A stretch of DNA of 64,000 nucleotides from Calliopum simillimum. Taxonomy: Eukaryota > Arthropoda > Insecta > Diptera > Lauxaniidae. The position numbers and the translations under genes are program-made. Numbering within the stretch: the stretch's first letter is position 1; each line of letters begins with the position of its first letter. Positions 1 through 64,000 of this stretch are shown one piece after another. The notes beneath the pieces were generated by a model that saw only the letters and a program-made list of their open reading frames with translations, did no database searches and was not told the DNA's origin. The DNA lies in contig OX638369.1 in the NCBI GenBank assembly GCA_951812925.1, positions 434,001-498,000 on the forward strand, given 5' to 3'.

Positions 1-2294
1 TGCAATGGACCAAAAATGAGAAAAGTTGCAGAAGTGCCACGCCCACTTTTGAACAATTTGATTTATAATTACTTAAAAAAGGGTCCAATGACTTCATGGG
101 AGCCTAAGAGGTATTACTTCTGATAGCCAGGATTTATATGTGGAATGTCATTAAGTTCGGTCAACTCGAAAAAAGGCGTGCTATCGTTCACAAAAGTTAT
201 ATACGTTATACTAAAGCAACTAATAAAGTAATCTTTCTGAAATTTATTATGGGTTGTTTACTTAAAGTATACCTTACGCCACAACAAAAGTTAGCAAAAT
301 ATCTCCAGTTGGTGTGGCACCTCCCATACAAGTGAAACACGTATAATGTTATATTTAGTGCATTAATTTTGCCGTAAAATGGACTTAGCACCTTTTTCCA
401 TTGTAATAAAGAGTATTCTAACACTTTTTCATGTTAATCTATTCAATTATACATTATTTTATAATCGAAAGATAATGTTTTGCTGAAAGCTATTCATTCT
501 GTTTTGCATTTCATGGTAAACGAAAACTGAATGTTTCTATCATATTTTTCAATTAAAATTAATTAAAAATAATCGTTTTTTTAATCAATAGACTGCAGTT
601 ATAAACATTGCACAACCCTCATGGGTTTTCCTCTCTAAGTTTTAAAAAGCGATTTCTATAGTTTTAAGTGTGCTAATGACGAGAAAAATAGTGAAAAAAT
701 TCAAGCACGTCACTATTTTCAGTGATTTAAGTTTAACTTAAGACTACCACGCCTTTACTACTGAACGTATCAAAACCATATTTGCACCAGATGTTTTTTT
801 AGTGCTCCAACACATTTATAAGAAACATGGGATTGATTGGACAAGGGGGTGTTGTACCCCTCATACAAAAAAAACTCAAAATAATTGAAAATTTTATTTG
901 AGTCGCTCCTACGCCTATACCAGTAATTATATTAAAACCATAAAAACAGCATATATCCGCTTGATATTCCGACAGATTTGTCTTGACAATAGGGGTACGG
1001 TGCGCTCGGTACGCAAAGAAAACATACCATAAACAAAAAAAAAAACGCATATCTACTTACTTCACCTGCATTATGAAACTTGATATCTGGATGAATATTA
1101 TGCATAACATTTATCTCGATCGTACAGGGAGCACCAAAAAAATATATGGTGCAAGAATGGTTTAAATATGTTGAGTATATGAGGCGTGATATTGAAGAGA
1201 ACGTAAGCACAAACGATTGAATTAATAAGTTTTCAAATGCTGCACAGACGAACAAGGGTACCGCTCTAAAAATTACGAGAGTGCTTTTTAATGTATTTTT
1301 TGATACAGAATTGCTCTATTACGTCCGAATTTTGAAAAAATTTAAAATAACAGTGAAAAACACGATTTTCTATTATTTTTGTGGTTATGAAAACTGAAAT
1401 ATCTCAAAATTCTGACGTGATGGAAAGAAACCAAGTTCAGATTCGTGATAAGGAGGTCCCAAACCACCATAATTCGCTTCAAAAATCAAGAGAGGAAAAA
1501 AGTGTCGAATTATGTATTGCATGTTCCCGCTAGGATATTAAAATTACCACTGCGAGTACACTCAACAAATGTACAAGTTTTGTTGTTTGCAATGCAGAAA
1601 ACAGTGACCTATGTAGCAGTGTAAAATGTAGAAATGTCTATTGACAACTACTTGCCTTTAAATTTACATTCTTCTTCTACCTCTTTGTACATAATTTTTC
1701 AGAATTCCTTGTCTGTCTTTGGGGGCACATGCAAAAGAACACATTACATGTCAGTCTGCCCAGAAAAGCTGCGTTCGTTTGCCTTAGTTCAGCATAAGAC
1801 AAAGAAAACGAAAGTCGGGCAACGGAACTAATGCAATGTGTTGCGCTAGTATTCCGCTTCTTCGCCTACCATTCTGCTCATTTAATAGCGAGCGTGAGTT
1901 CTAGCAGCAGACATCAGCCGGAATGATAATTTACATATTGAATTAACACTTTATACTAGAGGTGCTTGATTATGAAAACTTTGTAGTCAAAGTAAGGCGG
2001 AAGTCAAGGCTTATTTTTTTTTTTTTTGCATTTCATATTTTAAGTAGGGAAGAAGTTTTAGGTCCCATTTTTTTATGCTAGGTGCTTCAACAACAAGCGC
2101 AACTCCAAACATAATTATGTTTTAACACAGTCTAAAATAAATTGAAGTTGTCAACAACGTTCCGAGGACTCCGGGGATAAAACCAAATAAGATTTAAAAA
2201 CTGTATGTTGTAAAAAAGGTTTTTACAGGCTTTTATCTCTTTACATTTTTTCTTAATATTCATATTACATACAAACTATTTAACACCTTTTCAG
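1..2294. other. nompC intron or 5' region, no coding seen
   Basis: No convincing exon is seen upstream of the first recognisable nompC exon. The sequence is AT-rich. Segments near 20-60 (GTGCCACGCCCACTTTT) and 310-335 (GTGGCACCTCCCATACAAG) resemble the internal repeats of the DINE-1-like elements found elsewhere here (for example 41450-42110), so part of it is probably an old DINE-type remnant. The missing N-terminal nompC exons must lie before the window. Confidence 0.5.
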
Positions 2295-2387
2295 AGAGGA
2301 AAAATTCCACTGCTGCTTGCCGTTGAGGCCGGAAATCAGTCGATGTGTAGAGAATTATTATCAGCACAAACGGCGGAACAACTTAAG
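2295..2387 (+). CDS. nompC: nompC exon, N-terminal ankyrin repeat part
   Basis: Thirty-one codons, phase 0 at both ends, beginning RGKIPLLLAVEAGNQ and ending EQLK before a GTATGA donor. The acceptor is TTTTCAG. It is the first exon of the gene visible in the window. The upstream intron runs off the left edge. The LLLAVEAGN motif is a typical ankyrin helix segment. Confidence 0.93.
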
Positions 2388-5300
2388 GTATGATTTCAAA
2401 ATTTCAATTCTTATCGCTAGATTAGTTGATAATTTAAATTCAACTGAACTACATAAGCATTAAAACGATAAATGTCCAGCTAGTTTATTGTCGTACCATC
2501 GCATAAAGCCGAATCGAACCTAAAATGCAAGCATATGCCCATAGCAAATGAGATCAAGTAAATAATGGTAGATAGGATTTATATACTCTGCATCAAATCA
2601 CACAGCAATGTTTGCCGTCAAGTTCTTGAGTGGAATCCACGTGGCAGTAGAAGTTGTGGTAGATAAAAAGTTACCTGAAAAAGGTTATAAAAGAATGCAA
2701 TCTAAGACCCGAGAATGTATTTAAAAGAAATACAAGATATCGCAAAGTACCGCATGAGATAGAGACGTTTAGATTATAAATACAATGTTCAGTTTCTGAA
2801 CCCAAGTACTTAACACTCACGAATTATGTATACAGTAGGTCAAAGCCAAACTCGTACACCAAAGAAACTATTTCTCAATGCCCCAAAACTAAGCATGCAA
2901 AAATAATTTAAGAAACTTGGAGTACACTTTTAAATAGCAAGCTTCTTAAATTGTTTTTGCGTACTTAGTTCTGGGGCATTGAAAAATAGTTTCTTTGGTG
3001 TACGAGTTTGGCTTTGACCTACTGTAGGTATATACAAAAGTTAAACAGATATAACAGTATAATATTTTGTATTGTGAAAAGTTTTGCGTGTTGAATGAAT
3101 TTTCTGTAGAATAAATGTGATGCATTCCATCGACTAATAGGAAATATAAAAAGAATTAAAACTTCGAAAAAGTTTCAGTTTGATGCGCTTGCGTAAGTGT
3201 TTTGCAGAACAACAACCTACATAATTCATCAACGATTTAACATCATTACTACTTAAATAAATTACATATGTGACCATCCAGTGGAAAAGGTACCTTATCT
3301 TCACAAAATAAAAAACCGTCTTATTGCATTTTCTAAAAATGCATACAATTTTGAATAAAATGACGCCTCGATCACTCGAAAATTCCAAAGATTGGCTGAG
3401 TTGTGGCATTTTGGATTCGTAAAATGAAAAACTCAAGTTTGTGGATATTGAAGTTGAAAGTTTGCCAATTATCAATTTAACCAGGATAGAGATTCGGTAA
3501 GACCGCTTTTATTGGTATTTGTAGTTTGATAATCGACCTCAAATCAGTTGTAAAATGTTCAGAACACGTCTAAGCACTGAATTCCACCTTAAGCTGGAAA
3601 CCGGTAAAATTTACCCTATCTCTTATTTTTAGCTGTACTGCTAAATTTTGTAAGTGAAGATAAAGACGGTCAGATATGCAAACGTTATTGGCAAATATCT
3701 TATGAAATAAATTTTTCAGCAGTTCGCATTTCAATTTCTACTTTTTTTTTCAAAATTCGCAGGCAACGTCCGCCAATGGAGATACGGCTTTACATTTGGC
3801 CGCCAGACGGCGAGACGTCGATATGGTGCGAATTTTAGTTGATTATGGTACCAATGTTGACACACAAAACGGAGAAGGGCAAACACCACTACATATAGCT
3901 GCAGCCGAAGGAGATGAATCTCTGCTCAAGTATTTTTATGGAGTGAGGGCTTCAGCATCCATTGCAGATAATCAAGGTGTGAATCAATTGTCAGAGTATA
4001 GTGGAAATGTATTAATTATAAGCTAAATTTTTCAAGATCGCACTCCAATGCACTTAGCTGCGGAAAATGGCCATGCTCATGTGATTGAAATACTAGCTGA
4101 CAAGTTTAAAGCCAGTATATTTGAGCGCACTAAAGATGGCAGCACCTTAATGCATATTGCATCGTTAAATGGTCACGCGGAATGTGCTACGATGCTTTTT
4201 AAGAAGGGCGTTTACCTGCATATGCCAAATAAAGATGGCGCTCGCAGCATACACACGGCTGCCGCGTACGGACATACGGGTATCATTAACACTCTGCTCC
4301 AAAAAGGCGAAAAGGTGGATGTGACGACCAACGTAAGTTATAGTTCTGACACTATTTGTTATTTTTCGGTTTTTCTTAACATTTTGTACTGTTTTTAGGA
4401 AAACTATACAGCCTTGCATATAGCGGTCGAGTCTGCTAAGCCAGCTGTTGTGGAGACTTTACTTGGATTCGGCGCAGATGTTCACGTCCGTGGTGGAAAA
4501 CTGCATGAAACACCCCTCCATATTGCTGCTCGAGTTAAGGATGGCGATCGATGTGCGCTGATGCTACTTAAGTCTGGTGCTAGTCCTAATTTAACTACCG
4601 ATGATTGTCTGACGCCTGTTCATGTGGCAGCGCGGCATGGGAATCTGGCAACGCTGATGCAACTCCTCGAAGATGGTGGTGATCCGCTTTATAAGTCGAA
4701 TGTAAGTTTCATGTACACACTAAGGACACATTCACGTTAAATTTATCGATTCGCTATTTAGACCGGTGAGACGCCTTTGCATATGGCCTGTCGTGCTTGT
4801 CATCCGGAGATCGTCAGACACCTTATTGACACTGTAAAAGAAAAACATGGTCCTGATAAAGCTATGACTTATATAAATTCTTTTAATGATGACGGTGCAA
4901 CTGCTTTACACTTTACATGCCAAATAACAAAGGAAGAGGTCAAAATTCCAGAATCCGATAAAGAAATTGTTCGTATGTTGCTTGAGAGCGGTGCTGATGT
5001 GACGATACAGACGCGCGTCGCTTTAGAGACTGCCTTTCATTACTGCGCTCTAACGGGTAATAATGATGTTCTTATGGAAATGGTATCGCATATGAATCCA
5101 ACTGACATACAGAAAGCTTTAAATCGACAGTCGTCCGTTGGTTGGACGCCACTGCTAATTGCCTGCCATCGTGGTCACATGGACTTAGTCAACAACCTTC
5201 TAGCGAATCATGCTCGTGTTGATGTCTTCGATACGGAGGGACGTTCGGCTCTTCATTTAGCAGCCGAACGAGGATATTTGCATGTCTGCGATGCGCTGCT

Positions 5301-8300
5301 GACCAATAAGGCTTTCATTAACTCGAAATCACGTGTTGGTCGGACAGCACTGCATCTGGCAGCAATGAATGGCTTTACGCACTTGGTGAAATTTCTCATC
5401 AAGGACCACAATGCCGTCATTGATATCCTTACTCTGCGAAAACAAACCCCACTTCATTTGGCTGCGGCCAGTGGCCAAATGGAGGTATGTCAGCTCCTGC
5501 TTGAGCTAGGAGCTAACATAGATGCAACCGACGATTTGGGTCAAAAGCCTATACACGTCGCCGCCCAAAACAATTACTCAGAAGTGGCCAAATTGTTCTT
5601 ACAGCAACATCCTTCTTTAGTAAATGCCACTAGTAAAGATGGCAACACTTGCGCGCACATAGCAGCCATGCAAGGCTCGGTAAAAGTGATCGAGGAGCTA
5701 ATGAAGTTTGATCGAACAGGCGTGATATCGGCTAGAAATAAATTGACTGATGCCACGCCGCTGCAGTTAGCTGCTGAGGGTGGACACGCAGATGTTGTTA
5801 AGGCGTTGGTAAGAGCAGGTGCTTCTTGTACAGATGAAAACAAGGCTGGATTTACGGCAGTGCATTTAGCAGCCCAAAATGGGCATGGACAGGTATTAGA
5901 TGCACTAAAAAGCACAAATTCTTTGAGAATAACCAGCAAAAAATTGGGTCTGACGCCATTACATGTAGCAGCTTACTACGGACAAGCGGATACTGTACGA
6001 GAATTGTTGACAAGTGTACCAGCAACTGTGAAATCAGAACCCCCAACAGGACAAAGTTTATTCGGTGAGCTAGGTGCTGAGTCAGGCATGACTCCATTGC
6101 ATTTAGCTGCTTTTTCGGGAAACGAAAATGTCGTTCGTCTCTTGTTAAACTCAGCTGGTGTACAGGTAGATGCCGCGACAACGGAAAATGTAAGATTGCT
6201 ATTCTATGTACTTATGTACATACATATTGGTTTTTAAGTATACTATCAAGAGATTTTAATTTATAGGGCTACAATCCACTTCATTTAGCCTGCTTCGGTG
6301 GTCACATGTCAGTGGTTGGATTGCTTTTGAGTCGCTCAGCTGAACTCCTCCAATCGACAGATCGTCATGGTAGGACAGGCCTCCATACAGCCGCAACGTA
6401 CGGCCACTTGCAAATGGTGGAGATTCTGCTGGGTCAGGGCGCAGAAATAAACGCAACCGACAGAAACGGTTGGACACCACTACATTGTGCTGCCAAAGCC
6501 GGTTACTTGGAAGTTGTGAAGCTTCTTTGCGAGGCAGGAGCCTCCCCCAAGTCTGAAACAAACTACGGCTGTGCCGCAATATGGTTTGCAGCATCGGAAG
6601 GACACAACGACGTACTGCGCTACCTCATGAACAAAGAACATGATACGTATGGGCTTATGGAAGATAAACGCTTCGTTTACAATCTCATGGTTGTGTCAAA
6701 GAATCACAATAATAAGCCAATACAAGAATTCGTACTTGTTTCCCCTGCGCCAGTGGATACCGCAGCAAAATTATCAAACATTTACATAAATCTTTCCACG
6801 AAAGTAAGTGAGAACATGTGAATAATGAAATAGTGATTTTGTTTACAAACATTTAATTAATTCTTACTAGGAAAAGGAACGCGCCAAAGATTTAGTGGCA
6901 GCAGGCAAACAATGTGAAGTTATGGCCACTGAGTTGCTTGCACTAGCAGCTGGATCTGACTCGGCGGGAAAAATCCTTCAAGCAACAGATAAGAGAAACG
7001 TAGAGTTTTTAGATGTGCTCATAGAAAATGAACAGAAGGAAGTAATTGCACATACCGTTGTACAAAGGTACCTCCAGGTGAGTTCAATAGAGATGTAGAA
7101 TCATATTCTTTAACTTTTGATTTCTTTTTACTTTATAGGAACTTTGGCGCGGTTCACTTACATGGGCGTCTTGGAAAATACTGCTGCTCTTAGTTGCTTT
7201 CATAGTGTGCCCGCCAGTGTGGATCGGGTTTACTTTTCCTATGGGTCATAAGTTCAACAAAGTTCCAATCATCAAATTTATGTCCTATCTAACATCACAT
7301 ATCTACTTAATGATACATTTAAGTATTGTCGGTATAACGCCAATTTATCCAGTCCTTCGCCTAAGTTTGGTCCCCTACTGGTACGAAATTGGGCTTCTCA
7401 TTTGGTTGAGTGGCTTACTTTTGTTCGAGCTGACAAATCCATCTGATAAATCAGGATTGGGATCTATAAAGCTGATGGTGCTACTGCTCGGAATGGCTGG
7501 CGTAGGGGTACATGTGACTGCCTTTGCTTTCATCTCTAAAGAGTATTGGCCAACAGTAGTCTATTGCAGGAATCAGTGCTTTGCATTAGCGTTTCTGCTT
7601 GCGTGCGTTCAAATTTTGGACTTTTTATCATTTCACCATCTTTTTGGACCATGGGCTATCATCATTGGAGACTTGCTGAAAGATTTAGCACGTTTTTTGG
7701 CCGTTTTGGCCATTTTTGTGTTTGGCTTTTCGATGCATATTGTTGCGCTGAATCAATCTTTTGCAAATTTCACCCCCGAGGACTTGCGTAGCTTTGAGAA
7801 GAAAAATCGCAATCGTGGCTACTTTAGCGACGGTAAGTCATATGTTTATTTCAAAAAATTTCAAAAAAACATTGTGTAAACAAAGGCTTCAACGATTTCC
7901 ACTAGTAGCGGGAATTGTTTAAGCATTCGTTTTCTTAAATTTGTAATATTTACATATACAGATAAACCAAATGGCTTGATAAGTATCTGTTCTACAAAGA
8001 GCGCTAGTTACTAAAGCTAAGCTCAGTGTTATACTTATTGCATTCCGAACCCTGACGTGCTTCTAGGTGTCCTTCTTCATATTTCAAATTCACTAATCTT
8101 TACGATGTCCAACTTTATTTTCCGCTCAACTCTCACAGATGACATGCCCACACCACGTCCTCCACCCACTGACCGCTACGTTGATAGCCGGAGTTTATTA
8201 AGCGAGTTCAGGCGCAAGCACAAAGATGATCGTAAGTTCTTATTGGTCCTTTCCACCGATTTCAATCACGCAGTTAATTATGGATGCCTTAAATGTTGCC

Positions 8301-11300
8301 ATCAGTGTTTTCTCCCACATTACAGCGAATTACATACCCAAACCATGGGCGAAGTAACCCCCAAATAGCTTTTAGTGTATCAATGGGCATGTTTTAGTAA
8401 CTTAAAAAACTTCGTCCATATTTTTAAAGATGCATCCTCGATGTTGTAAATCAATGTATTGCTAAGGATTTTTTTACAAGTCAATTTTGTGTGGAATGAC
8501 CAGCTTATATAGTTTTTCAATTGATGTTCTCAGTGTTCGTTACTTATTTTTTCTTTTTGATTTTTTATTTTAAGTTTAAAATTTTTAATTTTTCTTTATT
8601 TCGCATGATTACGTATATGTGTAGAATGTTCCATTAACAATTTTATTAGTTTTAAAATTAACGCTCTTAATTGTAAATATTAGATTCAAAAAAAGGCGAT
8701 GAATTCCAATTTTAACAAAAAATTTAGTTAGTTAATCCCACTTTTAAATACAACTGTTCAAATGTCTATTAACTCCTAGCCAATTTCAACTTATAGGAAT
8801 TTCAAGTTTTGTGTTTTGTTTTTCTTCAACATCTTCGAGCGGTAAAAAATGGAATACATCGTTTTGGAATCTAATAATCACAATTGAGCCGTTCACTGCA
8901 CAAACCGACCAACTCCATAAAATAGAAAGTGGATAAAAACAATATATGTAGTTTTTTTAATAAAGTCTTCTTATTGAGCTGTGTGTGAGGTCTCGTCATT
9001 TTGACTTGTTCTCAACTATCAGCTATGACTAAACCAAGTGCTTTGACACTTAAATTTAAAATTTTTGGAAAAGTACAGTTAATCATTTTGTGCAGTGAGT
9101 GGCTCAATTAATGGTTGCATTACTGCTTTTCTGATCTAAGTTTTTTTTTTTGCATTAAGTCATAAGTATGTAAGTATCTTACATTTCATTATGCGAGACT
9201 AATTTTGAATATCGGGTATTTCATGTAAAGCGGGCACATGAAATAATGTGGTGTTCTAGAATTCGCTCATATTAGTCTAGTGTTTCCATAACTAGCTTTC
9301 AAAGAATTGATAAAATATGAAGTACAGGCTTTTTAAAACTTTTAATGAATTAAACGACTTTTACTTTTATTAAGAAAATAAATAGAAAATTTACCTCTTT
9401 TGTCCATTATGACATCAAATTAAAAATTTGATTTACATATGGGGGAGAAGGGGAGGCTTCGACACCCTAACAAAAAATTATTTTTTCTTCTAAATGCAAT
9501 TGTGCATGTTGTTTTGAATACACATAGGCTGAGCAGAAATATGTGTGCTTCTTTTGCAAAAAAAAATGCTAATTAAGTAAACTTTAGTGTAATGTTAATC
9601 TGTTTTTTAGAAATAGGTTTTTTATAATTTGTCATGTTTGATTTAATTTAATTGAAGCGAATAGAACTAGACTCATCTTAACTGTAAAAATAAATAAATA
9701 AAGGCATGGGACTGCCCACCAACGCATAGAGTTACCTATGGAATTTTAAATAATGGGTCTAGAAGCAATAAATCATTAATGGTCGTGTGACCTTCCACAT
9801 ATGTGCGGTTCATTTGATAAGAGGCAATATTTTTTCGGATAGAATGTGTTATAATACCCACTGTGTTTGAACTACCAAAAATTGGGTTTGAAAAAATTCA
9901 AGAGAAAGCTCTGCTCATTAAAAAAATATAAAAATATTAAAAGTTTTTAAAAACTAACAAGCTTTTTCTTTTGGTTCATTAGATTAGAGGCACCCAGTAT
10001 TATTTCATTATTTGAGGGTGAAGGAGTTCATTTAGGGTTTTTTTTTTACTAACAGTTCGTTGCGAGCTAATAATTCTAAAAATTTGTTAAAATTGGGAAA
10101 TAAATCTTTTACAGACCGAGAGAAAACTCAAATCAGTATTTTGCGCTCTGAAGGACTTTCAAACCACCAAATAGCCAAAAAAAATAGGTCGAAGTCCAAA
10201 TTCTGTTGACCATTATGTGAGGACAGGTGAACCATGTGAGAAAACTATAAAGGCAGAATTATATTGGCCTTTACACCAAAAGAGGCACGCAAAAACGAAA
10301 CTTCCTTATATTAATAAAATAGTACTGGGTGCCTCTAATTAATGAACCAAAAAAAATCTAGTTATTACAGCATCTAATGTTTTACTTCTACGAAGTACTG
10401 TTAGTTTTGAAAATCTTTTAATATTTTTATATTTTTTTAGTGAGCAGAGCTTGCTTTTGGATTTTTTCAAAACCAATTTTTGCTAGCTCAAACGCAAAAA
10501 AAAATATTGCCTCTAATTAAATGAACCGCACTGTAAGTAAACCATGTTAAATCCTATATTTAGTGCAATTTGTGAACTATGAGTGTGATTATGCTGAGGT
10601 TGGATGTGAAATGTCAGTTACTAAAAACTTTCTCGAAAATTGTATTTGTAGATGTGGTATCGCCCCAAACTTTTACTTTTTATAGTTTATATTAGCTTTG
10701 TAATAACATTTAAGCTACGAAGTCGGTTTGGGAAAGTATAGTATCAATCGTTTTGTATTTCTTAAAAGATTATAACAGATTTATAGAAGTTCGCTAGTTT
10801 TCAATTGATTATTACAAAAAGCATTTTAATTAATGCCATCACTGAATGCTACACTGAACACAAAAATGTTTCAATTCCATCAAGTATTTGCTGAGCAATA
10901 GCAAATGCAAAAAAAAAAAATCTCGAAAATTCTGCAGTTCATAATATATAATCGTACAAAAATGGAAGTTTTAAAAAAAAAATTTGCACAAACATTTTTT
11001 TTTCCTTCGACGAACACGTGAAAAAAAACAAAATTTCAATTCGAGAAGTCATTTTTAAGTGGCTCAGTCGGGATATTTTGACTCATTTATAGATGGATGA
11101 AAGTAATTAAGCAAGACTTGACACAAGGAGGAATAGTATTATCCGATCCTCATTTATCCGTTCATATTGTTCCTTTTTTTGCTTAATATTTTCTGTACCT
11201 ACTTATATCACAAAAAAGAAATCAAGCGCAATACTTACAATATTATTTACTTGCTTGGTTTTTGTTTACACTCGTATATTTTTCTTTTTTTGTGTTGGAA

Positions 11301-14300
11301 TACTTGAGAATAGTTTCAATTACAAAAGAACTTTTGCCATTTATTGATGTTTGGATTCCCTTGGTCTACCTTTCAGTGTTTATTTTAATATGTATTTCAT
11401 TAAGTTTTTAGGACGCATGAATTTTATGTAATACTTTAAATACATACATATAAATATAACATCTAAATATTTTGGCATGGAGTATTGCCATACAAAAATA
11501 CAAAATCAAGTTGCTTGCGTTGCTTTCCACGCACAGAAAAAAAAATTAACGAAAAGATGGAATGCGCTGCTTTTACTGTGTTCACTCGCTCAATACCACT
11601 TTTGTTATAGAAACTACACGCAGTCGCAGAGTTATCTAGAAATTTTATTAAGAAATATTTAATGTGAACTGTATTATCACTCGACTTCAAAATGCATTCC
11701 ACACCAATTCAAACATCAAAAATTATGTAAAACATTTCAAACTTGCTTGAAAAAAAAAAAAAAAATCAAGGACCGATGACACCATTCTTGGCTTTTGAGC
11801 GTCTCTTCTTCGCCGTGTTTGGACAAACGACTACCGTGGACATCAACCCAATGCGACACTTGCGTCCTGAATGGACCGAGGTCCTTTTTAAATTCGTCTT
11901 TGGCATCTATTTGCTCGTGTCTGTTGTTGTTCTCATAAATCTACTAATTGCTATGATGTCGGATACTTATCAACGCATACAGGTTGGTATTCACCACAAA
12001 AACACCACTAATAATTTTTCTCGGTTTTTTCTCTCTTCCGTTTTGATTTTAAATTTTTTTAACAACTTTGGGTATTTTTATGATTTATCTATATTAAATA
12101 ACGGGCACCACTTCAATGTGCTCAAATGTTTTTGGTTTTGTTGTATTGATGGGCGTGCTTCCTGCCGTCATATCACCTCCATCTCTGTAATCAACCTGCA
12201 TAGTGCGCATGCATCCAATCAATTCGTTCGAGCTGCTCTTTTTCGCTGTCTTCGGTCAAACGACGACCGAACAAACGCAAGTTGACAAAATTAAGCAGTT
12301 GGCCACGCCCACTCAACCGTATTGGGTGGAATATCTATTCAAAATTGTATTTGGTATTTACATGTTGGTTTCGGTGGTTGTGTTGATCAATCTACTGATT
12401 GCAATGATGTCAGACACCTATCAACGGATTCAGGTAGTATTTTGAGTTATAATTTTTATTTTCATTTTCTTCTTTAATAAAACTAAGTATAACAGGCATT
12501 GTAAAACGTAAGATTTACTTCTTAAATGAATTATAAGCTCAACTTTTTTAGACAATTACGAATATTGCCAAGTGCCAGATATATTGGCTGAAAAATCGAT
12601 AGCAAAAAAAATTAACATTTCGATTGCAAAGGTGCACATTAAATAAAATATCAAAAGGAAAAGAATTTCTTACAAGAAAATACATAAAGCTTAAAATTAT
12701 GCTAGTGCGTTTATATATTAATGGCTGCAAGTGCTCGAAAAAAATAACTTGCAGCTATCGGTACCCAAAGAAGCAACTGCATCGTTCATCTTTTTACATA
12801 TGTACATTAGAGTGGATCAAATTTTGTATGGAAAAACCAAAAGTGTTAAAATATAAAGGCGCGCGCGACTTTTCTGAAACCGTGGATCGTCTGATTACGA
12901 AAAGAGCTTTGAAACCAAAAAAAATTGCGTCTAGATTTTAACTTTTTAAGGTACTTTTTTAGGAATTTTTAAGTCTTCGAGTAGGGGATAGGGCTCTGTT
13001 GTGAACCGGTCTCGGTAGTTAACCATTAGTTATTTTTCTTTCCCTAAATGACATATCGCCAATGTTTCAACAGTCAAGATCGTCTTTTGACATGACTCAA
13101 TTTTTGTGGTTACACCGAAGTGTACAGACGTATTGCTTTTTTTTTCAAAGTGCTTTCCAAGTGAATGAATTTATTCCAAAAAAGTGAGTAAAAGCATATT
13201 TATTTAGGGTTTTGATTCTATTATACGATAAAATATTTGATTATATTGAAATATGATTGGAAGTTCCGTTGTTTGTGTGTTGTGTCGGCAGTGTTGTGAA
13301 CCACTCTGGTATCTCGGTTAAGGTACATTAAGCTAGCAGAGCGAAAATGGCAGAACTGAAAAAAAAATATGGCAGAATTATAGGCTAATTATAGGCTAAT
13401 TTTGGGCCCAAGCGCCGAATTTTAGGCTCCTCATTTTTAAAAAAAATAAAAAGATCTGCTGGCTTAAACTTAACTATTTCGAGAAAACACATACGGGACG
13501 TATATTGAACTAAAGTATGTAAGTAGTCAATAATTATAGGCTAATTGTAGGCTATTTAAATAACCAATCGCCAAATAAAAAGCTTTCCATTTAAAAAAAA
13601 AAAAAATTCTGCTAGGTTAAGCTTAATCTAGCAGAGGGATTTCGAAAAAAAAAAAACATTTTGTACTAAAGAAAGTATTCAATAATAGGCTAATTATAGG
13701 CTATTTAAATGCCCTATCGCCAAAAGAAAAGCTTTTCATTTAAAAAAAAATGGACCAAATCAATTTTCTTGAAATAAGGAACTTTGAATAACAACAATTC
13801 CAGACGAAAAAAAAAACAACAACAACAGCACCAACAACTTTACAACAACAACAAATTTACTACTAATACAACAACAGTAATTTTACATAAAAGTAGGGGT
13901 AAGTGGGCGGCCTGCAGCCGCTTCTAAAGGGTTTAAACCCGATTTTTCGATTTTTTCATATGGCTATATCTCGGTAACGAGCCGAAAATATTGTTTTGAT
14001 GACTTCAGCAATGTTGTAGCTATTAAATAGAAGAAAAAAAAATGCCGAACAAACTTAACCGAAAAAAATTCATCTAGTGCCTTAAGATCGCAAAAATGAC
14101 CATAAAATCCTTATATGAGCCAACTTTGCAAAACGCTCTGGCAGAACTACTTGTTTCGGCGAGTACTTTCGACGCCCTATAACGGATTTTAGTTCACTTT
14201 TTATGTGTCGCACTGTGTAAGTTATAGCATTTAAATTGAAAAAAGTACACAAAGACTAAAAATTCCTAAAAAGTACCTTCAAGCTCTTTGCGGAGTTTCT

Positions 14301-17300
14301 AACTGGAATTTTTTTTTTTTTTTTTTTTTTGTTCCAAAGCATTTTTTGTTATCAGCAGGATCCAAGGATTCAAAAAAGTCGCGCGCACCTTGACATTTTA
14401 ACACTTTTGGAATTTTTACCAATCTAATGTACCTATAGGGATAATGATTTTTTAAACAATTCCAATATTTAAAGAAATATATTCTGTACATTATGCGCTG
14501 AAAATTTAAGAACACTCCCTGACTGCGAAACTATTCTTTCACAGGCATCTTCATCCCCAGTTTTACCAAGTCTGGCAATAAAATTCATTCTTGACAGCAA
14601 AACTTAAAATATTGAGTTAGATCGTGATATTTAGGCCGAAGCTTGAAACTTGTGAGTTAAAAGTAAAACCCATTTTTCTCTGCCTTTGTGAAGTGTGCAA
14701 ATTCAATGGAACCAACCGTTTTGTTGGCACGGTGATACGGAAGAAAATTATTTACGTATAAAAGTGTCGATAAAATCGGTTTCGATGAAAAAATTTGTTT
14801 TTTTTTTGCTGATTCAGAATCTGTTTTTGGCGAAATCCTATCAGATCCCGTTTAAAAGTTATACTAAAAATACCTTTTAGTAAGTATCTTAGGAATTCTT
14901 CAATTAAAAATATGTTGTTACATTTGCATAAGGTTACGAAGCTTCTGGGAGGTAATAGGGGAGGCCTAGGCTTACAAAAAATTGCACCCGGAGGGGGTCT
15001 AAAATGTACCCCTAAGAAGATATAGGGTTAAAACTGATTTTCTGCCTCTTTTCAGAAAAAAAATTTTCTAGGATCAACCTAACGTTTTAGAGAAAATATT
15101 TCTATTGCAAAGTTTCAGCTAATTGTAAGAGCGTTTAGATAGTGTGTATGGTTTATAGGGTTTAAAAGGATTTCGCAAAGTTCTGGACCTTTAAAATTGA
15201 TATTTTAATTTTTTCCCCATTTTTTTGATTTAATTGCCATTTTAGCATGAAAAAGGTCCTATTAATATAGCTTTTTGTAATTTTTTTTGAAATTTGCGTT
15301 AAATTTCCTTTAATCCGATAGTACATTAGTTATACCAATTTTTTTGATTGAGGTTAGACAACAATACTTTTCTATGTAACGCACGGGTTACTCGCATGCG
15401 TTGCGCTGCATATGATGTAGTGATGAGCAAACCAAGACCAAGACCAAAACCAAAACCAAGACCAAGACCAAAACTAAGACCAAGACCAACACCAAGACCA
15501 AGATCAAGACCAAGACCAAGACCAAGACCAAGACCAAGACCAAGACCAAGACCAACGCCAACACCAACACCAACACCAACACCAACACCAACACCAACAC
15601 CAACACCAACACCAAGACCAGCACCAACACCAAGACCAAGACCAAGACCAAGACCAAGACCAAGACCAAGACCAAGACCAAGACCAAGACCAAGACCAAG
15701 ACCAAGACCAAGACCAAGACCAAGACCAAGACCAAGACCAAGACCAAGACCAAGACCAAGACCAAGACCAAGACCAAGACCAAGACCAAGACCAAGACCA
15801 AGACCAAGACCAAGACCAAGACCAAGACCAAGACCAAGACCAAGACCAAGACCAAGACCAAGACCAAGACCAAGACCAAGACCAAGACCAAGACCAAGAC
15901 CAAGACCAAGACCAAAACCAAGACCAACACCAACACCAACACCAACACCAACACCAAGACCAAGACCAAGACCAAGACCAAGACCAAGACCAAGACCAAG
16001 ACCAAGACCAAGACCAAGACCAAGACCAAGACCAAGACCAAGACCAAGACCAACACCAACACCAACACCAACACCAACACCAACGCCAACACCAACACCA
16101 ACACCAACACCAACACCAACACCAACACCAACACCAACACCAACACCAACACCAAGTCCAAGACCGAGACCAAGACCATAGCAGTCTTGGTCTTAGTCTT
16201 GTCCTTGCACATTATGTCTTGGTCTTGGTTTGCTCATCACTACATCATATGCAGCGCAACGCATGCGAGTAACCCGTGTGTTACATAGAAAAGTATTGTT
16301 GTCTAACCTCAATCAAAAAAATTGGTATGACAAATGTACTATCGGATTAAAGGAAATTTAATGAAAATTTCAAAAAAAAATTACATAAAGCTATGAAGCA
16401 CTCCATGCCAAGTGTGCCAGGTTTAAATTTTTTTTTCTCCGATTTCGCTCAAATTTGGCAATATGGTAGATCCGGTGTGCAAGAACAACAATCCGAGAAG
16501 ATTTGGTCCTAGTACCATTTGTTGTTAAAATACAGGGTGTTGAAGTTGGCGTTTTTAGTCATTTTCATGAAAAGGGTGTTTTTTCAAAAATTTATAGCTT
16601 ACACTTAAGTTTGTAAATTGATTAATCTAAGTTACTGGTCCTATTTACATATTTTGAAATGTTCTTTTAATAAAAAAATATTTCTTGGTGAAAAAAATTT
16701 TTTTTTACCAAAATTTTTTACACTTAAAAATACTTTTGAATTTTGTTTAAAAAAAGCCCCCTACGATTTTTTTTAAAATGATGTATGACTCAAGATGGGA
16801 TTCAGACGCTAAATGGAAGTTTTTGGCTTTTGAACTCCCGCGGAAGGCAAAAATCTTTTTTTACTCAAGAGGAAAGCATCTTACGAAAAAAGTGTACTAG
16901 GCATAAAATGCTTAGAATCATCAAGGAAATAAGTGTGAAATTTTTTGGGAATTTTTTGGAAAGTTAAAAAAAAAAATTTTTTTTTTTGAGTAATTTTTGA
17001 AAAATTTCAAAAAAACAAAGTTTCAAAAATTATTCAAAAAAAAAAGTTTCCAAAAAAAAATCCAAAAAAATCTCACGTATTGCTTGGACGATTCTAAGCA
17101 TTTTTTGCCCTGTACACTTCTTTCGTTAGATGCTTTCCTCTTGAGTTAAAAAAGATTTTTGCCTTCCGCGGCACGGTGTGCCTTAACCCGTTCTAAATCG
17201 GACGTCGTAGCACATCAAATTTTTTTCCAGATTCTGTTTACTTATCGTTCAAATGATGTACAAAAAAATTTTCACTCGTGACTCCTCGACTAAATTTTGA

Positions 17301-20300
17301 GATAATCGCTTTTCCAATTGGGGCATTTTCCCATACAAAAAGAAAAAAAAAAATTTTTTAACTACATTAAACAAAAATTAAAATAATCACAATCGATGTG
17401 TTTGGCGATGCTTAACGCGAATCCAACCTCAGAATTGCTCTATCATGTATACTTTATGAGAAATTGTTACCTAAAGACCAAAAAAAGTCGTTTTTTGCCA
17501 TTTTTTTAAGCTATATAACTATGTAACATATCATTTATTCGTCAAATGTGGCTTAAATACTTAAAAGCCCCAATCTTTTCCTTTAAAACCTAATTTAAAT
17601 TATATTTATATTTTCATGCTTCTAAGAGATATCGTAGACCGAAATATTGTCAAAACGGGATTTTCGCACTTTTGTGTCTTTTTAGGTTAGGATATCTTTG
17701 AGGAAAAAAAAGATATCAACATAATTTAAATTAGGTTTTAAAGACAAAAATTAGGACTTCAAAGTTGTTTACCAGACTTAACGAAATTAAAATTTCTTTC
17801 ACATTTTAAACATGTTCAACGAACCAACCATTTCAAAATTCAGCCGTATGCCACACACGTAACAACAACACTCGGGGTTGTCAAACGGCTGAATTTAAAA
17901 GTAGTCGGTTCGTTGAACATGTTTAAAATGTGAAAGAAATTATAATTTCGTTAAGTCTGGTAAGCAACTTTAAAGTCCTAATCTTTGCTTTCAAAACCTA
18001 ATTTAAATTATGTTGATATCTTTTTTTTCCTCAAAGGTATCCGAACCTAAATGGACACAAAAATGCAAAAAACCCGTTTTGACAATATTTCGGTATACGA
18101 TATGTCTTAGAAGCATGAAGATATAAATATAATTTAAATTAGATTTTAAAGAAAAAAATTGAGGCTATCAAGTATTTAAGCCACATTTGACGAATAAATG
18201 ATATGTTACATAGTTGTATAGCTTCAAAAATGGCAAAAAACAACTTTTTTTGATCTTTAGGTAACAATTTCTCATAAAGTATACACGATAGAGCAATTCT
18301 GAGGCTGGATTCGCGTTAAGCATCGCCAAACACATCGATTGTGATTATTTTAATTTTTGTTTAATGTAGTTAAAAAATTTTTTTTTTTCTTTTTGTATGG
18401 GAAAATGCCCCAATTGGAAAAGCGATTATCTCAAAATTTAGTCGAGGAGTCACGAGTGAAAATTTTTTTGTACATCATTTGAACGATAAGTAAACAGAAT
18501 CTGGAAAAAAAATTGATGTGCTACGACGTCCGATTTAGAACGGGTTAAGGCACACCGTGGCGGGCGTTCAGAAGCCAAAAACTCCCATTTAGCGTCCGAA
18601 TCCCATCTTGAGTCATACATCGTTTTAAAGCTTATAAATTATGCTTTAATTTAAAGTAGAGTAGAACGGGGTAATGTCGTGCAGGGGGTAATGTCGTGCA
18701 CTGCCTGTTTTAGCCCAAAGAATTGAATGATTTACCAACTGTTCGTAAGGTAGGGACCTGCTGACCTACTGAGCTTATGCATATAATACTAGCAATTTTT
18801 ACCAGTTCGTCTCTACAGAGTAACTTTTTTTTCAAAACGCACGCTTTCGGGGCGATAAAATTGTTTTTTCATCGGGTAAGAAAAATAATTTTCCTTCCGG
18901 GAAAATATACCAGGTAAGTGTTTTCTGAAACGAAATATCCTGCCAAAGAAAAGAAGTATTTGGTTTTCGAAAAAAATTTTGGGCTTCACCGAGTTATCGA
19001 AGTTGACCTTTAAAACGACCATTGGGGTAATGTCGTGCACATTCACTTACACAAACACAAACAAATTTTGTTACACATGGATGTAACCAATGAAATTATC
19101 TTTCGATCGGATGCTTACTCGTTGCATTCGCTTGAGATGTACGGATTTACGAGCATGTCAAAGTTGAGTGTACGATATTGCCCCGTTCTACTCTACGAAA
19201 CATATTATGTACTTCACTAGTATAATAATGAATAAATACATGATAATGCTAAATCTCCTCTAATAGAACCACAACCTATTATTTCTCACACATTTTGGTA
19301 CCTTTACTATACTCGGAAAACAATGCACGACATTACCCCATAAATTTTGAGGGGGTAATGTCATGCACATTTTTTTTTCTTCACTTACACAAACACAATT
19401 CCTCGCTACACAAATGTTGTTACACATGGATGTAACCAACGAAATTATCTTTCGATCGGATGCTTACTCGTCGCATTCGCTTGAGATGTACGGCTTTACG
19501 AGCATGTCAAGGTTGAGTGCACGACATTGCCCCGTTCTACTCTACTTTTAAAAAAAATCGAAGAGGGCTTTTTTAAAAAAAATTCAAAAGTATTTTTAAG
19601 TGTAAAAAATTTTGGTGAGAAAAAATTTTGTTCACCAAGAAATATTATTTTATTAAAAGAACACTTCAAAACTTAGATTAATCAATTTACAAACTTTAGT
19701 GTAAGCTATAATTTTTTGAAAAAACACCCTTTTCATGAAAATGACTAAAAACGCCAACTTCAACATCCTGTATTTTAACAGCAAATGGTACTAGGACCAA
19801 ATCCTCCCGGATTGTTGTTCTTGAACACCGGATCTACCATATTGCCAAATTTGAGCGAAATCGGAGAAAAAAAAATTTAAACCTGGTACACAGTGGTTTT
19901 TAAAAAATTTTAGCTTTTTGAAATACCACCCGCGATTTTTTTCAGGGATAATGTTGGGGGACCCTTTTAGTATCTAAATCCGCAAACCGCGAAATCGAAC
20001 GTCCAGCCGTTTTTTTTTTTTCGACATTTTAGTTTTTTTAACGATTTTTGAGTATGTCTCGGTGTTTATATACATATTATGTACACATATATATGTATAT
20101 ACGTACATACATATACTTGTTTATGTATATATGTGTGATATATATATATGGATATATATATACATACATACATGCATACATATAAAAGGTATCGTTTACG
20201 CACCATTTATTTAAAAAAAATCGGTTTTTTCGTATTTAAGAAAAATACAAACAAAAACCAGAAACATAAATAGTCATTCCAGATGTGATTTTTAATGCTT

Positions 20301-23300
20301 AATCCGATTCCGGAAAACAATCACAAGAACCCTCTTGATAGCTCATTTTGAAGATAAAGAATGGTTTCAAATGAGTCGGTTAGTAAAAAAGAGCAGACGA
20401 ATTTCGTCCGTACTGTATACAACCTCAAATATAGCCGAAAACCGAGATTTTTCACTTTGAGTTTCATGGTGTGATTTTAAAGTTAACATAACTTTGCAGA
20501 GAAATATTGCAGATAAACATTTGATAGCTCAATTTAAAGCCAAAAGAAAGTACCAAATGTTTCTGGTAATAGAAATTCACAAAAAAATTTTGTGTGTCCT
20601 GCATATAACATCCAATATAGCCAAAAATCGTGTTTTCGCACTTTTTTAACTATTTAGGCAAAGATATCTCCAACAAAAAAAAAGATATCGTTATCGGTTT
20701 GATTGAGTTTTCAAGGAAAAAGCTAGGTCTAATAACTGTCATACCAAATTTTACGGCACAATATTACCTTATCTTGTTATATTTATAACTTCAAAAATAG
20801 GAAAAAAAGTGGTGTCCTGTAAATATTTATGTAAGGATATCTCAAAGTCCAGACGTAATAGAGCAATTCTAATACCGGAATCAGATTAAGCATTAAAAAT
20901 CACATCTGGAATGACTATTTATGTTTCTGGTTTTTGTTTGTGTTTTTCTTTAATACGAAAAAACCGATTTTTTTTTAAATAAATGGTGCGGAAACGATAC
21001 CTTTTATATGTATGCATGTATGTATGTATATATATATCCATATATATATATCACACATATATACATAAACAAGTATATATATGTACGTATATACATATAT
21101 ATGTGTACATAATATGTATATAAACACCGAGACATACTCAAAAATCGTTCAAAAAACTAAAATGTCGGAAAAAAAAAACGGCTGGACGTTCGATTTCGCG
21201 GTTTGCGGATTTAGATACTAGAAGGGTCCCCCAACATTATCCCTGAAAAAAATCGCGGGTGGTATTTCAAAAAGTTAAAATTTTTTAAAAACCACCGTGG
21301 GTACACTTGGCATGGAGTGCTTCCTATATTAATAGGACCTTTTTCATACTAAAATGGCCATCAAATTCAAAAAATGGGGAAAAAAAATTAAAACATCAAT
21401 TTTAAAGGTCCAGAACTGTGCGAAATCCTTTTAAACCCTATAAACCAGATATACTATCTGAAAGCTCTTACAATTAGCTAAAACTTTGCCATAAAAATGT
21501 TTTCCCTAATACGTTAGGGTGATCCAAGAAAATTTTTTTTTCTGAAAAGAGGCAGAAAATCAGTTTGAACCCTATAACTCCTTAGGGGTACATTTTAGAC
21601 CCCCCTCCGGGTGTAATTTTTTGTAAACCTATGCCTCCCCTATTGCCTCCCAGAAGCTTCGTAACCTTATGCAAATGTAACAACATATTTTTAATTGAAG
21701 AATTCCTAAGATACTTACTAAAAGGTATTTTTAGTATAACTTTTAAACGGGATCTGATAGGATTTCGCCAAAAACAGATTCTGAATCAGCAAAAAAAAAA
21801 CAAATTTTTTCATCGAAACCGATTTTAGCGACACTTTTATACGTAAATAATTTTCTTCCGTATCACCGTGTTGGATTAGTGCATGGCCCTATATAAAAAA
21901 TACAAATGAAAGTTTTCTTTGAGAATTATTAACTTTTAAACTTATTAATAAGGATAAAATTTTATCATTTTGAAATCATTTTTGTTAATTTTTAGGAGCT
22001 TTTAATTCAGCACAATGCAACGTGTAAGCAACATTTAACTTATTATGAATATGGTTTTTTATACCCTACACCCAGGTTATATTCACTTTGTCCTTCCGTT
22101 TGTAACGCAGAGAAGGAGGAGTGTAAGATATAGAAAAGTGTATACATTCTTGATCAGCGTCACCTCCTGAGTAAGATAACTCAATGAAATTTGGGGCACA
22201 GCCTTCGTCGTCAAAGTTCGCTCGTGGGATTGAAAATAAGCGAAATCGATCAACGGACACGCCTACCGCCTAAGCAAAATGTATATTCAAAGTTCAACTT
22301 TAGGAGTATTTTTCACGTCAATGCAACCATAATACACATAAATACTACGAATAGTAAGCGCAAGCTCTGAGAAAAACTAGGCGAGCTTGGACAAAATAGC
22401 GTGGTACCTTGGCAAAATCTTGAAAACGCTATACTTGAAGCGTTTTTTGAGATAATCAAACTAAATTTTACTCAGACACTAAAAACTATTACTGCAAACT
22501 CTGAGCAAAAACTGGGTGAAATCGGACAAGAAGGCGTAGCACCGACCATACAAGCAAAAGTTTCAAAATGATACACTGAAAGAGTTTTTTTAGATAGTCC
22601 AACTAAATATTACTCAAATACTAAGGACTCTAATAGCACGCTCTGAGCTAAAACAAGACGAACTCGGAAAAGATAGCGCGGCACCCCCATACAAGAAAAA
22701 TTTTCAAAATACTGTATTGTAGAGTATTTAATGTTTGGCCAGGCCAAAGCTTGCACCCTTACTAGTTTTTTGTTAGTACCAGCGATCTAACTGTCCTGAA
22801 ATCTGGTAAAATCACTCTTATATCACCAAAAATATTAAAAATTTATATTTGATGAGAAATTATCGATTTATTAATAAGTAAATATGTAATTTTCAATGAC
22901 AACTCACCAAATTGGACCAAAATCTAATAAGAAAAGTATAACGGTATCTCACTAGGGTTTAATCCTCAAATAAAATCGTTCAAAATGTGCACTGTGTTCT
23001 ACCCAATATAATACATACTTATATATTTTAGTTTTGGTCAAGTGGAATCACTAAGGTAGTTGCTATATGTCCATCAGCTGCCCAGACTTGCGAGCTTTTA
23101 TTTAATTTACAGAGAAATCTTACAGATACAAATGGCGATTGTATCTTAAAGATAAAAACTCGGGCTTGAAAAGTAGAATACGTGTAATTCTAATATTTGT
23201 GATATGCATGCAAATTGTTTTATAGTCCGAAACTGCTATGTGTGAATCGCTTCTTAAAAGAAAGTTTTTATTTTATAAAGTTTTCAAGTCAATGATGACC

Positions 23301-26300
23301 CTCCCGACACAAAGTTCATACAAACCGAGTGATTGTTTTCAAAAGGCTAAAAACCAATCTTAAAGCTGGCGTGTTCCACGAAAATACGAAAAATTAATAA
23401 AAAGATAAAATTAAAACAAATGTTATACCTATAGGCAGGACTCAGTGGAATTTATATATTATTTAATTTTTGGCATATATGTACAAAACAAATAAACATA
23501 CGCGAACTATCCTGAAAAGTCAATTAATTTATTAAATTAAATTTTAAAAGCTGAGTTTTACTCACCACCCCAAAAACCAAAATATGTATAGTATTTATTA
23601 TTTGTTTGATACATTGTGATGTTATTTTTATTAAAAATACATAAAAAATCGATCTTGGCATTTCAAATTTAAAAATAAAAACAGCTATTTATCAGATGAC
23701 TAAACTAATTTTTTAAATCAAATAAAACGATATTAAACATTTAAAAAAAAAACGCAAATTTTATGATTTTTAACGTTCCGTGAAATAGCGAGTTTTTGCC
23801 ATTTCCCAAAATTAATTTGAGATAACGATGCACATCCGCACGAAAATGTATTTTTTCACCGTCAAAAAAAAAAAAAAAAATGCCAAATGATGTAGAAAAT
23901 AGCGGTGATTTCAAATCTGAAAGAATTTTTTAAAATCGGTCTATCTCAATTTTTTTAAATCCCGATTTATTGAAAAAATTATCAATTTGTACTGAAAAAA
24001 AAAAAAATATAAAACGGAGGTGCGTTCTTTTAATTACCTGTATCTCGCTTAGAACAAAGAAAACAAAGAGGAACTATTGATACTTTTAAGCACATGATCA
24101 CGGCTACATTTTGACATCAAAAACTTAAAGATTGGATCAGACAGAAGAAACTAGATAGCTTTTGAAGAAACAAAAATTATATTTTTACTTAAGCGACTAA
24201 GTATTGAACAAATAATATACGTACGTTAATAGCATGGGCCTTAGCTTGGCATGGCTAAATCGTGATTTAATAAAATTGGGATAAACCGATACTTTCAGAT
24301 TTGAAAATACCGCTATTTTCTACATCATTTGGCATTTTTTTTTTTTTTTTTTTTTGACGATGAAAAATTTTTTCACATACATATTTACGCGCGGATGTGG
24401 TTAGTCGCTTCAATAAAAATATAATTTTTGCTTTTTCTATCTGGTCCAATCTTTAAGTTTGTCAAAATGTAGCCGTGATCATGCGCTTAAAAGTATGAAA
24501 TTTTAGTTTGTTTTCTTTGTTTTAAGCGAGATACGGGTAATTAAAGAACGTACCACCGTTTTCTAATTTTTTTTTTTTTTTCAGTACAAATTGGTAATTT
24601 TTTTCAATAAATCACGATTTAAAAAAATTTAAATAGACCGATTTAAAAAATTCTTTCAGATTTGAAATCACAGCTATTTTCAACATCACTTGGCATTTTA
24701 TGTCTGGTTTTACAACTGGGCGACTCATATGCAAGGTTTTTTAAAAATTCAATTCATTTCTTGATTTTAAGCCTTTTTTTAAAAAAATGTTTATGACTTT
24801 TAATGCAAATATTCCGAAAACATATTGGATTTATTCGTGGAACATACCAACTTCTCCATTGAGCTCGATTAAAAACTTTTCATAATTTCCACAACACATA
24901 AAAATTAATGTTATTTTCGATGGTTGTTAACGGTAGTTTTATGTGGTACATGTATGTACCTTTATTTATTTTATCGCTGTTGAAATCGAAAACCAAACTT
25001 TGTACCGGGTGGTTAAAAACTAATACTTGTATTACTAAAAAGGCAAATCTTCACATGTGTTGTGCAACCTCATTTAAAAATACTTTGTAGCATGCCTAGA
25101 AATATTGGGTGTAGCTTTTATTGTATTAATTTTTAAGTTTTTTTTTTTTTTAATTGCAACAATACTTTTGATTCACGACACAGTTTTAATTGATATTGAA
25201 ATGTGCATACATATGCATATGTAAATATGTTTACATATATGTACAAAAATACACAACAGAAACTATAAATACAAGTAATGATTGAAAATTAGAAATACAT
25301 AAGTTAAGAATAAGTTTACTCTAAAAAAAAATCAAAAGACATGAAACTTTGAGAAAATGTGCCTTCACAACAAGCATCACAAAGCCCAATTTTTTTAAAA
25401 AATATTTTTCCAATTTAATATTGTTTTTGCTAATTTGTAAAGCCTGTAAATCATCTAAAAATAAGACGCAAGGAGAAAACGATTTGTTTAAATGAAACAA
25501 ATTTATCTTTAACATGCAACATTTCAATTATTATTCGATTCAAGCTATTTCTACTCAAATAAATATTTACTTTTTCTAATTTAAAAAGATTTATTTATCA
25601 TATTTAAACCATTATATCTAAGCGAGTCACATCATGGGCGCCTCTTTCTTCCTAATGGAATGTTTTTCGCTCCTACATTGCATCATGGGCCCTGATTGTA
25701 TCCAAAAATTCCAATCTGATCGATCCCATTCGATAAAAGAAAAAAATTGTATTGTTTATGCATGTGGTAATAAGCGAGTGTCTGAAAACCATTGAAACTA
25801 TTATATGAGTGTTCAAATGTCAGTTAATTCTTAGCCAATTTCGACTTTAATTTTTGAAAAATTATGAATTCCTATAGGAATTTCAAGTTTCGTGTTTCGT
25901 TTTTTGAGGCATTTTTGTGTTTTTTACGTTTATTTTTAGTTTTTAGGTCATTTTTCATAAATTACGCCATTTTTTGAGGCATTTTAGTGGATTTTTATGT
26001 TTTTGTCACTTTTCTACAATAAGTTTTAAAATGAGAGTGTTGCATCTTTGTTTTTCGAAACAGTAAAAAAAGTCGTATATAAATTTGAAAGTATTGATCC
26101 AAAGCAGTTGGAGAGGCTCAACAAAATTTGTCCAGCGATAAAATAAAGGGTTAAACTAGTTCTTAATCCATACCAGAAGGTTAAGAATCTTTGTAGTCAA
26201 CATCAATGTCTTTGGAAAATGGAATTGCTTTGATTAAAAGTATAAAAGAAAAGCTTAACGCTTTAATGCTGGTGGGAATGTTTTTAGAAAATTTATTTAC

Positions 26301-29300
26301 ATGCTGAATAAAAAGTCTGGATATAAAAGTTTGTGCCATATTGCTGAATTATAAAGTGGCAACATTTTTGGAAATAGCCAACTAAAATCAAATTTTTTCT
26401 TTTAAATATGCCCTCATATCTCATAAGTGCAAAAGTAGAAAGAAGTTTTTCGGTGAACACTGTACAGTAGAGCGCCCATATGTGCAAAATTCTGATTTTG
26501 CTTGCTCCCCGTCCATTTCCTGAAATTAGAGATCAAAAAAATAAGATCTCAATAAAAAATTTGGAATCGGTAGTGGAAAAAACCCAGCCGGTTTTCAATT
26601 AAAGGTCGAAAAATTGATTAAAAAGAGGCAAGTGGCTTTGACTGCCCGTTACTTCAAAACTATTAATTTTTTCATAATATTTTCAAGACAACTTTTGTAG
26701 AACATGACTAGGTCAACATTATCTTCTTAAAAAGTTTTGGTCCAAAAATTAAATTTGTTGCTGTTTCGGTACAAAAATTTAAATTTTTTAAGAAAAATTT
26801 CATGACTTTTTTTCTATAAATTGGGTTTTTGAAATTTTCAAAAAGCGAAATATTTGTTCCGGAATTCTTATGTTGTAGGGAATTAAATGTTAATTAATTT
26901 AAAAGAAAACTTATTAAAAAATATAAGTTTTTAAGAAATGGAGCTCGTTTGAAAGTTAAGAAAAAAAATGTATTTTTTTATTTTTTCTCCTTAATTTTTA
27001 ATTCGGTAAGAAACCATTTTGGTAGTCATATTTTCTAAACTAATTTGGGATCGTTGAACACAAAAATAGTATTTGTTTTCGTTTTAGTGCGTTTTTGGGC
27101 TATTGCAGCAGAGATAATCGAAAATTTCGAATTTCGTGCACGCAGTCCAGGAAAATATTTCAATCAAGTTGTAGTGAACTGCACAAAGATGTGAAATTGC
27201 ACGTGAGCATTTACTGAATAAGAAAAAAAGTTTTCAAAATCGGTTCATGGCATGATTTTTAAAATGAGGTCGAAAAACGGTATTTAAATAAAAACGACTT
27301 CATACCAAAACCTAAATAGTCATTTTAGATTAATGCTGAATTCGAAATTGAACGCGAAATTGCTGTACCACTTATAGTTCGTGAGATATCTCACCCCTAA
27401 TGTTCAAAAAACACGATTTTTGAAGTTGTGTAGTTGTGTGAAGTTGCACAGAATCGTTTTGGTCTTTTCTATTAAATGCGTCATTTAGTACTGTCCTTCT
27501 TCTTCAAAATTAGCTATGAAATGGGTTTGTATGATTTTTCTTTAAAAAGTGATACCATTTTAAAATAACATTATAAAAGATATAGTAATATGGCAATTGC
27601 TATAGAAAATCCATGCATGATTTTTAACTTTTATGATTTCACAGCTCATTTTGAAGGCAAAAAGTAGTTTTAAATTATGCATTTAATAATAACTAGCAAT
27701 TCATTTCCTTGCATCCAATAAATTAGCAATTAAAAGAAAAAAAATTAAAATACTTAATATTTTTCCAACTTTGAGATCGGCTCCATACCTTAAAACTTAA
27801 TATTTTTAAAATTTTTTTCTTTTAAATTAATTGTCATTTCATCCTTTACAATATATTCCAGAACAAATATTCCACCCTTTGAAAATTACAAAAAACCAAT
27901 TTCTAGAAAAAAAGTCATGAAAATTTTCTTAAAAAATTGAAATTTTTGCACCATAACAGCAGCAAATTTAATTTTTGGACCAAGACTTTCTAAGAAGATA
28001 ATGTTGACCTAGTCATTCTCTACAAAAATTGGCTTAAAAACATTTCGAAAAAATGAAAAGTTTTGAAGTAACGGGCAGTCAAAGCGACTTTCCTTTTTTA
28101 ATCAATTTTTCGACCTTTGATCGAAAACCGGCTGGGTTTTTTCCACTACCGATTCCAAATTTTTTTTTTGAGATCTTATTTTTTTGACCTCTACTTTCAG
28201 GAAATGGACGGGGAGCAAACAAATTCACAACTTTGCACATTTCATATATCTTGTGGGTGCTCTACTGTACAGCAACATTTTAACTGAGAGTAAAAAAAGG
28301 TCGTGAAATTTTGAAAATTTTAAAATTTACGTTGTAATTTACTGGAACGCAAATTAATAAATTTTTTTATCAAAAAAGACTAAAAATATACAGTGATTTT
28401 AATTTTTTTAGGGCATTTTTTCATTTTTATGGGTAATTTTGTAGGGTTCTTAAGGGCGTTTTGTCATTTTTTTTCGGTAATTTTTCGATGTTTTTAAGGG
28501 CATCAAAATCCGAGCCCTGGAAATGACATTTTTATATGCCACTTCTGTAACAAATAAATATATGGTGCAATATAGACTATATAGTCCATATAACACTCTC
28601 GCACGACTTATACTTAGTTAAGGAGACATCCTTTTTTATGATACACATATGTACATACTGCATACAAGTGTTCATTAGGCCAATCGCATAAATCAAAAAT
28701 GTGAAATACCTTGCTGCCAGGGGCTAAAAAGTTTCCTGTTGGTGTAAGTATCAAGCATAAAAATTTTAGTCTTGATCGGAAAATATTTGATCATGCCCCC
28801 AGGTCGTTGAAAGTCGGAATAACGTTATTTATATGAAAATATGTGGCTTTAATCGAAAGAATTAATCCTATCTTTGAAATTATTTGCCATAAGTGAATGA
28901 GATTTGGTACGTATATGAGCAATACTTGAATGAATAGTATCCAATAAAAAAATGGGCGGTGCCTTGCTCCCTCTACCCAAAATTCTTCGTATCTCTGGAA
29001 ATATTGGACTCAGGGGAATGATATTCGTGTGGAAGGGGCGTGGCGCTACCCATTTTTTATTGGATACTATTCATTTAAGTATTGTTCATATATGAACCAC
29101 ATCTCATCTTCCTGTTGCAAAAATAGGATTGATTGTTTCCTTATTTTCATATAAATAGCTTTTCTCAACGGCCTGACGGCAAGGTCAAATATGTTCCGAT
29201 CGGGACCAAATTTTTTGCTTGGATAAACACCAAAAGAGACAAAAATTAGAAAAGAAAAAAATACTGCTTCTATACCAACTAAGTGCAGTACAGTGCAGTA

Positions 29301-32300
29301 TTAACAGAATGATTTTAAAATCTTTACATATAATTTAAAAAAAAGTTTAATCACTTGGCTTGAGAGGGGGGTCGATCGGCCCTATCGTCCCCCTTGGATC
29401 CGCCACTGATAGTTGCACCATTTGACATTTGTTTTGAAGTACCAAAATAAAGTGATTCTAATTAAAAATTTGCTGGCTCTAATGATTTTTATTAGAAAGT
29501 CCTACTTTACTAGACTACTAATGTTTTTCAACCATGGGTTTCTAATATTCAATAGTTTCATTTTTACATCTCTTTTAATTAAATAAACAGTTTTTTTCGC
29601 CTCCGGAAAAATAAACATCTTGTAACATGTGGGGATTTAACATTCATCGATTCATATGTTTTGCAGATAGGCGGATCATGTTATATGAGAAATATATACG
29701 ATTCGACGCATGGATAATTCAGAGGAAAGCTTTTCTGGATTTGATCCCACTGTAATTTTGGACAATCCAAAGCATTCCATAACATTTATTTTGCATTTGC
29801 AATGACCATTGAAAAACTGTCTCCTGAAAGAAAAGTAATGTTGTCATATTATTTATATTTTTGTTTACAGCGCTACTTCATTAAAGAAGCTAAAAAAAGT
29901 TTTAAAAAGCTATAGGGCCTTCGCGCCTGAGAGTCCACTGCGGTATTTCTCTGAGGCTTCATTAATACCTACCAGAACTACACAGCAATGCAATTACATA
30001 ACAATCGCATATTTGCGCTGGCCCTAATTGCTTTCCTTTTTTTTAGTATTTTCCCTTAAATAATCAGTCATGGAACTTTAATCCAAATTTGATATCTCAT
30101 GTTTTTATTTTCATGTTAAAACATAAAAATCATATTTCCACAAAAAAAAAAAAAAAAAACCAAGGCGCAATCTGACATCGAGTGGAAATTTGGTTTATCA
30201 AAGCTTATACGTAACATGCATCGCACCACAACCGCGCCGTCGCCGCTTAATTTAGTTACCACATGGTTTATGTGGATCGTCGAGAAGGTCAAGGTAAAAT
30301 ATCAAGTGTGTATAACAGCTGCTCCCAAATAAAACCTATTGTTCTTTGCTAAACTACTTATTGACCTTTTCCCCAACCCATTTAAAGCAAAATGGCAACA
30401 ACATTTTCAGTTTTTTCTTATTCAAGTTTATGATTTGGCTTTAACGAACAATCTCACCAGCACCTACATATACTGCCGTCCCATTCATAAAAGTCACATC
30501 TACAAATTTTAAAGTCCTGAGATTTTTAACATTTCTATTTTTCAATACAGTATTGAATTTGAAAGTAACTCTTGTGTTAAGAAACGCTTAATATCTAGCA
30601 AGAAGGTCATTAACTGAGGATATTCCACAAAACGCGTAAATCCTTCGCAAAACCTTGTAGCTCGTAAAAGCGTCAAATCTGGACAGTTCTTACATGTTTT
30701 CGAGGTTTCCGAGGCATTAACGCATTTTATGGAATTTTCTAATTGTTGATTGAATTATTTTTTTAGATTTTTTCGAACCGCGTTTCAGTTTAATAATGCT
30801 TTACAACAATTTTTACTTTATTGAAAACCCCAAGAGTTTTGAAAAGTGTTCTTAGTATATTTTGGCCTCCGAAACACGAATATGCTATCCGTTTTTTTTT
30901 TTTTGGGTCACTTAAGGATTTCGAAAAAACCGGCTTAGAAGTTATTAAAAAGTCGTTGCTATTACTTATAAAGAAAAATCAGCTAAAAATACTAAAAGTA
31001 CTCCAAGATTTATGATCTTAGGCTTATTAAAAAGGTATTACAGAGTAGATTTTTCGAAAGTTTTGAACAAAACTAAAATTCTGCCAGCTAAAAATAGTAA
31101 AAGTGCTCCAATATTTATGATCTTAGGCTTGTTAGAAAAGTATTACAGAGTAGATTTTTCTAAAGTTATGAAAAAAAAATAAAATTCTACCAGATGTCGC
31201 TTTAAAATTCGTTGAAGGCCTTAAATTGGTGTAAATTTAGAGAAAAACGGAGCTGAAGACTACCAAAAATAAAAATTATATCTGCTTTAGGTTCAGAGAT
31301 ATAGAATTTGAATTGGGTGTAAAACCCCCTTCGGCAATCCTCCAATTTCGACAGCATGAATGGTAGACACAATTTACGTACTAAAATGTACAAAGATTTG
31401 TGAGAAAAGATGCCATAGGTGCAGGGACATTTGTGAGCTTTTTGCATAAGAGGCTACGACACCCCTTTATCTACGCCCCGCCCCCTCCCATTGTTTTGCA
31501 AGGTGTTTGGCAAACATAATATAAGTCCATGTACTAGTTTTATAAAGACAGCTGGTTTATTAAATTTTGTATTTTTTTTTATTTAAGGGTGTTTCTACAG
31601 GCGCGCCCCCGCCCTCCATATAATCCTTTCCTCTATCACAACTAATGGTGATTGCGTCATGTTTATAACGCATACGTTTTCATTATAAGTGTTACCACTA
31701 TTGAAATACATAGGTGTTCGCATAGGAATTAATCCATTAAACTTGCATCTCCAGCAAATGCAATGAGAATTTCTCTAAGCTAATGTGTTATTTTTTGTCT
31801 CAATCATTTTTTGAGTCAATAAAGCCAAAAAACAGGCAAAATGAGGAAGCCCTCAAGAACTGCTCCGATTTTGATGATTTCTTTTTTTTTTAAATTTTGT
31901 TTTTTTTTTTATTTAAAATCAGAAACATTTTGGAGCGCGGTCGGAATTATATAATTTTTAAACAATATTTAAGAAACTTATATTTTCTTAAAAATAATTG
32001 GAAAAAGTAGGCGAAATCAGAAAAGTGCCACTCCCACTTTTTAACTATTTAAAATTTTGATTTTCATCAAAATTTGTATTCGAGTAATATTAAAATCAAA
32101 ATATCAAAATTTAAATAGTTAAAAAGTGGGCGTGGTTCACATGAACATTTTTCACCATGGCAGACAACTTTGTGTTTTGCAATGATATTTAACGACTAAT
32201 GGACGGACTGAAAATAAATGGAGGATCTTTATTAATTCGTCTAAAAGTAGTTTGAAATTTGCATTCCTATTGCGTATTCCGTGCAAATGAAGGAAAATTA

Positions 32301-34995
32301 TTACTTGGAATGCAATTAGGCTTTACAAAGTACGGTTGCTTTATTTGCGAATGAGATAGTAGGGACAGAGAAAACCATTAAAGTAATTATGGGGGTTATC
32401 GTGAATAAATATTCCCGGGGAATTTTCTCATACTGCCGTGCATTCTCTAATGCAGTTTTAAGAAATTCCCCGGGAATCTTGATTCACGATAACCCCCTAT
32501 GTGTTGACACGACGACACCAAGTTGTTATTGGTAAAAATAATGTTATTTCACAATGGATAAAAACGACCAAGCTTAAAGCAAGTTCAATGGCTTAATTCT
32601 TATGCGAATACTTATGTTTTTCAATACTGATAACACTTATAATGATAAATTTAAAAATTTTTCGAAAACTTTAGGAGGCTAAAATACACTAAGAACACTT
32701 TTCAAAGCTCGTGCGGTTTTTTGGCAGTGTAATTGGAAGTATTTTCTTCAGATTTTTCGTCCGTTTATGAAAATGAAAAATAAGCCTGTGTTCGTACGTT
32801 ACCGTACATACATACATAGAACCGTGTATTTCTATGGCAGAAAGGAAAAACTGCTTAAGTCGACTTAAGCTCAAATCAAAATACGGCATAAGTGTCATGT
32901 AAAAGCACATAGCTTATATTGTTTTGTTTTCTGATCGAAATCGAATATTGAAAATGTATGTATATGGAAGGACAAGTTTAAAAGGTAAAGATATCAACCT
33001 TTCAGCTCAGATTACTCCACTTACTAGAAAACTAAATATAGAAAAAGTGATGAACAAAGAACTTTTATGAATGTGCCTGTCGGTAGTATATTACATTCAC
33101 TAGCATATGTTTTCATCACGGCACTAAACTGTCACATTTTCTGAAACAACATTGTGTTCTTGTCTCTCATGCATTTGTGTTGTTTTTTTTTTTTTTTTTG
33201 TCTACGCCTTCCGATTTTGTTCGTGCTGATCATCTCTCTCATTGTATACATATACGAAATATACATTTGTGTATGTGATTTGTGTACTGTGTATGTAGGC
33301 ACGCATGAAGAAAAAGAAACGTCCAAGTCTGGTTCAGATGATGGGAATACGTCAAGCGAGTCCACGCACCAAAGCTGGCGCCAAATGGCTCTCAAAGATC
33401 AAAAAAGGTAGGAAATGTATGTGTCACTGCAGCAAAACTTTTCTCACTCTCATTTACCATTGACATGGCACGAACATAATAAAAAGAAGGGAGTAGAAAA
33501 GGTTTTGCAGCTGAGTTGTATTAGAGCAGTGATGGTCAAAGATTATGCCCACGGACATTTGAACTTTTGTGCTTGAAAGCTTTCCGTACACGCATTCACT
33601 CGCAGATGAGCGTTCTATTGCATCAGTATCTGTGAGGATATGTACGATGCTTATGCTACATCCATAAAAGGTGTTAATTAGCTTTTATACATACATAGAC
33701 AAAATGAGTTTGGCCATCACTGTGTTAGAGTGACGAAAACTTTTCGAATGCTTAAAGTCTTATTGAAAAATTATATAACTAGCAAACGCTGCACTATAAA
33801 TTGAAAATTTTTCTGGCCAAAACTAAGAACGAATTTATTATCTTGGTGATCAACTGGAAATGTATATTTTATGTTGACTCTAAAGAATAGGAATTCTGAC
33901 AAAAATCATAACACTTGCACCGCCGGGTCAAGTATGGAAAGTACTTCGTTTTTAAAGTAATAACGAATAAATATCTGCAAGGTGTCGTTTGCATCAAGTT
34001 GAGGCTTGTTTCCGCAGTAAATTTCCGCAAATTTCTCTCCGAATTTTGATATATTTGACTTTAAATACGCGAAACATTGTTGGCTATGTTTACCTATTCA
34101 ATCATACTATTCTTTTCCTTCAAACTGAGCTCTTGAAAGGTGCTGCACGATGCACATCATGAAATTTCATATAATGGCTAAGTCTTTGGATTTCCTGATG
34201 TCATCTTAAATCGAGCAAAACTTTTGAAGGAAGTATCGTACGGCACCTTTTAAAGCTCATAACTTGGTAACTTGGACTAGTAGCATCTTGTGTATCTAAA
34301 AAGTAAATGAAAACAGTCACTTTGTTTTCCTTTTTTTCTGTCTGAATTAATTACTTCCGGTGACCAAATTTCTAAGTAATATTAACAATAGCAACGTCTA
34401 ATTAATTTCTGGTTTCTTAAGACTAAAAAGTTCCAACATAATACACAAAGTTCAAAATTTTAATTTAGGGGTACCATTTAAGTTTACGAATTTTCCACAG
34501 AAAACCAAAATATATTTAAATGCTTTAAAATAAATTTCATTATATATACGGATACCAACAGTAAACCGTCACTTGTAAAAATTTAGTTTTGGCCAGAAAA
34601 GTGTGCGATGTGCCCGACAGTGCGCTAGCTCAAAATTTTGACTCTACTTCTTCCGGAGCACAAAAAAAAAGAATCAAAAATCAAAATCCCACACTAATAC
34701 TTTATTGTTTTTCTGTTTCATAAACTTGTCTACAGATTCTGTGGCCCTTTCGGTAGTGCACCTTTCACCGATCGGTTCGCAGGCGAGTTTCTCCGCTGCC
34801 AATCAAAACCGCATTGAGAATGTAGCCGACTGGGAAGCAATTGCCAAAAAATATCGTGCTCTGGTTGGCGATGAGGAAGGCGGTTCCATTAAGGACTCCG
34901 AGGCAGAGAGTGGTTCTGTCGAAGGTGCTGGAGGCGGAGCCCATCCACTACCATCACAGGTTGGAAATAACGTGTCTGCCCAACAGCACGTCTAA
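2295..34995 (+). CDS. nompC: nompC / TRPN mechanotransduction channel gene (5' incomplete)
   Basis: NOMPC is the TRPN mechanically gated cation channel of insect sensory neurons; its long ankyrin array tethers the channel to microtubules. The exons here encode, in order, most of the ankyrin repeats (exons at 2295-6803), a linker (6871-7077), S1-S5 (7139-7832), alternative pore/S6 exons, the TRP domain (30165-30293) and the C-terminal tail (33299-34995). Every junction has GT/AG and a consistent phase. The joined exons are in frame for 1,500 codons (stop included) with the second pore exon and no cassette. I recognise the protein by near-identity to my recollection of Drosophila NOMPC. Roughly the first 200-250 residues are missing because they lie upstream. 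An AATAAA at about 35255 is a likely polyadenylation signal. Introns range from 60 bp to 17.7 kb; the largest follows the alternative pore exons. A CAG|GTTGG near the C-terminus could act as an alternative donor. Confidence 0.97.
2610..2690 (+). pseudogene. scrap of non-LTR retrotransposon ORF
   Basis: The stretch CTTGAGTGGAATCCAC followed by GGCAGTAGA closely matches 50346-50376 in the RTE-like pseudogene. The following AAAAGGT region aligns loosely as well. It is too short to assign a family on its own and lies in a nompC intron. Confidence 0.4.
2833..3024. mobile_element. 192-bp hairpin MITE with TA duplication
   Basis: A near-perfect inverted repeat of about 75 bp per arm, starting CAGTAGGTCAAAGCC and ending GGCTTTGACCTACTG, with a short centre. 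It is flanked by TA on both sides (2831-2832 and 3025-3026). The CAGT start and TA target suggest a pogo/Tc1-mariner-type MITE. It has no coding capacity. Confidence 0.8.
3763..3976 (+). CDS. nompC: nompC exon, ankyrin repeats
   Basis: Begins GCA ACG TCC after a CGCAG acceptor and ends with a single G of a split aspartate codon before GTGTGA. It encodes two canonical ankyrin helices (GDTALHLAARRRDVDMVRIL and GQTPLHIAAAEGDE). The split codon is completed by the next exon, whose first two bases are AT, giving Asp-Arg-Thr-Pro. Confidence 0.95.
4037..4332 (+). CDS. nompC: nompC exon, ankyrin repeats
   Basis: Separated from the previous exon by a 60-bp intron. It encodes successive ankyrin repeats (RTPMHLAAENGHAHVIEIL, STLMHIASLNGHAECATML, ARSIHTAAAYGHTGIINTLL). 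It ends in phase 0 at ACC AAC before GTAAGT. Confidence 0.96.
4399..4701 (+). CDS. nompC: nompC exon, ankyrin repeats
   Basis: A 303-bp phase-0 exon (101 codons) with ankyrin repeats such as YTALHIAVESAKPAVVETLL and LTPVHVAARHGNLATLMQLL. The acceptor is TTTTTAG and the donor GTAAGT; the flanking introns are 66 and 60 bp. Confidence 0.96.
4762..6189 (+). CDS. nompC: nompC exon, main ankyrin block
   Basis: The largest exon: 476 codons in one open frame, phase 0 at both ends. It holds about a dozen tandem ankyrin repeats (for example RSALHLAAERGYLHVCDALL, KQTPLHLAAASGQMEVCQLL, LTPLHVAAYYGQADTVREL). These form part of the helical spring between channel and microtubule. The 60- to 77-bp introns on either side are typical of flies. 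Confidence 0.97.
6267..6803 (+). CDS. nompC: nompC exon, last ankyrin repeats
   Basis: 179 codons, phase 0, starting GYNPLHLACFGGHMSVVGLL. It contains the terminal ankyrin repeats (GRTGLHTAATYGHLQMVEIL, GWTPLHCAAKAGYLEVVKLL, CAAIWFAASEGHNDVLRYLM) and then the start of the linker. The donor is GTAAGT. Confidence 0.96.
6871..7077 (+). CDS. nompC: nompC exon, linker domain
   Basis: 69 codons, phase 0, from EKERAKDLVAAGKQ to VVQRYLQ. It encodes the helical linker between the ankyrin array and the membrane domain. Splice sites are TACTAG and GTGAGT. Confidence 0.95.
7139..7832 (+). CDS. nompC: nompC exon, S1-S5 transmembrane region
   Basis: 231 codons plus one base (phase 1). It starts ELWRGSLTWASWKILLLLVA and contains five hydrophobic segments matching S1-S5 of a TRP channel, ending EKKNRNRGYFSD plus G. 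The hanging G is the key to the downstream alternative splicing: each of the three exons that can follow supplies two bases to finish the codon. Confidence 0.96.
8139..8231 (+). CDS. nompC: nompC cassette exon in the S5-pore loop
   Basis: A 93-bp segment with a CTCACAG acceptor and a GTAAGT donor. It enters with two bases and leaves with one, so it can be inserted without changing frame (31 codons). It encodes a polar, proline-rich stretch (DDMPTPRPPPTDRYVDSRSL, then LSEFRRKHKDD). Inserted after the S1-S5 exon it would lengthen the extracellular loop before the pore helix. I believe Drosophila nompC has isoforms that differ here but cannot confirm the exact counterpart. Coding character and splice signals support it. 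Alternative use is inferred, since the flanking exons also join in frame without it. Confidence 0.8.
9802..10533. mobile_element. Tc1/mariner-type remnant, two nested inverted-repeat pairs
   Basis: The outer termini read GTGCGGTTCATTT on the left and, inverted, CAGTGCGGTTCATTT on the right, with TA outside each. An inner pair at about 9971-10350 (TTGGTTCATTAGATTAGAGG) is a diverged version of the same terminus. Inside are remains of a transposase N-terminus. The likely history is one family member inserted in another, both now decayed. Confidence 0.7.
10093..10230 (+). pseudogene. Tc1/Tc3-type transposase DNA-binding remnant
   Basis: The frame from 10093 reads LGNKSFTDREKTQISILRSE, then GLSNHQIAKK. 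This is the helix-turn-helix of Tc1-family transposases (the 'REIAKKIGRS' type). A frame slip at an A-run near 10180 is followed by matching residues (SPNSVDHYVR) in another frame. It is truncated and has no catalytic domain. Confidence 0.75.
11771..11982 (+). CDS. nompC: nompC alternative pore/S6 exon A
   Basis: The first two bases (GA) complete the split codon of the S1-S5 exon. The exon encodes GPMTPFLAFERLFFAVFGQT, a TVDINPMRHLRPEW turret/pore segment, and the S6 segment (LLVSVVVLINLLIAMMSDTY) ending at RIQ in phase 0. It shares FFAVFGQTTT and the whole S6 with exon B at 12204 but differs around the selectivity region, so the two are a tandem duplication used alternatively. The acceptor is unusual: the 20 bases before AG are almost all A, with no pyrimidine tract. 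A GTTGGT donor follows. Confidence 0.9.
12204..12433 (+). CDS. nompC: nompC alternative pore/S6 exon B
   Basis: Enters with TG, giving Val after the split codon, then RMHPINSFELLFFAVFGQTT, an EQTQVDKIKQLATPTQP insert, and S6 ending in DTYQRIQ (phase 0). This matches the form I recall as the main Drosophila NOMPC isoform. It is 18 bases longer than exon A and lies 221 bp downstream. Splicing A to B would shift frame and reach a TGA inside B, so the two cannot be used together productively. Confidence 0.95.
12805..14429. mobile_element. 1.6-kb inverted-repeat element with TA duplication
   Basis: Termini CATTAGAGTGGATC and, inverted, CATTAGATTGGTA, flanked by TA (12803-12804 and 14430-14431). 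Arms of about 190 bp match in inverted orientation (12805-12985 against 14240-14429, both with AAAAGTGTTAAAAT and a GCGCGCG block). The middle has AATTATAGGCTAA repeats, a CAA-rich patch (about 13810-13860), and no transposase. It is a non-autonomous Tc1/mariner-type element. Confidence 0.7.
15288..16372. repeat. inverted repeats of about 145 bp flanking the hexamer tract
   Basis: The left arm (15288-15432, with GTTAGACAACAATAC and CGCATGCGTTGCGCTGC) is repeated inverted at 16212-16372. The tract therefore sits in the loop of a hairpin, inside the left arm of the larger foldback. Confidence 0.85.
15430..16179. repeat. CCAAGA/CCAACA hexamer tract
   Basis: About 750 bp of six-base repeats, mainly ACCAAG with blocks of ACCAAC. 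The blocks are segregated: CCAAGA in the middle, CCAACA near 15555-15615, 15930-15955 and 16050-16155. Long open frames on both strands (Pro-Arg/Pro-Thr on one, Leu-Val on the other) follow from the repeat and are not genes. Short versions of the same CCAAGAC motif occur in the related element at 51.4-53.4 kb, which suggests the tract expanded from an internal seed. Confidence 0.95.
17165..18555. repeat. 1.4-kb palindrome inside the foldback
   Basis: Arms of about 670 bp (for example ACCCGTTCTAAATCGGACGT at 17188 against its inverse near 18520, and GTTCAACGAACCAACC at 17814 against GGTTCGTTGAAC at 17907) around a centre of about 45 bp containing CACACACGTAACAACAAC. Divergence between the arms is low, so the structure is fairly recent or has been homogenised. 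Confidence 0.85.
18659..19542. mobile_element. 884-bp MITE, TIR GAGTAGAACGGGG, TA duplication
   Basis: Terminal inverted repeat GAGTAGAACGGGG(T/C)AATG, with TA at 18657-18658 and 19543-19544. The related foldback at 52640-52660 holds the uninterrupted site (AAAGTACTTTT), which proves insertion and the TA duplication. A second, internal right end occurs at 19193 (535 bp from the left end), so the element is composite. A second copy lies at 47423-48300 in the other orientation with the same composite layout. No transposase; Tc1/mariner-type MITE. Confidence 0.9.
19915..21290. repeat. palindrome with AT microsatellite arms
   Basis: Arms of about 650 bp around a centre near 20600. AACGTCCAGCCG (about 20000) pairs with CGGCTGGACGTT (about 21180). 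A TATATGTA/ACATACAT-rich patch at 20060-20180 recurs inverted at 21005-21125. Part of the right half of the 14728-21870 foldback. Confidence 0.8.
22061..22765 (+). mobile_element. DINE-1-like (Helentron-derived) element, copy 1
   Basis: Starts ATACCCTACACCCAGG after a T-run and carries the conserved CGTTTGTAACGCAGAGAAGG block. It ends with the hairpin TTTGGCCAGGCCAAA followed about 16 bp later by CTAG and a T-run. The internal GGCGT(A/G)GCACC...CATACAAG units are repeated. The layout is that of non-autonomous rolling-circle DINE-1/INE-1 repeats in flies. Confidence 0.8.
23820..24700. repeat. 0.9-kb palindrome with a third arm
   Basis: 23870-24210 is repeated inverted at 24400-24700 (for example CATGATCACGGCTACATTTTG against CAAAATGTAGCCGTGATCATG). 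The 23820-23950 part occurs a second time inverted at 24265-24400, containing GCCAAATGATGTAGAAAATA. No coding content. Confidence 0.75.
26040..28295 (+). pseudogene. hAT transposase 3' remnant, split by a foldback
   Basis: Pieces in several frames resemble the C-terminal dimerisation region of hAT transposases: SVASLFFETVKKVVYKFESI near 26036, then SLENGIALIKSIKEKLNALM, then LISAKVERSFSVNTV at about 26420-26464. The frame is interrupted by the element at 26465-28267 and resumes for a few codons (QQHFN, stop). A hAT-like right end CATCAAAATCCGAGCCCTG lies at 28503-28521. The copy at 36918-37740 belongs to the same family. Confidence 0.65.
26465..28267. mobile_element. 1.8-kb foldback, TIR CAGTAGAGC, TA duplication
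   Basis: Long inverted arms (for example CTCCCCGTCCATTTCCTGAAA near 26504 against TTTCAGGAAATGGACGGGGAG near 28194) around a centre near 27380. Ends CAGTAGAGCGCCCA and TGGGTGCTCTACTG, flanked by TA (26463-26464, 28268-28269). It interrupts the hAT remnant, whose frame is restored across one copy of TA. The CAGTAG ends suggest pogo-type mobilisation. Confidence 0.85.
28735..29225. repeat. 0.5-kb palindrome
   Basis: Imperfect inverted arms around about 28990. ATAGTATCCAATAAAAAAATG at 28938 pairs with its inverse near 29048, and GATCGGAAAATATTTGATC at 28775 with GGTCAAATATGTTCCGATC at 29180. A separate hAT-like end (GGATCCGCCACTG, 29397-29409) lies just downstream with no partner found. Confidence 0.65.
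30165..30293 (+). CDS. nompC: nompC exon, TRP domain
   Basis: 43 codons, phase 0: AQSDIEWKFGLSKLIRNMHR, then TTTAPSPLNLVTTWFMWIVE and KVK. It continues directly from RIQ of either pore exon and carries the TRP-helix region that follows S6. The 3' splice site is preceded by about 19 A residues and CC, an unusually poor pyrimidine context. If the S1-S5 exon were spliced straight here, the split G would give Gly-Ala-Ile-stop. Confidence 0.95.
30980..31190 (+). repeat. tandem duplication, 105-bp unit
   Basis: Two adjacent copies, each beginning CAGCTAAAAATA and containing TTTATGATCTTAGGCTT and GTATTACAGAGTAGATTTTT, offset by 105 bp with several substitutions. Noncoding. Confidence 0.85.
32391..32497. 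mobile_element. 107-bp hairpin MITE
   Basis: Ends GGGGGTTATCGTGAAT and ATTCACGATAACCCCC, followed inward by ATTCCCGGGGAATTT against AAATTCCCCGGGAAT. TAT occurs on both sides, perhaps a short target duplication. Confidence 0.75.
33299..33407 (+). CDS. nompC: nompC exon, C-terminal cytoplasmic part
   Basis: 36 codons plus one base: ARMKKKKRPSLVQMMGIRQA, then SPRTKAGAKWLSKIKK and a split G before GTAGGA. The acceptor TGTGTATGTAG has a reasonable pyrimidine/TG tract. The basic cluster follows the TRP domain directly. Confidence 0.95.
33527..33722. mobile_element. hAT-type MITE with 8-bp duplication
   Basis: Ends CAGTGATGGTCAAA and TTTGGCCATCACTG, flanked by TATTAGAG and TGTTAGAG (seven of eight bases match). 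Length 196 bp, noncoding, in the last nompC intron. Confidence 0.85.
34736..34995 (+). CDS. nompC: nompC last exon
   Basis: Two bases finish an aspartate codon, then SVALSVVHLSPIGSQASFSA, NRIENVADWEAIAKKYRALV and GDEEGGSIKDSEAESGS, ending QVGNNVSAQQHV and TAA. The acceptor is CTACAG. An AATAAA at about 35255 gives a 3' UTR of roughly 280 bp. A possible donor (CAG|GTTGG) lies within the exon, so a longer alternative tail is possible but no partner exon was seen. Confidence 0.95.
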
Positions 34996-35376
34996 GTTTT
35001 ATCAACAAATAAGAACTTAGTATCTTAAGATCTGAACTAACAGCATGTTCAAAAGATTTAATCTTGCAATCGTTGTCGTACTGTGAAAGCTATTTTATTC
35101 TATGGAAACATTTAAATTTAAATATTAACATTTTGCAATTTTAATTTAACATTTTTTTTTTTTAATTTATGCAAGTATATAAGTAAGAAATTTTCAAAAT
35201 TCAATACCAACCAGGTACAGTAAATTTGCTCGTATTTAGTAAGATTTTTTATTGAATAAAAGTAATAAACTTTTTGCTTCAGAACTTAAAATTATTCAAA
35301 ACTTTTGAAAATTGCTGTCAAAAAATAGTATTACGGTTGACGTGTCTTGTAATAGCTTTATGTAAACGCTTAACTG

Positions 35377-36662
35377 CCCATTCAAATTATAATAATTATA
35401 ACAGTTACTCAGTTACTGCCATACCTAAATTGGAGCGTCAGCGTTATTTTACTGTCAAAAATTTCGCATCTACATACAATTTGTAAGGCGCATACCGAAA
35501 TTGCCAACGCTCAAAGCTCAGCTATTCGAATTTCCAATTTTGACAAAGCGTTATGGAGTGAAATTAGCTGTAGAAAGGTAAAAAGAAAAAACAATATGAT
35601 TTTGACGAACAAATGACTTCAACGCAACGCTCTTCATTTCGGTATGGCGCTTGACGCTTTTGTGTAACGTTAAATAACGCAACGCCTGACGCTCCAATTT
35701 AAGTATGGCAGTAACTGTTATAATTATTATACACCTAATTCTGTTTTTACACGGTAGATTGGTTCCAGAAAAAACCGTGTAAAAAAAGACACTGACCGTA
35801 TTCAAAAATAGGTGATTGGTTCCTTATCCTTAAAATCTATTAAAATTAGTGAAAAACAAGGATTTTTTAAGAACAAGTATTAATGTTTATTTTATTAAAT
35901 CACATATATAATGCGTTTTTACACAAGCATAAGTATTAAAGAAAAAGATGTATGCAATCTTATTTCAAAAGTAATGTTAATTAAGTTTATGACAACCCAA
36001 CGGGAAACGGAAGTGCATTGAAAAGACTTCAGTTGCGCTTCTAGGGAAGCAAGAAGCTGCTTCCAGTGCTGTTCTCACTGCTTATCTATTTTAACAAAGC
36101 ATGTCCTAGCGGAGATGCACATCTTCAGAAGCACATGAAATACGCTTCAAATACGCATCCGTGGAAGTTTTTAAAAATTTTAAGTTCCATTGCACAAAAA
36201 TTACTTTTTTTCTGTAACTTTTGGTAGATTTATAAAATTTTATAAACAACAAAATAAATAGAATTTGAAAAATTTTGTATGTTACTAGAGATGTGCTTCT
36301 ATTGCGTTCTTTTTGGAAGCAGCTTCATTTCTTCCCGTTAAGAAGTTCAGGAACTAAAAAAATCCAATAAAACAGCTTTGTTGTTAACAAAAAGAATAGG
36401 TTATTCAATTTTTTAGGTAAGAAAAAACTAAAATGATAATCATAAATACAGGAACATAAATTTAATTGCTGTCATGATATGAACACATTTCGCAAAAATT
36501 AAATCTGACAAATAAAATTTAAGCCCAAAAAATTTTTAACCGTGCTAAATGGAATAAAATCGTGTAAAAATATTTTAAAAAAATTATTTTCAAACCGTGT
36601 TAAATCAAAACCGTGTAAAAAAAGACCGTGTAAAAACGGAATTAGGTGTAATTTGAAATGGG
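35377..36662. mobile_element. MITE interrupted in its right arm by another MITE
   Basis: The left terminus CCCATTCAAATTATAAT with GGAGCGTCAG further in recurs inverted on the right, where a second element (35732-36648) splits the arm a few bases from its end. The right end ATTTGAAATGGG follows the inner element. Without the insert the MITE is about 370 bp. Confidence 0.75.
35732..36648. mobile_element. 917-bp MITE, TIR CACCTAATTC, TA duplication
   Basis: Ends CACCTAATTCTGTTTTTAC and GTAAAAACGGAATTAGGTG, each next to TA (35730-35731, 36649-36650). Extra short ACCGTGTAAAAA repeats occur near both ends. No transposase. Inserted in the terminal arm of the older MITE. Confidence 0.85.
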
Positions 36663-37019
36663 AAACAAAGAAAATAGTATCTAATAAAAATGTTGCGTTT
36701 TCAACCGATTTTTGGAAACATACCATTGTAAATCGGTCTAGGCCATATTCTGTAAGCAACTTCTTGTGTATTATCCAAACTTTATATTATGACCTTGGAA
36801 ATAGCTAAATTTTGAATTAATGCACGTGCGATATATAAGCCGTTTACTCGATTAACTCCAATTTTTAAAAAAATCTGAAATCTAAGTGTCAAAGCACTTA
36901 GTATATGTAGTCACGGCCAGGGCTTGGATTTTGATGCGTTTAAAAACATCGAATAGTGACCCAAAAAAATTACAAAATTCCCTTAAAAAATAAAATCAGT
37001 TTTTTTTTAGTTTTTTGTT

Positions 37020-37429
37020 ATCCTACACCCAGGATATATTCACTTTGTCCTTCCGTTAGTAACGCAGAGAAGGGGGCATGGCAGGTATGGAAAAGTATAT
37101 AAATTCTTAATCAGCGTTACCTCCTAAGTCGATATAGCCATGTCCGTCGGTCTAGCTGGCTTGTGGGATTAAAAATGAGTGAAATCGGTCAACGGACACG
37201 CCTACCGCCCATACAAAAAAAAAAATTCAAAATGCAACTTTAGGAGTATTTTTCGCGACAGTACAACCACAATACACATAAATACTACGAATTGTAAGCG
37301 CAAGCTCTGAACAGAAACTTGGTTAAATCGAACAAGAGGGCGTGGCACCTCCCATATAACAAAAGTTTCAAAATGTTGCAGTGTAGGGTATTTAATGTTT
37401 GGCCAGGCCAAGGGTTACACCCTCACTAG
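37020..37429 (+). mobile_element. DINE-1-like element, copy 2
   Basis: Starts ATCCTACACCCAGGATAT after TTTTTTGTT and has the GTAACGCAGAGAAGG block. It ends with GTTTGGCCAGGCCAAGG, TTACACCCTCACTAG and a T-run. It is shorter than the copy at 41087, which has more internal units. Confidence 0.85.
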
Positions 37430-37493
37430 TTTTTTAACAAAAATTGTTACGAATTTGAGTAGCAATAAATTACAACGTACATTTTTAAATTTT

Positions 37494-37730
37494 TTAAATT
37501 AAAATACCTTCTTTTCTCGTATTTAATGTTGCTGTACACCGAAAACTTCTTTCCACTTCTGTACTGACGAAAGGGGCATATTTGAATGACAGAATGTCGT
37601 TACCATCCAGATTTGATTTTAGTTTGCGGTTTCCAAAAGGGTTGCCACTTAATAATTCAGCAACATGGCATACACTGTATCTAGAATTTTTTATCAAACA
37701 CTTAATTAAATTTTCTAAAAAAATTCCCAT
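37494..37730 (-). pseudogene. hAT transposase C-terminal fragment
   Basis: 78 residues including CHVAELLSGNPFGNRKLKSN and YAPFVSTEVERSFRC, the dimerisation-domain signature of hAT transposases. It closely resembles the frame-shifted pieces at 26.3-26.46 kb (CHIAEL, SGNIFGNSQLKSN), so both copies descend from one family. Truncated at the N-terminus and not functional. Confidence 0.75.
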
Positions 37731-37740
37731 CCATAAATAC

Positions 37741-39099
37741 CTGTTCTGAAATCCGTGTGATTTGAATTACTTTTAATTTAAGAGGCTTTTTTATGAAGAC
37801 GGTGAGTCGTACGATAAAAAGTATTAGAATCTCTTTTGTGTAGAACTACAGAACAGGCCTGATAAATTAATAAAAATAAACTTTAGAAAAAAAAAAAAAC
37901 GGTTGCGACAAAAAAGGTACGTTTTAGTGGAAATGCCCAGATTTAATTTCCTCTAAATTAATTTATCGTAACAGTAAAGCACTGAGGCTCTGTACTTTTA
38001 AATTACAACTAATAAAACATTAAATCCTGTTATAAACTGGAGAGATTTTGCAATCTCAGCTAACTGAAACAAATTATTTTGAAGAAAACGTAACCCTTCA
38101 AGCAACATTTTTTAAGTGAAATTTGAAAAAAATTAATTTTCTTTCCAATTAAAGTTCTTTTCACAAGATTGCAATTATGATAAGATCAAATATGCTCGCG
38201 CTAAGGAAGAACTTATAAAAGCGATATGTCGTGGTAGACAAATTACAAAGACAACTTGCATTCTTGTTTGATTTTTTTTTTGTTTTCGTTTCATTTATAA
38301 AAATAAGTCTCAAATTTTCACAAAATAGTTACGTAAGAAACATTAGATAGGATTTTCTAATTGTTTTTTAAATGTTATTAACTTATGTATTTTAATGAAT
38401 CCGTACAGTAATGTAACTTAGTTTAGACATGAGTATTAAATTAATGTGCTTATTCAATAAATTTGTATAATAAATAAACTTTTTTTAAATGTTTTGGAAC
38501 AAAAAATTAAAGTTTTCCATTTATAGTCCACAAGTCATTTAAGTCTTTAAATTTCCAGGCTGTTAATTAAAAAAGCAGATTTAAGTTTAAATATATGTAA
38601 GTTAACTTAAATTGTCAATTATTAATAGTCTTATTACGAATCACTTTAAATCATAAAAATTCTATTAATCTCAATATTATCACATTACCATTGCCATCTG
38701 TGAAGTTAATTGTGAAGATTATAAAAAATAAAAAACTTTGAAACAAAAAATATCAATTCTCATCTACTTACATATGTATCTATGTATGTATGTAAAAAAA
38801 CGGTAAGTTTGACTTCAAAAAGTAGCCACATAATGGATAAAAAGTTACACAATAACAAACATCCGCACACTGCTATGTATTTGCAAAAAACTGATTTTAG
38901 CGACCTTTGAGCCTGAATAACTTTTTATGCGCACAATGGACTTCAATGGACTTTTTACACATTATTAACCATACATAAATAAATAAAATTCCGGTGAAAA
39001 AAATTCACTTGGAATTTTTTCGCCAAAATATTCTAATTTTCCTGGGCTAATTATAAAATTTGCATATAAAATAATATTAAAAATAAATGGGTACATAGG
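37741..39099. other. intergenic, nothing recognised
   Basis: AT-rich sequence with no supported gene. Part of it may be the 5' portion of the hAT remnant to its left. Confidence 0.5.
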
Positions 39100-40156
39100 C
39101 AGGGGCGGATTAAGGTCATCTGCCGCCCTAGGCAGTTGCGATTTTGCCGCCTCAGACAGCAGCCTTATTTCTGTTATTGATTAATGAATTGACCTTGAAA
39201 ATGCATGAACTTGTACATTTGGAAAATATGTACAATTCAAAAAGGTGAAAGTGATTAATTAGAAGAAATTAATTCAAATGTTTTCAATGTTTATTTACAG
39301 TTGTACATGTTTTTGTAGCTCGTGTCACATGTTCTTACGTCGCGCTTTACGAAGCGCGAGGTCATTTATTATTTCATCGCACTCTATGTGACGCAAAACT
39401 TCTGCTTCTATAGTCAACAAGGCCAAAGAATTCAAGTGATTTTGTCCAATAGTTGATCTAAGATAATTTTTAACTCGTTTCAAACAAGAAAACGATCTCT
39501 CACCCTTGCAGTTTGTGACAGCTAAGGACAGAAAAATTCTGAAAGCAATGTCGACATTTGGAAAAACTACGTCAAGATCTTTACTTCTGAAAAAATTGAA
39601 AGTTTCAATGGGTGTGACTGTTTTCGAATCCAGATCACATGCAAGATATGCTTTGAAATGAATGAATTTATCATCCAATGAAGTCTCCAAATCTTCACTA
39701 AATGCTTCTTGTAAAATTTTGGCTTTTTCCCGGATGTTAGCATTATTTAAGTTTCTCAAATCAATCAAAACAGCAAATTTTTCGTAAACTTCTTCATATT
39801 TTCGGCACCTTTCCCGTAATTCAATCAAAAAATTGTCAAAGACGACATTGTATGTGTTGACTCTAAAGTCATCTTTCCCAAGCAATGTTACCTCCTCTGT
39901 TCTTGTTTCATCGTCGTAAACTTTTCTACTTTAACCCTCTTCTCGAGTGTTTTGTATTCTTGGTTGACTGACAAATCAAATGCTTTTCTCTCGAATAAGT
40001 CAAAATCATCACGTGCATCACACACAATTTTTAGGAGACTTTTGTACAATTGAACTACTTTTATAGTCTCGCACTCAAAAGTGACATTTTGTCTAGTGTA
40101 AACGGTCGAAATTTGCCGCCCCTAAAAATGTTGCCTATTAGGTAAATCCGCCCCTG
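39100..40156. mobile_element. hAT element, 1,057 bp, perfect 8-bp duplication
   Basis: Ends CAGGGGCGGATTAAGG and TAAATCCGCCCCTG, flanked by TACATAGG on both sides (39092-39099 and 40157-40164). Inside, on the minus strand, is the C-terminal part of a ZMYM/TTF-type hAT transposase with a frameshift. The perfect duplication suggests a fairly recent insertion of an already deleted copy. Confidence 0.92.
39325..40110 (-). pseudogene. hAT transposase, 5'-truncated and frameshifted
   Basis: The downstream 186-codon frame ends with VFPNVDIAFRIFLSLAVTNC, GERSFSCLKRVKNYLRSTI and NSLALLTIEAEV, the hAT dimerisation domain found in ZMYM1-like 'zinc finger' transposases. Upstream residues (FECETIKVVQLYKSLLKIVC and onward) are in another frame, with the slip near 39930. 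The BED/TTF finger and most catalytic residues are missing, so it is inactive. Confidence 0.85.
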
Positions 40157-40198
40157 TACATAGGCTTTTGGGCTTAAAAACCAAATATTTTCTTATTA

Positions 40199-43100
40199 GT
40201 GCAGGCAAATTAGGTAAAAACAGGTATTCATTTCTAATTTTGTTGAACATGCACCGATTTTGATCCGACAGGGCTCATTTTGTTCGTAATAAAATTTTAT
40301 ACAAAATCAACATATTGGTTTTTTCCGGCCTTTCCCCAAAATTTCTTTAGTTCCCCGTGAACCCTCAAAATCGGATAAATTCAATAAATCTGTTCTAAAA
40401 TGCTTTAAAATGGAAAATTATGCTATTCACGGGGTTCTCTAGATTGCTGAACCCAAATATGATGTTGGAAAATAAAAAAACCAAAAATGGCGCCCGAAAA
40501 ACTGCGTACATACCCATTTTAAGCACCAAAAATGGGAAAAAATCGTTACAGGGGGTTTTAGCCTAAAAGTCTTGTTACATTGAATGAATTTATACGGTCG
40601 GTGTGGGATATTGTTTTTTATACTATAAAAAGTAAAGTTTACTAAAAATTTTTTTGTGTTTTTGAATTGTTTATTATTTAAGTAATAACTATAAAAAGTT
40701 AATACAACTTAAAATTAAAAATATTTGTAACATTTTGCAAACCATTTTTTCTAAACTAATTTGAGGTCGCTGAACACGAAAAACGCATTTATTTTTTTTT
40801 CCTTGGGGTAGTTCCCGAGTTATTCGATAATTTATATTTTCGTGATTATAGCTTCATATACATCAATATATTTCTACGACGCCAAGCCCGATCAATTTTA
40901 TTTTTCCACATTGACAAAGAATGACTAATGGCGCTTCCAACAAGTATACCAATGATTATGCTTGGAACAAAATTGACTGAGTTATAGCAGAAAAAAGTTT
41001 GAAACTTCACAAATTTTTGAAATTTTTCACATCATTTTCAAATGAAACATTTTGTTTTTGGCATATAATTTTTTTAAAGACTTGTTATACCCTACACCCA
41101 GGGTATATTCACTTTGTCCTTCCGTTTGTAACGCAGAGAAGGAGGCGTGGCAGGTATAGAAAAGTATATATATTCTTGATCAGCGTCACCTCCTGAGTCG
41201 ATTTAGCCATGTCCGTCTGTCTGGCTGGCTGGCTGGCTGGGTGGCTGGCTGGCTGTGTGTTGAAATACACTTTTTGGGAAAACTGAGCAAGATAATTCAA
41301 TGAAATTTGGTACACTGCCTTCATCGTCAAAGTTAGCTCGGGGGATTGAAAATGAGCAAAATCGGTCAACGGACACGCCTACCGCCCATACAAAAATTAT
41401 ATTCAAAATGCAATTTTAGGAGTATTTTTCACGACAATGCAACCACAATACATATAAGTACTACGAATTGTAAGCGCAAGCTCTGAAAAAAAAACTGAGC
41501 GAATTCGGACAAGAGGGCGTGGCACCTCCCATATAAGCAAAAGCTTCAAAACGCTATACTGAAAGCGTTTTTTGAGATATTCGAACCAACTTTGACTTAG
41601 ACACTAAGAATTATAAATAAAAGCTCTCAGCAAAAATTGGTTGAAATCGTACAAGGGGGCGTGGCACCTCCCATATAAGCAAAAGTTTCAAAATGCTATA
41701 CTGAAAAAGTTTTTTGAGATAATCCAATTAAATTTCACTCTGACACTAAAAACTATAAATGCAAGCTCTGAACAAAAACTAGGTGTACTCGGACAAGAGG
41801 GCGTGGCACCTCCCATATAAGCAAAAGCTTCAAAACGCTATACTGAAAGCGTTTTTTGAGATATTTGAACCAAATTTGACTCAGACACTAAGAATTATAA
41901 ATGAAAGCTCTCAGCAAAAACTGGGTGAAATCAGACAAGGGGGCGTGGCACCTCCCATGTAAGCAAAAGAATCAAAATGCTATACTGAAAGAGTTTTTTG
42001 AGATAATCCAACTAAATTTCACTCTGACAATAAAAACTATAAATGCAAGCTCTGAACAAAAACTGGGTGTACTCGGGCAAGAGGGAGTGGCACCTCCCAT
42101 ATAAGCAAAATTTTCAAAATACTGCAGTGTAGGGTATTTATTTTTTGGCCGGGCCAAAATTTACACCCTTACTAGTTTTTTAGTAATTTTATTAAATGGC
42201 GCATATAATTGCAAACATTTTAAGCCTATGTTGAGCAAAATCGAATGAAATTTCCAAAAGATGTTAGGGTTTTAGTGCAATAGGAAAATTTCGATTTCTT
42301 TCAAAAATTAATATTTTTGATACAATCCGCAATGGTCTTCTACAGAGAATGATTAAAAGTTACTTAAAACATCTTTAAAGTGTTCAATGAGTGTAGGGTA
42401 TCATATCTGGAGGCTGAAAAATTGGATCTGTTGACTCAGGCCGAACATTTCGAAAATTCTCACGTCTTCTTTATTGCACTAAAACCTTAATATCTTTTGA
42501 AAATTTCATTCAATTTTGCTCAACATAGGCTTAAAATGTTTGCAATTATATGCGCCATTTAATAAAATTACTAAAAAACAAGTCTTTAAAAAAATTATAT
42601 GCCAAAAACCAAATGTTTCATTTGAAAATGATGTGAAAAATTTCAAAAATTTGTGAAGTTTCAAACTTTTTTCTGCTATAACTCAGTCAATTTTGTTCCA
42701 AGCATAATCATTGGTATACTTGTTGGAAGCGCCATTAGTCATTCTTTGTCAATGTGGAAAAATAAAATTGATCGGGCTTGGCGTCGTAGAAATATATTGA
42801 TGTATATGAAGCTATAATCACGAAAATATAAATTATCGAATAACTCGGGAACTACCCCAAGGAAAAAAAAATAAATGCGTTTTTCGTGTTCAGCGACCTC
42901 AAATTAGTTTAGAAAAAATGGTTTGCAAAATGTTACAAATATTTTTAATTTTAAGTTGTATTAACTTTTTATAGTTATTACTTAAATAATAAACAATTCA
43001 AAAACACAAAAAAATTTTTAGTAAACTTTACTTTTTATAGTATAAAAAACAATATCCCACACCGACCGTATAAATTCATTCAATGTAACAAGACTTTTAG

Positions 43101-43454
43101 GCTAAAACCCCCTGTAACGATTTTTTCCCATTTTTGGTGCTTAAAATGGGTATGTACGCAGTTTTTCAGGCGCCATTTTTGGTTTTTTTATTTTCCAACA
43201 TCATATTTGGGTTCAGCAATCTAGAGAACCCCGTGAATAGCATAACTTTCCATTTTAAAGCATTTTAGAACAGATTTATTGAATTTATCCGATTTTGAGG
43301 GTTCACGGGGGACTAAAGAAATTTTGGGGAAAGGCCGCAATAAACTAATGTGTTGGTTTTGTTTAAAATTTTATTACGAACAAAATGAGCCCTGTCGGAT
43401 CAAAATCGGTGCATGTTCAACAAAATTAGAAATGAATACCTAATTTGCCTGCAC
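40199..43454. mobile_element. 3.3-kb palindromic element with DINE-1-like insertion
   Basis: Termini GTGCAGGCAAATTAGG and inverted CCTAATTTGCCTGCAC, flanked by TA. The arms are about 0.99 kb (40199-41086 plus 42176-42300 against 42465-43454) and differ at few positions. The left arm is broken at 41087-42175 by the DINE-1-like copy; the right arm has the intact site. No coding sequence. Confidence 0.88.
41087..42175 (+). mobile_element. DINE-1-like element, copy 3 (longest)
   Basis: 1,089 bp. Starts ATACCCTACACCCAGGG, then the GTAACGCAGAGAAGGAGG block, TATATATTCTTGATCAGCG, a GTCY/GGCT microsatellite (41212-41252), then repeated internal units of about 150 bp with GAGGGCGTGGCACCTCCC. Ends with the stem-loop TTTTGGCCGGGCCAAAA, 16 bases later CTAG, then T. 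The other arm of the palindrome gives the empty site (GACTTGTTTTTTAGTAA), so insertion was within a T-run, as for Helentron-derived elements. Confidence 0.9.
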
Positions 43455-43497
43455 TATATGTGTTTTTTTAAAATCTAAGAATAAATATGAAATCAAA

Positions 43498-44031
43498 AAG
43501 TGTCGCTCAGATCTGGTTTCGGAGGTATACCCATCGGAAGTTGCGGATATAGCATTTCTAAAAATCAATATAAGTCAGAAACGCCTGCATTGATTTCCAA
43601 AATATGGATGTCACATGAAAGGTAATTTAATTTTTGAGATATTATGACTTTTCTGAAATTTGAACCGATTTGTTTTTTAAAAAGCAAACTCGGTGTTGGA
43701 TATATTATAGACTGTTTCGCGGCCGAAGGCCTCCGCGAAGCCGGTATTGGATTTTTGGGAGTTTTAAATGCTGAAGGCCGCCCACTTGCCCCTTTTCTTA
43801 TGTAAAATTATTGTGGCTAGCGAAGCCGACTTCAGAAAAGTCGTAATATCTCGAAAACTACGAGCATTTCAAAAATTTTTGGATCTACAGCTTATTAAAT
43901 TACCTTTCATATGACATCCATGTTTTGGAAATCAATGCACTCGTTTTTAACTTACATAGATTTTTAGAAAAGCTATATCCTTAACTTCCGATGGCGATAT
44001 CTCCGAAACCAGATCCGAGCGACACTTTTTT
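43498..44031. repeat. 0.5-kb palindrome
   Basis: AAGTGTCGCTCAGATCTGGTTT (43498) pairs with AAACCAGATCCGAGCGACACTT (about 44007). Arms of about 200 bp surround a GC-richer centre (CGCGGCCGAAGGCC, 43720-43790). It lies 44 bp from the end of the previous palindrome. Confidence 0.8.
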
Positions 44032-44432
44032 TTACACAATTGGTGTTTGTGAGCTAAACTGTATTATTGTTCCGGCTTTTGTTTTGCGATTAGCAAATTT
44101 TCGTAATAAATTTTTTTTTTCGTAAAGAAGGTTTGACTTTACCAAATTTTCACTGGATTTCTTAGTTGGACACTTGAACGAACTATTTGCTGTTTTTTGG
44201 CTTTATTGACTCCACTAATGGGGCTATTTTCTTGAACTTTGTTTGATCTCGATCAGACCCACTTAACTTCCTTCTTCCAATGCACTCCATACATTATTTG
44301 ATCAAACCTCACAAAATAAAGGGTTGTAGGGTTTTTTTATGATATTTTTCTTATTGTAGTGTTTGAGAGGACAAAATAGTTTTATTTCTTTATATTTTGC
44401 AACGTTTTACCAATGGTTTATCATTTTTAAGT

Positions 44433-44448
44433 GTAATTTGTAATTTTT
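44433..44448 (+). repeat. left target-site duplication of the ribozyme element
   Basis: GTAATTTGTAATTTTT, identical to 46705-46720. It is AT-rich but a perfect 16-base match placed exactly at both edges of the tetrameric block. Confidence 0.75.
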
Positions 44449-44573
44449 TTTTTTTTTTTTTTAATTGAACTTTTAGTCATATATTTGCCAAGATCGATTT
44501 ACATATAAATCTATCAATGCATTTTTCTAACACATAATTATGACAAATCAAGGAACGGATTAAAAACACGGCT

Positions 44574-44620
44574 ATAGTGACATATGTTTCGTCTTTCGCC
44601 ACAAAGACTCATCAGACTAT
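44574..44620 (-). ncRNA. type I hammerhead ribozyme, copy 1
   Basis: On the minus strand: stem I strand ATAGT, core CTGATGA, stem II GTCTTT/AAAGAC with loop GTGGCG, GAAA, stem III ACATATGT, then the cleavage C and the second stem I strand ACTAT. All conserved core bases are present. Same sequence as the other three copies. Confidence 0.85.
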
Positions 44621-44709
44621 TTTTGTTGTAATTATAATTATATTTATTTTACTAAATTAATTATAATTGAAAAATTGCAAGTTTGAAAACTTTTTGTGGT
44701 TTTTGGTCT

Positions 44710-44777
44710 GGGCGGGAGTCGAACCAAGGATCTCCAGGTTGGTAGCAGCAGTCGTTACCACTACACCAGCCTTGCCC
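44710..44777 (-). promoter_or_regulatory. tRNA-like Pol III promoter, copy 1
   Basis: 68-bp tRNA-like unit on the minus strand: GGGC end, A box TGGTGTAGTGG, B box GGTTCGACTCC, and GCCC closing the acceptor-like stem, then A. The parent tRNA cannot be assigned. Confidence 0.8.
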
Positions 44778-45124
44778 TGCTGCGAAGCCGACTTTTGCCA
44801 GTTTTGTTTGTGTGTTAATACGTATTGATATATCATAATTGTTGTTTGTGTTATTTATTGATATTTGGTATAGTTGTTCCTTTGGAACAAATTCAATACC
44901 GATTGCAGGTGTTTCCACCTTATCAGGGCGTGTTCTCCCAAATAACTTTTTAAGAATTTTTTTTAAGTGTGTTACTTAATGACATTTTATATATAGAAAA
45001 TTGATTTTTTTTTAATTGAACTTTTAGTCATATATTTGCAAAGATCGATTTACATATAAATCTATCAATGCATTTTTCTAACACATAATTATGACAAATC
45101 AAGGAACGGATTAAAAACACGGCT

Positions 45125-45171
45125 ATAGTGACATATGTTTCGTCTTTCGCCACAAAGACTCATCAGACTAT
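45125..45171 (-). ncRNA. type I hammerhead ribozyme, copy 2
   Basis: Identical core and stems to copy 1, lying 551 bp further on, so a transcript of this tandem pair would contain two cleavage sites and could release one monomer. Confidence 0.85.
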
Positions 45172-45260
45172 TTTTGTTGTAATTATAATTATATTTATTT
45201 TACTAAATTAATTATAATTGAAAAATTGCAAGTTTGAAAACTTTTTGTGGTTTTTGGTCT

Positions 45261-45328
45261 GGGCGGGAGTCGAACCAAGGATCTCCAGGTTGGTAGCAGC
45301 AGTCGTTACCACTACACCAGCCTTGCCC
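45261..45328 (-). promoter_or_regulatory. tRNA-like Pol III promoter, copy 2
   Basis: Same 68-bp unit as copy 1 with intact A box and B box on the minus strand. Confidence 0.8.
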
Positions 45329-45398
45329 TGCTGCGAAGCCGACTTTTGCCAGTTTTGTTTGTGTGTTAATACGTATTGATATATCATAATTGTTGTTT

Positions 45399-45470
45399 GT
45401 GTTATTTATTGATATACCAAATATCAATAAATAACACAAACAACAATTATGATATATCAATACGTATTAG
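45399..45470. repeat. inversion junction of the ribozyme element
   Basis: GTTATTTATTGATAT meets ATATCAATAAATAAC across ACCAA, the palindrome centre. Fifty bases later (45468) the plus copy jumps from CGTATT into AGAAAAATGC, skipping most of a monomer; the joined sites share TTA. The right half therefore begins with a truncated unit. Confidence 0.8.
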
Positions 45471-45770
45471 AAAAATGCATTGATAGATTTATATGTAAAT
45501 CGATCTTTGCAAATATATGACTAAAAGTTCAATTAAAAAAAAATCAATTTTCTATATATAAAATGTCATTAAGTAACACACTTAAAAAAAATTCTTAAAA
45601 AGTTATTTGGGAGAACACGCCCTGATAAGGTGGAAACACCTGCAATCGGTATTGAATTTGTTCCAAAGGAACAACTATACCAAATATCAATAAATAACAC
45701 AAACAACAATTATGATATATCAATACGTATTAACACACAAACAAAACTGGCAAAAGTCGGCTTCGCAGCA

Positions 45771-45838
45771 GGGCAAGGCTGGTGTAGTGGTAACGACTAC
45801 TGCTACCAACCTGGAGATCCTTGGTTCGACTCCCGCCC
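45771..45838 (+). promoter_or_regulatory. tRNA-like Pol III promoter, copy 3
   Basis: Plus-strand copy: A box at 45780-45790, B box at 45823-45833, GGGC/GCCC ends. It has one substitution relative to the others (GACTACTGC for GACTGCTGC). Confidence 0.8.
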
Positions 45839-45927
45839 AGACCAAAAACCACAAAAAGTTTTCAAACTTGCAATTTTTCAATTATAATTAATTTAGTAAA
45901 ATAAATATAATTATAATTACAACAAAA

Positions 45928-45974
45928 ATAGTCTGATGAGTCTTTGTGGCGAAAGACGAAACATATGTCACTAT
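45928..45974 (+). ncRNA. type I hammerhead ribozyme, copy 3
   Basis: ATAGT, CTGATGA (45933-45939), stem II to 45957, GAAA, stem III ACATATGT, predicted cleavage after C45969, then ACTAT pairing with ATAGT. Stem III has only two or three pairs within one molecule but is fully self-complementary, so two ribozymes in a dimer could share an eight-pair stem. Confidence 0.87.
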
Positions 45975-46323
45975 AGCCGTGTTTTTAATCCGTTCCTTGA
46001 TTTGTCATAATTATGTGTTAGAAAAATGCATTGATAGATTTATATGTAAATCGATCTTTGCAAATATATGACTAAAAGTTCAATTAAAAAAAAATCAATT
46101 TTCTATATATAAAATGTCATTAAGTAACACACTTAAAAAAAAAATTCTTAAAAAGTTATTTGGGAGAACACGCCCTGATAAGGTGGAAACACCTGCAATC
46201 GGTATTGAATTTGTTCCAAAGGAACAACTATACCAAATATCAATAAATAACACAAACAACAATTATGATATATCAATACGTATTAACACACAAACAAAAC
46301 TGGCAAAAGTCGGCTTCGCAGCA

Positions 46324-46391
46324 GGGCAAGGCTGGTGTAGTGGTAACGACTGCTGCTACCAACCTGGAGATCCTTGGTTCGACTCCCGCCC
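46324..46391 (+). promoter_or_regulatory. tRNA-like Pol III promoter, copy 4
   Basis: Plus strand, identical in length and boxes to the minus copies. About 90 bases downstream is the last ribozyme. Confidence 0.8.
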
Positions 46392-46480
46392 AGACCAAAA
46401 ACCACAAAAAGTTTTCAAACTTGCAATTTTTCAATTATAATTAATTTAGTAAAATAAATATAATTATAATTACAACAAAA

Positions 46481-46527
46481 ATAGTCTGATGAGTCTTTGT
46501 GGCGAAAGACGAAACATATGTCACTAT
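46481..46527 (+). ncRNA. type I hammerhead ribozyme, copy 4
   Basis: Same 47 bases as the other copies, with predicted cleavage after C46522. This is 553 bp from copy 3, defining the monomer length. Confidence 0.87.
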
Positions 46528-46704
46528 AGCCGTGTTTTTAATCCGTTCCTTGATTTGTCATAATTATGTGTTAGAAAAATGCATTGATAGATTTATATGT
46601 AAATCGATCTTTGCAAATATATGACTAAAAGTTCAATTAAAAAAAATCAATTTTCTATATATAAAATGTCATTAAGTAACACACTTAAAAAAAATTCTTA
46701 AAAA

Positions 46705-46720
46705 GTAATTTGTAATTTTT
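46705..46720 (+). repeat. right target-site duplication of the ribozyme element
   Basis: Perfect copy of 44433-44448. The last element base before it ends CTTAAAAA, and inside the element this continues GTTATTTG, so only GT is shared by chance with the duplication. Confidence 0.75.
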
Positions 46721-47420
46721 ACCAAATCTTAATTTCAGGAATATGACGAATTTTATTTTACTTAGGCTAGCACACACAGGACTTTGCTTGTTTCAAACTT
46801 TTCGTAAATATTAAATAAAAAATGAAAAATTAACGAAAGGTTGAGGAGGGAGGGAGACGAAAAGAAATGATCTAAACCAAAAAATCCCATAATCCATAAA
46901 TCCATAAAATAACATTTACAAATCAATAAATAACATTAACAAACAAATCAATTGTGATATCCCGGTGGCGAACGGCAAGACGATTCATCGATGACAAATA
47001 GAGACAAAATTAGATCATAGGTGAGAAACGGAGACATTTGTATGACTTCATGCGTGAACTTTTAGAACAAATGTCCAAAAAATCACTGATGACTTATGCT
47101 GATAATTTCACTGAGTCGTCAGTGTGCTAGCGACACGTAGCAGACAATATCAGTACGATTCCCTCATGAATAAGTCACTAATGCGTATACTTCCGAGTGA
47201 GTTGTAGAGGAAAATGTCATCGAGTTTTCACCAATGACTTTGTCACAAACATGTCAGCATAAATCTAGCAAAAAAAAATTTTTTTTTTTTTTGTTTTGCA
47301 TTTGTTTTTATTTATATTTATTAAGTAATCAAAATATTTTAATTTACATTTATTAAATATACAATTTTATAAAGATGACACTAACAACTCAGGCCTTCGA
47401 CTCTAAATAAAAATACTTAG
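46721..47420. other. intergenic, nothing recognised
   Basis: No gene supported. Short motifs such as AGCAGACAATATCA and GAATAAGTCACTAATG have loose counterparts near 49190-49300, hinting at an older repeat interrupted by the MITE at 47423. Confidence 0.4.
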
Positions 47421-47422
47421 TA

Positions 47423-48300
47423 GAGTAGAACGGGGCAATGTCGTGCACTCAACTTTGACATGCTCGTAAAGCCGTACATCTCAAGCGAATGCGACGAGTA
47501 AGCATCCGATCGAAAGATAATTTTGTTGGTTACATCCATGTATAACAACATTTGTGTAGCGAGAAATTGTGTTTGTGTAAGTGAAGAAAAAAAAAATGTG
47601 CACGACATTACCCCCCTCAAAATTTGTGGGGTAATGTCGTGTATTGTTTTCCGAGTATAGTAAAGGTACCAAAATGTGTGAGAAATGATAGGTAGTGGTT
47701 CTATTAGTTTAGATTTAGCATTATCATGTATTTATTCATTATTATACAAGTATGAAGTACATAATATGTTGTGTAGAGTAGAACGGGGCAATGTCGTGCA
47801 CTCAACTTTGACATGCTCGTAAAGCCGTACATCTCAAGCGAATGCAACGAGTAAGCATCCGATCGAAAGATAATTTCATTGGTAACATCCATGTGTAACA
47901 ACATTTGTGCAGCGAGAAATTGTGTTTGTGTAAGTGAATGTGCACGACATTACCCCAATGGTCGTTTTAAAGGTCAACTTCGATAACTCGGTGAAGCCCA
48001 AAATTTTTTTCGAAAACCAAATACTTCTTTTCTTTGGCAGGATATTTCGTTTCAGAAAACACTTACCTGGTATATTTTCCCGGAAGGAAAATTATTTTTC
48101 TGACCCGATAAAAAAACACTTTTATCGTCCCGAAAGCGTGCGTTTTGAAAAAAAGGTTACTCTGTAGAGACGAACTGGTGAAAATTGCTAGTATTATATG
48201 CATAAGCTCAGTAGGTCAGCAGGTTCCTACCTTACGAACAGTTGGTAAATCATTCACGTGCACGACATTACCCCCTGTACGACATTACCCCGTTCTACTC
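47423..48300. mobile_element. 878-bp MITE, second copy of the GAGTAGAACGGGG family
   Basis: Ends GAGTAGAACGGGGCAATG and inverted, flanked by TA (47421-47422, 48301-48302). It has the same composite layout as 18659-19542, in reverse orientation, including the internal end near 47773. Repeated GGTAATGTCGTGCA motifs occur inside. The 77-codon frame shared with the other copy is probably accidental. Confidence 0.88.
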
Positions 48301-48302
48301 TA

Positions 48303-49790
48303 CATATTAACAAATGAAAATAACTACGTACTATTAAACATGTCATAGTTATGTCATGTATTCTAGTCAAATCTGAGAGGTGGTGCCTTGGTGAGATATT
48401 AGGTGCTAAAAGTCGAGAAAATCTGTTTTATACAAATATCACGCTAAGGTCGGTCCACAATTTTATAGTTCAGAAAATTTTCAATAAAAAAATCATGAAA
48501 GTTGTTTCGTTTGACTTTTAGTTTAGTAGATATCCTATTTTAAGGTATTTGCCGCATACAAGTGTTTGTTTATAGTAATACGAGTATGACTGTTGATTTT
48601 AAAAATAGTATAACTCATCAACTGTAAGTCGTAAAAAAACTATTTTTGCGGGTTTTCTATATGAAATTATCTGAGCTACAAATAGTGAACAAATTTTTTT
48701 TTCTAGAAATAACCCTTAGCAAGATATTTGCAAAAAACCAAATTTCTCTACTTTTAGCAAGTCTCTTCTATTGGAATAACACTCAAAAAAATTCAGATTG
48801 AATACTATGATGTAGGTCAGCCAGCCGCTGTCAGTTAATCTATTAGATAATGCATTTTTTATGTTTTGATTGTGCTTTGCGGCAATTTTCAGGCCATCGA
48901 ATCAAACTGCATCGAACTTGAAAATACATTTGTCTAACAGCAAAATTTTCGGTGATATTCTTCATGGGTAGGTCGACGACAGAAATCTATTGCAAAGATA
49001 AAATTCAGACGTTATAATAACTCCATTATTAAAAGCCTTTTCTTAAGGACATTTTAACTCACCTCAAAATGTTTAGTCTGTCTGAATTTAACAGTTATAA
49101 AAGACATCTTTTTAATTAAAATTAATCACATTTTGTAGGAGAACACAATATTTTGTTATTTATTTCATTTCGCTTGACAAACTGACCACAAAAATAACAA
49201 TCGGCTGTATCTATGACTTTTACTCGTTGATGGCGACATGCAACAGACAATGTCATGCAGCCGTAAACTCATTATTGACTTTTAACAGACAATATCACCG
49301 ATTCGAAACATTTCAGAAGTTTAGAGACACTTGAGTGATACTGTCCAACAGAGAATACTAGCTTCCTGACGTCCCCATTGTGAGTCAATAGGGCTATTAT
49401 TCTTGAAAACTATATTAATCAAAATTTCAAACACAGTTGAATAGTGGAATCACTTACCCATCTGCTGTAAATCTCTGCCGCTGCTGAGGCCGCCACGGAT
49501 TTACGCATTAATTATTTTTCTCTACATTTTTTTCTTTTTCTTTTTCACAATTCACTTACAACACTCTCACTTTTTGCAATTTTATTCAACAATTATTTCA
49601 CTTAACTTTTATTTTATTCTTTTCATATTTTATTATTTGTTACATATTTCGTTAAGACGGGACGGAATTAACTAAGACTTTCATACCACATCCCCAAAAC
49701 CAGAATCACCAACTACAACTGCCGCAGTGACTCGCAGTAGTATTCGAATACAAACACCATCGCCTACAATCAATGAAATAGTGAGTCCAA
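48303..49790. other. intergenic, nothing recognised
   Basis: No gene, tRNA or clear repeat boundary could be supported in this stretch. Confidence 0.4.
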
Positions 49791-49791
49791 A

Positions 49792-50548
49792 CATTCAGAT
49801 ATGCAAAGCAAAATTGAAGACCTTGTCTTGGAATCACAAAAGGCCGGCCTAAAAATCAACGTAACCAAGACTAAAAGCATGAAGTTAAACGCAAACAAGG
49901 ATGACATCACGTTTAGAGCTGGCAGTGATGACATCGAAAACGTCGATAGCTTCACGTATTTAGGCAGCATTATCTCCATGGATGGTTGAGCAAAAGAGGA
50001 TATTAACTCAAGAATAGCAAAAGCAAAAGGCGCGTTTGCTCAACTGAACAAAATATGGTCTCCACCCGTTATATCCACTAAAACGAGAGTGCGCATTTTT
50101 GATTCGAATGTGAAATCGGTTTTGTTATATGGGTGCGAAACATGGCTTGTTACTGAACAAGCTGCAAGTATTCGTCAACAAATGCTTAAGGCGTATACTA
50201 AAGATTTGGTGGCCTCGCACTATATCAAATGCCGAGCTACACCAAAAATGCAATCAGAGGGCTATAGCAAACGAGGTCAAGCTGCGCAAATGGGGATGGA
50301 TTGGTCACACTCTCCGGAAACCACAAAGCGAAGTTTGTCGCCAGGCTCTTGAGTGGAATCCACAAGGCAGTAGAGCACTTGCTAGACCCAAAACCAACTG
50401 GAAAAGGTCGCTGGAAAAGGAAATTCAAGAATCGGGAAAGTCGTGGCAAGAGATCAAAGTCATCGCAAGGGATCGCAACGAATGGAGATGTTTCATATTG
50501 GCCCTATGCTCCTCCTACACTGTGAAAAGTACTAAGTCTGTTTTTTGG
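49792..50548 (+). pseudogene. non-LTR retrotransposon RT, C-terminal part, decayed
   Basis: The frame from 49792 reads AGLKINVTKTKSMKLNAN, VDSFTYLGSIISMDG, an in-frame TGA (49987-49989), then VKSVLLYGCETWLVTEQA. After a frameshift near 50160 it continues VFVNKCLRRILKIWWPRTIS, LRKWGWIGHTLRKP, and WNPQGS. These are hallmarks of the region downstream of the RT catalytic domain in RTE-like elements. The endonuclease and the catalytic part of the RT are absent. Clade assignment is from memory and tentative. Confidence 0.85.
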
Positions 50549-51355
50549 AGTCTTGAGATATTTGGTAAGGGCGATATAAAAATAGGCACACAAAATCGGT
50601 TTAGTCCCTGGTTCTATACCTAAATATCAACCGATTTGCTTGACTTTTTTTTAAAGGTTGTGAGGAAGAGCAGTGCATAGGATAACACTTTTTTACAAAT
50701 AGTTCTATCGCCCGACAATTTAGTCTGTCGTGTGAACCAGCACTTACTGATATTTTGAATGTTTTTGATACTTTTGGACTTTTACCGATATTTTGGATGA
50801 TTTTTCGATATTTTTAGACCTATACCGATTTTAAATAAGGATATCTTCTAAACTATAAATCACACGAAAACAATTCGGACGTCATTCTAGTAGTAACCCG
50901 TTATCGAAATATTTGCAAAAAATTATCTTTGTGACCTTTGACCTTCAATAAAGTTTTTTAGCTCATACGGGATCAATGGTTACTTTTGAAATTTTGTTCA
51001 TAATGGTATATCTAAGGTCTGCACTGATTTTCAACTTTTTTCTAACTTGCGAGATGTATCCTTTTTTTTGCCCTTGATAAGGTGTTGCCCACAAAATTTC
51101 ATTAAAATAGCTGATATAAATTGCGAGACATAACGTTAAAAGGTGGTGCAACGCCGCTCGTTCAATCACTCCTTAACATAGCTATGAACCGTCCGGAGCA
51201 CGAAAGAAATACATCCTTGTAAAAGGGTTACGTTCAGTCCAGTCGAGTTACATCCACTATTGTAATTAGCTCCCTTAAGGGGACTCCCGAACAAGAACTA
51301 GATAAAAATATAAAAAAAACTCTTCGTTGCCAGCAGAGTATAAATGTTCAAAGGT

Positions 51356-53427
51356 CCCTCATCTCCTTGGTTATACGCTCTCTGGACCGAGTTCGGACGC
51401 TGTGTACAAAATTAATCGAATTAAAAGCTCCAATAAAAAAATAAAATGATTTCGACTGGTATGATTAGCAAACAAAGACCAAGACCAATTCCATAGCAGT
51501 CTTGGTCTTGTTCTTGCACATTGTGCATGGTTTTGATATTGAGTCTTGGTCTTGATCTTGAAACAATTTTCAGAGACATTGATTATTCAAAATTTCAAAG
51601 CCATATTTTTCCAAAGCAGTTGGGTTTTTAAGATGCCAAAATACAAATTGAGAGATGATTTCATCTTCAAAACGGGAATGAACCAACTTTTAACTATAAA
51701 TTACCAAGACTGAAAAGCAGTCTTGGTCTTGCCGATTATCGTGAGCAAGACCAAGACCATAGCAGTCTTGGTCTTGATCTTGGTCTTGCAAAAATATCAG
51801 CGTCTTGGTCTTGGTCTCGCAAAATAACCGAGACCAAGAACAAGACTCAAGACCAAGACTAATTTTGCTCATCACTAAAAATATATAAGGGCGACTTCCA
51901 AAATGTATATGAAGCACTCCATGCCAAGTGTACCAGCTCAAAATTTTTTTTCGCTCAAATTTGGCAATGTGGTAGATTCGGAGTGCAAGAACAATAATCC
52001 GGGAGGATTTGGTCCTAGTACCATTTGTTGTTAAAATACAGGGTGTTGAAGTTGGCGTTTTGAGTAATTTTCATGAAAATGGATTTATAGCTTACACTAA
52101 AATTTGTAAATTGATAAATCTAAGTTATTGGTACTATCCATTTTGAAGTGTTCTTTTTATATTGTAAAAAAATATTTCTTGGTGAAAAAAATGTTTTTTC
52201 ACCAAAATTTTTTACACTTAAAAATACTTTTGGATTTTCTTTTTTAAAAACGCCCCTTCGATTTTTTTTAAAGGTCCTTTAAATTATTTCATTGTGTTGG
52301 GAGCAAACACTTTATTACTTATTATATATTCAAAAAGAAATTAAACATAATTTATAACATAGCAAGTAGCTAACACCTTTTATTGTATAATTAGAACAAT
52401 ACATAAAATAGTTCTAAGAATCTCAAGTAACTTTTTAAAAATGTTAAAATTTGTAACTGATCTGGAAAAGACTCAATAAATATTACTTACTAACTTACCT
52501 TTAATTAAAGCATAATTTATAAGCTTGAGTAAAAAAAGATTTTCGCCTTCCGCGGGCGTTCAAAAGCCAAAAACTTTAATTTAGTGTCCGAATCCCTTCT
52601 TGAGTCATACATCATTTTAAAGCTTATAAAATATGCTTTAATTTAAAGTACTTTTAAAAAAAAATCGAAGGGGGGTTTTTTTAAAAAAAATTCAAAAGTA
52701 TTTTTAAGTGTAAAAAATTTTGGTGAAAAAAAATGTTTTTCACCAAGAAATATTTTTTTACAATATAAAAAGAACACTTCAAAATGAATAGGACCAATAA
52801 CTTAGATTTATCAATTTACAAATTTTAGTTTAAGCTATAAATTTTTGAAAAAACACCCTTTTCATGAAAATGACTAAAAACGCCAACTTCAACACCCTGT
52901 ATTTTAACAAGAAATGGTACTAGGACCAAATCCTCCCAGATTGTTCTTGCACACCGGATCTACCATATTGCCAAATTTGAGCTGGTACACTTGGCATGGA
53001 GTGCTTCATATACATTTAGGAAGTCGCCCTCAAGACCAAGACGGCTATGGTCTTGGTCTTGCTCACGATAATCGTCAAGACCAAGACTGCTTTTCAGTCT
53101 TGGTAATTTATAGTTAAAAGCTGTTTCACTCCCGCTTTGAAGATAAAATCATCTCTCAATTTGTATTTTGGCATCTTAAAAACCCAACTGCTTTGGAAAA
53201 ATATGGCTTTGAAATTTTAAATAATCTCTGAAAATTTTTTCAAGACCAAGACTCAATATCAAAACCAACCACAATGTGCAAGAACAAGACCAAGACTGCT
53301 ATGGTCTTGGTCTTTGTTTGCTCATCACACCAGTCGAAATCATTTTAATATTTTTTGGGAGCTATTTAATTCGATGAATTTTGTACACAGCGTCCGAACT
53401 CGGTCCAGAGAGCGTATAACCAAGGAT
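51356..53427. mobile_element. 2.1-kb foldback, relative of the 14.7-21.9 kb element
   Basis: Arms of about 0.9-1.0 kb: TCATCTCCTTGGTTATACGC (51359) against its inverse (about 53425), and GAGTTCGGACGCTGTGTACA near 51390 against 53381. Includes short CCAAGAC runs and the ACTCCATGCCAAGTGTACCAG segment shared with 16390-16420. At 52640-52670 it carries the empty site of the MITE at 18659. Centre near 52400. Confidence 0.8.
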
Positions 53428-54455
53428 GAGCTGATACACTTGGCATGGAGTGCTTCATATATACAATGTTCACAAACAGTTTTGTACCAGCATCTAAACT
53501 GCAACAGCATTCAACATGGACTGACATTGGAAAAATTATCCTTTGCTTTATTTGCGTAAGGGAACACTTTATTTACAAAGTATGGCATTTCACTATTCGA
53601 AAATAAAATGGTTGCAAAAAAATTTAACTATTAGTAAACTGTTTCAATGAGATCAGTGGAAATTATTTTAAATATTTCTAAAAATTGATCAAAATAACAA
53701 CTTCCTATATTTTTCTCAGGACTTCTCCCATAAAATTGTCTGCTTTTTGCGTTTTGTGTTCTGCTTTATTTTGCAGCTTTGTTGTCAAAAACTGTCATTT
53801 TTGGCAGTATCAAAACAAATTTTTTTGTTTGTAAGCATCAACAACAAAGTCGATGCGCTAGTTGTCAATTGAATGCGTATTGATTACTTGTTGACGGCAT
53901 TAAGGAATGCTATGCTTTGTCAACATTTTGTAGCTCGGCTTTTACGAATGAATGACTTTGTATGTTTGCTCCGCAACTGACGTTTAGGAAGTCGCCCAAA
54001 CTTTAAATATCTGCCACGCCTCCTTCTCTGTGTAACAAATGGAAGAACAAAGTAAACATACTCTGGGTGTAAGGTATAAAAATTGTTTCAATATGAATAC
54101 CATAAGCGAGAAACAGATAAAAAAGTATGCATGCATATATTTCTTTCTTGGACTAATCGGGTCAAATTCGGTAGTAGTCACATTTGAGTTTTAAAATTTT
54201 TTATTAAACAGTCTATTTAAGATTGTTACATCTAAAAGTTTGTATCGACATCGAGAAAATATTTACTGAATCGCTTTAAAGCTAAATTGATATAAAAAAG
54301 ATGACAAACTGTTTATAAGACAGTTATAGAATACTAACTTAAACAAATATTAGAATAGAAAGTTTAGATAAAGATATTAGTGATATTAAATGTGTTCCAT
54401 AAGTTTATTTGAAATTAGTTTTTACTTATTATTTTATTAAAGAACTTTTTCTTTT
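53428..54455. other. intergenic: La 3' flank
   Basis: Contains an extra copy of the ACACTTGGCATGGAGTGCTT motif (53436-53455) and a DINE-1-like 5' fragment (54000-54079). Possible La polyadenylation signals (TTTATT on this strand) lie between about 54400 and 54440. No other gene seen. Confidence 0.5.
54000..54079 (-). mobile_element. DINE-1-like 5' fragment
   Basis: Reverse complement of the 5' end: TATACCTTACACCCAGAG, then TTGTTACACAGAGAAGG and AGGCGTGGCAG. It stops abruptly, without the 3' hairpin. Confidence 0.75.
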
Positions 54456-54665
54456 TTAACCATCAGATTTTTGCTTTTTTTCATCGTTTCGATTTTCGTG
54501 ACCACCACGTCTCTTACGATTGCCATGATGGTGCCCACCTTTGTGTTTATTGTGATGATTTCGTCGATTTTTCATGTGCTCAATAGCTTTGTCCAGAAAT
54601 GTTTTTTCCTCTTCTTCAGTTAAAGTGCGCATTGCGAGTTCAATGTTGTCTATCGACAATTTTAG
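54456..54665 (-). CDS. La: La exon 3 (C-terminus)
   Basis: 70 codons including stop: LKLSIDNIELAMRTLTEEEE, then KTFLDKAIEHMKNRRNHH and a His/Gly/Arg/Lys-rich tail (GGHHHGNRKRRGGHENRND) ending KSDG. The acceptor TTACTAG lies 60 bp from exon 2. The basic tail fits the nuclear localisation/retention region of La. Confidence 0.93.
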   Translation of the reverse strand, partial: LKLSIDNIELAMRTLTEEEEKTFLDKAIEHMKNRRNHHNKHKGGHHHGNRKRRGGHENRNDEKKQKSDG

Positions 54666-57600
54666 CTAGTAATCAAAATAGGATTGCATCAAAAGCATAA
54701 ATTAAAGTAAAACATTGAAACCTACCTTTTTATCTTCCAGTTTATCTAAAAACTGTGCTGCAGAATCTTCCTGGTGGAAGCGTATGTATCCCTCTTTATC
54801 TCCTTTGCTGTAGTCAATAAAGGCTACTTCCCAGTCACCCTCGACTTTCTCAACTGCCTCACGTAAAATTTCACGAGTTACAACATCGCTGGCACCTTCG
54901 AAAAATAGAACTGCACCCTTAGGTAATTGTAATTTTTCTTCCTCAACCTTAACCTTTTTCTTTGAATGTGCTTTCATCTCCTCTTTCTTCTGGTTAAGAT
55001 ACATTTCCTGCCATTTTCGTATTAGTTCACGTTCTTTGAAGAGAACCTTTAATATGTCGTAAATTTATTTATTTAAATGTCACATTTTAAAAATAAATCT
55101 AAAAAGTACGGAGAAACAAGGCGTAGGTGTAAAGGCGCAGACCAATTACGCGTTAAGGTGTAACAGTTAGACGATAATGGGACCCCGACATCTCTAAAAA
55201 AAAGCGCATGTGCACAAAGTTCATGCTCCAAAAAATTTAACAAAAAAAAAATAAAATACACGACAAAATCGACAAAAAATTTAGTTTTACAGGATTTATT
55301 TGAATAGATTGAAGGATAAATCACAGGACACCTTTTTATTAAAAGTCGAGAATATATCGATACCTTAGAGCGCTATAGTCCTATCTCCACTTTTTGCGAT
55401 TTTGAGATTTTTGCAGTTATGGCAACATTGTAGGCTTCTTTATCGTGTGGAAAACTGTGTGATGTCAAAATACCACTATAACACCAAAATATTCGAAAAT
55501 TAAAAAAAATCCTATCTCCAAACTGTAATTTTTTCAAGAGCGCTACTGTCCTATCTCCCACTGAATATTCAAATAAGTCACATTTTTAAAAAAATTCTTC
55601 GTTTTTACGCGTCTTCTTCGCGTTTCATGACTTTTTGCGACATTTTAGTGAACAAATTAGGTTATAACCAAGGGTCCACTCTTGTTTGTCGGAACCAAAA
55701 ATTAAAAAAAAAAAAATTGGTTTTTTCGTGTTTTCTACGTGTTTCATGACTTTTTACGACATTTTAGTGGAAAAAATTCAAAAAATGTACTAAATACGTC
55801 GTTTATTTTAATAGTTGTAAAATTTTATATAAGGGCAAAAGTAATGACATACCATAAATTGGCTGGAATTTCGTTAGAAGTAAATAAAATTGGTTAGAAA
55901 CATTAAATTATGTTAAAATATACTATAGGTAAAAATATTGCATATATCGTTATATCAAAATAGCAGCCAATCCTAAATAACCACTGTTTGAAATCTTCTT
56001 TTTGCATTTCCCAACAATTGGAAAAATGGAGATAGGACTATAGCGCTCTAAGGTATCGATATGTATATTTTATTTAAGTAAGAGTTACTCAGAGTCTACA
56101 ACTATCATTTAGTCATCTGTTTCACCTTGAATTACACTGTGGAACAAAATTTGGTCGCCAATAGTTTACTCGGATCTGACGCTGCGGGGTGAAAATATAG
56201 GCCAAAATAAAAGACCATTTGGCTCAGTTTGTTTTCGAGAAAAGGCCGTTTGAAATTTGCACCTTAAATTATGTGGTTTTTTCGATATACAGTAGACCCC
56301 GCTTAATTGACCCCCTTTTATTTTAACTTCCCCGGATAATTGAACTAAAAAAAGCCTAGTGAAACAGTCCTCATTGAAAAAGGCACCCAAATCCCCTGTT
56401 AATTGATTCCCGCTTAATTGGTTTCCCCGGTTAATTGATAGGAAAAAAATTATTTCCAAATGAAAAATACATACAAAATACCCCTTTTAAAAAATCAACA
56501 ATATTAAAAGTAACAAAAAATTTTACTAATGGAAAAATCTGAACAGTTTTCAGTACAGCCCAATAAAGATTTTAATGCTACTCCGAACTAGCTTTGGCAA
56601 AGGCAAACCCGTTAAGGTGTCGTCTTTCGTAAAGTCCATGGTGAAAAATCCTCAGAAAACTCAAAAGGAGCAAATGATTTCAATAACTTAGTTCTTCCCG
56701 GATTATTAAAGGGTTTTGATCAAGTTGATATTTTTGACGCCGACGAAAGTGGATTGTGCTTTACATACTATGTCCAGAAGAGGTGATGGCCTTAAAGGTT
56801 TTAAATAGTCAAAATCACGTATGTTTTTTTTTTTTATTTCTGATGCCACAAGAAATTATAAAAAAATTTTAAAATTTGACGCTGAATAACTTTTTATACG
56901 CACACAATTACAAAATTGTCCCAACATTTTTCTACAGAAGTAATCGTTAGCGAGATATTTGCAAAAGAACTGATTTTCGCAACCTTTTCAGGCCGATCAT
57001 GTGCTCAGGCATCCGATTCAGCACGGCAGACTGATGGACTCGTAGTAAACATATCCTAAGCTATCGATTTCCAAATACATTTCCATTACACCTAGTTTTT
57101 CCAAATTTTTATGCTCAGCTCTAAGTCTACTACGCACATACCCGTATTTTGAGTTAATTTTCTTTATTTTATTTTAAGGTGAATTGAAGTTCCATTTATG
57201 TACCTAATGCACTTTTTAATACAATATACATTAGAGGTGTTTTAAGAATGTATGGAGATTCTTAGTAACAACATTTTGATACTTGACACCCCTCAATTTT
57301 GTGAGGTTGAACAAAAAAATGAGTTTGCAAAAAAAATGTTGGGGGTGGGGTGAGGGTAAAGGTTGGCGCATCGAGGTCAAAGGTGTGAGAAAAAGAGAAA
57401 AAATTTACATACAGCCCTTCAAATATTTAGGGGTCACCTCTAGAGGGGTCAAATGTATGACCGACCCACATTATTTTTCTCCCACCAAAATTTTTACCAA
57501 GCATACTTACCCCCTATCTCTAACTCCTAAGGGGGCTCCCATACAAAATTGACATTTTTAGGAAATTGACCCCCACCTCTACCTGGGTGCCCCTAGAAGG

Positions 57601-60390
57601 TTCTAATGTATAACTGGTCCCTAATATTTTTTTCTCCCCAACATTTTTTCCTGACATACTTACCCTCTATCTCTGACTCTTTAGGGAACTCCCATACAAA
57701 ATAGATGTCATAGACATAAAAAATATGGAAAGGAAATCGTCAAATAGGCCCATAACTGCCCTGAAGTCACACCTAGAGGAGTCAAACATAAGACCGACCC
57801 CCATTAGCCCCCCTCCACAGTTTTTTCTCAGCATACCTACCCCCTATTTCTAATCCTTAAGGGGGCTCCCATACAAAGTTACTGTTTTATATAAAATGCC
57901 CCAACTGCCCTAACTGGCCCACGGGTATCCATAGAAGGGTTAAATGTATGACCGACCCCCATTATTTTTTCGCGACCTATATTTTTTCGCCACATACTTA
58001 CCCCTATTTTCAACCCTGAAAGGGGCTGCCATACAATTTTTTTTTTTTAATAAATTTTCCTAGAAATAATGGGGGTCGGTCATACATTTGATCCTTCTTG
58101 GGGTACTCATGGTCTAGTTATGGTCCAGTTAGGGCAGTGGGGGCGGTTTTTAAAAAAACCGTTACTTTGTATGGGAGCCTCCTTAAGGATTTGAAATAGG
58201 GGGTAGGTAAGCTGTGAAGCTTTGAAGGGGGCATAATGGGGGTCGGTCATACATTTGACTCCTCTAGGAGAGACTCCTGGGCAGTTATGGGCCTATTTGA
58301 CGATTTCCTTTCCATATTTTTTATGTCTATGACGTCAGTTTTGTATGGGAGCCCCCTAAAGAGCTAGAGATAGGGGGTAAGTATGGTGGGAAAAAATGTT
58401 GCGGAGGAAAAAATATTATGGGCCGGTCATACATTTGACCCTTCTAGGGGCACCTTGGGAGTGGTGGGGGTCGATTTCCTAAAAAATTTCAATTTTGTAT
58501 GGAAGCCCCTTAGGGGTTAGTGATAAGGGGTAGGTATGTTTGGTAAAAATGTTGGGGGAGAAAAAAAAATGTGGGTCGGTCATACATTTGAACCCTCTAG
58601 AGGTGGCCCCTCTTGTTGGGCCGCAAGTAAATTGCTTCTCCTTTTCTCTCATCTTTGACCTCGATGCGCCAACCCTTACCCTCAGCCCACCCCCAAAATT
58701 TTTTTTGCAAACTCATTTTTTTTTCCAACCTCACAAAATTGAGGGGTGTCAAGTATCAAAATCCAAAATTCGTGCACTAAAACACCCCTAATATACATAC
58801 ATATTTTTGTATCCGTTACCTCCTTATGGAGCTTATGACTTTATGAAATTCTTAATGCTTTGAACATATAAAAAAACCATTAAATTTTTTCTATGCTTAA
58901 TTGACTCACTCGATCAATTATCCGGGATTCTTTTAATTGATCAGTCAATTAAGCGGGGTCTACTGTATCTCGTAAGTAATCTGAGTTTTATTGCATTTAG
59001 TGGTGGGGTTTTGTTTGTCTCGTCCATATCTACTCCTTCACTACCAAATCAGTCCTTTTGGATGCATTTTTGGCAAGTTAGAGCACAAAATTCCCAAAAA
59101 AAAGTGACATTATGACATTCGGCTCAATAGAAATCACCCGAGTGGTAGATTTATGTACAGGTTTTGCCTTTAGACCTATAGCCGAGATCCATACGAACAC
59201 TTTGATATAATATATTTAGCATAGGTCTAGAAATAATGTGCCTACTCATAAGCGGCATGCACAATTTCCTATTTTTTTTTTTTTTTTTTTTTTTTTTCAA
59301 ATTTTGAATTAGGATATCTCCTGAGTTATAAGTCGTACGAAAACAATTCAGGGGTAATTTTTATAGAAAATTTTATAAGCTACAATATTGCTTGCAAATG
59401 TTTTTCTCTAAACGTAACCGTTCAAGAGATATTTGTAAAAAACTGATTTTGGACGCCATTTTTCCAATATAGCGACGCGAGCGAACACGTCTCGAGGTAG
59501 CAAAGTTGAAATTCTGAAAGATCACATAGAAATCTATAAAATAACTCATTTGCACAAATCCCGCAAAACTTTTCAGGTAACATCATTTTATTCTCCCAAA
59601 TGATTGTACTATTTCTTCAATTTTCTCGTATTGCCTTGATATCTCGAAAACGAAGCGATATGAAAAAATTTTATGTAATCCTTTAGACTTATTTTGTATC
59701 GGAAATCGAAGAATCCCCACGTACCTTTTCTTTCTCAATAAATTCCTGCGCTTGTTCCTTTTTCTCAAATGTTACGAAAACACTACCTTTGAATTTGTAT
59801 GTCTTTGTTGGTTTGTCGAGATACTTTCGCATATTAATATTAAGCACTTTAACGTAAGGACTAAAAAAGTCAATTAATTCCGACATCTCTACATCGAGTG
59901 GAAAACCTTTAGCGTAAGCAGTACGTGACATAATCTCCTTGCGTCGTTCTTCGTTGTGTTCAGGAATTGGTCGCTCTGGATGACGACGAATTTTTTGCTT
60001 GTCGTCGCTTATTTCCAAAAGACCTTCATCAGACTTGATCAAAGCATTGACTATGACTTCAGTGTCGGTGCTTAGTGCAGCCAATCGCTTGAATGTGAGC
60101 AGCACCGAAATGGGAACCCAACCTTCATCTTTTGAAATCTGTTCAATTAAAAATTTGTCGCGATTTAGATTAGCATCACCGAAATAGTATTCCACCTGAC
60201 GAACGATGTTGGATTCCAACTTAGATGATTGTTCCTCAATAACTGGAGATTTTTGCTCCACAGTTTCTATCTTTTCAGATACTGATGTTTCTGTTTTCTC
60301 ATTTTTGGCGTCTTTTTCATCGGCGGTAACGGACTCTGTTTTTTCTTTTTCGTCGCCAATGGCCAGTGGTTTCTCTTCAATATCTGACAT
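54456..60390 (-). CDS. La: La RNA-binding protein gene (complete, three exons)
   Basis: La binds the UUU-3'OH ends of new RNA polymerase III transcripts and protects and chaperones them in the nucleus. Exons 59725-60390, 54726-55046 and 54456-54665 join in frame to 398 residues, close to the roughly 390 of the Drosophila protein. An acidic/Lys-rich N-tail is followed by the La motif (VRQVEYYFGDANLNRDKFLI, residues about 65-140), RRM1 (SRTAYAKGFPLDVEMSELID, about 155-230), a second RRM-like domain (GAVLFFEGASDVVTREILRE, about 260-330) and a basic tail. Start at 60390: MSDIEEKPLAIG. Intron 1 is 4.7 kb and full of transposons; intron 2 is 60 bp. Confidence 0.95.
54726..55046 (-). CDS. La: La exon 2 (second RRM-like domain)
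   Basis: 107 codons, phase 0, starting VLFKERELIRKWQEMYLNQK after an ATTAAAG acceptor and ending LDKLEDKK before GTAGGT. The middle encodes LPKGAVLFFEGASDVVTREI and DYSKGDKEGYIRFHQ, the atypical RRM2 fold of La. Confidence 0.94.
55354..56062. mobile_element. 709-bp inverted-repeat element in La intron 1
   Basis: Ends ATATCGATACCTTAGAGCGC and its inverse, continuing inward TATAGTCCTATCTCC. A further inverse-related motif (GAGCGCTACTGTCCTATC) occurs at 55539. The exact edge is unclear because TA steps occur at several places in the palindrome. Noncoding. Confidence 0.75.
56560..56790 (+). pseudogene. Tigger/jerky-type transposase remnant
   Basis: The frame around 56700 reads GLLKGFDQVDIFDADESGLC, then FTYY. 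This corresponds to the first catalytic Asp motif (the 'DIFNADETGL' type) of pogo-superfamily DDE transposases. Frames before and after are broken; no other catalytic motif was found. Confidence 0.7.
57231..58791. mobile_element. 1.56-kb palindromic element nested in the Tigger-like element
   Basis: Arms of about 0.75 kb (TTGACACCCCTCAATTTTGTG near 57282 against CACAAAATTGAGGGGTGTC near 58733) around a centre near 58035. Each arm contains several degenerate units of about 170-200 bp with GGTCGGTCATACATTTGAC and CTCCCATACAAA. Ends TTAGAGGTGTTTT and AAAACACCCCTAA. Noncoding. Confidence 0.8.
59725..60390 (-). CDS. La: La exon 1 (La motif and RRM1)
   Basis: 222 codons, starting at the ATG at 60390 and ending FIEKEK before GTACGT. 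Residues 1-60 are charged (EKTESVTADEKDAKNEKTET). The La motif follows, with YYFGDANLNRDKFL and GWVPISVLLTFKRL, then RRM1 with YAKGFPLDV (RNP2-like) and KFKGSVFVTF (RNP1-like). No upstream in-frame ATG is evident near the start. Confidence 0.95.
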
Positions 60391-61375
60391 GATGCGTTCG
60401 AGTGCTTTTTAAAATATGACTACAAATTAAAGAAATTCTTTACCGCGACTCTGTCTTATTTCAGATTGTTTCACGAATTTGGCGGAGCACGTTTTACTTT
60501 AACCTCTATCTTATTGTGACATTTGCTGAAAATGCCTTTTGTTTGCCAGTGATGTCGTTTTGAAATCAAGGGAGTATATTTTTGCAATTAGCCCTGCAGG
60601 CATGGTTGAATTACCCTGGTTGCAGCGATAACAAATGCTGCTTCTTCTTAAACTACGAAAATGTCAAAATTTTCTAGTCGTTTGACAGATAGTAAGCCAA
60701 GATCAGGGTTCCATTTTTGTTTATTTTGACAAATTGCCATAACCATTGTTATTAAATCATGGCCTGCAGGCGAGCAAAAAAATTTAACAACTTCTTTGGG
60801 ACTTTTTGAATTAGGAGATGCCACCGGCCAATTTTTTGGGTTAAACTATCGAAAAGCTTTTTATATGGAAAACTATCCTGGTTAGTACTTAATCATTAAT
60901 CAGAATTCAGTTGACCATTCATCTAGTTCTCCAGGCAAGTTTGAATGTGATAAAAAATAAAAAAATCATGATAATCACAGATCCACTCTCACAAAGTTTA
61001 CCTGGATGAGTCATATGTCATTTACTGCTAATTGATTTGGCATGAAACGAATCGCAACACTATTTTCTTGATTTGTCATTTTTCAAAACTTGCTACCGCA
61101 TTATTAAGCTAACCATTTTTGAATATTATTGTAGAAAGAATTATTAATGAATATAATATAAAGCAAACTAAAGAATTAATTAGCGGTAGGGACTGCGAAA
61201 GCCATTTTCCGGGTTTAAGATAATTTATCAAACGAGATTTCATTCGAGCCTGCGACAAGTATGGTTCAAAATTGTGTTCCACGGACTGGTGCAATGCGGA
61301 TGTGGTTGAAACTGTAATTATTACTTTGTAGGAATGCTAAATAAATGCATGAATATTGAAAAAAACACATAAACA

Positions 61376-61564
61376 TATCTGTGGTCTTTTGACAAAACAA
61401 CCTAACTCGAAATAAGACAATTTCCCAGGATTAGCTTAATATTCATGTATAATAAAAAACTTTTCCTACACAAAAAGTATTGAGAAGCATCAAAGTAGTT
61501 TTTTAGCTCTCCCGAAAAGTTGCCAATTTCGAGTTAGGTCGTTTTGTCAAAAGATCACAGATAT
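61376..61564. mobile_element. 189-bp hairpin MITE
   Basis: Inverted arms of about 38 bp: TATCTGTGGTCTTTTGAC and CAACCTAACTCGAAAT on the left; ATTTCGAGTTAGG and GTCAAAAGATCACAGATA on the right. Target duplication not clear. Confidence 0.75.
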
Positions 61565-61679
61565 AAAATTTATAAATTTCTTCAAAAGTTCAGAATATTG
61601 GGGAAATTTCGCTTTAAAAATTATGGGCCTTTTCGTAAATTTGAAGAGAGTTTCCATTCTCGAGAATATAATCCCTTCC

Positions 61680-61857
61680 TTGGACATACAGATAGATGAA
61701 CAGACGGACGGACAAATAGGCAGACCGACCTAACTATATCGACTCATGAGGTGATGCTGATCAATAATATACATATATACTTTCCTTTACCTGCCACACC
61801 TCCATCGTAACGCCTACAAACAGAAGAACAACATGAATATACCCAGGGTGTATGGAA
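61680..61857 (-). mobile_element. DINE-1-like 5' fragment with GTCY microsatellite
   Basis: Reverse complement of the 5' part: CATACACCCTGGGTATATTC, a GTAACG block, AAGTATATATGTATATT, GATCAGCATCACC and a GTCCGTCCGTCTGTTC-type run. It lacks the 3' hairpin. Confidence 0.75.
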
Positions 61858-62240
61858 CAAAAATGTTTATTTATTTATTTATTTGTAATCTTATATATGT
61901 GTTCTTAACAAAAAGTAGAATATTTTTAACTAAGATATACAAACTATAATTATCCCTTCAGCCAATGGCTGGTACTGGGATATTGTAAAACCAAGACGAC
62001 AGTTTTGAAATGTTATCCATTCATTTTAAATTGTAAATTTAAGTTGCAAACTCTAAAATTGTAAATTTTAAATTTAATTTGAAAATTTTTTTTTTTTTTT
62101 TTTCTTTGTAAATTAACTGTTAAATTGCGCTAATTGTACTCTATATCACATTATTGTTCTTTGTAAATAGTTATCACATGTTTAATTTGATTCTAATAAT
62201 ATTAATGGTTATATTCAGCACTAACTTTATTTTTTCTTTA

Positions 62241-63148
62241 TACCCTTTTCACACTGGCATCAAAAACGGCTCGTTTTCCATATCATTCGTTTTTGAGGCA
62301 AAAACAAGTCAAAAACGGCTGGTTTTCTATACAAATAAAACGTCAAACAAAAACATATGAGAAGCTGGTTTCTACAAAAACGAGCCAAACTGTCATTGAA
62401 AACAGATGAAATTGTGAATAAATGTAGTAAATTGTGAATGAGGGGAATTTTTAAGTGCCATATTTGACATTATTAAATAAATAAATATAAAAAAACAGTT
62501 GTTTATTTTGGCAAATCCAAAAAAATAATTTCGCGTACAACCAAAAACTGTTCTGCAAAAGGGCTTGAAGGTACAAATTTAGCCTTGTTAAAGATGTGCA
62601 ACCCTAAAAGGAGTCAACATTCATTCGTACCTGCTTCAAAACAGTGATTTAATGGAAGAGGGCGCATAGTGTTGATCCATTGAAGTTAAAGTTCTTCTTA
62701 CTTGCCTTTTGCAACTGTGCCGCAAGTGCTACACTCTTTTTGCATTGACTTATGTCGAGATTAATGACAACGCGATCTTTTCCACGGCATATAATTACAA
62801 TAACAGCCAAAACAAAATCCGTAGACATTGGGGTGGACATTTGTGCAGGTTTGCTAAATTGAAACGGCCGAAGGGACGTGAAAGTGCAGAGCGAAACAAG
62901 CATAAGTTTTCACAACTGTGTTCTATTTGAATTCAAATATATTCATATGTATAAAGTTTCATAAATAAATAGTGTATAAAAAAAATTAATTATTTTTTCA
63001 TTTAATATTTATTTTTTTTTTTTTTTTTTGTGACATCAGCTGTCATCAAAAACATGAAGTTCAAGTGTGAATACAATTTTTAACATCTCGTTTTAAAAAA
63101 GAATGATGTGAAAAACGAGCCTTTTTCGATGCCAGTGTGAAAAGGGTA
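62241..63148. mobile_element. 908-bp MITE with TTA duplication (Harbinger-like)
   Basis: Ends TACCCTTTTCACACTGGCAT and inverted ATGCCAGTGTGAAAAGGGTA, flanked by TTA (62238-62240, 63149-63151). Secondary AAAAACGGCT(C/G)GTTTTC repeats lie inside the left end, and a related AAAAACGAGCC inside the right. The three-base TTA target fits the PIF/Harbinger superfamily, but no transposase motif was found. Confidence 0.8.
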
Positions 63149-63738
63149 TTATTTTAAAATTAGTTCATATATTTTTCACTATCGTAATGCATTTTCAACC
63201 AAAATAGAATAAATTTTAGAACATTTGCTGACATATGGCGACATTCTAAAAGTCATACTTAGAAAAAAAATTTTTCAAAACTTTTGATTGATTAGGCATC
63301 TTATGGTAAAATTGCATTTTTTAGTTGAGAAACTAAAGTCTACATAATTTTTAATATATACGTATTTATTTCGGTGTTTTCTGCATTTAATGCCATAAAT
63401 CTCTTTTAAAACTCTTTTTGCTATTACATAATCTTGTATAATTTAAAAATCAAATGTTTCTATGAAGTTTTTAACAACTTTTTTTTTTGTGGGATTTTCG
63501 TGGGATTTTCGTGGGATTTTTTCATCAGAACTATGGGAATTTTCTAATTTTTTCCCAATTGCTCCAAAATACTGGCATCTCTGCTCAAGCAGTATTTTTT
63601 TTTAATAGAACGTTTGGAATTGACTTTGTACTTCAAAGTGGAACGTTGGAATTGACTTTGTACATCGAAATTGTTGGATGTGTCCATTTATTATAGAAAT
63701 TCGTTTTTATATTTGTTTGTGTTGATTTAACTTCAACG

Positions 63739-63972
63739 ATGGCCGCAGTTCCTCAAGCATTTAACTTGCCGTCTCCAAATTTTGAAAAACCATGTCCAAA
63801 AGTGAAACCACACAATTTTCTAACGCCGTCGGGAATGAGCATCATGCCGCGCCAACCACCACCTATGTATGGACCGCGCGGGGCAACCATACCGGGACAG
63901 TTTTTGAAACGAATGGAACCAGTGCAACATGTAAAAACTACAAAGGCTCTTCGAAATACGTGCATAATATAA
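63739..63972 (+). CDS. unrecognised gene, first coding exon (3' truncated by window)
   Basis: I do not recognise this gene. The ATG at 63739 (context CAACGATGG) opens a frame MAAVPQAFNLPSPNFEKPCP, PKVKPHNFLTPSGMSIMPR, then QPPPMYGPRGATIPGQFLKR. It is proline-rich and polar, with no signal peptide or membrane segment, as in an intrinsically disordered N-terminus. The frame stops at 63970-63972, but CAT|GTAAAA at 63931 is a plausible splice donor after 64 codons (ending EPVQH), so the coding exon more likely ends at 63930. GC content and codon regularity up to that point are higher than in the surrounding DNA, supporting real coding. Confidence 0.6.
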   Translation: MAAVPQAFNLPSPNFEKPCPKVKPHNFLTPSGMSIMPRQPPPMYGPRGATIPGQFLKRMEPVQHVKTTKALRNTCII

Positions 63973-64000
63973 CTGTGGAAAGAAAAACAGCTTAAGTCGA

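Follow-up and report, generated by a model that had tools for sequence, protein, structure and literature searches.

A block of hammerhead-bearing repeats at positions 44449-46704, the one such locus in the 64-kb window (the whole stretch of DNA that was analysed), is probably the product of one twin-primed insertion, during which the reverse transcriptase of a LINE-type element, starting at the two ends of a staggered break, would have turned the RNA of a SINE-like retrozyme, either circular or multi-unit and uncut, into DNA. The probability that we attach to this reading is roughly two in three, and we infer it from the anatomy of the block. Seen directly at the locus are a target-site duplication, an A-rich end at a TTTT/A site, two inverted halves, short overlaps at the junctions, and near-identical repeat copies.

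Repeat units and insertion footprint

The repeat unit measures about 552 bp (551 and 553 bp in the two full units), has a GC content of 31%, and carries one 47-nt hammerhead and one pair of tRNA-type A and B boxes, with four of each in the block; in every unit the hammerhead lies 90 nt downstream of a 68-bp tRNA-like segment. A sequence-only reading had described four monomers of about 552 bp, each with a hammerhead and boxes, and the four exact hammerhead copies, the intact boxes and the measured unit lengths confirmed this description. The layout that it implied proved incomplete. Self-comparison ruled out a direct array of four units and resolved two inverted pairs, with two minus-strand and two plus-strand units arranged head-to-head, together with an internally deleted extra unit in the plus half (45413-45675). 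Within each half the units follow one another in direct tandem order, with ribozyme spacings of 551 and 553 bp, while the halves are mutually inverted, and the inverted arms of the block (459-639 bp) are 99-100% identical.

Unit positions are numbered from the first base after the cleavage site of the reference unit (Table 1). Mapping of the block onto this unit showed that each half passes the cleavage site twice. Across 2,254 aligned positions, a figure that includes the 553 of the reference, the copies show two substitutions relative to it and variation in the lengths of A runs. All four hammerheads have the same sequence, and the four 68-bp segments are identical except for one base. We interpret the skip of 288 unit positions in the second half as the result of a template jump. 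The two halves terminate close to one unit position (268 and 260), for which we have no explanation beyond coincidence. Two short hairpins, GGTG-GAAA-CACC and TTGTTCC-AAA-GGAACAA, lie outside the ribozyme at unit positions 213-258 (for example, 46182-46227).

Table 1. Features of the repeat block and of its borders, in window coordinates
Feature	Position	Strand	Details
Target-site duplication, left copy	44433..44448		16 bp; exact match to 46705-46720
Target-site duplication, right copy	46705..46720		7 of its first 8 bases agree with the unit where the second priming would have occurred
19-nt T run (A-rich sense end)	44444..44462	-	5 nt from the duplication; starts at the unit's internal A9 tract
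Non-inverted half	44449..45415	-	Sense strand minus; read as first cDNA, spanning 1.7 units, from 268 to the A tract at 125 (unit positions)
Inverted half	45413..46704	+	Read as second cDNA: from unit 260 to 313, then from 49 past the cleavage site twice to 185; 2.3 units
Inversion junction	45413..45415		3-nt overlap TAT; flanked on both sides by the arms of a perfect palindrome (49 nt, centre 5 nt)
Internal deletion junction	45467..45469	+	288 unit positions skipped (tRNA-like part and hammerhead); TTA overlap
Reference unit	45970..46522	+	553 nt, cleavage site to cleavage site
Full unit	44579..45129	-	551 nt; equals the reference except for 2 A in an A run
Type I hammerhead	44574..44620	-	Predicted cleavage after GTC ending at 44579
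Type I hammerhead	45125..45171	-	Predicted cleavage after GTC ending at 45130
Type I hammerhead	45928..45974	+	Predicted cleavage after 45969
Type I hammerhead	46481..46527	+	Predicted cleavage after 46522
tRNA-like segment	44710..44777	-	A box 44758-44768, B box 44715-44725
tRNA-like segment	45261..45328	-	A box 45309-45319, B box 45266-45276
tRNA-like segment	45771..45838	+	A box 45780-45790, B box 45823-45833
tRNA-like segment	46324..46391	+	A box 46333-46343, B box 46376-46386
T4 and T5 runs	46412..46431	+	T4 46412-46415, T5 46427-46431; after the B box and before the hammerhead; might act as Pol III terminators

The 16-bp target-site duplication is flush with both ends of the block. As a control, 17,739 random pairs of 25-bp flanks were taken at the same distance, none of which had 14 or more bases in common and five of which reached 13. 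At the sense (minus) end of the block the A9 tract of the unit is extended to 19 A, including the five contributed by the target, and the nick on the priming strand reads ATTTTT/ACC, which fits TTTT/A with the second A missing (TTTT/AC here versus the TTTT/AA nick motif of human L1; PMC2912911). At the opposite end, the target sequence GTAATTTG agrees with the unit sequence GTTATTTG at seven of eight bases and could have served as a second primer; the frequency of such a match by chance was 0.0012 among 200,000 random pairs, and the match stops past these eight bases (8/16 overall). Neither the duplication nor the A-rich sense end nor the inversion junction had been recorded in the sequence-only reading.

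The features that mark a twin-primed LINE-type insertion, namely a duplication of 10-20 bp, an inverted 5' part, and microhomology at the outer and inner junctions, were all found at the locus. To our knowledge, human L1 is the only element for which twin priming is well established. The same set of features in 5'-inverted L1 copies has been attributed to twin priming (PMC2912911, PMC4245944); duplications of full-length L1 peak at 14-16 bp, with 5'-inverted copies similar to them (PMC2912911) and ranging from 10 to 20 bp (PMC4245944), and 5'-inverted L1 copies depend on microhomologies at their junctions (PMC2912911). In the accessible part of one study, 5' inversions were reported for human L1 in human cells and for one Nimb-2_DR insert, and none with ZfL2-1 (PMC4245944). 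That such inversions are seldom seen beyond human L1 speaks against the preferred reading.

The rest of the window contains several other features. A nompC exon was recognised by a match to the NOMPC chain 5vkq_A over 476 residues; with the La-domain frame described below, it points to a likely insect origin of the DNA, perhaps from a fly. Of the 44 open reading frames of at least 90 aa, 10 were searched against Pfam, so a LINE may be present among the others. A frame at 39325-39930 (minus strand) contains a hAT transposase C-terminal dimerisation domain, and frames at 54705-55064 (RRM) and 59692-60408 (La domain and RRM), also on the minus strand, are perhaps exons of one La-type gene. Two overlapping frames lie at 49990-50623 (plus strand), one with DUF6451 and the other without a Pfam family; the latter appears similar to the C-terminal end of LINE proteins. 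Furthermore, the hexamer ACCAAG recurs about 125 times at 15431-16178, where several frames are open on both strands, and arrays with a 142-bp period are located at 22438-22710 and 41476-42120 (77% and 82% matches within the arrays); their consensus units look alike by eye and may represent one dispersed satellite.

Hammerheads, A and B boxes, and the question of Pol III transcription

A structural descriptor (core, helix I of at least 4, helix II of at least 3, and a closed helix III) detected four hammerheads in the window, all inside the block, versus a total of two in 100 dinucleotide shuffles, and it identified a type I core with its cleavage triplet and three helices in all four units. 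The looser pattern CTGATGA...GAAA matched nine times; three of these matches, at 60012, 63496 and 63507, lie outside the block and were not accepted by the descriptor. The covariance-model check that had been proposed with the sequence-only reading gave a divided answer. At Rfam gathering cut-offs there were no matches in the window, whereas in E-value mode RF00163 matched all four hammerheads with 21.5 bits, which is lower than its gathering score of 34, and with E values of 0.057 for 2,401 bases and 0.0024 for a 101-base stretch. The best-matching Rfam hammerhead model was the type I model, and the alignment followed the type I consensus layout, including a consensus helix III, ACGCGCGU, that is an 8-nt palindrome like ACAUAUGU in the present element. 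Matches to miRNA-like Rfam families at 45368-45468 were rejected; they scored below their gathering scores and correspond to the palindromic inversion junction.

The predicted structure consists of a helix I of 5 bp followed by a 7-nt bulge and four A-U pairs, a helix II of 6 bp with the loop GUGGCG, and a helix III in which 2 bp close a 4-nt loop. Four pairs (-5.5 kcal/mol) are predicted to be possible between loop II and the bulge of helix I (AGCCGUG), a region that engages in loop-loop contacts in natural hammerheads (PMC7229834). In the folding energies, which leave loop-loop contacts out, the full canonical hammerhead fold was the minimum in none of the folds made (54-nt, 79-nt, 120-nt and circular): the 54-nt strand formed helices I and II with part of the core paired, and the three others favoured different structures, with the canonical fold at -1.7 versus -8.9 kcal/mol at 79 nt, a gap of 7.2. 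Helix III had a folding energy of +2.4 kcal/mol within one hammerhead and of -7.0 kcal/mol between two. Because helix III has 2 bp in a single hammerhead and 8 bp between two, cleavage is predicted to proceed better in a dimer than in a monomer, and the same preference has been described for axolotl hammerheads with a helix III of 1-2 bp (PMC7229834).

The combined A and B box pattern was found four times in the window, once in each of the four units, versus no occurrence in 100 shuffles. ARAGORN at default settings predicted no tRNA genes in the window and none on 45701-45900. At a 50% threshold it gave one 'tRNA-???' of undetermined type at 45759-45844 on the same segment, and at 40% with introns allowed it gave at least 27 implausible tRNA calls. 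The Rfam tRNA model had no match up to an E value of 10. By both ARAGORN and Rfam the 68-bp segment is without a clear cloverleaf, and it appears to be tRNA-like mainly through its boxes. These boxes probably represent the head of a tRNA-derived SINE; the characteristics of such elements that were found at the locus are the A and B boxes themselves and a LINE-type insertion with a duplication and an A-rich 3' end.

The proposal of a tRNA-type Pol III promoter in the sequence-only reading held with respect to the boxes, which are intact in all four units, and met an obstacle in the T4 and T5 runs that precede the ribozyme. In unit coordinates the B box occupies 407-417, T4 begins at 443, T5 at 458 and the hammerhead core at 517; the sense strand has 12 A runs and four T runs of at least four bases. 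T runs of such length are the usual stops for Pol III. Since T4 and T5 are located between the B box and the hammerhead, a standard Pol III RNA would be without the ribozyme, and transcription of the ribozyme by Pol III from the A and B boxes is doubtful. Either Pol III reads through these runs, or the RNA that carries the ribozyme comes from another promoter, or the boxes survive as a remnant of a SINE ancestor.

Proposed copying of the RNA and alternative explanations

In the proposed course of events, a transcript across repeated units would be produced and cleaved by its hammerheads, probably best as dimers, to a 552-nt monomer, which a host RNA ligase would close. The T5 end of the nicked target would then anneal to the A9 tract of the unit and be extended by reverse transcription over 1.7 units, while the other target end would anneal to GTTATTTG on the same RNA and be extended the opposite way over about 2.3 units, with 288 positions skipped once. 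Finally, the trinucleotide TAT would join the two cDNA ends.

A cut linear monomer was excluded as the template because each cDNA is more than one unit in length and contains two passes of the cleavage site. The template is likely to have been either a circle that was copied round more than once or a multimer left uncut; a single template molecule is favoured by how nearly identical the successive passes are. Primed copying of a retrozyme circle into tandem cDNA, by LINEs or Penelope-like elements (PLEs) in animals, has been proposed (PMC7229834), and a circular template would be expected to yield cDNA longer than one unit (PMC7761336). A more specific version, in which both chromosome ends cut by a LINE were primed on one ribozyme-made RNA circle of 552 nt and each was extended through more than one full turn of it, as a frozen rolling-circle form of target-primed reverse transcription, is put forward tentatively, with the odds against it. 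If it were true, a hammerhead SINE would have been turned into a circular-template transposon driven by LINEs.

A sub-case of this reading, which we place a little short of even odds, gives the ribozyme no part: the template would have been no circle but a linear transcript running uncut through several units of a tandem array in the genome, and LINE machinery would have treated it as it does other A-rich RNAs. Uncut multimers may exist, given that the hammerhead is predicted to be weak as a monomer, with its 2-bp helix III and with other folds favoured, and priming at the internal A9 tract requires no circle. This explanation, however, needs a long RNA, several units in length, from a very homogeneous array, as the copies are only two substitutions apart, and there is no such array within the window.

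It is also possible, though unlikely, that the inversion was inherited, with an already inverted master copy transcribed through and inserted by target-primed reverse transcription from one primer. The same duplication and A-rich end would be expected from such an event, and twin priming in human is rare for elements moved in trans, for which 5' inversions number one Alu and 4 of 477 SVA in the accessible data (PMC2912911). The seven-of-eight agreement of target and unit precisely where the inverted half meets its outer flank (chance frequency 0.0012), however, would be expected only if the second target end had acted as a primer there. Snap-back hairpin copying of a single cDNA was rejected as a source of the inversion; the plus half has the 288-position deletion 54 nt from the junction, which is absent from the minus half, and the central ACCAA was not copied from the minus half.

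The inverted arms of 459-639 bp at 99-100% identity would suit a foldback DNA transposon or a long-inverted-repeat satellite that contains hammerheads by chance, but we regard this as very improbable, as the two arms stop at different places in the unit (125 and 185), an A run forms one of the ends, the 16-bp duplication lies at a TTTT/A site, and the units keep a direct order inside each half. An assembly artefact, in which a foldback read linked a tandem array of direct repeats to the reverse complement of that array, could account for the perfect 49-nt palindrome at the junction and is just as improbable, since inverted host flank would then be expected, whereas the flanks have only the 16-bp duplication in common and the halves are unequal in length and content.

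Twin priming on a circular or multi-unit RNA remains the preferred reading, under which the locus bears the footprint of a LINE-type endonuclease together with two primers on such a template. This copying step, if true, would help to show how such RNA circles spread. The question of which enzyme spreads animal retrozymes becomes one of a genome count, in this insect, of hammerhead repeats with TTTT/A sites, duplications of 10-20 bp, starts at A tracts, and lengths that are not whole multiples of the unit.

Comparison with known elements

Self-comparison and a profile search found no other copy of the element in the rest of the window. Searches with four patterns in viral contigs, with one pattern in genome contigs and with blastn in phages, none of which is an insect collection and all of which may lack the genome that the window comes from, also returned no copy. 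Among the matches listed from the open-licence literature, neither a twin-primed retrozyme nor a fly element of this make-up was found. Insect retrozymes as a class are already in print (PMC7229834).

The assignment to retrozyme-like elements in the sequence-only reading is supported by the type I core, the GC content of 31%, the direct tandem units of each half, and a duplication of 16 bp, in contrast to the 4-5 bp that LTR-type elements produce. Animal non-LTR retrozymes likewise have one type I hammerhead per unit, direct tandem order, low GC content, and duplications of more than 4 bp (Cervera and de la Pena 2020, PMC7229834). Their units are typically 170-400 nt, versus about 552 nt here, although the discussion of the same paper mentions circles from 150 to more than 1000 nt (PMC7229834). 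The tRNA-type A and B boxes of the present element have no counterpart mentioned for animal non-LTR retrozymes in the accessible text of that paper (PMC7229834). The footprint here is that of LINE-type twin priming, whereas for animal retrozymes the spreading enzyme was left open, with LINEs or PLEs named and PLEs called a strong candidate (PMC7229834). The plant LTR retrozyme differs in having a type III hammerhead and a 4-bp duplication, in contrast to type I and 16 bp here.

The comparison with the schistosome Sm-alpha element, made in the same reading, is an apt one, as the same combination of parts is present there (PMC2770079). Sm-alpha carries a hammerhead and is SINE-like, with similarity to SINEs derived from tRNA-Gln (PMC2770079), and in both Sm-alpha and Sj-alpha, likened here by description, a type I hammerhead is joined to a SINE-like element related to tRNA (PMC2770079, PMC8490949). 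W36.2_W001, which is strongly similar to Sm-alpha, is 335 bp long versus about 552 bp for the present unit, and the relation to tRNA-Gln-TTG in that system came from tRNA prediction, whereas here no tRNA model matched at standard settings (PMC2770079, PMC8490949). Among insects, the pDo500 repeat of Dolichopoda cave crickets also has a hammerhead-like structure; it is a satellite DNA, and the accessible text of its paper contains neither 'polymerase III' nor 'retrotranspos' (PMC2808323).

Helenus TRIMs resemble the present element in being small non-autonomous retroelements with a tRNA-derived segment, but they have LTRs, a PBS, a PPT, and duplications of 4-5 bp as opposed to 16 bp, with no hammerhead described in the accessible portion of the source (PMC10886601). 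A close parallel to the insertion itself is the 5'-inverted human L1, which has an inverted 5' part, a duplication of 10-20 bp, a TTTT-type nick, and microhomology at the outer and inner junctions; its template is a long linear mRNA, whereas in the block described here each cDNA exceeds the repeat unit (PMC2912911, PMC4245944).
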